From a virus: a DNA stretch of 36,219 nucleotides. The translations under genes and the position numbers were made by a program. The stretch is taken from positions 1 through 36,219 of the IMG/VR virus record IMGVR_UViG_3300042691_004525; one strand, given 5' to 3'. The stretch's first letter is position 1; the number at the start of each line of letters is the position of its first letter. This document shows, in pieces, positions 1 to 36,219 of this stretch. The notes under the pieces are model-generated. The model was not told the DNA's origin and did no database searches. It was given only the letters and a program-made list of their open reading frames with translations.

Positions 1-1
1 A

Positions 2-2431
2 ATGGAGAAATTATCAGTTGTAATTTATCAATCACCCTTTCCAAACCAAATGGCTAGTGATGAAGAAAAGGCTACCACAGAATATGGTTTGAAAGTTGCA
101 AAGTCAATTGAGGGTGAGTGGTTTAAACGTAAAGCGAATACATGTCGGTTCTATGATCAATGGGGTGAATATCATCGATTAAGGTTATATGCAAGAGGTG
201 AACAGCCTGTACAAAAATATAAAGATGAATTAGCTGTAAATGGAGATATGTCTATGTTGAATTTAGACTGGACTCCAATTCCTATTATACCAAAATTCGT
301 TGACATTGTTGTCAATGGAATGAATGATCGCCTTTTCACAATTAAAGCCGAAGCTCAAGATGTAATGTCTGCTGAAAAGAAAAACATATTCCAGGATATG
401 ATTGAGGCTGACATGGTAGCTAAGGAGTTCTTGCAGGTTACCAAGGAACAGTTTGGTATTGATGCTTTCAATGTTAACCCTGATGAGCTACCTGAGAATG
501 ATGAAGAGCTATCGTTATATATGCAAATGAAGTATAAGCCATCTATTGAGATTGCTGAAGAGGTTGCTATTGATACGATTCTTAAAATGAATGAATATCC
601 AAAACTTAAAAAGTTAATTGATTACGATTTAACTGTTTTGGGTAAAGCTGTTGCTCGACATACATTTTTAGTTAATGATGGATTGAAAGTTGATTATGTA
701 GACCCAGCTAACTTTATTCATAGCTATACTGAGGAGAATGATTTTTCAGATTGCTATTATTTTGGAGAGGTTAAACAGGTACATTATACAGAGCTTTTAA
801 AAATAAATCCAAATCTAACTGATGAACAACTAAAAGAAATTAGAAACGCTTCATCAGCTTGGTATAGTTACTTTCCAATTATTCGTAATTATCAAGACGA
901 TGCTTTTTTAAATGAAGTAGTTACATTACTTTATTTTAACTATAAGACCACAAAAAGATTTGTATGGAAGAAAAAAATTCTTGAGAATGGTGGTGAGCGA
1001 GTAATTAGAAAGAGCGATACGTTCAATCCTCCTGTAGAGGAAGGAATGATGTTTGAGAAAGTAGAAGCTGTTCGTGACGTTTGGTATGAAGGTATATTAG
1101 TTGGTGGGTCAAATATCTTATTGAAATGGGATATGATGAAGAACATGGTTCGACCTAAGTCAGCTACTCAAAAAGCACTTCCTAACTATGTGATATTTGC
1201 ACCTAGAATGTATAAGGGTAACACTGAGTCATTGGTTAGACGTATGATTCCTTTTGCTGATCAAATACAACTTACACACTTGAAGTTACAGCAAGTAATG
1301 GCTAGAGTAGTTCCAGATGGTGTATTCATTGATGCTGATGGTATTAATGAAGTTGATCTTGGTACAGGGGCTGCATACAATCCAGAGGATGCATTAAAAC
1401 TTTACTTCCAAACAGGTAGTGTTATTGGTAGAAGTTACACACAAGATGGTGAATTCAATAACGCACGAGTTCCTATTCAAGAGTTAAATTCAAATAGTGG
1501 TCAATCTAAAATGGCTGCTTTGATAAACAGCTATAATCACTATCTAAACATGATACGTGATGTTACCGGCATTAATGAGGTACGCGATGGATCTACACCA
1601 AGTCCTGATGCTTTAGTTGGTGTTCAGAAGTTAGCTGCATTGAATTCAAATACAGCAACTCGACACATATTAGAAGGTGGTCTTAATATGACTAAGAAAC
1701 TAGCTGAGTGTTTATCAATACGAATTGCTGACATATTAGAGTACTCTGACTTTGCTGAAGAGTTTGCAATGCAGATAGGCAAGTATAATGTTGCTATTCT
1801 TGATGATATTAAGGAGCTTTATTTGCATGACTTTGGTATATTCATTGAGTTAGCACCAGATGAAGAACAAAGACAAATGCTTGAGGCAAATATTCAAGTA
1901 TCTCTTCAACAACAAACAATTGACCTTGAGGATGCTATTGATATTAGAATGGTAAATAATATCAAGTTAGCTAATGAATTACTTAAATTGAAAAGAAGAA
2001 AGAGAATGGAGCAGAAGCAGAAGGAGCAAGAAATGCAATTCCAAATGCAGATGCAAAGCAACATTCAATCTCAACAAGCTGCTGCTGAATCTAAAGCTCA
2101 GTTGGTTCAACTTGAAGCTCAATCTAAGATACAAATAAGAGAAGCTGAAATGAATTTTGCTGTTCAACAAATGCAAGCAGAGGCAGCAATAAAAGCTCAA
2201 TTGATGGATAAAGAGTTCCAATATAATATGCAATTGAAAGGTATTGAAACTGATAATCTAATGAAGCGTGAAGAGAAGAAAGAAGAAGCTAAAGACAAGC
2301 GAGTTGATCTTCAAGCAACAAGACAATCAGAGCTCATTAATCAAAGAAAAAATAATTTACCTCCATTAAACTTTGAAAGTACTGAAGATTCATTGGATGG
2401 TTTTGACTTAGAATCATTTAATCCAAAGTAG
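2..2431 (+). CDS. Portal protein
   Basis: Portal: a dodecameric ring at one capsid vertex through which DNA enters and leaves and to which the tail adaptor binds. The 809-residue length, the N-terminal FPNQ and EGEWF segments, and the conserved block around residues 60-110 (YARGEQ, NLDW, PIIPKFVDIVVNGM) look like the portals of crAss-like Bacteroidota podoviruses; this is recognition, not a search. From about residue 640 to 780 the protein is a long Gln/Lys/Glu-rich coiled coil, a usual C-terminal extension in this group. The first ATG is at base 2, so the true start may lie upstream; ATG at 50 is another candidate. Terminase, which normally precedes portal, is not in the window. The next gene starts 1 base after the stop, indicating one operon. 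Confidence 0.85.
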   Translation: MEKLSVVIYQSPFPNQMASDEEKATTEYGLKVAKSIEGEWFKRKANTCRFYDQWGEYHRLRLYARGEQPVQKYKDELAVNGDMSMLNLDWTPIPIIPKFVDIVVNGMNDRLFTIKAEAQDVMSAEKKNIFQDMIEADMVAKEFLQVTKEQFGIDAFNVNPDELPENDEELSLYMQMKYKPSIEIAEEVAIDTILKMNEYPKLKKLIDYDLTVLGKAVARHTFLVNDGLKVDYVDPANFIHSYTEENDFSDCYYFGEVKQVHYTELLKINPNLTDEQLKEIRNASSAWYSYFPIIRNYQDDAFLNEVVTLLYFNYKTTKRFVWKKKILENGGERVIRKSDTFNPPVEEGMMFEKVEAVRDVWYEGILVGGSNILLKWDMMKNMVRPKSATQKALPNYVIFAPRMYKGNTESLVRRMIPFADQIQLTHLKLQQVMARVVPDGVFIDADGINEVDLGTGAAYNPEDALKLYFQTGSVIGRSYTQDGEFNNARVPIQELNSNSGQSKMAALINSYNHYLNMIRDVTGINEVRDGSTPSPDALVGVQKLAALNSNTATRHILEGGLNMTKKLAECLSIRIADILEYSDFAEEFAMQIGKYNVAILDDIKELYLHDFGIFIELAPDEEQRQMLEANIQVSLQQQTIDLEDAIDIRMVNNIKLANELLKLKRRKRMEQKQKEQEMQFQMQMQSNIQSQQAAAESKAQLVQLEAQSKIQIREAEMNFAVQQMQAEAAIKAQLMDKEFQYNMQLKGIETDNLMKREEKKEEAKDKRVDLQATRQSELINQRKNNLPPLNFESTEDSLDGFDLESFNPK

Positions 2432-2432
2432 T

Positions 2433-2648
2433 ATGAGAAATAGCAAATTAAAGGTAAAACCTTATGGAAGTCTTGTTGCATCGCCAACAAGTGGATATGA
2501 TGTAAGCGCAGGAGCTACCGTATCAAAAGGTCCATTATCAGTATCTGTGACTAGATCGAAAGGTTCTGATTATCAAGCTGAAACTAATGTTGATGTTAGC
2601 TTGTCATTTCCTATAACCAAAAAGGTTAAGACAAAACATAAGCTTTAA
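2433..2648 (+). CDS. Small hypothetical protein in head operon
   Basis: A 71-residue basic protein, rich in Ser, Val, Lys and Thr, with alternating polar and hydrophobic residues suggesting beta strands (SVSVTRSKG, VDVSLSFPIT) and a Lys-rich C-terminus (TKKVKTKHKL). I do not recognise a family. It sits 1 base after the portal stop and 3 bases before the next gene, so it is surely cotranscribed with virion genes. A minor virion role is inference from position only. No start other than the ATG is needed. Confidence 0.65.
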   Translation: MRNSKLKVKPYGSLVASPTSGYDVSAGATVSKGPLSVSVTRSKGSDYQAETNVDVSLSFPITKKVKTKHKL

Positions 2649-2651
2649 TTT

Positions 2652-3293
2652 ATGGCATATATAGAACATAATTTCTTTCCTTTGAAGGTATTCGTTAGGA
2701 ATGAATATATGTATCAATTTAAAAAAGGGCATGGTGAGTTTACTGAAGGTGTAATTATTTCAGTAAGATGTATGCCTGGACAGGCAGCATTATTTCAGGT
2801 ATTGCTTGAGAATGGCGTTATGAGAGATAAGCTACCTAGTCATGCTTTATTGACTGAAGCAGAGTTGCCTGATCCTGACTTACCTTTCCATTATTTACAG
2901 ATATGGAATTGTTTTAGCTATAGATTTACACTTACACAATTATCATATGTGTATGACACTAATGTTGATGTATACATGAAAGATAGGCAGTGGCATAAAG
3001 GGGTTTATTATGCTACAATTAATTGGGGATCTAATGATATAAATACTGATATAACATTAGCTGAAGACCCACTAGAACACAAGTCACATCATATTATACT
3101 ACTTGACAACGGTCAAATAGCATTACAACCAAACAATAGGATTCGATGGTATGAGCCATCTTTTGTTACAAAAGAGTTCCCATCTAAGCCTGACTATTTG
3201 GTTAACAACACTTGGTTTAACTGCGAAGGTTTTGACAAGTGGCATACTGAGGATTCAGATGTTATGTTTTATGATAATATAGATGCAGATTAA
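2652..3293 (+). CDS. Conserved hypothetical virion-operon protein
   Basis: A 213-residue acidic protein, rich in Tyr, Trp, Phe and His, without signal peptide or membrane segment. The composition (for example NDINTDITLAEDPLEHKSHH) suggests a compact beta-rich fold. I do not recognise a named domain. It lies between portal and the scaffold-like gene, a slot that often holds a head-completion or minor structural protein, but that is positional inference. It ends the first transcription block: a hairpin overlapping its stop codon and a 210-base non-coding gap follow. Confidence 0.7.
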   Translation: MAYIEHNFFPLKVFVRNEYMYQFKKGHGEFTEGVIISVRCMPGQAALFQVLLENGVMRDKLPSHALLTEAELPDPDLPFHYLQIWNCFSYRFTLTQLSYVYDTNVDVYMKDRQWHKGVYYATINWGSNDINTDITLAEDPLEHKSHHIILLDNGQIALQPNNRIRWYEPSFVTKEFPSKPDYLVNNTWFNCEGFDKWHTEDSDVMFYDNIDAD

Positions 3294-3381
3294 TCGGGTT
3301 TTTTCCGATTATTTGCATGAATTTTTGCAACTGAATAGCAGCCAAAACGTCAAAAAAAAACGTTGTTTTGGCACTTATTCA
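3291..3381 (+). other. Three consecutive hairpins after the portal operon
   Basis: Three inverted repeats follow each other. TAATCGG (3291-3297) pairs with CCGATTA (3305-3311) around the loop GTTTTTT. TTGCA (3313-3317) pairs with TGCAA (3326-3330). TGAATA plus GCCAAAAC (3332-3337, 3341-3348) pairs with GTTTTGGC plus TATTCA (3365-3372, 3376-3381) around an A-rich loop. None is followed by a proper T-run, so these are not classical intrinsic terminators; RNA processing, stability or attenuation are possible roles. The T-rich first loop and A-rich third loop could pair. Confidence 0.6.
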
Positions 3382-3384
3382 TGT

Positions 3385-3465
3385 ATAATATATTAGCTAT
3401 TTGAGCCATATTTATATGCTTTTGCATAATATATTAGCCATTATTAGCAGTTTATATGTAATAAA
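3385..3465 (+). repeat. Two 41-base imperfect tandem repeats with palindromic core
   Basis: ATAATATATTAGC occurs at 3385-3397 and again at 3426-3438, and TTTATATG recurs at 3411 and 3451, giving two imperfect copies of a roughly 41-base unit. Each contains the perfect palindrome TAATATATTA (3386-3395 and 3427-3436). Spacing of 41 bases, about four helical turns, puts the palindromes on one face of the DNA, as for a dimeric repressor or activator. They lie just upstream of the promoter box at 3476. Operator function is inference. Confidence 0.55.
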
Positions 3466-3475
3466 ATATAATTAT

Positions 3476-3483
3476 TATCTTTG
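3476..3483 (+). promoter_or_regulatory. Bacteroidota promoter box for scaffold-capsid unit
   Basis: TATCTTTG matches the TAnnTTTG -7 consensus of the Bacteroidota primary sigma factor. The upstream TTTG box is not clear. The start codon of the scaffold-like gene is 20 bases downstream, leaving a very short leader. This would be the main promoter for scaffold and capsid. Confidence 0.65.
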
Positions 3484-3503
3484 TAAAAAATAAATCAAAT
3501 AAA

Positions 3504-4625
3504 ATGGAAGGTGAATTTAAAGTAAGAGCAGTAGAGTTTGAAGAAAAGTCTGTTGCCGAAGTAGAAGAACAGCTACTAAAAGAACACGAAGAAAAGACAG
3601 GTTTTGTATCTACGGAAGAGCCACCTGTTGATAAAGTAGTAATTGAAGAAACACCACCTCAAAATGAGGTAGTAGTTGAACCTCAAGAGATTGAGATAGA
3701 CGACAACAAAGTTCTTTCATATATTGGAAAAAGATATAACAAAGAGATTAGCAATCTTGATGAGTTATTTGAACAACGTTCAAGTAATGATGATTTAGAT
3801 CCTGAGGTTGCTACTTATTTGAAGTATAAAAAAGAAACTGGTCGTGGAATTGAAGACTTTATAAAGTTAAATAAGGACTATGATTCAATGGACCAGGACC
3901 AATTGCTTTTTGAATATCGCAAGAATCAAGATAAAGATCTTGATGTTGAAGATATCAAATTCGATCTTGACACTCAGTTTGGATATGACCCAGACTTTGA
4001 TGATGAGAAAGAAATTAAGAAGAAGCAGTTGGCTAAGAAAAAAGAACTCACTAAAGCCAAGGAATATTTCAACAGCTTGAAAGAACAGTACAAAGTTCCT
4101 CTTGAGTCAAGAGAATCTTTTGTTCCTAAAGAAGAGAAAGAAACCTATGAGGCTTATAAGAGTTATAAACAAGCTGCGACTCAAGCTGAGGAAGAGCAGG
4201 TGAAAAGGTCAAAGTATTTTGCTGAAAAGACTTCTGAGTTATTCTCTGAAAAGTTCGAAGGTTTCGGATTTAGTTTGGATGAGAATAAGAAAGTGGTTTA
4301 TAAACCGGCAGAAACACCTGACTTACTAAAAGAGCAATCAAATCTTCAGACCTTTGTATCAAAGTTCTTGAATGATGAAGGCTACTTAAAGGATGCTGAA
4401 TCTTTCCATCGTGCTATTGCAGTTGCTTCGAATCCAGAGAAGTTTGCCAAGTTCTTCTACGAGAAGGGAATGGCAGATGCAGTTAACAATGTTGCCAAAG
4501 AGTCTAAAAACATAGACATGACTCGACAAGCAACACAAGTTACTCCAGCTCCAGGTTTCAGAGTTACGGCTATAGATGATGATCGTGGCAACAGATTAGT
4601 AATTAGAAACAAAAACAAAAACTAA
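3504..4625 (+). CDS. Putative capsid scaffold protein
   Basis: A 373-residue, strongly charged protein directly 5' of the major capsid gene. Residues 1-75 are Glu/Val-rich (EEKSVAEVEEQLLKEHEEK and a proline-rich EEPPV region). The middle carries long Lys/Glu stretches predicted to form coiled coil (KEIKKKQLAKKKELTKAKEY). The C-terminus (about 330-373) is less charged and ends in basic RNKNKN. Such a helical, low-complexity acidic protein just upstream of the capsid gene is typical of internal scaffolds, whose C-terminus usually binds the capsid shell. There is no protease motif. Only 5 bases separate it from the capsid gene. The function is inferred from position and composition. Confidence 0.65.
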   Translation: MEGEFKVRAVEFEEKSVAEVEEQLLKEHEEKTGFVSTEEPPVDKVVIEETPPQNEVVVEPQEIEIDDNKVLSYIGKRYNKEISNLDELFEQRSSNDDLDPEVATYLKYKKETGRGIEDFIKLNKDYDSMDQDQLLFEYRKNQDKDLDVEDIKFDLDTQFGYDPDFDDEKEIKKKQLAKKKELTKAKEYFNSLKEQYKVPLESRESFVPKEEKETYEAYKSYKQAATQAEEEQVKRSKYFAEKTSELFSEKFEGFGFSLDENKKVVYKPAETPDLLKEQSNLQTFVSKFLNDEGYLKDAESFHRAIAVASNPEKFAKFFYEKGMADAVNNVAKESKNIDMTRQATQVTPAPGFRVTAIDDDRGNRLVIRNKNKN

Positions 4626-4630
4626 AAAAA

Positions 4631-6055
4631 ATGTCTGGAACATTACAAGCGAGTCCTGGTGTTGCAATTACACCTAGCTCAGTAAAGGCAACATTGCCTA
4701 CAAACTACATCACTAACTTTGACTTCTTAAGTCAGTATCTTCCTGATACTTACGAGCAAGAATTCGAGCGTTATGGAAACCGATCTATTGCATCTTTCTT
4801 GCGAATGGTTGGTGCTGAAATCCCTACTAACTCTGATTTGATTAAGTGGGCAGAGCAAGGTCGTTTACATACTAAGTACACTGCTGTTACAGCTGTTGGT
4901 GCTTCAGGTGGTGATGACGTTGTTACTTTTGATATTGGTACAGGAACTTGTGTATTCCGTATTGGTCAAACTGTATTTTTATCTAACAATGCTTCTGCTG
5001 CTTCTTCTTATAAAGGAGTAATTACTGCATTGCCAAATGCTGATCAATTTACTGTTGCATTTTATAATGCAGGTGGTATTTTAGCAGGTGATACAGGAGC
5101 TACATTTACTGCATTTGTTTATGGTTCTGAGTTCAAAAAAGGAACTGCTGGAATGCAAGGTTCATTAGAAGCTCAAGATTTGATTTTTGACAACAAACCT
5201 ATTATCATCAAAGATAAGTATGTTGTATCAGGATCTGATATGGCTCAAATCGGATGGGTAGAGGTAACTACTGAGAACGGTGCTACAGGTTACTTATGGT
5301 ACATGAAGTCAGAGCACGAAACTCGTCTACGTTTTGAAGATTATCTTGAAATGGCAATGGTTGAAGGTGTTCCTGCTGAAGTAAATTCAGGTGCTGCTGC
5401 TCAACTTGGTTCTGGTGCTTATCCTGCTGGATCTACAAATCCTTACAACGCTGGTACTCAAGGTATGTTCAATGCTATTGAATCAAGAGGAAATGTTTGG
5501 TCTGGTGGTAATCCATCTGCTTTGGCTGACTTTGATACTATCGTACAACGTCTTGACAAGCAAGGAGCTATTGCTGAGAACGCATTGTTCTTGAATCGTC
5601 AATTCTCTTTTGATATCGATGATATGTTAGCTGCTCAAAACTCTTATGGAGTTGGTGGAACATCTTATGGATTGTTCGATAACAGCGAGCAAATGGCTTT
5701 GAACCTTGGATTCACTGGATTCAGAAGAGGTTATGAGTTCTACAAAACTGACTGGAAATATCTTAACGATGCTACTCTTCGTGGTGGTCTAGTTGGTGGA
5801 GCTGTTAATGGAGTATTAGTTCCTGCTGGTACAACTACAGTTTATGATCAAGTTCTTGGTAAAAACGCAAAACGTCCATTCTTACACGTTCGATTCAGAG
5901 CTTCTGAGACTGAGAATCGTCGTTACAAAACTTGGATGACTGGTTCTGCTGGTGGTGCTTCTACTAGTGACTTAGATGCAATGGAAGTTAATTTCTTATC
6001 TGAAAGAGCACTTTGTACACTTGGAGCTAACAACTTCTTTATCTTCAAAGGATAA
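4631..6055 (+). CDS. Major capsid protein
   Basis: This 474-residue protein is called the main shell subunit, presumably with the HK97 fold. It follows the scaffold-like gene, is followed at once by a strong terminator, and its codon use is noticeably more biased (GGT, GCT, CGT, TCT) and less AT-rich than neighbours, as expected for the most abundant virion protein. The N-terminus has the conserved-looking FLSQYLPDTYEQEFERYGNRS. Residues about 80-175 are a Gly/Ala/Thr/Val beta-rich segment that could be an insertion domain. No signal peptide or prohead protease is visible, so maturation by cleavage is not implied. The assignment rests on context, size and similarity to crAss-like capsid proteins recalled from memory. 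Confidence 0.85.
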   Translation: MSGTLQASPGVAITPSSVKATLPTNYITNFDFLSQYLPDTYEQEFERYGNRSIASFLRMVGAEIPTNSDLIKWAEQGRLHTKYTAVTAVGASGGDDVVTFDIGTGTCVFRIGQTVFLSNNASAASSYKGVITALPNADQFTVAFYNAGGILAGDTGATFTAFVYGSEFKKGTAGMQGSLEAQDLIFDNKPIIIKDKYVVSGSDMAQIGWVEVTTENGATGYLWYMKSEHETRLRFEDYLEMAMVEGVPAEVNSGAAAQLGSGAYPAGSTNPYNAGTQGMFNAIESRGNVWSGGNPSALADFDTIVQRLDKQGAIAENALFLNRQFSFDIDDMLAAQNSYGVGGTSYGLFDNSEQMALNLGFTGFRRGYEFYKTDWKYLNDATLRGGLVGGAVNGVLVPAGTTTVYDQVLGKNAKRPFLHVRFRASETENRRYKTWMTGSAGGASTSDLDAMEVNFLSERALCTLGANNFFIFKG

Positions 6056-6065
6056 GAATAAATAC

Positions 6066-6097
6066 AGAGAGGGTGTAAAAGCCCTCTCTATTTTTTT
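6066..6097 (+). terminator. Intrinsic terminator after capsid gene
   Basis: AGAGAGGG (6066-6073) pairs perfectly with CCCTCTCT (6082-6089) around an 8-base loop, followed by A and seven T. It lies 11 bases after the capsid stop and would cap the scaffold-capsid mRNA. Confidence 0.92.
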
Positions 6098-6117
6098 AAA
6101 AATTTAAATTATATAAA

Positions 6118-6897
6118 ATGGAAAAGTTACAAATTAAGAGAGTAAATCTCGAACCGAAAGACAGAACATACGTTCTAAGAAACAATCAGTCACCTTTGTC
6201 TTATTACATAGCTTCAAAGGATACACCAAGACAACGTTTACTTTATTATTGTGAAGAAACAAACTCAAATCACCCATTACGTTATGCTCGTAATTCAAAA
6301 AGTCCTTTTCAAGAAGAACAAGACCAAAATGTAATAGTTGAGCCAATTGTATTTGAAGATGGTATTTTAACAGTACCTAAAACAAATCCTGTATTACAAC
6401 AATTTTTATATTATCATCCTGGTAATGGTAGTGAGTTTTTTGAATTTGATAACGAAAAAGATGCTGAGGAAGATATTCAATCAATGTATTCTGAACTTGA
6501 TGCACAGTTGGCTGCTAGAGATTTGGCTGCAAATGATTTTAATACATTAGAAGCTGTTGCTAGAATTTTAATTGGTTCAAGAGCTGATAAAATGAGCAGT
6601 TCTGAAATAAAGAGAGATATGATGATGTATGCAAAGAGATATCCGCAAGATTTCTTGGAAGCTGTAAATGATCCATCTTTAAAAATAAATAACATAGCTG
6701 CAAGAGCGATATCTGATGGTTATTTAGTAATGAAGAATCATGGTAAAGACATGTATTTCAATTTAAAAGAAAATAAAAAGAAATTGTTAACAGTTCCGTA
6801 TGGTGCTAATGCTACTTCTATTTTGGCTTCATATTTACAATCAGATGAGGGTATAGAACTGTATCAATTCTTAGAAGATAAATTATCAAATAATTAG
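6118..6897 (+). CDS. Hypothetical virion-associated protein
   Basis: A 259-residue protein starting 20 bases after the capsid terminator. The N-terminal half is beta-like (KDRTYVLRNNQSPLSYYIAS, a region of short strands) and the middle is acidic (residues 105-130, DNEKDAEEDIQSMYSELDAQ). The C-terminal half is helical, with a short basic block KENKKK. No catalytic motif, signal peptide or membrane segment is visible. By position between capsid and ring-protein genes it could be a head-tail connector or capsid-associated protein; I do not recognise a named family. No promoter box is obvious in its short upstream gap, so it may rely on terminator read-through. Confidence 0.65.
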   Translation: MEKLQIKRVNLEPKDRTYVLRNNQSPLSYYIASKDTPRQRLLYYCEETNSNHPLRYARNSKSPFQEEQDQNVIVEPIVFEDGILTVPKTNPVLQQFLYYHPGNGSEFFEFDNEKDAEEDIQSMYSELDAQLAARDLAANDFNTLEAVARILIGSRADKMSSSEIKRDMMMYAKRYPQDFLEAVNDPSLKINNIAARAISDGYLVMKNHGKDMYFNLKENKKKLLTVPYGANATSILASYLQSDEGIELYQFLEDKLSNN

Positions 6898-6905
6898 TAT
6901 ATTTG
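6898..6905 (+). promoter_or_regulatory. Promoter box for the 106-residue protein
   Basis: TATATTTG fits TAnnTTTG and begins one base after the preceding stop codon, 30 bases before the next ATG. The -33 TTTG box is poor. With the terminator at 7280 it frames a one-gene transcription unit. Confidence 0.6.
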
Positions 6906-6935
6906 CGTTGTTATTAATAATTAAAACGTTTTAAG

Positions 6936-7256
6936 ATGAACAGAAAATTTTTACAATTTACGATTGGAGCTGCTGATGCACTTCCAAAGGCGTTGATTTC
7001 AGCAAATGCTGATTATTTAATTACAATGCCAACTAATGCTACATTGGTATTGACTGCGATTGGTGGTGTTGCTACTGCTGATGTAATTACAATTACATTT
7101 ACTACTGCTGATGCTACTTACGCATCTCATTATGCAGTTGTTAATGCATTAGCTTTAGCTAATAGCGCAGCTTCAAATCCTGATGCTATTATCGTACCTG
7201 CATTACCATTAGTTGGTGCTACACAGCAATTAATCACATCTGTTGCTATCGCTTAA
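6936..7256 (+). CDS. Putative capsid decoration or head-fibre protein
   Basis: A 106-residue protein made almost wholly of Ala, Thr, Val, Ile, Leu and Asn, without Cys, Trp or long charged runs; it should be a compact beta domain. Its own promoter box upstream and a strong terminator downstream make it a separately transcribed single gene next to the capsid gene, a common arrangement for an abundant shell-decorating protein. Codon use is biased like that of the capsid gene (GCT, ACT, GGT). No sequence motif proves the role; it could also be another small virion protein. Confidence 0.65.
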   Translation: MNRKFLQFTIGAADALPKALISANADYLITMPTNATLVLTAIGGVATADVITITFTTADATYASHYAVVNALALANSAASNPDAIIVPALPLVGATQQLITSVAIA

Positions 7257-7279
7257 TAGCAATCAAACTAGAAAGGAAG

Positions 7280-7306
7280 AGGCACTTATTGTAAGTGCCT
7301 TTTTTT
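7280..7306 (+). terminator. Intrinsic terminator
   Basis: AGGCACTTA (7280-7288) pairs perfectly with TAAGTGCCT (7292-7300) across the triloop TTG, followed directly by T bases. It is a textbook Rho-independent terminator 24 bases after the preceding gene. Confidence 0.95.
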
Positions 7307-7317
7307 ATTTATCTTTG
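7289..7317 (+). promoter_or_regulatory. Promoter for ring and tail genes
   Basis: A TTG box (7289-7291), 18 bases, then TATCTTTG (7310-7317) fit the Bacteroidota promoter. The start codon at 7323 is only 6 bases beyond the box, so the mRNA may be leaderless or nearly so. The upstream box lies inside the terminator loop, so the two elements are interleaved. Confidence 0.65.
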
Positions 7318-7322
7318 TAAGT

Positions 7323-8033
7323 ATGATAAACGAAGTTAGAAATACAGTTCTGTCTATATTAGCAAAAGACAACCGAGGATACATCACTCCATTTGAATTC
7401 AATCTGTATGCTAAGCAAGCACAATTGGAAGTGTTTGAACGATATATCTATCTATATAGCAATGCAATCATCAAGCAAAATCAAAGAATGCATGGTGAAG
7501 GCTATTCTGATGTTCCTAAAAAACTATCTGAAGTTTTGGATACCTTTTATAAGGTAGATACATTGACTTATACATCTCCATATTTTGAAGCTCCGGCAGA
7601 TAGTTATTTTATTCAGAAATTAGTTTTGAATAACAAAGAAATAGAAAAAGTTAGTCATCAAAAAGCTCTTTATTTATTGGCATCAAATCTAACTGCACCA
7701 TCGGTTTCTTACCCTGTCTATACATTAATGGATAATGATGGAACAACTACAGCAAGAGCAAACTTTATGGTTTATCCTAATACGATAAATGCTAGTGTTG
7801 ATGCTCATTATTTAAGGTATCCGAAAGAGCCTAAGTGGACCTATACATCTGTAGGTGGTGATCCATTATTTAATCCATCTGCTGTTGACTATCAAGATTT
7901 TGAAATGCCAATGAGTGACTTCTCTGACTTGGTTGTTAAGATATTACAATACGCTGGTGTATCAATAAGAGAACAAGAAGTAATAGCAGCTGCTAAGACT
8001 GAAGAACTACAAGAAATACAACAAAAACAATAA
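7323..8033 (+). CDS. Tail adaptor / ring protein
   Basis: A 236-residue protein whose N-terminus (MINEVRNTVLSILAKDNRG followed by YITPFEFNLYAKQAQLEVFE) looks like the first ring or adaptor protein of crAss-like podoviruses, which sits under the portal and begins the tail. The N-terminal 60 residues are helical and the middle is beta-rich (residues 90-190), with a helical Glu/Gln-rich C-terminus (AAAKTEELQEIQQKQ). It heads the tail transcription unit and is 3 bases from the next ring-like gene. The family call is from memory; the structural role is supported by order. Confidence 0.7.
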   Translation: MINEVRNTVLSILAKDNRGYITPFEFNLYAKQAQLEVFERYIYLYSNAIIKQNQRMHGEGYSDVPKKLSEVLDTFYKVDTLTYTSPYFEAPADSYFIQKLVLNNKEIEKVSHQKALYLLASNLTAPSVSYPVYTLMDNDGTTTARANFMVYPNTINASVDAHYLRYPKEPKWTYTSVGGDPLFNPSAVDYQDFEMPMSDFSDLVVKILQYAGVSIREQEVIAAAKTEELQEIQQKQ

Positions 8034-8036
8034 TAA

Positions 8037-8945
8037 ATGGCATACATTACTAACTATCAATATTATACTAACAATGGTGTAATACCTGAGGACACGAATT
8101 GGGGTTCATATCAATACGTTAGCCTTGCTGATATAGTTAACAACTTCATGCTTATGTATGTTGGCAATGATAAACTTGTCAATAATGTTGAGCGATATAC
8201 TGTCTTGTTTCATGCAAAGAGAGCTATTCAAGAATTAAACTATGATGCATTAAGAAACATTAAAGTGTTGGAATTACACTTAGATGACAGCTTAAAGATG
8301 GTATTACCTCCTGATTATGTTAACTATGTCAGAATATCATTATTAAGAGATGGCGTATTGCTACAATTAACTGAGAATAGAACAATACTTTCAGCAACTG
8401 CATATTTACAAGATAATAACTATAACATCATTTTTGACTTAAATGGTGAAGTTGTTACAGGTACATCAAAGGTGGACATGATGAGACTTGACAAACAACT
8501 TTACACAGGCCCAGGTCCTTACAATGGTACTTATGGTTGGAATTACAATGGTGATTGGTATTTTGGTTATAACATGGGTGGTCGATATGGATTGGCTACT
8601 GATGAAGCAAATGGGAATCCTAAGTTTACTATAAACAAAGCAGCAGGTGTTATTGATTTTTCTAGTGGTGTTGAGGATGGTTATGTTGTGCTTGAGTACA
8701 TTTCAGATGGAATGGAAAATGGTGATGATTCTCTCATCACAATCAACAAGTTAGCTGAGGAATACATTTACAACTATTTAAAGTGGGCTATATTGAACAA
8801 TAAAACTATGGTTCAAGAATTCATAATAAATAGAGTTCGAAAGGACAAAACAGCTTCTTTAAGAAATACAAAAATAAGATTAAGTAATTTACATCCAGCA
8901 AGACTACTTATGTCATTAAGAGGTCGTGATAAAATTATAAAATAA
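8037..8945 (+). CDS. Second tail ring protein
   Basis: A 302-residue protein with a helical N-terminal part (AKRAIQELNYDALRNIKVLE, about 65-84), a beta-rich middle containing aromatic/Gly repeats (about 155-190, GWNYNGDWYFGYNMGGRYG) and a basic helical C-terminus (RNTKIRLSNLHPARLLMSLRG). This layout and its place between the adaptor and muzzle genes match the ring proteins of crAss-like podoviruses. No enzymatic motif is seen. Its stop overlaps the next start by 1 base (TAATG), so translation is probably coupled. Confidence 0.7.
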   Translation: MAYITNYQYYTNNGVIPEDTNWGSYQYVSLADIVNNFMLMYVGNDKLVNNVERYTVLFHAKRAIQELNYDALRNIKVLELHLDDSLKMVLPPDYVNYVRISLLRDGVLLQLTENRTILSATAYLQDNNYNIIFDLNGEVVTGTSKVDMMRLDKQLYTGPGPYNGTYGWNYNGDWYFGYNMGGRYGLATDEANGNPKFTINKAAGVIDFSSGVEDGYVVLEYISDGMENGDDSLITINKLAEEYIYNYLKWAILNNKTMVQEFIINRVRKDKTASLRNTKIRLSNLHPARLLMSLRGRDKIIK

Positions 8946-11900
8946 TGGAATTAAAAAAGACTTTTATTGCCGGTAAGATGAATAAGGATCTTGACGAGAG
9001 ACTTGTTCCTGATGGTGAATTTATAGATGCATTGAATGTTACGATTGACACAACGTCAGGATCTAATATTGGTGCTGTATCAAACTCACTTGGCAATACA
9101 TTAGTGACTAACATACAGCAATTGATTGAGGATAGAGGTGTAGTGTATGTTGGTTCGAACGCTAAAACTATCGGTGCTGTTACTTATGAGGCTGACAACT
9201 TAATATATTGGTTGGTTACTAGTGATAACTTTGATGCTATATTTGAGTATAGTGAAGTATTTCAATTAACAAGCATAGTATTATTATGTACTCAAGGTCA
9301 ACTTAATTTTAGTAAGAACTACCCTGTAACTGGCATTAATTTTATTCCTGCATCTAAAGGTGAAGGACCATTCATATATTGGACAGATGGGTTAAATCCA
9401 CCAAGGAGAATAAATGTATCAAGATGTAAAGGTTATACGACAGATGATGCAAAAATAGTTGATGATATTGACGTTATTCTTAGGCCACCTTTATATTCGC
9501 CTAAGATTGATTTAGAATTAGTTTCATCTTTAAACATATCTAATAATATTCAAGATAAATTTATTTATTTTTCATATCGATTTAAATATAAAGACAATCA
9601 ATATAGTTCATTAGCACCATTTTCAGCTGTTGCTTTTCATGCAAGTTCTTTTACATATGATTATAATACAGGCGATAACAAGGGTATGCTTAATAAATAT
9701 AATCAAGTTAATGTAACATTTGATACAGGTAGTGAATTTGTTGAAGAGATACAAGCATTATATTTTGATACATATAAGCTTAATGTTTATATAATTGATA
9801 ATTACAACAAATCAGACATTCCAATATCTGATAACTCAAAGTATACTATAACATTTAATGCTAATAAGATATACACTCCAATTGAGTCAAGTGAGGTAAC
9901 AAGACTATTTGACAATGTTCCATTAACTGCTAAAGCTCAAGAGATAATTGGCAACAGATTGGTTTATGGTAACTACGTTCAATTTAGAGATATTGTAAAT
10001 TCAAATGGTGTTAAGATTATTCCTAATTACACATTAGAGCTTAGCTCTGAAGCTATAACAACTGCACCAAAAAAAACATTTAGAAGTGATCGTGATTATG
10101 AAATAGGGGTTGTATATTTGGATGAGTATGGTAGAATGACAACTGCTTTAACGAGCAAGGAAAACGTATTGTATATACCATCTGCTAATTCAGATACAGC
10201 TAATTCAATTAAACTTACATTAAATAATGAGCCACCATTTTGGGCTACCAACTATAGATTTGTGATAAAACAAGCTCAAGGTGATTATTACAATATATTT
10301 CCGAGATTAGTGGTTGTGGATGGTAATTTTAGATACTTCTTAATTAATGAGGCAGATAGAGATAAAATAACTATCGGTGGATATATTATATTTAAAACTT
10401 CAAATGCTGTAGCCACTTATTCAAATAAGCAATTTAAAGTTCTTGAACTTGAGTATAAAACAGCTAGTTCGCCATTTACAATTGAAGGGGTGTATTTTAA
10501 AATTAAAGCAGATCCTTTTGATACGTTTTTAGAAAACAATTTGCTTTATACTGATAAGAGTAGTTTAGGTAATGGACCTAAAAGAGATGTTTGTGGTAAT
10601 GATCCTGCTTATTTTATTCCATTGTTAAATGCATTATTCTATATCAATAAATCTTTTTACTCAAGTACTGGAGACAACACTCTTACAGAACCGTATATGT
10701 CTGGTTCGCCAAATGTAGATATTCAGTATAACCCACCTATGCCTCTTTCTACACCAGGGAATGATATTAGAATTTCTGTAAAAATGGTATCAACAAATGT
10801 GCTAATTCCAAATATTGCAGATAGTTTTCAATGGACTATCGAGCCAGATGCAAATTCAGGTTATAGCTCTAGTATTTCTATTGCTTCATCTGTAACCATA
10901 TTTACTCCTTACACTTCTGGTGATTATTCGTTATTGTTTGATACTTCATCTGCTTACAATGTTGGAGACATTTATGTGTTTAACGTTAGAGCTACTGATG
11001 GTCCATACACAAGTACTGTTATAGATACTGTAAATGGCTCAGGTACAAGTGGTGTTCCAATCGGAGGTACATTAGATGATTTTGATCCAGACGATTATGG
11101 TGGTCACTCTATTTTGCAATTTAATCAACCTATATATCCAGGCGCAAGTATTGAAATAAATATACTTACTGATGGAGTAAATATTGGAGATAGGGCTCAG
11201 TCTAATTCTTTTACCAATAATGATGCATATTACAAAAACCTAGAGGAGTGGTTTTGGAAGTCAGGAGCGTATAAAAATTTTCAATACATAGATTTTTCTA
11301 ATGCATTACAGACTTCTTCTAATAATATAACATTTAGGAATTCAGCAGGTCCTGTAGGATATTCTTCTGGAGTTAGTAATTATATTACCGATGGAGGTGT
11401 AAATGGTATTACTTGTATGATGATTCGTGGTATAGGTGCTCCTGGTGGTGGTTCTTGCGATAGAAATATTATTGATGCAGAATTAAAAGTATCTCAAAAT
11501 GAGTCTATTGAATTAGTTGCCGAAACAGTTCCTATAGTATCAGATATTGATGTATTCTATGAAATGCGTAAGACATATCGAATAGAGAATGGTAATCATA
11601 TGGTATCGTGGCCTTATGCTGACTTTACTGATGCAGGTGCTTCATTTCCTTTAGTTCCAGCAGCAGCAGGCAAAACAGCACTTGGTCCATTGAATCCGTT
11701 ATTGCCTACATCGACAGACTTAATGCATTCTTTTAATATAGGAGAAGTAGTTTATGTAAAAAATTCAGATACAGTTCCTCCAATAGAAGGGCCTCCTGAT
11801 GGACCTTATACTATATTATATGTAACTGACTATGCTATTGTAATAGATTGGCCTTTTGTAGCAGGAACAACATTTCCAGGAAAAGTATTCTATAAGTCAT

Positions 11901-12940
11901 GGGAAAGCGATCAGGACTTAAATGCTTCTCCAAGTCCTACACCATTAGTAGTAGAACTAAACAATGTAACATCTGACAACTCAGACTTCAACGCCTTTGC
12001 ATTTGGAAATGGAGTTGAATCATATAGGATTTATGACAACTTCTTGAGGCCAACGATGAGATATAGTCCAAGAGCAACAAGTGTTATTGAGGACTATAAA
12101 CAAGAAGAAAAGTTCTCATCACTTTGCTATAGTGGTATATTTAAAGGAGACACATCAACAAACAGACTTAACTCTTTTAATTTATCACAAGCGAACTTTA
12201 AGAATTTAGATAAGCAGTACGGACCGATACAAAAGTTGTATGCTCAAGATACCAATCTAATGGTATTACAGCAGGACAAAATAACGGCAGTTCTTTATGG
12301 AAAGAACTTGTTAGTTGATGCTGTTGGTGGTGGTCAAGTGGCATCTGTGCCGGAAGTACTAGGTAATCAAATTGTTCATCCATCTGAGTATGGTATTAGT
12401 AACAACCCTGAGAGTTTTGGTAAGTTCGCTAACTCTGTTTTCTTTACAGATGCTAGACGAGGAGCTGTACTTCAGATGACAGGTGATCAAGTTGTTGAGA
12501 TATCAGCAAATGGTATGAAGAACTACTTTAGAGATGAGCTAAAAGACAATCCAAACACTCAGAAGTTAGGAGTATATGATCCATATAATGAAACTTACGT
12601 GTTGGCATTTACTGATGTTAGGCAAGGCACTTGTGAATTATCTATTAGTCAAAGCACGCTAACATTAGCTTGGAATACATTTGGGTTTCCATTCAATATG
12701 TTCTCAATAATGTCAAGTACATTTTGGACTGTTACATTGCAAGATACTGGAGATGGAACTAATTGGTTAACGTTGAATGTTGCTTCAGGTTATGGTGATC
12801 AAGACATAATATCTGATGTTGATAGTAATGATAGTGTTAATCCAAGAAGTGTTGATTTTGTTGTTGAATATTGCGATGGTGAAACTATAACATTTACATT
12901 GACTCAGGAAGGCAATGGTTCACCTGGTGAAGAATTATAA
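8945..12940 (+). CDS. Tail muzzle / stabilisation protein with C-terminal BACON-like domain
   Basis: A 1331-residue protein. The N-terminus (FIAGKMNKDLDERLVPDGEF) is the hallmark start of the large tail stabilisation or muzzle proteins of Bacteroidota and marine podoviruses. A big beta-structured body follows; the region about 1100-1220 (RGAVLQMTGDQVVEISANGM, GVYDPYNETYVLAF) belongs to the conserved part. From about residue 1225 the sequence changes to a BACON-like beta domain (CELSISQSTLTL, WLTLNVASGYG, TFTLTQEGNG), a fold linked to carbohydrate or mucin binding. In relatives I recall, the conserved C-terminal muzzle segment follows without a break; here it is found in the next gene, so this gene looks like the N-terminal piece of a split protein. 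Confidence 0.78.
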   Translation: MELKKTFIAGKMNKDLDERLVPDGEFIDALNVTIDTTSGSNIGAVSNSLGNTLVTNIQQLIEDRGVVYVGSNAKTIGAVTYEADNLIYWLVTSDNFDAIFEYSEVFQLTSIVLLCTQGQLNFSKNYPVTGINFIPASKGEGPFIYWTDGLNPPRRINVSRCKGYTTDDAKIVDDIDVILRPPLYSPKIDLELVSSLNISNNIQDKFIYFSYRFKYKDNQYSSLAPFSAVAFHASSFTYDYNTGDNKGMLNKYNQVNVTFDTGSEFVEEIQALYFDTYKLNVYIIDNYNKSDIPISDNSKYTITFNANKIYTPIESSEVTRLFDNVPLTAKAQEIIGNRLVYGNYVQFRDIVNSNGVKIIPNYTLELSSEAITTAPKKTFRSDRDYEIGVVYLDEYGRMTTALTSKENVLYIPSANSDTANSIKLTLNNEPPFWATNYRFVIKQAQGDYYNIFPRLVVVDGNFRYFLINEADRDKITIGGYIIFKTSNAVATYSNKQFKVLELEYKTASSPFTIEGVYFKIKADPFDTFLENNLLYTDKSSLGNGPKRDVCGNDPAYFIPLLNALFYINKSFYSSTGDNTLTEPYMSGSPNVDIQYNPPMPLSTPGNDIRISVKMVSTNVLIPNIADSFQWTIEPDANSGYSSSISIASSVTIFTPYTSGDYSLLFDTSSAYNVGDIYVFNVRATDGPYTSTVIDTVNGSGTSGVPIGGTLDDFDPDDYGGHSILQFNQPIYPGASIEINILTDGVNIGDRAQSNSFTNNDAYYKNLEEWFWKSGAYKNFQYIDFSNALQTSSNNITFRNSAGPVGYSSGVSNYITDGGVNGITCMMIRGIGAPGGGSCDRNIIDAELKVSQNESIELVAETVPIVSDIDVFYEMRKTYRIENGNHMVSWPYADFTDAGASFPLVPAAAGKTALGPLNPLLPTSTDLMHSFNIGEVVYVKNSDTVPPIEGPPDGPYTILYVTDYAIVIDWPFVAGTTFPGKVFYKSWESDQDLNASPSPTPLVVELNNVTSDNSDFNAFAFGNGVESYRIYDNFLRPTMRYSPRATSVIEDYKQEEKFSSLCYSGIFKGDTSTNRLNSFNLSQANFKNLDKQYGPIQKLYAQDTNLMVLQQDKITAVLYGKNLLVDAVGGGQVASVPEVLGNQIVHPSEYGISNNPESFGKFANSVFFTDARRGAVLQMTGDQVVEISANGMKNYFRDELKDNPNTQKLGVYDPYNETYVLAFTDVRQGTCELSISQSTLTLAWNTFGFPFNMFSIMSSTFWTVTLQDTGDGTNWLTLNVASGYGDQDIISDVDSNDSVNPRSVDFVVEYCDGETITFTLTQEGNGSPGEEL

Positions 12941-12945
12941 TTTTG
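12938..12945 (+). promoter_or_regulatory. Promoter-like box at muzzle gene seam
   Basis: TAATTTTG fits TAnnTTTG, overlaps the stop codon of the muzzle gene and lies 5 bases from the next ATG. No good -33 box is present. It may be chance in AT-rich DNA or allow separate expression of the second part. Confidence 0.35.
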
Positions 12946-12949
12946 TAAT

Positions 12950-13969
12950 ATGTGTGATTGTATAAAAATAAACTACACTCCAATAGGTCAAGAACCTGTA
13001 TCTATTGAAGTTACTGCTACAGGAGTAATTAATTCTAAAAACTATTATGAGTTTACTTATGATAGCCAAACATTAACAATTGCTTGGGGTGGAGTAGTTT
13101 GGGTAATGGGAGTTTATCTAGGTACTGATTTATGGATATTGGCTGATGATGTTGAATGTCCTATAGGTAATTGGGTAAATAATGATGACACTACATACTT
13201 CTCTGCATTTAGTATAGAAGAATGCATGCCTAGAAAAACTGTATCTTATTCTATGGTATCAACCGGTTGGAATTCATTTTGGTCTTATCAGCCTGATTGG
13301 ATGACAGAGATGAATAGCACGTTCTATACTTTTAAAAATGGAGAGCTTTGGAAGCATAATGTAAATACGACTAGAAACAATTTCTATGGCCAACAATACC
13401 AATCAAGCATTAGAACAATTTTTAATGCTGATCCGTTAACAGTCAAGGTATTCAACACATTGTCACTTAACAGCACGCATCCTTGGACTGCCGACCTATA
13501 TACCAACATAAGTGCAGGTACAATCGACTATACATATTTTGTTGAGAAGGAAGGGCAATGGTTCGCTTATGTCAGACGATTCAATAATACAATTGACGTA
13601 AAAGCGTTGTCTACTCAAGGAGTTGGGTCTGCTGATAGTGTTGACTCAACAACACCATCTGCGGTTGTACTTGACTTCTCATTTAATTTAGATTCAAGTA
13701 TTAGTGTAGGTGATAAAATTTATAAGAATATAGGCTCTAATTTAGTATTGGTTGGAATTATTACTGATATATCAACAAATTCTATGACTATTGACACTAC
13801 TATTGGAACTATCCCTGTAACAACTGACTTTTTAATATGCGTTAAAAATAGTCAAGCTGAATCATTTGGAGCAAGAGGGTACTATATGAATGTGTATTTG
13901 TATAACGATTCAATAGAGCAAGTTAAATTGTTTGCAATAGGCACTTCAGTATTCAAAAGTTTTCTGTAA
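12950..13969 (+). CDS. Muzzle C-terminal part with an added N-terminal domain
   Basis: A 339-residue protein. Residues 1-95 are a small Cys-containing beta domain (MCDCIKINYTP, SKNYYEFTYD, ECPIGNW) that I take to be a separate adhesin-like module. From about residue 96 the sequence reads as the conserved C-terminus of muzzle proteins: SYSMVSTGWNSFWSYQPDWM, FYTFKNGELWKHN, FNADPLTVKVFNTL, FVEKEGQWFAYVRR. It starts 9 bases after the 1331-residue gene, same strand. The pair therefore looks like one ancestral protein separated by insertion of two domains and a stop-start at the junction. The parts probably assemble together at the tail tip. Cotranscription is likely. Confidence 0.72.
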   Translation: MCDCIKINYTPIGQEPVSIEVTATGVINSKNYYEFTYDSQTLTIAWGGVVWVMGVYLGTDLWILADDVECPIGNWVNNDDTTYFSAFSIEECMPRKTVSYSMVSTGWNSFWSYQPDWMTEMNSTFYTFKNGELWKHNVNTTRNNFYGQQYQSSIRTIFNADPLTVKVFNTLSLNSTHPWTADLYTNISAGTIDYTYFVEKEGQWFAYVRRFNNTIDVKALSTQGVGSADSVDSTTPSAVVLDFSFNLDSSISVGDKIYKNIGSNLVLVGIITDISTNSMTIDTTIGTIPVTTDFLICVKNSQAESFGARGYYMNVYLYNDSIEQVKLFAIGTSVFKSFL

Positions 13970-13974
13970 ATTTG
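13967..13974 (+). promoter_or_regulatory. Possible promoter box for internal proteins
   Basis: TAAATTTG fits TAnnTTTG and begins at the stop codon of the preceding gene, 22 bases before the next ATG. There is no convincing -33 box, so this is tentative. Confidence 0.4.
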
Positions 13975-13996
13975 TATATATTCAAATAATAAAATC

Positions 13997-14665
13997 ATGG
14001 TTGGAGTTGGATTAGGGTTGGGATTATTGCAAGCTGGGTTAAATACTTTTCAAGCTATACAGTCTCAAAAAGCAATGAAACAAGCTGCACAGGCTAAATC
14101 TCAAGCGCAACAGCAATTAAAAAACATTAAAGAGTTTAACGCTTTTAAAGCAGTTCAAGTTCCCACTTTGGGATTTGATTTGGCACAACAATCAAAAGCT
14201 CAAGCAACCACTCAAGCGGTAGAGGCTGCAAAAGCAGCAGGAGCTGAAGGTGTTGCGGCTTTAGGAGGTATACTTGAAGCTGGATTTAAGCAAGATTTAG
14301 ATATAGCAGCACAAGCAGGTGAAGCTAAATTTAGAAGAGATGCAATGCAAGCTGAGGCTGAACAAGGAATTCAGTCAAGACAAGCAGAAAGAGATTTTGC
14401 TATAGGCGCATATAATTTGCAAGATGCAACAGATAGAGAAAATCAAGCTAAACAGAATAGAAATGAAGCAATTGCAGGTGCAGTTAGCGCACTTGGAGGT
14501 GCTGCTCTTGGTGCTTTTGAAGATAGCGCATTGTATAAAAAAAATAAAACTACAAATTTTAATGTAGGTGATACTGCTAGTCAAGGTCAAGCAGGTTATG
14601 GCGTTCTATCTAATCAAAATCAACAGCCTCAACAAAATCAATGGTGGAATTCATTAACATATTAA
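13997..14665 (+). CDS. Internal virion (ejection-type) protein
   Basis: A 222-residue Ala/Gln-rich protein (QAAQAKSQAQQQLKN, EAAKAAGAEGVAALGG) with a glycine-rich hydrophobic N-terminus (VGVGLGLGLLQAG), long helices, a second hydrophobic stretch (AIAGAVSALGGAALGAF, about 154-170) and a Gln/Asn-rich tail. This composition is typical of small internal proteins of podoviruses that leave the capsid with the DNA and insert into or cross the host envelope. It is followed by two further large internal-type genes. No enzymatic motif is present, so the role is inferred. Confidence 0.65.
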   Translation: MVGVGLGLGLLQAGLNTFQAIQSQKAMKQAAQAKSQAQQQLKNIKEFNAFKAVQVPTLGFDLAQQSKAQATTQAVEAAKAAGAEGVAALGGILEAGFKQDLDIAAQAGEAKFRRDAMQAEAEQGIQSRQAERDFAIGAYNLQDATDRENQAKQNRNEAIAGAVSALGGAALGAFEDSALYKKNKTTNFNVGDTASQGQAGYGVLSNQNQQPQQNQWWNSLTY

Positions 14666-14672
14666 TTTAATT

Positions 14673-16196
14673 ATGGCTACTAGAAATCCATACTACATAC
14701 AACAAGAAAGTCAAATGGCAGAGCCTATTGATTGGAATACTGTAATAGGTGACTTGACTACTAGATATAGGACTATAAAAAAAGAAAGAGAGGGTCAAAG
14801 AGAAGCACTAGATGCATTAGTTGATACAAATAGTAAGATACTTCAAGCAACTCAACTTGGCAAAAGCCCTAATATTAATGAATTCATTCTAAGGGGTACT
14901 GAAATGGGTAGATCTAAGCTAAATGAATGGAATAAGTTATTAAAATCTGGTCAATTAAACCCATCGGAATATAAAAATAGAATTAATAACTTAATGGATA
15001 GTTGGAATCAACTTGCAATTACCACTAAGACCTATGATGAAAGGATGCAAGAGATTTTTAAAAATCAGCAACCTGATGAGAATGGTGTGGTTAAAGGTTC
15101 GGCACTTGAGTTAGAAAGAGCAAATGAATTAGCTCAATATCAAGATTTAAAAAATAAAACATTGATGTTCGATGATCCAACAGGAAAAATATTTTTAGCT
15201 AAAATTAATAATGAAGGTATATTAGATCCTACTTCAGTAACAGATCCTAGAGCATTAAATAATTTCGCTAATATAATTGATAACAAAGTTCAGCTTGCTA
15301 GTTTAGTTGATGCAGGAACTGAAGGTTGGAAAACATTTAAAATTGAAAATGGTCAAAGAACAGTTAATGATATTAGACAAAACAAAGATGCTTACGCTAA
15401 AGCAAAAGCTTCTTTAATAAATGGTATATTAAGCAATAATAGCGCAATAGCGAGTGTTCTTACTGATTACACAAATGATGAATATGACTATTATTTAAAT
15501 AATGATGATTTTTTATCTAGAGTTCAAAAAAGAATACAAACTGAAAATTATGCTAGAGAGCTTAATAATAAGCAACCTATGACAGAAGATGAGTTAAATA
15601 AATTTATTGAATCTCAAAAAAGCAAATTTATACTTTTAACGCATGATGATCAAGGTATATTGCAACCTCAACCGACTGAAGCACAAAGAAAAGCTGCTCT
15701 TGATACCGTTGATGCTGAGATTGAAATAAGAATGGGCAAGGAGGAGATAATGGACGAACCTTACAGAGGTGGAACAGGTGGAAGTGGTGCAGGTGGTGGA
15801 TCTACCAAGTCAGATAATTTTGCAGTTTCCACTTATATAGCAGCAAATAAAGCATTAGAGCAAGGTGATTTTTCTAACTTAGATAACGATCAATATAACT
15901 TTAGTCAAGGAACTGATTCGAGTGGTAAAAAGTTTGTTAAGGTATCTAAAAGAGCATACGATGAAAGAAGCAAAACTTATTATAATGATCCAAAAGCTAA
16001 AGTTATAAGAGTTTATTCAGCTGATGGTTTAGCTTCATACATTAAAGGAATGGATAAACAAAAGAATTTACCTACATCCATATACAATAGTGGTAAGAAT
16101 GATTTCTTTAAATTGAATAACTATACATTACCAGGTACATATAAACAAGGACAAAGTAGTGGTCAATCAAACGATCCATTAGGTTTAGGAATTTAA
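14673..16196 (+). CDS. Internal virion / cargo protein
   Basis: A 507-residue, mostly helical protein (residues 30-130 and 210-330 rich in charged helices) with a very glycine-rich flexible linker at about 362-376 (RGGTGGSGAGGGSTK) and a mixed C-terminal domain (about 380-490). No membrane segment or catalytic motif is recognised. It sits 7 bases after the small internal protein and 15 bases before the giant polyvalent gene, so the three form one unit. In crAss-like phages the equivalent positions hold cargo proteins packed in the tail or capsid and ejected with DNA; this is inference from order. Confidence 0.62.
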   Translation: MATRNPYYIQQESQMAEPIDWNTVIGDLTTRYRTIKKEREGQREALDALVDTNSKILQATQLGKSPNINEFILRGTEMGRSKLNEWNKLLKSGQLNPSEYKNRINNLMDSWNQLAITTKTYDERMQEIFKNQQPDENGVVKGSALELERANELAQYQDLKNKTLMFDDPTGKIFLAKINNEGILDPTSVTDPRALNNFANIIDNKVQLASLVDAGTEGWKTFKIENGQRTVNDIRQNKDAYAKAKASLINGILSNNSAIASVLTDYTNDEYDYYLNNDDFLSRVQKRIQTENYARELNNKQPMTEDELNKFIESQKSKFILLTHDDQGILQPQPTEAQRKAALDTVDAEIEIRMGKEEIMDEPYRGGTGGSGAGGGSTKSDNFAVSTYIAANKALEQGDFSNLDNDQYNFSQGTDSSGKKFVKVSKRAYDERSKTYYNDPKAKVIRVYSADGLASYIKGMDKQKNLPTSIYNSGKNDFFKLNNYTLPGTYKQGQSSGQSNDPLGLGI

Positions 16197-16211
16197 TAAA
16201 AAAAATAAGTT

Positions 16212-19200
16212 ATGCCATTAGATTATATCGAGTTTGCTAAAAAAATTAAAAGTAAATATCCAGAGTACAATGATATTGATGATTTAACTTTGGCAAAAAA
16301 AATGATTGAAAAGTATCCTGAATACAAAAACGAAGTGTCTTTTGATTCTGTATTAAAAAAAAAAGAGGTTTCACAATCAACACAAAAACAAAAAGTTACT
16401 TCTTCGGTTACATCAAAGACGGCTCAAAAACAGCCTTCGGTATCTTCTGTAGAAGACAAACCAATCGTTCTTGATTATGAAGGAAATCGAGTAGATAAAC
16501 AAAATAAAGGGATAAGTAATTATTCAAAGTATAGGAAAATTGGTGATCAATATTATAAAGGACAAGGAGAGATATTTAATAATTACCCTGGTAAAGAAGG
16601 AAAAGCGTATAGATTTGATAATGGTAAATGGTTTGAATATAGTTCTACAATATCAGGTGCTAATGGAGATGTTAATGTCTTAGATAGTCCTATTAAAGAT
16701 CCAATGCGTGTAGATGCATTAAACAGACAATTTAAAAAACAAGGAGGTACTGAGCAAGGTGTTCTAGTTGGTTATCCTGGAAAGGAACAAAATGAATATA
16801 AGATAGAAAATAATCAATGGAAAAAAAGAACTCCTGAAAATAAAACATGGGTTACTATAACTAATGAAGGATCTATAAATGCTTTAAATAATTATTTTAA
16901 AAAAGACATATATGCTGAAAAAGATCAATCTAAAATATCTAAATTAAAACAAGATAATCAATATTCTGTTGACTTTAATAGAAACTTAAAATCAATAAAT
17001 TCAAAACTTATTGGAGGTGAAGAAGAATCAGTTGTTCCAACATTAATTAAAAAATTTCCAACTTTTAAATTTAATGAAACTGGAGCAGGAGACAGAATGA
17101 TTGTAACAGCTCCAAATGGCCAACAAAAAACAATTATTCTTGACAATTGGACTTGGGATGAAGATAAAAGAAATTCCGATGAGCTTATTGGTTGGATGCA
17201 AGCCAATAACCTTACTCCATCAGAACAAGAAAAGTTAAATGATTTAAGATTTAAATCAAGGGAAGAAGAAAGGTATATTGCTCCTGGAATTGGTGACACA
17301 ACAGCTGTAATAGCCAGAAGAGAATCACGTGAACAAAAATTAGCAAAAGAAGTTTTCAATATAAATAAAAAAATATCTAAAGATTCAGAACAATTCTTGA
17401 GTCAAGAGGAACAAGTAAGAAAACAAGCAAGAGAATCTAGATATCAATGGATGCCTATAAAATCTCAAAAAGTAAAAGAGATTCAAGATGAGTATTCAAA
17501 ATATTTAAAAGATCCTAGTGGAATGAGTAAATATGACCAAGTTAGGGCTCAATCTGCTTTAGGTTCATTAATTAAAGATAATGAAACAATTAAGAATGCA
17601 TATAAATATCAAAATGATATAAAATATAATATAGATTCATATAAGAATAAATCAAAAAAAGCTGAGTCATATATTTTATCATTGAATGAAAAATACATAA
17701 ATGGTGAAATAACTAAGGAAGAATTTGAAAATGAGATTAATCTAAAACAAAAAGAATTATTAGATCAAGATAGAGAAATAAAAAATCAAATAAAAATATC
17801 AGATCATTTAACTAAATCAGTAAATCAATCGGTAGCTGAAAATTATTTAATATCTGAAACTAAAGGAGGATTAGGAGGAGGATTAGTTTTAAGTGGTATA
17901 AAAGGAATGCTTTCTCCAGTTAGATTATTAATGGAAGCAAGTGGTGAAAAAATGTCAGCTGAACAATGGCATGAGGCTATAAAAGGAGCTGTTTCGCCAT
18001 TTTGGGATTTTCAAACTAGTTTAGATTACTTGCGTTCAGAAGAAAGACCTGATTTATATAAAGCTGCTTTTTCCGTATCTGAATCGTTAGGAGCTATGTT
18101 GCCAATGGCTGTAACTGGAGGAGCAACGGCTTTAGGGACAGGTGTGTTAGGTACAGGTACAATGGGTGCAGTAGCATTTTATCCAATGTCTTACTATGAA
18201 ATGAAAGACGAATTAGAGGATATTAAAATTCCTGAATCTCATAAAGTAGGTATGGCGGCTATATATGGACTTGTAGCTTCTACACTTGAGTCTATAGGAA
18301 TGCAATATGTTATGGGTAAATTTAATACTGCTACAGGAACTGCAATAAAAAGAAATATACTTAGAAATGTTTTATCTAAATCTATTCCAAAAGATGCACC
18401 AAAAGAATTTATTGATGCGCTTGTAAGAACTGAAACAAAAGCTTATTTAGCTAACTTAGGATTAACAACTGGTGGAGCTATGTTAGTTGAAGGAACAACC
18501 GAATCATTACAAAGTTTAACAGGAGCTGGAATAAAGGAATCATATGACCTAGCTAATAAAAAGGATTTGTTTAATACAACGGGATTAAAAGATGTAGTTA
18601 AAGGAGCTTTATATGAAGGTTATTTAGGTGCGTTAGGTGGTGGTATGGTTCATAGCATATATGTTGCTAAAGATTCGTATCAAAGAAAAAAACAATTAAA
18701 TAGCGTTGAGTTAAATCTTTTAATGATGGCAGCTAAGACTGAGGGTATAAGTGAAGCACTCATGACAAATCTTAAAGCTGATATGTTAAATGGAAGAATG
18801 ACAAAACAAGAGGCTATAGATATAATTGCAAATTTTAATACAGTAAGAGGAAATTTAAATCAAATGCCTGAAAACTTAACTCCTGAAGCTCAATCAGTAT
18901 CATTGAGTTTAATGATGGAGAGAGACAGACTTAATAAACAAATAGAAGGTAAAGATTTAAATCTCGTTAAACCTCAAACAGAAAGAATTAATGAGATAAA
19001 TACACGCCTACAAGAAATAGCAAAAGAAAGTTCCGTTCAAGTAGAAACTACAATTGGCGTAGAAATAGAGGAAGGAAAACCTCAAGTTGTTGCCGAAGAA
19101 GTTATACCTCAAGAAGAAATAGCTACAAGACAAAGAGATACTGAGTCAAGTATTAAAAGAAAAGACTTATTTAATGGTGTTGGAGCTTTTTCTAGAGAAT

Positions 19201-22200
19201 TAGGAGGCAGTGATGTAGATGCTGTTCCGGTATCTCATTCTGAAGAAAAAGGAATAGAGTTTGTTCAATATGCAAATCCTAATACTGGATCTATAGACGT
19301 TATTGTAACTGGTACATCAAACAACGACTTTGTAGGGTACTATCGTATTTATGAAAATGGGAAGCCTACTAACAAATGGAGCTCTAAGTTTGAAAACCAA
19401 TCAAGAAACAAAGAGAACTTCAAAACAATGATTAGTGGCGTACAAGCCATGCTTCCTGAAGGACATCAATATACAGAAAAAACATCTATATCTACTGACG
19501 GATTAAGAGTTTGGAATCAACAATTAGAAAGAGGATACGAACTTCAGTACGACAAAAATGGAAATTTAATAACAAATGAAGTAGCAATAAACGGAGATTC
19601 TATTGAAAATGTATTAGGTGTCGATGTAAATAAAGGTAGCTTTGAGTCAATAAGAGCTACTAGAGAAGAATTTGAAATTATAAAAAAAGCACTTATTCCT
19701 TATATGGAAAAATTTGGATTAGGAGCTGAAAATATTAAATTAAAAATTGCTGGAATTAATGTTCCAGGAGCGAAAGGTCTTGTTACCATAGACCTACCTG
19801 TATTACTTAGGTCTAAAACAAAAGCGGATGCCGTTCAAGGAGAAGTTACAATTGGCCGAGAAGTGGAGGAAGGAGAACCCCAAGCAAAACCTCAAGACGC
19901 TACCGAAAAAAGTCAAGCAATCCAAGAAGTAGTTGAGACTGAAGAGGATATTAAGGCTAAGGAAATAATGACGCAATTGGCAAATGCTGAACGTACTATG
20001 ATACAATTAGGCAGGTCTAAAAATCCAAACAATACTGATGAAGTTACATACACTGACTTGAGTGATGTGAGTGTTAAGGATGACTTCACACCTTTCTATA
20101 AGTCAATTACTGATTACTTAAAAAAGAACAATGAGGTTACTATATATGACAAAGCTAATAACAAAACATATAGATTTAACCTTGATGGTAATACACTTGT
20201 ATCAACATTAGTTCCTAATGTGAAAGCTGAGGCTACTCAAGTTGAAGCTCAACCTGTTGTTAAACCTGTTGCTAGAAAATCATCTAAACAAAACTTAGTC
20301 ACACAAGAAAATGTTGAAGAATTAAGAGCTCAACAAACTACACCTAGAGCACAAAAGATTTTTACTGCTGCTAAGTTAGCAATGAAAGCACTTCCTGGTG
20401 TTAATATTTACATTCATAAGAATAAAGCTGAATACGAGGCTGGTATAAATGAAGTTGCTGATAATAATGAATATGGTTCTTATTTAAATGGTGAAATTCA
20501 TATAAATTTAGAGGGAGCTAATGTTGTAACAATATTACATGAAGCTATGCACCATGCTCTTGTCGTTAAAGGTATTAAATCAGGAGCAATGCTTGATTTA
20601 GCTAGAGGGTTAAAATCAGTTATATCAGATAAACAATTAAAACAAAGATTAGAAGAATTTACATCTAGATATAAAGAAGAGGATGATAGAGCAGAAGAAT
20701 ATGCAGCTGAACTTGGTGCTATTATGGCAGAAGCTAAGCAAGAATTAACTACAACTAAATTCCAACAATTTAAAAACTTAATAAATAAGATAGCTAAAAA
20801 ATTAGGTTTACCTGTTGTTTTTTCTGAAGCTGCTAATGCTAAGAATGCAGTTGACTTTATGAATAGTTTAACAAAAGCTATTAGAACTGGAGAAAATATT
20901 GAACCATATACAAGTGGTGAGTCAGCTACTGTTATAAAAAATGCTCCATTAAAAGTTAGGAAAAAAAGAATATCTCAATATACTGCTGATTTTATTGCTA
21001 AGTTACCAATTAAAACACTAAAAGAAGTAATTAGTAAATATGAAGGAAGAATATTCTTTGTTCAGTCAGATGCTACAGGTGTAGGATATGACTCAAAAGG
21101 AGATCCAATTTATGGAGGCCTTGGTTATATAACTATAAAAGAAAATGTAGATGGGTCAATTGGATTTGCCTCTGTAGATGATGGTACAGCTAAGACAACT
21201 ATATCTAAAATGATTAATAGATATGGTGAAGGTAAAAAAGTTGGAGTATTTATAATGATACAAAATCCTAGTTCAACAGTTGGTAATTATTACGGAGCTA
21301 AATATTTTGGAAGAGCATTAATTGAATTGCAGAAAAAAAGCAAAACAAATTATAAAGATATTGCTAATTCATTTATAGATTATATTAAATCAAACAAAAA
21401 AATTGTAGATGAGTTAAATAAAAATAAAACTCAACAGAAATTAATTGATTTAATTAAAAATCCAGAAAAGTACAATGAGAAAACATTTGCTAATGAATTT
21501 ATAAAAGATACAACATTTGAGGCAAGAAGAAATATTTTAGAATCATTGATTCCTGTAACAGTAGATGTAAAAACTAATAAATCAACTCCATACATAAAAC
21601 AATCTTTAAAGGATATTGGATTTAGTAGAATAGAGTTTCTAAAAGAATATGGAGATAATACACTATTCACCGAAGATATGTATCTAGGTAATGAAGGTGG
21701 TTTTTTAGCAGCTGGATTTGAAATTGAATTACCTAAAAAAGAACAATTAGATGAATTTATTTCAAAGTATAAAAACAACGGAGTAAAGCACCCTCAGTTC
21801 AACGGCAAGCTACCAAATACAGGTGAGTCATTTTTGCTAGATGGTTTATATCCAGTAAATGAAAATTTTGTTGAGTTTGCAAAAGATGAAACAATAATAG
21901 ATAAAGATGTTTTGTCAGATGAAGAATTAAAAAAGGTGGTTCAAGAAAACTTCCCTAATGACTCGTTCTATGAAGATAAATTCACTAGTATTAACTCAGA
22001 AAATTACATACCAAGAGAAAATAGAACATATTCACATTTAAAAACTCCAAATAAAATAATATTTAAAAGTAATCTTGAAAAAACAAATCCAAAAGCATTA
22101 AAATCTAAACCTTCTGATGTAGCAACCAATGTAGCTAGAGGTATGGGATTTTCACCTGAAGTTGGAGAAAAACAAAAACAACTAACACAAAAAACAGAAT

Positions 22201-25200
22201 TTACTAAAAGAGAAGCTCAAGCTAAACGTAAAAAGCAATTATCAGATAGTAAAGATATAGCAATTCAAAAAGCAAAAGAAAAATACACACTATCAGTTGA
22301 ACAAAGAGGTAATCCACATAAGCAAGGTGTTGATGCTGCCTTGAATGATTTACGTAAATCAGATTGGTATAATACTGCTGATGATACTCAGAGAGAAAAT
22401 GCTGAGAGAGAGTTGAAAGAGTTCTTTGGTGAAAGACTGAAGAAAGCTCCATCGGTAGCTAAGATAACAGGTAAGCCGAAAGCTAAAAAGGTAGCTATCA
22501 AAGATGAGTATAAAGCAATGATTACTCAGATTAAGATGGAGGCCAAAGCAGCTCGTGAAGCAAAGGCTGATTTGAATGCTAAGAGAAAGATGTTAGCTGC
22601 TGCTATTAGTGGTATGGTTAAGACCGGTAAAATAAAAGCTAGCCAAGCAGCTGTATTAGTTAAGCGTGTTAGCAGTTTAAACCTTGACAATCCTGTAATG
22701 GTTGAGCGATTTACAAATTACGCTCAAAGGGTATTTGAAAGAGCTGACTACCAACAAAGATTAGACGATGCATTTAAAATAAGAAAAGGTATCCGTAAAG
22801 ATTTAAAGACTGACAACCAAGCTGAAGTGTCAGGTATGGCTAAAGCATTTACAAAGATTGACCCATCACTCGTTGAAGATATAGATGCATATATGGAGAT
22901 GGCTGATAAAGTTAAGAATGCTGTTAAGCCATCGCGAGTAAAAGGTCTTGATGTTGTTATGAAGGAGTCAGCAAACATTGCTGAGATATCTGAGTACACA
23001 AATGAAGAGATTACAAGGCAAGAAGATATACAGAAAAAAGAATTGTTGGCTACTTATGATTTCTTAGAAGGTGAGATGTCATTGAAGGAAATGCAAGATG
23101 TTATCAATGCACTCAAAGACCCAACTAGTCAAATGGATACTGCTGAAAAAGAAAAGTATGTTAAAGATTATTTGAATGGTAGATTTGGTATTATGTCATC
23201 AATACTTGACTCAATGTTCAAGACAGGTGTTGATCCAATGACTGGAGAGGAAATAACATTTGATGAAAAACAAAAAGAACTAATTAAGAGAGCATTAAAT
23301 ATTGACTTAAATGAAATGTCAGTTAGAGATGCTATTAAAATTGTTGAGGGTGTAGAGAACTTCATTACTAATCAAATTACAAGTGGTCTTGAGGCAGCTG
23401 TTAGTTCTTATGAAGGAGCTATGAATGTTAAATCACTTGTTAATAGAGGTAGAAAGGCTAAGTCACTAAGACTATTTTTTAGTAAATATGTCGGTAAAAT
23501 ATATAGTGAGCAATTGTTTTCACTTCCGATGTTAATGGAGAAGATGTTTGGTGGCGTTACTAATTCAATTGACGTAATGAATAAGATGGGTCTAATTAAA
23601 TTAGTTAATGGAGTAAATAAAGCTAACAGACAACATAATGAAATTATAGACGAATATTCAAAGCAACCTTTTTATGCCACAAAAAATGCTCTTGGCCGTT
23701 ATGTCATGAATAAAGGTTTTATGGATGCTGAGAATGTGTATGAAAGAGGTATGCTTGCATTCTTAAAAAGAAATTTAGTTGGTAATCCAACTGAAATGAA
23801 AGCAGAGTTTGAAAGAAGGGTAAGAATGATACAAGAATCTATCAATAAATTAATTGAAGATGGTGATCCTAAAGAACAAAAGATGGGAGAGCTATATCAA
23901 AAGATTTATGATAAGTTAGGTGTCGCAGAAATGGATATGGATGTTATTAATTCTAATGCATCCAATAATAATTTAGATGCAGTTAATTGGTGGGTTAATC
24001 AATGGTCTCAACATTATTCTGACTTATCAGATATCAGTTTATCTGTATATAACACACAGCTTGGAAGTGACTTGAACTACACACCAGATAAGTACAAAAG
24101 ACTTTCTTCTGAAAATCAATCACTTGATGAAGGAGCAGTTGAAAGAAATGGTGCTTTTGCTATTAGCATTGATTATACTGACAAAAAGAAGACTGGCGTG
24201 TTAATGGAAACAACAAGGCCAAATGTAATGCCTGATGGTAGATATATTAGCCTTGATTTTGATACTAATAATTCAAAAGCATTGAAGGCAGCCTTGGTAG
24301 ATATAAACACTGCTGCTGCTATTAGGCAGGTTGATGGTTTTATTAATTCAAAATCATTTAAGAAATTAATTCCTGAGTCTGAAGATAGAACAATAATGAC
24401 TAAGAGAATTAATACATATATCAGAAGAGCAAAAGGTAAGAGTATTGTTCCTTCTGATACAATTCAATATATAAAAAATTTAACAAACTATATTACATCT
24501 CTTGGTGTTGGTAAGGCTCTTGGTGGTATTAGTCAAGCTGTAAGTCAAACAATGCCAGTTATGGTTAACACAGTTGTTAACGCAGGTAGATTTGATATAG
24601 CTGATGCAAATTTTAATGCTTGGTTAAACAAATCAGGACTTCCAATTTCAAATCGTGGTCTTGAATCACAATCAACAGTAGAGTCGATTGACAGAAAGAT
24701 TGACATGAAAGGAACTGGAACACAAGAAGCGTTGAAAAAAGTAGCTGACTTAAATCAATGGTATTTAAAACAGTTCTTAGTTAAGCCAGATGTTTTTGTT
24801 GCTAGATCATCTTTTAAGTCTTATTACTTGCAAAATTTAAAACGTAGAGGTATAAGTACTGATATTGATTGGACGACACATGAAATGGATATGGAAGCTG
24901 CTGAGTATGCTCAAGCTATGATTGACAGGCAACAGAATATTTCTGATCCAATGCTAGCAGGTGAATTCTTATCAAGTGATGAACCAATGAAACAGATAGC
25001 TAGAAAAATAGTTCTTCCATTTGCATCATTCATACTTAACCAAAAGGCAAGGATGTATAATGATTTAAATACAATAACAAGCAAGACTGCTACAAGTGAA
25101 GATAAAGTAATTGCAAGAAGATCACTAGCAGGACTAGCTGCCGAACTTGCAGCATACCAAATGATTGGATTTGGTATAAGAAGATTGTATGATATGATTG

Positions 25201-26036
25201 CAGCATCATTGCTTGGTGATGAAGATGATGAGGAAACAAAGAAAAAGAAACTGATTAATGCTACAAAATATCCAGTTAAAAGTATTGTTAATGATATCGT
25301 ATCTCCACTTCCAATGACAGATGGCATAACTACTTGGGGATTGAATCAAGCATTAGCTCAATATCCTTGGATGAGTGATAAAGAAATTAAAGATGCAGTT
25401 GAAAGTAGAAATAAGGTTTTAGAATTAAAAGGAGAACCTAGTATGACTGAAGCTGAAGAAAAAGATTTTATTGCTAAGATTAAAGAAGAAGCAACGTATC
25501 AAGTATTTGATGATGAATTTAATAGAAGCTATGGTATGATTGGTATTGTTGGATCTACATATCAAGAATTAGGCGAGATGAGCAAACTAGCTACTACAGG
25601 TGAATTTACAGATGAATATCAAGGAATGGAAACTACTAAAAAAATTCTAGATTCTGATCGTGAAAAAGTAAAATACGCTGTTCCATTTATGATAGCATAC
25701 TCGACTGGATTGCTACCAAAAGATGTAGGATCTATTAGTCGAAACTATGTTAATAGAATCAAGAAAAAAGCTATTACAGAAAAACAGTACGAGCGATATG
25801 ATGCTGTACAGAAAGATCTTGGACGTAATTTAAAGTCTTGGGAGATTGATATAGTGAAATCTAAAAAGGAATCTGAAACAGCTATAGATGAAATAAAATT
25901 CATCGAAAGAAATGGTGGATTGACAGAACGTCAAGGAAGGGAGTACCTAAAAGTTATGAAGGCTATAGGCGAGCCAAGTATTAGAGATATAATAGACATC
26001 AAAGACGGAAAGACAGCCGATCAGATTTTAAAATAA
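16212..26036 (+). CDS. Giant polyvalent internal protein with zinc-metallopeptidase motif
   Basis: A 3274-residue protein, 27% of the window. The N-terminus (KYPEYNDIDDLTLAKKM) is a short helical motif. Residues 118-176 and 183-231 are two copies of a YPGKE module. Glycine-rich hydrophobic segments at about 546-576, 625-663, 750-770 and 800-820 may insert in membranes. A zincin motif HEAMHH lies at 1443-1448 with an Ala/Glu-rich helix after it (RAEEYAAELG) that could give the third ligand. Residues about 1590-1950 form an unassigned module, then long helical regions lead to a conserved-looking C-terminus ending in GKTADQILK. Such multidomain giants are the large polyvalent proteins of phages, thought to be ejected and to act on the host early. 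No RNA polymerase DxDxD motif was found. The C-terminus overlaps a convergent gene by 16 bases. Confidence 0.75.
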   Translation: MPLDYIEFAKKIKSKYPEYNDIDDLTLAKKMIEKYPEYKNEVSFDSVLKKKEVSQSTQKQKVTSSVTSKTAQKQPSVSSVEDKPIVLDYEGNRVDKQNKGISNYSKYRKIGDQYYKGQGEIFNNYPGKEGKAYRFDNGKWFEYSSTISGANGDVNVLDSPIKDPMRVDALNRQFKKQGGTEQGVLVGYPGKEQNEYKIENNQWKKRTPENKTWVTITNEGSINALNNYFKKDIYAEKDQSKISKLKQDNQYSVDFNRNLKSINSKLIGGEEESVVPTLIKKFPTFKFNETGAGDRMIVTAPNGQQKTIILDNWTWDEDKRNSDELIGWMQANNLTPSEQEKLNDLRFKSREEERYIAPGIGDTTAVIARRESREQKLAKEVFNINKKISKDSEQFLSQEEQVRKQARESRYQWMPIKSQKVKEIQDEYSKYLKDPSGMSKYDQVRAQSALGSLIKDNETIKNAYKYQNDIKYNIDSYKNKSKKAESYILSLNEKYINGEITKEEFENEINLKQKELLDQDREIKNQIKISDHLTKSVNQSVAENYLISETKGGLGGGLVLSGIKGMLSPVRLLMEASGEKMSAEQWHEAIKGAVSPFWDFQTSLDYLRSEERPDLYKAAFSVSESLGAMLPMAVTGGATALGTGVLGTGTMGAVAFYPMSYYEMKDELEDIKIPESHKVGMAAIYGLVASTLESIGMQYVMGKFNTATGTAIKRNILRNVLSKSIPKDAPKEFIDALVRTETKAYLANLGLTTGGAMLVEGTTESLQSLTGAGIKESYDLANKKDLFNTTGLKDVVKGALYEGYLGALGGGMVHSIYVAKDSYQRKKQLNSVELNLLMMAAKTEGISEALMTNLKADMLNGRMTKQEAIDIIANFNTVRGNLNQMPENLTPEAQSVSLSLMMERDRLNKQIEGKDLNLVKPQTERINEINTRLQEIAKESSVQVETTIGVEIEEGKPQVVAEEVIPQEEIATRQRDTESSIKRKDLFNGVGAFSRELGGSDVDAVPVSHSEEKGIEFVQYANPNTGSIDVIVTGTSNNDFVGYYRIYENGKPTNKWSSKFENQSRNKENFKTMISGVQAMLPEGHQYTEKTSISTDGLRVWNQQLERGYELQYDKNGNLITNEVAINGDSIENVLGVDVNKGSFESIRATREEFEIIKKALIPYMEKFGLGAENIKLKIAGINVPGAKGLVTIDLPVLLRSKTKADAVQGEVTIGREVEEGEPQAKPQDATEKSQAIQEVVETEEDIKAKEIMTQLANAERTMIQLGRSKNPNNTDEVTYTDLSDVSVKDDFTPFYKSITDYLKKNNEVTIYDKANNKTYRFNLDGNTLVSTLVPNVKAEATQVEAQPVVKPVARKSSKQNLVTQENVEELRAQQTTPRAQKIFTAAKLAMKALPGVNIYIHKNKAEYEAGINEVADNNEYGSYLNGEIHINLEGANVVTILHEAMHHALVVKGIKSGAMLDLARGLKSVISDKQLKQRLEEFTSRYKEEDDRAEEYAAELGAIMAEAKQELTTTKFQQFKNLINKIAKKLGLPVVFSEAANAKNAVDFMNSLTKAIRTGENIEPYTSGESATVIKNAPLKVRKKRISQYTADFIAKLPIKTLKEVISKYEGRIFFVQSDATGVGYDSKGDPIYGGLGYITIKENVDGSIGFASVDDGTAKTTISKMINRYGEGKKVGVFIMIQNPSSTVGNYYGAKYFGRALIELQKKSKTNYKDIANSFIDYIKSNKKIVDELNKNKTQQKLIDLIKNPEKYNEKTFANEFIKDTTFEARRNILESLIPVTVDVKTNKSTPYIKQSLKDIGFSRIEFLKEYGDNTLFTEDMYLGNEGGFLAAGFEIELPKKEQLDEFISKYKNNGVKHPQFNGKLPNTGESFLLDGLYPVNENFVEFAKDETIIDKDVLSDEELKKVVQENFPNDSFYEDKFTSINSENYIPRENRTYSHLKTPNKIIFKSNLEKTNPKALKSKPSDVATNVARGMGFSPEVGEKQKQLTQKTEFTKREAQAKRKKQLSDSKDIAIQKAKEKYTLSVEQRGNPHKQGVDAALNDLRKSDWYNTADDTQRENAERELKEFFGERLKKAPSVAKITGKPKAKKVAIKDEYKAMITQIKMEAKAAREAKADLNAKRKMLAAAISGMVKTGKIKASQAAVLVKRVSSLNLDNPVMVERFTNYAQRVFERADYQQRLDDAFKIRKGIRKDLKTDNQAEVSGMAKAFTKIDPSLVEDIDAYMEMADKVKNAVKPSRVKGLDVVMKESANIAEISEYTNEEITRQEDIQKKELLATYDFLEGEMSLKEMQDVINALKDPTSQMDTAEKEKYVKDYLNGRFGIMSSILDSMFKTGVDPMTGEEITFDEKQKELIKRALNIDLNEMSVRDAIKIVEGVENFITNQITSGLEAAVSSYEGAMNVKSLVNRGRKAKSLRLFFSKYVGKIYSEQLFSLPMLMEKMFGGVTNSIDVMNKMGLIKLVNGVNKANRQHNEIIDEYSKQPFYATKNALGRYVMNKGFMDAENVYERGMLAFLKRNLVGNPTEMKAEFERRVRMIQESINKLIEDGDPKEQKMGELYQKIYDKLGVAEMDMDVINSNASNNNLDAVNWWVNQWSQHYSDLSDISLSVYNTQLGSDLNYTPDKYKRLSSENQSLDEGAVERNGAFAISIDYTDKKKTGVLMETTRPNVMPDGRYISLDFDTNNSKALKAALVDINTAAAIRQVDGFINSKSFKKLIPESEDRTIMTKRINTYIRRAKGKSIVPSDTIQYIKNLTNYITSLGVGKALGGISQAVSQTMPVMVNTVVNAGRFDIADANFNAWLNKSGLPISNRGLESQSTVESIDRKIDMKGTGTQEALKKVADLNQWYLKQFLVKPDVFVARSSFKSYYLQNLKRRGISTDIDWTTHEMDMEAAEYAQAMIDRQQNISDPMLAGEFLSSDEPMKQIARKIVLPFASFILNQKARMYNDLNTITSKTATSEDKVIARRSLAGLAAELAAYQMIGFGIRRLYDMIAASLLGDEDDEETKKKKLINATKYPVKSIVNDIVSPLPMTDGITTWGLNQALAQYPWMSDKEIKDAVESRNKVLELKGEPSMTEAEEKDFIAKIKEEATYQVFDDEFNRSYGMIGIVGSTYQELGEMSKLATTGEFTDEYQGMETTKKILDSDREKVKYAVPFMIAYSTGLLPKDVGSISRNYVNRIKKKAITEKQYERYDAVQKDLGRNLKSWEIDIVKSKKESETAIDEIKFIERNGGLTERQGREYLKVMKAIGEPSIRDIIDIKDGKTADQILK
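19038..19089 (+). repeat. Duplicated linker, copy 1, inside giant gene
   Basis: A 52-base stretch encoding VQVETTIGVEIEEGKPQ matches the stretch at about 19834-19885 (VQGEVTIGREVEEGEPQ) at all but nine bases. The two copies bracket a module of roughly 745 bases, a pattern expected from duplication or recombination-driven domain exchange. Confidence 0.6.
19834..19885 (+). repeat. Duplicated linker, copy 2, inside giant gene
   Basis: Second copy of the TIG-E-EEG-PQ linker, in the same frame as copy 1. It marks the right border of the module that begins with KDLFNGVGAFSRELGG and the left border of the region leading to the zincin domain. Confidence 0.6.
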
Positions 26037-26185
26037 TCTAAGGCAATTCCGTAGCAATAATTAAGTTTGCTGAGGTCTGACTGAATAAAGAAAGGGTGGT
26101 ATCGTAGTTCGATGCGCGCCCTTACTTTTTTCTTGTCGTAGATGTAGTTCTCTACTAGCAATATCATTTCCTCAACTGTTAACAT
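26021..26185 (-). CDS. Small hypothetical protein coupled to phosphoesterase
   Basis: A 54-codon frame beginning MLTVEEMILLVENYIYDKKK and ending ALDYFKI. Its ATG overlaps the phosphoesterase stop as TGATG, the usual sign of translational coupling in this block, and it fills an otherwise empty 149-base gap. The protein is helical, amphipathic and has a basic middle (KKKVRARIELR). Its 3' end overlaps the giant late gene by 16 bases on the opposite strand, and the late terminator hairpin lies within it, so the call is less sure than its neighbours. Function unknown. Confidence 0.55.
   Translation of the reverse strand: MLTVEEMILLVENYIYDKKKVRARIELRYHPFFIQSDLSKLNYCYGIALDYFKI
26092..26131 (+). terminator. 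Terminator of the late block
   Basis: AAGGG (26092-26096) pairs with CCCTT (26119-26123); inside, ATCG (26101-26104) pairs with CGAT (26110-26113). TAC and six T follow. It would end transcripts from the giant gene. Read on the other strand, the hairpin is followed by TCTTT, so it may work weakly in both directions, as expected between convergent blocks. Confidence 0.7.
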
Positions 26186-27294
26186 CAGAACAAATGTGTT
26201 AAACGAGCAATCTGACCATGCTCAGGGTGATGTATAAATCCTTCAATTGCTTTTGGGCTATGCTGATAGCCATTACGATGATGCCAACCATCAACACCAC
26301 TAGGAGATCGTAATGTTTCTACACATACTGACATGTAATCTTTTGATGTTTTATGATGTATGTGATGTCCATAAATATATCTATGCTTACACTCATGCCA
26401 AGAAGAACCAGTCTCATGTGCCATTAATAATGGCAAGTTTTGCTGTTTTGCTCCATCCATGTGAGTAGTACCAATTAAGTTCTTACCATACGACACATAC
26501 TTACGATGCTTCATGTCATTGTCAAATGTAACCTGATTACATTTTTTAAACCATGCTTCAACACATTGCAGTAACATAAATCCAGACATAAAATCGTGGT
26601 TACTTGGATTATATACAACATGGACATCAGCTATAGTCATTAATGTTTCAATAATCTCTATCAATAGCTTTTTAGCTGTTATAAAGTTATCATACCACAT
26701 CCCATCAGTATCTTGTGGTGTACCACTTGTTGTTGTACGTTTTGGATTGTCAATATGAAGTATATCGTTACCGGCTATAAAAATAATCTTGTCAATACTA
26801 AATGCAGCTGACTTATTCAATATACCATGTAATCCATCGCGAACTCTCTGTACAGCTATCTGCATATTATAGTTCTCTCCAGTCTCAAAGCTAGAGCATA
26901 TCTTACCGATATGAATATCAGCAGGATCAAATACAAGGCAATGTGGATCATAAGAAACTTCTCTCCTGAATGTAGGATATCTTGGACTCCATTTAGATAT
27001 TTCTTCAATTAGTTCTTCCTTAAAAGATTCATGATTGAACTCATTATCTTTCTTAACGTTAATACTGAAGTGCTTTCCTTTATGCCAATAGTGATTAACA
27101 TTATCGTAGTCTATGCCTGCTGTCTTACATGCATCATAAAGACCTTTATCTTTTGTCCAGTTATAGATATTTCTTTCAACTGATGAGTATCGATCTTTTA
27201 AATTGAATTCTTTTATGACTTGCTCTGTCACCTCTTTTGCAGTTTTACCTTCTTCAAAAAAAAGCTCAATTGCTCTATTCCGATATTTTTTCAT
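26185..27294 (-). CDS. Calcineurin-like metallophosphoesterase
   Basis: A 369-residue protein. Residues 1-60 form a helix-turn-helix-like N-terminal part (FEEGKTAKEVTEQVI). The rest carries all motifs of the two-metal calcineurin/Mre11-type phosphoesterase fold: DIHIG at 126-130, GND at 175-177, SNHD at 231-234, a His in GTTHMDG at 275-281 and GHHIHH at 309-314. These residues bind two metal ions and cleave phosphodiester or phosphomonoester bonds. Phage members are often called SbcD/Mre11-like, but no SbcC partner is visible here and the substrate is unknown. It overlaps the 56-codon gene upstream by 20 bases and the 54-codon gene downstream by the shared TGATG. Confidence 0.85.
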   Translation of the reverse strand: MKKYRNRAIELFFEEGKTAKEVTEQVIKEFNLKDRYSSVERNIYNWTKDKGLYDACKTAGIDYDNVNHYWHKGKHFSINVKKDNEFNHESFKEELIEEISKWSPRYPTFRREVSYDPHCLVFDPADIHIGKICSSFETGENYNMQIAVQRVRDGLHGILNKSAAFSIDKIIFIAGNDILHIDNPKRTTTSGTPQDTDGMWYDNFITAKKLLIEIIETLMTIADVHVVYNPSNHDFMSGFMLLQCVEAWFKKCNQVTFDNDMKHRKYVSYGKNLIGTTHMDGAKQQNLPLLMAHETGSSWHECKHRYIYGHHIHHKTSKDYMSVCVETLRSPSGVDGWHHRNGYQHSPKAIEGFIHHPEHGQIARLTHLF

Positions 27295-27445
27295 GTGTTC
27301 GCTCTAGGTCTCTCAAAACTCTTATTAAATTTTGAATGTTTGATTTCATTTCTTTGTAATCAGCATCAACTAAAGACTCGTATATGCAGTCCGTCAAATC
27401 ATTGATTTCGGTCATTACTGCATTCACGTAGTTGATATTCTCCAT
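27275..27445 (-). CDS. Small hypothetical acidic protein
   Basis: A 56-codon frame, MENINYVNAVMTEINDLTDC to HEKISE, predicted as one long amphipathic helix with leucine/isoleucine spacing. It fills the gap between the phosphoesterase and the upstream gene and overlaps the phosphoesterase start by 20 bases. A strong promoter (TTTG, 19 bases, TATATTTG) ends 10 bases before its ATG, which supports it as the first gene of a short unit together with the phosphoesterase. Function unknown. Confidence 0.72.
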   Translation of the reverse strand: MENINYVNAVMTEINDLTDCIYESLVDADYKEMKSNIQNLIRVLRDLERTHEKISE

Positions 27446-27455
27446 TTATTATCAA

Positions 27456-27486
27456 CAAATATATTACTTATTAACATCATAACAAA
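27456..27486 (-). promoter_or_regulatory. Strong Bacteroidota promoter, minus strand
   Basis: On the minus strand TTTG (27486-27483), a 19-base spacer and TATATTTG (27463-27456) match the Bacteroidota sigma consensus exactly. It drives the 56-codon gene and the phosphoesterase; the expected start of transcription is within a few bases of the ATG at 27445. It overlaps the 3' end of the upstream 88-residue gene. Confidence 0.8.
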
Positions 27487-27730
27487 TACTTGACAGATAT
27501 TTTTTTATAATTAGTTCATAGCTAATCCTATACTTAGATACGTTTTCTCTTTTGATTACTCTTTTTATAAAGTATTCGTCAATTACTTTTGAGTTGTCAT
27601 TAATAGCTACTGGTATATTGTTAAGTGTTTTATTTATTTTAGGTAGTTTTGATTTTGATGTCAATGGTACAGCTTTGATTATAACATCTACGCAGTATAC
27701 TCCTTTATTCGAGAATGATTCCGTATCCAT
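27464..27730 (-). CDS. Hypothetical protein
   Basis: An 88-residue basic protein, beta-like at the N-terminus (GVYCVDVIIKAVPLTSKSK) and helical at the C-terminus (residues 50-80). I do not recognise it. It overlaps the upstream 78-residue gene by 26 bases, in line with the overlaps throughout this block. Its coding 3' end contains the -33 box of the next promoter. Confidence 0.6.
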   Translation of the reverse strand: MDTESFSNKGVYCVDVIIKAVPLTSKSKLPKINKTLNNIPVAINDNSKVIDEYFIKRVIKRENVSKYRISYELIIKKYLSSICYDVNK

Positions 27731-27941
27731 CTAGTATGCTTCTTATTTCTTCTCTTAGCTTATCAGCAAAATCCATTTCTTCTTCAGTAGCTTGTCTATT
27801 TTCATAACTACCGTACTTAACAACTGATCTTAGGTGTTGGTCTATATCCCAAACAGCTAGTTTCCATTTGTAACCATCTAATGCATCTCTTGCATCATCT
27901 TTTTCTTCTATTGAGTCAAACTCAATTATTATTTTTCCCAT
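27705..27941 (-). CDS. Hypothetical small acidic protein
   Basis: A 78-residue acidic protein (MGKIIIEFDSIEEKDDARDA start) with a strand-helix-strand pattern: an initial strand, a helix containing EEKDDARDALDGYKW, and a C-terminal helix rich in Asp/Glu. This resembles small proteins often found in Bacteroidota phage early regions, but I cannot name a family. It overlaps the upstream membrane protein gene by 13 bases and the downstream gene by 26 bases. Confidence 0.68.
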   Translation of the reverse strand: MGKIIIEFDSIEEKDDARDALDGYKWKLAVWDIDQHLRSVVKYGSYENRQATEEEMDFADKLREEIRSILDGYGIILE

Positions 27942-28120
27942 TTTTTATAGTCAATTACAAATCCTACAAATACAATTATGTTCATGCCTATCGAAGATGC
28001 TATTTCAATAGCATCATCGTATACATTTAATGATAGATGAACATGACCTACAACCCAAAAAGGTATAGACAAATTTTGGCTAATCCAAACTATCGTATAT
28101 TTTATTAATCTTTTAACCAA
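27929..28120 (-). CDS. Small putative membrane protein
   Basis: A 63-residue protein with two hydrophobic segments (about 8-30 and 40-58), a basic N-terminus (MVKRLIKY) and a charged C-terminus (YKKWEK), compatible with a two-pass inner-membrane protein. It overlaps both neighbours (16 and 13 bases). Small membrane proteins in phage early regions may be holins or superinfection-exclusion factors; nothing here decides between them. Confidence 0.5.
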   Translation of the reverse strand: MVKRLIKYTIVWISQNLSIPFWVVGHVHLSLNVYDDAIEIASSIGMNIIVFVGFVIDYKKWEK

Positions 28121-28383
28121 TTCCTAAAAGCTAGACCCATATTCTCTAACTGATACAAGAACTCCCTAAGCTCCTTATCATTCTCAATGTCCATCTTTTC
28201 ATAAAGTTGGTCGCTATTTTTTAGAACTTCTTTTATAAAGTCATTGCCTGCCTTTTTAATTTGCCTTACATATACTTTAGGGTAAACTACCTTAACGTCC
28301 TCCATGAAGTCCATGAGCACTGGCAAAATACTTACCAAGCTCGCTAGTTTTTTCTCGTTCGATATAAATTTCTCTTTCTCCAT
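28105..28383 (-). CDS. Hypothetical helical protein
   Basis: A 92-residue helical, charged protein without recognised domain. The ATG at 28383 gives a 92-base overlap with the upstream gene; an internal ATG (M24, base 28314, MDFMEDVKVVYP) would shorten the overlap to 23 bases and fits the spacing elsewhere in the block better. Ends ENMGLAFRNWLKD. Function unknown. Confidence 0.6.
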   Translation of the reverse strand: MEKEKFISNEKKLASLVSILPVLMDFMEDVKVVYPKVYVRQIKKAGNDFIKEVLKNSDQLYEKMDIENDKELREFLYQLENMGLAFRNWLKD

Positions 28384-28654
28384 CGCTTAAACTATTAAAA
28401 TCATATTCTTTTCTATTAAACATTTCTTCTTCAGATTCATAGTATGGTCCATCTTTATATCCTAGGTCTACATTACCGTAGTGTTTTACGAGTATACCTC
28501 TTATATATTTTTGAACTATGCATACTTGAACTCCTGTTATTTCACTTATTTCTTCTAATGTTTTTCCTTCTGTACACAACTGCTTGATTCTAGATTTATT
28601 CTTCTGGAACATTATAGAATTGTGTACCATCGTAGACTGATGCTTTAACGCCAT
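28292..28654 (-). CDS. Helix-turn-helix DNA-binding protein
   Basis: A 120-residue protein. Residues about 20-54 (IKQLCTEGKTLEEISEITGV, then a recognition-type helix) form a homeodomain-like or resolvase-type HTH. The C-terminal part is acidic (YYESEEEMFNR, SLSDGEREIYIERE) and may contact a partner. It could be a regulator of the early or late block; the palindromic elements at 3386 and 3427 are possible targets, but that is speculation. Start choice is uncertain: ATG at 28654, 28630 or 28612; the last gives the smallest overlap (17 bases) with the nuclease gene. Confidence 0.7.
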   Translation of the reverse strand: MALKHQSTMVHNSIMFQKNKSRIKQLCTEGKTLEEISEITGVQVCIVQKYIRGILVKHYGNVDLGYKDGPYYESEEEMFNRKEYDFNSLSDGEREIYIEREKTSELGKYFASAHGLHGGR

Positions 28655-28865
28655 GTTTGTTTAATTCTTTAATTCTAAATACTTGTAATGGTCTAGGCTT
28701 TTGTCCAGGTCGTTTGACTTCGATAAACTCAACGTCTGAGTTCTTCGGTATTGCTACAAGATCAGGTATTCCGGTCTTATTGGTGACAGAGAGCTTGATA
28801 ACATAGTATCCATCTTTCTCAAGTTGCTTGATTAATTTAGATTGTATTTGCTGCTCTGTTGCCAA
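28596..28865 (-). CDS. VRR-NUC domain nuclease
   Basis: A stand-alone VRR-NUC (PD-(D/E)XK superfamily) protein of about 89 residues. GIPD lies at 32-35 and EVK at 49-51 (TTG numbering), followed by the Gln-containing GQKPRPLQ, so the acidic metal-binding and Lys residues are present. Such small phage nucleases are thought to act on branched DNA and are often beside SNF2-like helicases, as here. An upstream ATG at 28964 would give 122 residues but overlap the helicase by 98 bases with a non-family N-terminus; TTG at 28865, 2 bases after the helicase stop, starts exactly at the domain and follows a TATATTTG box, so I prefer it. Confidence 0.85.
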   Translation of the reverse strand: MATEQQIQSKLIKQLEKDGYYVIKLSVTNKTGIPDLVAIPKNSDVEFIEVKRPGQKPRPLQVFRIKELNKHGVKASVYDGTQFYNVPEE

Positions 28866-28866
28866 G

Positions 28867-30105
28867 TTATTGACAAATATAACTATAATCTTTCTTAAAT
28901 ATATTAACAGTATACTTCTTTTTTGCTTTGACTGCTTTGTATATTTTGTCCTCAATGCCACCAATGCTGAACAACCAATAGACCTTATTGAACTTTCTAC
29001 TCATAGTAGTCATACGATCACGAGCCTGCCAATAGCTAGTAGCACTAAAGTCAATATTATAGAACACCACATAGTCAGCATTTTTTAAGGATATACCCTC
29101 ACGACCTGATACTATTTGTAAGGCTATAAACTGAAAATCCTCATTGTCAAACTTATCAAGCTCTGTAGTTAAGCTATCACCAAGTACCTGCTTTAGTGCG
29201 CTTAGTTCTTCTTTGAACTTGTAGAATATGCCTATCTTTGATGTCGCAAATTGCGACTTGATAAACTCAGCTTTTGTCGTGTCAATAACCATACTATTTC
29301 CACTCTCAAACTTGACAGTACCACTCCACAACTGATGCAGTTTTTGCATTAGTTTAACTGGAGTGTCTGCCAATATAACTTCATCCTTGCCTTCAACTAC
29401 CAAATCTTTTTCGAGCTTCTTAACAATCATCTTTGTCTTATTACACATTTCAATGTGTATTACTTCTTCCTCAATCTCAGTAGAGAATCCTGCCTGTTGC
29501 TGTGTGAATGTAATTACATAAGGTGCAATAGCAGCCATTATCTTCAACTCATTTCCTTTTGAGTAGTCATTAACTAAAAACCCATTAATCTTTTTCTGAA
29601 ACTTGTTGACATAATCATCAGCCCATCTGTAGAAGTTCGCATAATGTTTAAACGGACTATAGATCGAAACCCAAAACTGGTGGTATACTTGGCTGTATGA
29701 CTCTGGTGTCATTGTACCTGACAAGAATATCATTGGCACATCACAAAACATATTTCTAAAAGTCTTTGTTGCTAGCCCTGGTTTTGGGAATGCTCCGAAT
29801 CTATGGTGCTCGTCATGGATTACTAAGTCGTAGTCTGTGTCTTCCAATTTATGCATTGACTCATCATTTATAACTGTCAATTCAAATTCATAGCCGAAGT
29901 TATTATAGTCATTTTGGATTGATGATATAGCTTTCTTTTTAGTTAAGAATAGAACTCGTTTAGCTCCATATAGTTTAGCTGTTTCTAAAGCTGTTAAGGT
30001 CTTACCAACGCGTACGGCCAATGATAGGTATACTATTTTTTTATCTTTAAGTATATTAACAGCTCTATTAGCTAAGTCAACTTGATAACTTCTTAATTCC
30101 AACAT
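28867..30105 (-). CDS. SF2 (SNF2-like) DNA helicase
   Basis: A 412-residue ATP-dependent helicase or translocase. Motif I (Walker A) is AVRVGKT at 30-36, motif II is DEHH at 98-101, motif III is SGTMTPE at 129-135, motif V is GREGISLKNAD and motif VI is YWQARDRMTTMSR near the C-terminus. The Walker A and QxxxR motifs resemble the minimal SNF2-like helicases of phages that pair with VRR-NUC nucleases; the nuclease gene follows at once. Likely role: remodelling recombination or replication forks. The ATG at 30105 lies within the last codons of the upstream HNH gene (29-base overlap). Confidence 0.9.
   Translation of the reverse strand: MLELRSYQVDLANRAVNILKDKKIVYLSLAVRVGKTLTALETAKLYGAKRVLFLTKKKAISSIQNDYNNFGYEFELTVINDESMHKLEDTDYDLVIHDEHHRFGAFPKPGLATKTFRNMFCDVPMIFLSGTMTPESYSQVYHQFWVSIYSPFKHYANFYRWADDYVNKFQKKINGFLVNDYSKGNELKIMAAIAPYVITFTQQQAGFSTEIEEEVIHIEMCNKTKMIVKKLEKDLVVEGKDEVILADTPVKLMQKLHQLWSGTVKFESGNSMVIDTTKAEFIKSQFATSKIGIFYKFKEELSALKQVLGDSLTTELDKFDNEDFQFIALQIVSGREGISLKNADYVVFYNIDFSATSYWQARDRMTTMSRKFNKVYWLFSIGGIEDKIYKAVKAKKKYTVNIFKKDYSYICQ
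28874..28881 (-). promoter_or_regulatory. Promoter-like box before VRR-NUC gene
   Basis: TATATTTG on the minus strand, at the very end of the helicase gene, 8 bases before the proposed TTG start. The -33 box is weak. If active it would give a nearly leaderless VRR-NUC mRNA. Confidence 0.4.
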
Positions 30106-30634
30106 AATATTTTTTATTAATTACATTTAATATAGTTCCTTGAGAAACATTATACCTTATCATAAATTCCTCTACATTTCCTTTATTTACTTTATTTACA
30201 CCTTTAATACAATTTTTTAAAATATCTTCAATTGCTTCATTTGACAACTTTCTATTTGCATTTATTTTTCCTAAAATATCATAAGAATGTCTTTCGTTTT
30301 CTGAATGAGTACACCATTCAAGATTTTTAATATTATTATTGCTAGGATTTCCATCTATATGATTAACACATTTTTTATTATGTGGGTTATCTATAAAATA
30401 TTGAGCTACTAGTCTATGAACTTGAAATCTTTTAGGTTTGTTGTTTTTGCATAAAGTAACCCTTTTGTAGCTCCCTTTTCCATTACATCTATTTGATTCT
30501 AATTTTAAATACTTTTCTTTATATTTAGTTATCATTCCATTAGAATATACTATAGTACATTCATTACTTTTTACTCTACCATAGTTTGAAATTTCATAAT
30601 TCTCAAAACCATCGATTGCCTTCCATATTTCCAT
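30077..30634 (-). CDS. NUMOD4-HNH homing endonuclease
   Basis: A 185-residue free-standing homing endonuclease. NUMOD4 at about 1-30 (EIWKAIDGFENYEISNYGRV) binds DNA; HNH at about 75-110 (VHRLVAQYF, VNHIDGNPSNNNIKNLEWC) contains the catalytic His and Asn; residues about 130-180 look like an IENR/NUMOD1-type helix-turn-helix (EEFMIRYNVSQGTILNVI). These enzymes nick or cut DNA to spread their own gene. The gene is visibly more AT-rich than the helicase it precedes, and its last ten codons overlap the helicase start, as expected for an insertion. The ATG follows the U-run of a terminator hairpin directly, so expression requires read-through. Confidence 0.92.
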   Translation of the reverse strand: MEIWKAIDGFENYEISNYGRVKSNECTIVYSNGMITKYKEKYLKLESNRCNGKGSYKRVTLCKNNKPKRFQVHRLVAQYFIDNPHNKKCVNHIDGNPSNNNIKNLEWCTHSENERHSYDILGKINANRKLSNEAIEDILKNCIKGVNKVNKGNVEEFMIRYNVSQGTILNVINKKYYVGIKKLSS

Positions 30635-30722
30635 AAAACAAAAATGCTATTAGGTTTCGAGGTTGCGGTCTCTACTCCCTAATAGCAATTATTATAATTT
30701 CTACTTGTGTCCGCAACTACAC
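30635..30722 (-). ncRNA. Structured leader or small RNA with kissing loops and terminator
   Basis: On the minus strand, hairpin 1 (GTGT 30722-30719 with ACAC 30710-30707) has the 8-base loop AGTTGCGG. Hairpin 2 has a 10-bp stem, TGCTATTAGG (30687-30678) with CCTAATAGCA (30654-30645), then an internal loop, GAG/CTC and the 8-base loop ACCGCAAC. GTTGCGG (30717-30711) and CCGCAAC (30668-30662) are perfect complements, so the loops can kiss while both stems stay formed. Hairpin 2 is followed by TTTTTGTTTT and directly by the ATG of the HNH gene, so it is also an intrinsic terminator. A consensus promoter lies just upstream. I know no named RNA family with this sequence. Confidence 0.72.
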
Positions 30723-30726
30723 GTCA

Positions 30727-30758
30727 CAAATATAAAAAATACTTTTATTAAAAACAAA
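30727..30758 (-). promoter_or_regulatory. Consensus Bacteroidota promoter for the structured RNA
   Basis: On the minus strand, TTTG (30758-30755), exactly 20 bases, then TATATTTG (30734-30727). This is one of the two best promoter matches in the window. Transcription would begin near 30722, at the foot of hairpin 1. Confidence 0.85.
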
Positions 30759-31140
30759 CATTGCAGTTTATTATTGAAACACGTCTTTTAAATGAGATTG
30801 ACTCCAAAGGAAAATCATCTATGGATATATCTTCAGTACATACGACTATTATTTTTGGATGTATATAAAATATATCCTTTCCTTGTTTCTCTATGGCGAT
30901 TCCTTCATACGTATCACTAATTAGTTCTCCTATGTCAGAGGCGTATTTAAATCCATTTATTATTACTAATTCAGTATTTTGACTACAATGGCGCGAAAAG
31001 CCAACTAACATTTTTCTACGTTTTCTTCTATACATGTAATAATCACAATCAATAAATACAACATTATCTTTGTTGTATGAAGCAACTATCTCTGTAATTT
31101 TATCTTCTGAATTACCTATCAATACTGTTATTTTGTCCAT
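30748..31140 (-). CDS. Hypothetical protein, possibly a degenerate P-loop ATPase
   Basis: A 130-residue protein with alternating strands and helices: KITVLIGNSEDKI at the N-terminus (where a P-loop would be, but without GK-S/T), NVVFIDCDYYMYRRKRRKML, ELVIINGF (Walker B-like position) and KIIVVCTED (sensor-1-like position), then SFKRRVSI (arginine-finger-like). The order recalls a shrunken AAA+/SF3 ATPase domain lacking a functional P-loop. It is next to the SF3 primase-helicase, so a structural subunit derived from that fold is possible, but this is inference. It overlaps the upstream gene by 29 bases. Confidence 0.65.
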   Translation of the reverse strand: MDKITVLIGNSEDKITEIVASYNKDNVVFIDCDYYMYRRKRRKMLVGFSRHCSQNTELVIINGFKYASDIGELISDTYEGIAIEKQGKDIFYIHPKIIVVCTEDISIDDFPLESISFKRRVSIINCNVCF

Positions 31141-31423
31141 CTTCTTTCATTTTATTTACAATATAATTTACTTCATCAATCGCTTCAGCATGTAAGTCTT
31201 TGTCGTATTCCAACCAAGTTAACTGCCGTTTGATTTCTCTTACGCTATAGTCCGGAACAAAAGATACAGCTTCAATCTTACCAGTAAGAAAGTCATGAGC
31301 TTCCTTGTAGTCTCTACACATTTTAGAAAGCTCATTTTTTCTTCTTGTACCATGCTTGGCATATCCATGGAGCTTCTCAGTGAACTCCAATCTTTTTCTG
31401 ATTATAGACTCGCAGAATTTCAT
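31112..31423 (-). CDS. Hypothetical helical protein
   Basis: A 103-residue, highly charged helical protein (MKFCESIIRKRLEFTEKLHG start) with no recognised domain. Its ATG overlaps the stop codon of the primase-helicase as ATGA (4 bases), so it is translationally coupled to it, and it overlaps the next gene by 29 bases. A replication accessory role is suggested only by position. Confidence 0.65.
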   Translation of the reverse strand: MKFCESIIRKRLEFTEKLHGYAKHGTRRKNELSKMCRDYKEAHDFLTGKIEAVSFVPDYSVREIKRQLTWLEYDKDLHAEAIDEVNYIVNKMKEDGQNNSIDR

Positions 31424-33783
31424 AACTTCAAGTTTAATTGTTCTTCTTCTTTTACTACAAATTCAACATTCTTACCAAGTGCGTTACGTGTTACTATTGG
31501 TTTCTTACCAAAAGCATACTCACCATAACTATCTATCCACTTATAGAACCTATTTTGAGATACCTTGTACCTACCATAGTTACTATAGTCAGGGTAGTCC
31601 TGCGTAAATGAATTGAATAAGTCTTGCCCTAACGATTTCATTAGTGGTTTAGTGTACACATTGTCGCGTGAAGTAGCCCACTCCCAAAAGTCAGAACTTG
31701 TCTCAGCAATAAATTTACGAGTTTTTAAGTTCTTGAATTCACTGCGTACCAACCCTTTATTAAGATAAGATTGTAGATTAGCTATCATGTAGTTATCAAA
31801 CTTATTCCACTCATACTCATCCCAACCACTAAACAACATGTGACCAAACTCACTCTCAGGTGTGAACGACTTATTGTAGTACTGCTTGAACTCAAGATCC
31901 CACTTACGTCTCTCAAACGAGTTACCAGCACCCTTGATGGCATAGTTAGTTGTTATGACAATCTTTGGTGATCGCTCAAATGGAATGTGTATCTCATCTT
32001 TGTTTTTCTTCTCAAGTGTTATACCTTCAGTAATCACTGAGAATAATCGCTCAAACTCAAAGTTCTTACTAACGTCATCAAACACCAACACCTGCGTATC
32101 AACTTGTACTCTCTGATATGGGAATGACTTCTGAAAACTGAATCCTTTACCATCAATTATGACCATCTTCTTCATGTGACTAACTGATTTAACAAAGATA
32201 CCTTTACCAGTACCACCTTCAGGATTGTCGCTTATTACCTCATCATTCAATATAACAGCAGGACAATAGCTTGCTGGTTTGTAACTATGCATCAAGTAAC
32301 CAATCGTTGACTCAACTGACTTAACGCGCTCTTTGTCATCGCCTGAAATATTTGTGATGAATCTCTTAAATTCACAATCATCATGTGAAGTAGCAAGAAA
32401 GTCTCTCTTAATCTTTTGATCTTCCCAAACAATACCATTCAAGTCTTTATAATCAATCTTCTCAATACCTCGTCTTGTTACCTTGACAGCACAGTTATTG
32501 TAGTAAAGATAAGCTGTCTCTGAGTCGTCAGTCATAAACCTGCTATCAACATTAGTTATGAAATTTAAGAAGTTCTCTGTAAAAAACTTCGTGTTCATAG
32601 CAAAGAAGTTATAGATTGACATATCATTAATACTCTCAAGATACTTCAGTATAAAGTCCTTTATCAGCTCCTCACTTGAATCAGTTATGACATTATCTTT
32701 AACTCTAACAAATACAAAGTTCTTTGATCCCTCAGGGTAGTACTTATAGAATCCTTCCTTAGTCAAAAAATCTCTAAATAAATTAGGAACTAACTCAATC
32801 TTACCTTTCGATGACTTTGTCCAAAACTCGTTTGGGTTTGTCTCACTAACTATCTTATCAATAATCTCAATAGGCACATCATCATTTCGTTCAATGACTT
32901 CCTTGATTGGTGTGCCATTCTTAATGTCGTTCTTTATTGATACAGTCTTGTCAATGTCCTCGTAAAACTTAGTATTGTGATTGGCAACGTTTTTATAACC
33001 ACTTTCAATGATTGATGGTATCTCTCTAGCCATGTCGCCATTAATATCGTACGACTCAATTACACTTCTTGCTGTTTCTTTACTTATACCAAACTCATTA
33101 AACGCACTTGCCAAGATGTACAAGTTGTTGTTACGTTGACCTGGAACCATCCCAAAGTTCTTATCCCACCATAAGGACAATCGTCTGATAATCTCATTGT
33201 CATCAGTGACTCTTATCATCTGCTTTACAACAGGCTTATACTCATCAGAGTTATCCATATCTGACCATATCAATGACAATTCGTTCACATGAATATCAGG
33301 ATCATAAGACTCATAACATACTCGACTAATGTTCTTACATGTTACATCAAACTCATCACAGTTATAATACTTCTGCAAAGCATTGAAGTACTTCTTATGG
33401 TTCATCGGATCTTTAGGTATTCTTACCAATGCCTTTAACCCATCCCCAGATGGTGATGTGAATACACAGTAGGTATACTTATCAGCGATAAGTTCCTCTC
33501 TCTTTTGGAATAGGTGTTGGTTGTCTCTGAATCCATCAAAGTCAATACATATAATTCCACTATGCTCTATGATAGCATTGTCAGCTCGCTTAGAAAATGT
33601 ACCTGAAAAACAAATAGCAGGAAGCCTTTTCTTCTTTTCATTCCTTTCATTCTTCTCCGTCTCTTGACGTACAGCTTCAACAAGTTCCTTTGATTTGCCA
33701 TTCTTTATTCGCTCAATGGCTACGCTTACATCAACATGAAATGGTGTCGATGTGTCGCTGATCGTTTTGAAATAAGTTATCAT
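31420..33783 (-). CDS. Primase-SF3 helicase (VirE/BT4734-type N-terminus)
   Basis: A 787-residue replication protein. The N-terminal domain is of the archaeo-eukaryotic primase-like VirE_N/BT4734 type: DFD at 81-83 (metal site), SPSGDGLK at 110-117 and SRVCYES at about 153-159. A helical region (about 180-300) resembles a primase C-terminal domain. The C-terminal domain is a superfamily 3 helicase: Walker A GGTGKG at 523-528, Walker B LVFDD at 566-570, sensor TTNY at 611-614 and arginine finger FERRKW at 623-628. It would unwind DNA and make primers at the origin, like P4-type primase-helicases. It overlaps the DnaA-like gene by 53 bases and the next gene by 4. Confidence 0.92.
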   Translation of the reverse strand: MITYFKTISDTSTPFHVDVSVAIERIKNGKSKELVEAVRQETEKNERNEKKKRLPAICFSGTFSKRADNAIIEHSGIICIDFDGFRDNQHLFQKREELIADKYTYCVFTSPSGDGLKALVRIPKDPMNHKKYFNALQKYYNCDEFDVTCKNISRVCYESYDPDIHVNELSLIWSDMDNSDEYKPVVKQMIRVTDDNEIIRRLSLWWDKNFGMVPGQRNNNLYILASAFNEFGISKETARSVIESYDINGDMAREIPSIIESGYKNVANHNTKFYEDIDKTVSIKNDIKNGTPIKEVIERNDDVPIEIIDKIVSETNPNEFWTKSSKGKIELVPNLFRDFLTKEGFYKYYPEGSKNFVFVRVKDNVITDSSEELIKDFILKYLESINDMSIYNFFAMNTKFFTENFLNFITNVDSRFMTDDSETAYLYYNNCAVKVTRRGIEKIDYKDLNGIVWEDQKIKRDFLATSHDDCEFKRFITNISGDDKERVKSVESTIGYLMHSYKPASYCPAVILNDEVISDNPEGGTGKGIFVKSVSHMKKMVIIDGKGFSFQKSFPYQRVQVDTQVLVFDDVSKNFEFERLFSVITEGITLEKKNKDEIHIPFERSPKIVITTNYAIKGAGNSFERRKWDLEFKQYYNKSFTPESEFGHMLFSGWDEYEWNKFDNYMIANLQSYLNKGLVRSEFKNLKTRKFIAETSSDFWEWATSRDNVYTKPLMKSLGQDLFNSFTQDYPDYSNYGRYKVSQNRFYKWIDSYGEYAFGKKPIVTRNALGKNVEFVVKEEEQLNLKL

Positions 33784-34075
33784 ATTCTTCGGTGTCTTTT
33801 AAATATTTTGAATCTTTAATTTCCATATAAATCTCATGTTTCTTAACACCATGAATAATAGTTGCATGGTCTCTTCCAAAATATTCACCCACCTCTTCAT
33901 AGGTCAAACCCATGTCTCTCATCTTCTTATATAAGAAATACCTCTTATGTGTTTTTGACTGAGCTCTTGACGGAACATTTAAATTGTCTTGCTCTATTAA
34001 AACCATTACCTTCTCTAGGAATTCACTAACATCGTGATGCTTAATCAACGATCCACAATAACTACATCTTCTCAT
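33731..34075 (-). CDS. Stand-alone DnaA domain IV-like protein
   Basis: A 114-residue protein. Residues about 38-80 match the DnaA C-terminal duplex-DNA-binding domain: SKTHKRYFLYKKMRDMG, TYEEVGEYFG, then the signature GRDHATIIHGVKKH (67-80), whose Arg-Asp-His contacts DnaA boxes in the host protein. The AAA+ domain of DnaA is absent. The N-terminus has a CSYCG half zinc-ribbon. It lies just upstream of, and overlaps, the primase-helicase gene, so it may recognise the phage origin and recruit that enzyme; it might also compete with host DnaA. Family identity is clear from the motif; the role is inference. Confidence 0.85.
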   Translation of the reverse strand: MRRCSYCGSLIKHHDVSEFLEKVMVLIEQDNLNVPSRAQSKTHKRYFLYKKMRDMGLTYEEVGEYFGRDHATIIHGVKKHEIYMEIKDSKYLKDTEEYDNLFQNDQRHIDTISC

Positions 34076-34442
34076 CTTCTCTATATTTTATTTCTTTTCT
34101 AATTAAATCTAAATGCCAATCAGCACCACCATAATCAAGTACAGCTTGTAAGTAATCATCATCCATCTCACATAATGGAATGTAAGTTAGTGGTTGCAAA
34201 CCATCTTTACCACGACTGCCTCTCGTTGCGTACTGCCTAACAATTTCAAAGTTATCGTCAGCATATACAGCATGATGTACAACTTTCTTTAAGTTTTTAC
34301 CACCATACCTAATGTAGTCTGTACCACCATCAACCATTGCTTCGTTCTTACATCCACATAACTTATAATCATGCCTATGGTAACTAACTATTGTGCTTAA
34401 ACAATCTAAACACGTGACTGCATTATAAACTAACTGTCTCAT
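34062..34442 (-). CDS. Conserved zinc-binding phage protein
   Basis: A 126-residue protein with C11, C14, C29 and C31 forming a CxxC...CxC metal site, then HRHD at 22-25 between them and VDGGTDYIRYGG at 37-48. This NAVxCxxC, HRHD, VDGG pattern is a familiar small protein of many phage early regions; no biochemical function is known to me. Overlaps both neighbours (4 and 14 bases), so coupled translation is likely. A nucleic-acid-binding or regulatory zinc-ribbon role is plausible. Confidence 0.75.
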   Translation of the reverse strand: MRQLVYNAVTCLDCLSTIVSYHRHDYKLCGCKNEAMVDGGTDYIRYGGKNLKKVVHHAVYADDNFEIVRQYATRGSRGKDGLQPLTYIPLCEMDDDYLQAVLDYGGADWHLDLIRKEIKYREDEKM

Positions 34443-34783
34443 AATTTATCATGTCTTAATTTTTGAATATATAATATAGCATCCATCAGTTCTTCCTGAA
34501 GATGATTCAAGAAGTCATCAGTATTATTTTCATACAGCGTAGTACCATACTTCTTAATACCAACAGCAGACCTTTCTTTAAACTTATCGATTATACTCTC
34601 GACAATTGGATCAACAACCATAAAGTTATTGTAGTCGAAATACCAGTCAGTGTGATTACCTTGATAGTCCTCACCTAGCAACCATGCTCCATACTTGTCA
34701 GGCTTATATACCTCAACTATCTGACCTTTCTTAAAGTAACTATCATCAATAGTTATCTTAACCTTTTGACCTTTCATTAACAT
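34439..34783 (-). CDS. SH3-like / MazG-like fusion protein
   Basis: A 114-residue protein in two parts. Residues 1-58 look like a small beta barrel (GQKVKITIDDSYFKKGQIVE, ending FMVVDP). Residues about 62-112 carry a MazG-like helical motif: KKYGTTL, NNTDDFLNHLQEELMDAILY with EExxD at 97-101, typical of all-alpha NTP pyrophosphohydrolases that bind metal and nucleotides. Only part of the usual catalytic set is present, so activity is uncertain. It is the first gene after the structured non-coding stretch and its terminator, so its expression probably depends on read-through or regulation there. Confidence 0.72.
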   Translation of the reverse strand: MLMKGQKVKITIDDSYFKKGQIVEVYKPDKYGAWLLGEDYQGNHTDWYFDYNNFMVVDPIVESIIDKFKERSAVGIKKYGTTLYENNTDDFLNHLQEELMDAILYIQKLRHDKL

Positions 34784-34800
34784 ATTTAATTTTATTAGAT

Positions 34801-34832
34801 TAAAAATGCCGACTAGACATACCTATCGGCAT
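34801..34832 (-). terminator. Intrinsic terminator at the end of the non-coding stretch
   Basis: On the minus strand ATGCCGA (34832-34826) pairs perfectly with TCGGCAT (34812-34806), followed by TTTT. It lies 18 bases before the MazG-like ATG, so it would stop or attenuate transcripts before the downstream replication genes. Confidence 0.85.
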
Positions 34833-35128
34833 ATAGTTTTTCCCAGTATGTTGGGTTAACCACAGAACTATAACTGTTGTTCACCATGAACCTTTGTAGT
34901 CATGGTATGACTCAACTTACCATGACTATATAGGATACGCTTAACCTATTGAGTTGCTAGCATTGCACTCTTCGATGACAAACATCAGCGTTTTTTTTGC
35001 AACTTTTCTTCCGACCTGTAAGAGTTGCCAACTTCACCTGACCTACGATTCAGGAGTGATTGGTGCGCCCTGCGAGAAACCCCACACGTTATAAGCGTTC
35101 ACTGAGCTACGATCCCTTGTACTTCGGG
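34833..35128 (-). ncRNA. Structured non-coding RNA or long leader
   Basis: This stretch, with the terminator a 345-base gap, has no open frame above about 13 codons but is dense in inverted repeats. The strongest is an 11-bp perfect stem (34928-34918 with 34907-34897) whose 10-base loop contains TTGAGT, complementary to ACTCAA at 34954-34949, giving a possible pseudoknot. Others: ATAGG/CCTAT (34930-34934, 34945-34949), GTTCA/TGAAC around 34879-34891, CCCA/TGGG near 34842-34855, CCTGA/TCAGG near 35038-35055. It is visibly less AT-rich than the surrounding genes. The terminator exists only on the minus strand, hence the strand call. No minus-strand promoter box was found inside, so it may be processed from the operon transcript. 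An origin is an alternative. Confidence 0.5.
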
Positions 35129-35311
35129 CTAATTCTTCTTTCTATTATTTAAATCCAACCAAGCACCTAAATACAATGGCATCATTACATAGCCTGCTAG
35201 AAGAGATAGTATCATCTTGATAAAAATATCACGAAATCTATCATCCTCATCGTTTGTTACTCCAAATGTAAAACATGCTGAAAATAACACATAGAATATA
35301 ACCCACCACAT
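35129..35311 (-). CDS. Small two-pass membrane protein
   Basis: A 60-residue protein with a hydrophobic N-terminal segment (about 2-18), an acidic loop (NDEDDRFRD), a second hydrophobic segment (about 31-50) and a basic tail (NNRKKN), consistent with two membrane passes. This shape is shared by small holins, but the location in the replication block argues for caution. It starts 2 bases after the DUF3127 gene stop. Its stop is the border of the structured non-coding stretch. Confidence 0.62.
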   Translation of the reverse strand: MWWVIFYVLFSACFTFGVTNDEDDRFRDIFIKMILSLLAGYVMMPLYLGAWLDLNNRKKN

Positions 35312-35313
35312 AA

Positions 35314-35661
35314 TTAGAACGGTAAATCTTCGTCATCATTGACATTTCCAATAGCAATAGCTACTGGTGCAGCTCCTATTGTATCTAACTTAAATGCGTT
35401 AAGCGTATTGAAATACTTAACGTCACCCTGTGGTGATTTCCACTCACGACCTCTCAGATTGAACGATACCTCAACCTCTTGACCTTCCATCACACTATCC
35501 AATAAGCCCGTCTTGTCTTGCGTTAACTCAAACATAATATCTTGAGGATATTTGTCATCTGAACTATCAGTCACTACAAACTCACGCTTGCTAAATTTGT
35601 CTGACACATGCTGTGTCGGTCTGATCATCTTGACCACACCCTTCATTTTAAATGCACTCAT
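35314..35661 (-). CDS. DUF3127-type single-strand DNA-binding protein
   Basis: A 115-residue OB-fold-type protein. The pattern of a beta strand followed by REFVVTD, DKYPQDIMFELTQDK, GQEVEVSFNLRGREW and a C-terminal acidic tail ending DDEDLPF matches the DUF3127 family of Bacteroidota. The tail is the classic SSB C-terminal tip that recruits replication and repair partners. It would coat single-stranded DNA during phage replication and fits a neighbourhood with nuclease, primase and helicase. ATG at 35661 and a second ATG five codons later are both possible starts. Confidence 0.85.
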   Translation of the reverse strand: MSAFKMKGVVKMIRPTQHVSDKFSKREFVVTDSSDDKYPQDIMFELTQDKTGLLDSVMEGQEVEVSFNLRGREWKSPQGDVKYFNTLNAFKLDTIGAAPVAIAIGNVNDDEDLPF

Positions 35662-35683
35662 TTATTTATTTGTTTATTGGTTA

Positions 35684-35833
35684 CTAAAAAGGACCATCAG
35701 TCAACACCTCTTGTTGTCTGTGGGTAAAATGTTCGCTGATATATTTCAATAGTTCAGCCATTGTTTGAAAGACATAAGTATTGTCATTGTTTACAATGAT
35801 GTACCCATTCTTTATTTGATTTATCTCTATCAT
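35684..35833 (-). CDS. Small hypothetical protein coupled to nuclease
   Basis: A 49-codon frame, MIEINQIKNGYIIVNNDNTY to EVLTDGPF. Its ATG overlaps the nuclease stop as ATGA, a strong coupling signal, and it fills the gap before the SSB gene. A strand-strand-helix pattern (GYIIVNN, TYVFQTMAELLKYISEHF) recalls small conserved proteins of Bacteroidota phages. Function unknown. Confidence 0.75.
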   Translation of the reverse strand: MIEINQIKNGYIIVNNDNTYVFQTMAELLKYISEHFTHRQQEVLTDGPF

Positions 35834-36219
35834 TTGCTCATCAATTTATTGTAATACATTTCGGCATACTCTTTAGCCGATTTAATTCTCCGGTCAATCT
35901 TTAAGATGTCATCGTCAGTTAACTCTACTGGAACAATTGTTAACCTTAAGTTGTCAGGCAAGTGATCAACATAATGCAACGTGTCATTCTCCCACTCAGG
36001 TTTTATGTTCTCAGGTGTAGTAACCAAAGCATGAGCAACCTCACCATGTCGCCACTCTTCACCAGTTATCTTACTCAACATATACAAGTACAGCTTTACC
36101 TGCCACTGATACCCTGTGTCGTAAGCCTTCTCAGGAGTTTTAGGAAATGTCTTCTTTGTCCAAGATGACTTGATGTCGATTACCTTTCTTCTCTCACAAT
36201 CAACAATGTCAGGATGACC
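35830..36219 (-). CDS. RecB/Cas4-like PD-(D/E)XK nuclease (5' end beyond window)
   Basis: The frame is open to the window edge, giving 129 residues of the C-terminal part. It begins GHPDIVDCERRKVIDIKSSW: GHPDIVD supplies the motif-II Asp and DIK the D/E-x-K of the PD-(D/E)XK fold, then YQWQVKLYLYM is the Gln-containing motif typical of RecB-like and YqaJ/Cas4-like exonucleases. Next to an SSB-type gene it is likely the phage recombination or replication exonuclease. The ATG at 36087 is internal: the catalytic motifs lie upstream of it, so it is not the start. Confidence 0.85.
   Translation of the reverse strand, partial: GHPDIVDCERRKVIDIKSSWTKKTFPKTPEKAYDTGYQWQVKLYLYMLSKITGEEWRHGEVAHALVTTPENIKPEWENDTLHYVDHLPDNLRLTIVPVELTDDDILKIDRRIKSAKEYAEMYYNKLMSK

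Follow-up and report, generated by a model that had tools for sequence, protein, structure and literature searches.

In phage lambda, the Q-controlled pR'-6S RNA-tR' module consists of a promoter, a short terminated leader RNA and the genes behind it, whose expression needs read-through. In phage HK022, operon transcripts begin with two hairpins, the put RNA, which influences termination by acting on RNA polymerase, so that the enzyme is able to pass later terminators. Loops of 7-8 nt are known to form kissing helices in the purine riboswitch (L2-L3) and between RNAI and RNAII of ColE1. Hairpins that control translation have been described for homing endonucleases of T4-like phages (I-TevI, segB and Aeh1 mobE), and in seg43(25) of Aeromonas phage 25 a hairpin lies directly 5' of the RBS; mobE and segF also carry intrinsic terminators (reviewed in PMC2988022).

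Here we describe a structured leader RNA on the minus strand of a virus sequence of 36,219 nt (positions 1 to 36,219 of IMG/VR record IMGVR_UViG_3300042691_004525; this whole stretch is referred to as the window). The virus probably infects Bacteroidota, as judged from its promoter type, gene content and relatives.

Architecture of the leader RNA

The original prediction had described a promoter, two hairpins and a U-run leading into an ATG, and every one of these elements was found on the minus strand (Table 1), the two promoter elements being separated by a 20-nt spacer. The 7-base loop cores, each with an A in front, proved exactly complementary, as had been claimed, and the isolated GUUGCGG/CCGCAAC duplex is worth about -10 kcal/mol. 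The 10-bp stem attributed to hairpin 2 is present, and the description is amended by the asymmetric AGUA/GAA internal loop and the 3-bp inner stem that lie above it; this internal loop (GAGUA/GAAA in the window) is loop-E/S-turn-like, and the apical loop, ACCGCAAC, has 8 nt, an A followed by CCGCAAC. When folded, the element strand gave z = -3.6, with none of 200 shuffles equally stable, and the reverse (plus) strand gave z = -0.6 and no notable structure.

Table 1. Positions of the leader RNA, its promoter and the adjoining genes in the window
Feature	Position	Strand	Basis or remark
-33 promoter element TTTG	30755..30758	-	sequence; doubles as the 5' edge of the inserted cassette
-7 promoter box TATATTTG, consensus TAnnTTTG	30727..30734	-	sequence; consensus and location at -12 to -5 as given in PMC9723704
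Putative transcription start, at the base that opens hairpin 1	30722	-	inferred from box position
Hairpin 1, GUGU-AGUUGCGG-ACAC	30707..30722	-	8-nt loop, A+GUUGCGG
Loop-1 kissing core GUUGCGG	30711..30717	-	exactly complementary to loop 2
AU-rich linker	30688..30706	-	sequence
Hairpin 2, terminator-like	30645..30687	-	10-bp lower stem and 3-bp inner stem
Top of hairpin 2, with the apical loop and, around GAG/CUC, the internal loop GAGUA/GAAA	30655..30677	-	sequence
Loop-2 kissing core CCGCAAC	30662..30668	-	sequence
U-run UUUUUGUUUU	30635..30644	-	sequence
NUMOD4 + HNH_3 homing endonuclease ORF, 185 aa	30077..30634	-	Pfam PF07463 E=3.6e-13, PF13392 E=1.1e-10
ResIII/Helicase_C helicase ORF	28867..30105	-	upstream junction is the insertion site (empty sites in sister phages)

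The U-run of the window is short (5 U, then a break) and is followed immediately by the ATG of the endonuclease at 30634-30632; a stable hairpin with a U-run directly after it is what defines an intrinsic transcription terminator at the sequence level, and hairpin 2 has this form. The base of hairpin 2 lies at about -11/-12 from the AUG (which is 10 nt beyond), so that -12 and the positions upstream are structured and the AUG itself is unburied.

Relatives and covariation

Protein relatives of the HNH endonuclease led to two loci (L123 and L124) with an identical layout and entirely different loop sequences (AGTGGTCG/ACGACCAC and GGTCGTAG/ACTACGAC), and patterns taken from these loci retrieved six, later 103, viral contigs. 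The perfect 7-nt loop complement is kept in 76 of 78 distinct copies. Conservation of the box, of CTTTTGA and of parts of the kissing core reflects how the copies were selected, since the retrieval pattern prescribed these elements; the stems, three kissing positions and the U-run were left free, and the U-run follows hairpin 2 in essentially all copies although it was not required. Across 61 copies, 99.2% of the structure cells pair and both-sided changes occur in 17 of 22 pairs (hairpin 1, 4/4; kiss, 5/7; lower stem, 7/7; inner stem, 1/4), with a covariation score of 0.406 as against 0.099 in column shuffles (0/500) and at most 0.034 when the partners were slid. Compensatory changes, whose absence among relatives had been named beforehand as grounds for giving up the original prediction, are therefore present in most pairs.

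A covariance model (R1), trained without the window and without the pseudoknot, retrieved the window at 47.1 bits (E=1.4e-7), as its sole strong match there, the next having E=0.48. Since the kiss is not part of R1, the loop complement is independent of this score. Two features by which the R1 family is recognized are present in the window: the TAnnTTTG box with a hairpin of 4-6 bp and an 8-nt loop behind it (30734-30707), and the exact 7-nt complement in the apical loop of hairpin 2 (GUUGCGG/CCGCAAC). The window lacks the tandem G-A internal loop (NGAU/UGAN) that marks the main subclass and has GAGUA/GAAA instead; it belongs, as a divergent member of the family, to a second subclass whose internal loop is AGUA/GAA. 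This loop is common to five further loci (L374, L385, L410, L406 and L373) and to the Flavobacterium columnare phage FCV-1, and the kissing cores of the subclass (GUUGCGG, GUUCAGG, GUGCAG and GUAGUGC) each have an exact complement.

A geometry-only, sequence-blind finder gave 81 distinct matches on both strands of 5.05 Mb of phage DNA and none in shuffled sequence; the TAnnTTTG box lies just 5' in 80 of the 81, about 65 of which had been retrieved by a pattern that requires the box. A generic GTTGCGG-N-CCGCAAC pattern returned mostly unrelated palindromes from viral contigs, with only L083 recognized as a true member. In host genomes, the main pattern had four matches in 84,980, one of them genuine, on a 32-kb contig of a Bacteroidetes MAG. 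Members occur in the isolated phages mumin, hattifnatt, FCV-1, phi19:3 and elemoA, Flavobacterium phages among them; the same leader has the pairing sequences GTGGAACG/CGTTCCAC in mumin9-1 and GTGAGACG/CGTCTCAC in hattifnatt9-1, a compensatory change from one isolated phage to the other. The kissing sequences within one genome may also differ from each other: 13 two-copy contigs, compared by hand, share none, but a cluster-based permutation gave P=0.29, partly because near-duplicate contigs were merged, and the difference is suggestive only. One copy (L149:5228-5330) is decayed, with a broken hairpin-1 stem and a lost ATG (GGTTTTTCATTTTTAG), and retains hairpin 2 and the kissing core.

A scan of Rfam 15 (4227 families) gave no gathering-score match for the window or for the kissing leaders in 13 loci, in line with the earlier statement that no described family with this arrangement is known, and the two-hairpin kissing leader was not found described in the literature searched. 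Below threshold, RF03535 (TEG147 of S. aureus) matched 30641-30690 of the window (E=0.011, 24.9 bits against a cut-off of 56.1). These leaders form a large RNA family of Bacteroidota phages that is apparently undescribed.

Start-codon spacing and context

The -7 box is known to occupy -12 to -5 (PMC9723704), which predicts a transcription start at or 1 nt before hairpin 1; in 57 of 75 copies, offset 5 from the box is where the 4-bp stem of this hairpin begins. At the other end, the distance from hairpin to AUG is 9-12 nt (mode 11) before unrelated gene families, a constancy that argues for a role in cis better than for a free small RNA. The AUG is closer in the endonuclease copies (mostly 10-12 vs 15-19 nt, P=3e-17, relatedness uncorrected), and A at -3 is found in 15 of 63 of them (24%) as against 48 of 77 copies before other genes (62%; P=7e-6, relatedness likewise uncorrected); the start codon of the window has U at -3. 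Initiation in F. johnsoniae is promoted by an A at -3 and at -6 and by a lack of structure around the start (PMC6847099), and by these rules the short spacing and the rarity of A(-3) make the endonuclease leaders look tuned low.

Genes behind the leader

Among the genes 3' of the leader are those for NUMOD4-HNH, GIY-YIG/NUMOD3 and T5orf172 proteins and for other HNH proteins, for BT4734-like primase, ResIII helicase and DUF6291 proteins and for a 79-aa protein (MNTISVQGF) of unassigned family; small early genes occur there as well. The original prediction of a structured RNA with its own promoter, a kiss and a terminator-like end thus stands, and its tie to HNH and to this helicase was too narrow: unrelated endonuclease families and replication genes carry the same leader, which rules out an HNH-specific RNA. 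Nor is the leader a general trait of NUMOD4-HNH genes, since the upstream gene adjoins or runs into those inspected in Enterococcus, Staphylococcus, Streptococcus and Lactococcus phages, and the Bacillus and Vibrio loci have an upstream gap with no recognizable kissing leader; the 70-nt gap of L440 showed no pairing at all, and those of L434 and L442 gave pairings that may or may not lie in hairpin loops.

Weaker R1 matches in the same contigs are related designs with the same promoter, in which the 5' partner, either the loop of a hairpin or just a bare tail, pairs over 6-10 nt with the apical loop of a hairpin that resembles a terminator and stands before an early gene. A finder for this wider group gave 169 distinct matches and none in shuffles, although a few with low scores, from unrelated contigs, may have arisen by chance; in this superfamily, hairpin 1 is replaced by other 5'-end elements.

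Some further observations concern the neighbourhood of these RNAs. A 78-79-aa protein (MNTISVQGFKIDINHFDTQISK...) is encoded directly behind the leader at L139:5047-5283 and in about a dozen further contigs, and had no Pfam match in the one copy scanned. Four contigs (L241, L248, L258 and L301) have intact kissing RNAs with no start codon or ORF at the usual distance and a TATAACG...-type sequence instead, which in L258 and L301 is an inverted repeat, attC-like in appearance. At L128:2880-3001, a NUMOD4-HNH gene is preceded by a terminator-like hairpin, the loop of which has its complement in a 12-nt 5' segment, TGTCGAGATAAG; this contig has a TATAAT promoter and a Shine-Dalgarno-like leader and is a single case of an analogous design outside the TAnnTTTG phages.

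Mobility with the endonuclease

The nearest phage (contig L122) is 100% identical to the window over 30582-30836 and about 99% over the HNH gene, and identity drops to roughly 75-90% a kilobase or two off, a profile that would be expected of homing with co-conversion. Neither an HNH relative nor the RNA is present in 70 of 80 related-helicase loci. In the HNH-free sister phages L355 and L359, the match to window positions 30827-30759 continues straight into the helicase start, which places the insertion from 30758 to about 30105-30118 and makes it comprise promoter, RNA and HNH; the RNA was inserted jointly with the HNH gene. In mumin and hattifnatt, RNA and HNH occupy a site where the HNH-less sister lillamy has a ParB gene; at this spot, 5' of the ParB gene, lillamy9-1 carries an Rfam DUF805b RNA (L349:6662-6696; RF02914, E=1.1e-11). 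In L123 and L133 the element splits the helicase gene, leaving a truncated helicase 5' end upstream of the RNA (L123:2741-3001, MELRKYQIRLAKDAAQILQTKHIVYLAMEVR...), and a complete helicase ORF restarts after HNH; the cassette has entered the helicase gene, for which a new 5' end was provided.

Possible function of the leader

The promoter match, the structure, the covariation, the joint mobility and the spacing and context of the AUG are all observed in sequence. The explanation that we favour, with slightly better than even confidence, is that the RNA serves a mobile endonuclease cassette as its promoter-proximal attenuator leader, limiting the gene behind it by means of a terminator whose loop is kissed by the 5' hairpin. 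Transcription would start at the base of hairpin 1, which would fold at once; the apical loop of the emerging hairpin 2 would then kiss the loop of hairpin 1, with the U-run next, where most transcripts would be expected to end, yielding a compact RNA some 85 nt long, the kiss possibly changing the efficiency of termination. The endonuclease would be made from read-through transcripts only, and translation, with the AUG jammed against the hairpin and in poor context, would be a second brake; read-through may be raised at some stage or by a phage or host factor acting in trans, expression staying low before this release. Intrinsic termination is suggested by the U-run after hairpin 2. Since this design also precedes primase and helicase genes, some read-through must take place, whether through leakage or through a regulator. 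Against an attenuator speak the polarity of terminators on the downstream genes of co-directional operons unless relieved, no antiterminator having been identified, as well as the shortness of the U-run in the window and the intact copies without a nearby start codon.

The leader could act mainly on mRNA stability or translation instead, a 5'-terminal hairpin locked to the AUG-adjacent one protecting the mRNA and metering initiation, and the U-run being a mere AU-rich initiation region. Hairpin 1 does start at about +2, a hairpin at -12 with U at -3 should lower initiation, and T4-like homing endonucleases offer a precedent for the control of translation by hairpins (PMC2988022); however, the T-run right after a GC-rich stem resembles an intrinsic terminator and is more conserved than initiation alone needs, and an A(-3) would be cheap to gain were translation all that mattered, so that we consider this unlikely, though deserving of some weight. 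Own promoter and terminator, a 5' end flush with the hairpin, a compact fold and intact copies with no adjacent ORF would also suit a stable, abundant small RNA acting in trans, for instance as a decoy or antisense regulator, and merely lying upstream of the endonuclease. This we hold to be rather improbable in view of the narrow range (9-12 nt) of distances to the start codons of unrelated genes, the joint insertion with the endonuclease, and the two loops, which consume each other and vary among copies and thus offer no constant seed.

Intramolecular kissing loops beside a terminator recall purine-riboswitch architecture, and the internal loop is conserved, as might suit a ligand-sensing riboswitch with hairpin 2 as its expression platform; this is very unlikely, as invariant unpaired bases are few, the internal loop differs by subclass (UGAU/UGAN vs AGUA/GAA) and the genes behind the leader have no metabolite in common. 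Travelling with the HNH gene would be expected of an operator or guide RNA of the endonuclease itself, serving autoregulation or RNA-guided cutting, but the loops are paired to each other and the leader also precedes HNH, GIY-YIG and T5orf172 genes, primases, helicases and small genes, which leaves no single partner family; this idea is hardly credible and was rejected.

Beyond the attenuator at this locus, it is conceivable, although we regard it as doubtful, that Bacteroidota phages have a genome-wide layer of control after initiation, in which 5' ends, as hairpin loops or bare tails, would pair with the apical loops of early intrinsic terminators at many operon starts, each leader having a pairing sequence of its own, one factor or signal would switch all together, and homing endonucleases would have captured the leader into their mobile cassette. 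Little is known of gene control in Bacteroidota phages, and the leaders form a widespread RNA family, absent from Rfam and from the literature searched, in phages of a phylum very abundant in water and gut. The success of a selfish element may be tied to an RNA leader with which it travels, and the pairing of 5' ends with terminator loops suggests a control logic common to parasites and core replication genes; members in isolated phages make these proposals testable now.

Comparison with known systems

As in T4-like homing endonucleases, RNA structure and a private promoter would hold a phage endonuclease low. The T4-like hairpins, however, are single, have no kissing partner, and sequester the SD or form on upstream transcripts only, whereas here two kissing hairpins stand between promoter and AUG in leaders with no visible SD, and the module serves core genes as well as several endonuclease families. 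The order of promoter, short terminated leader and genes recalls pR'-6S RNA-tR' of lambda, from which the present design differs in that no antiterminator has been identified, several modules occur per genome and kissing loops are the defining feature. HK022 put shares the two 5'-end hairpins on phage operon transcripts, a likeness of layout, and here the second hairpin is itself terminator-like. Unlike the purine riboswitch and ColE1 RNAI/RNAII, the leader has no P1 or ligand core, and its kiss joins a 5' hairpin to the loop of a terminator within one molecule. TEG147 (RF03535) resembles it in a hairpin with a GAGUAG/CGAAA internal loop and a U-run, the match covering hairpin 2 alone and lying far below the gathering score. 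What is familiar in this leader is its presumed purpose; the novelty lies in the architecture of two hairpins that kiss, in the use of this design by several gene families and in its movement together with the endonuclease gene.
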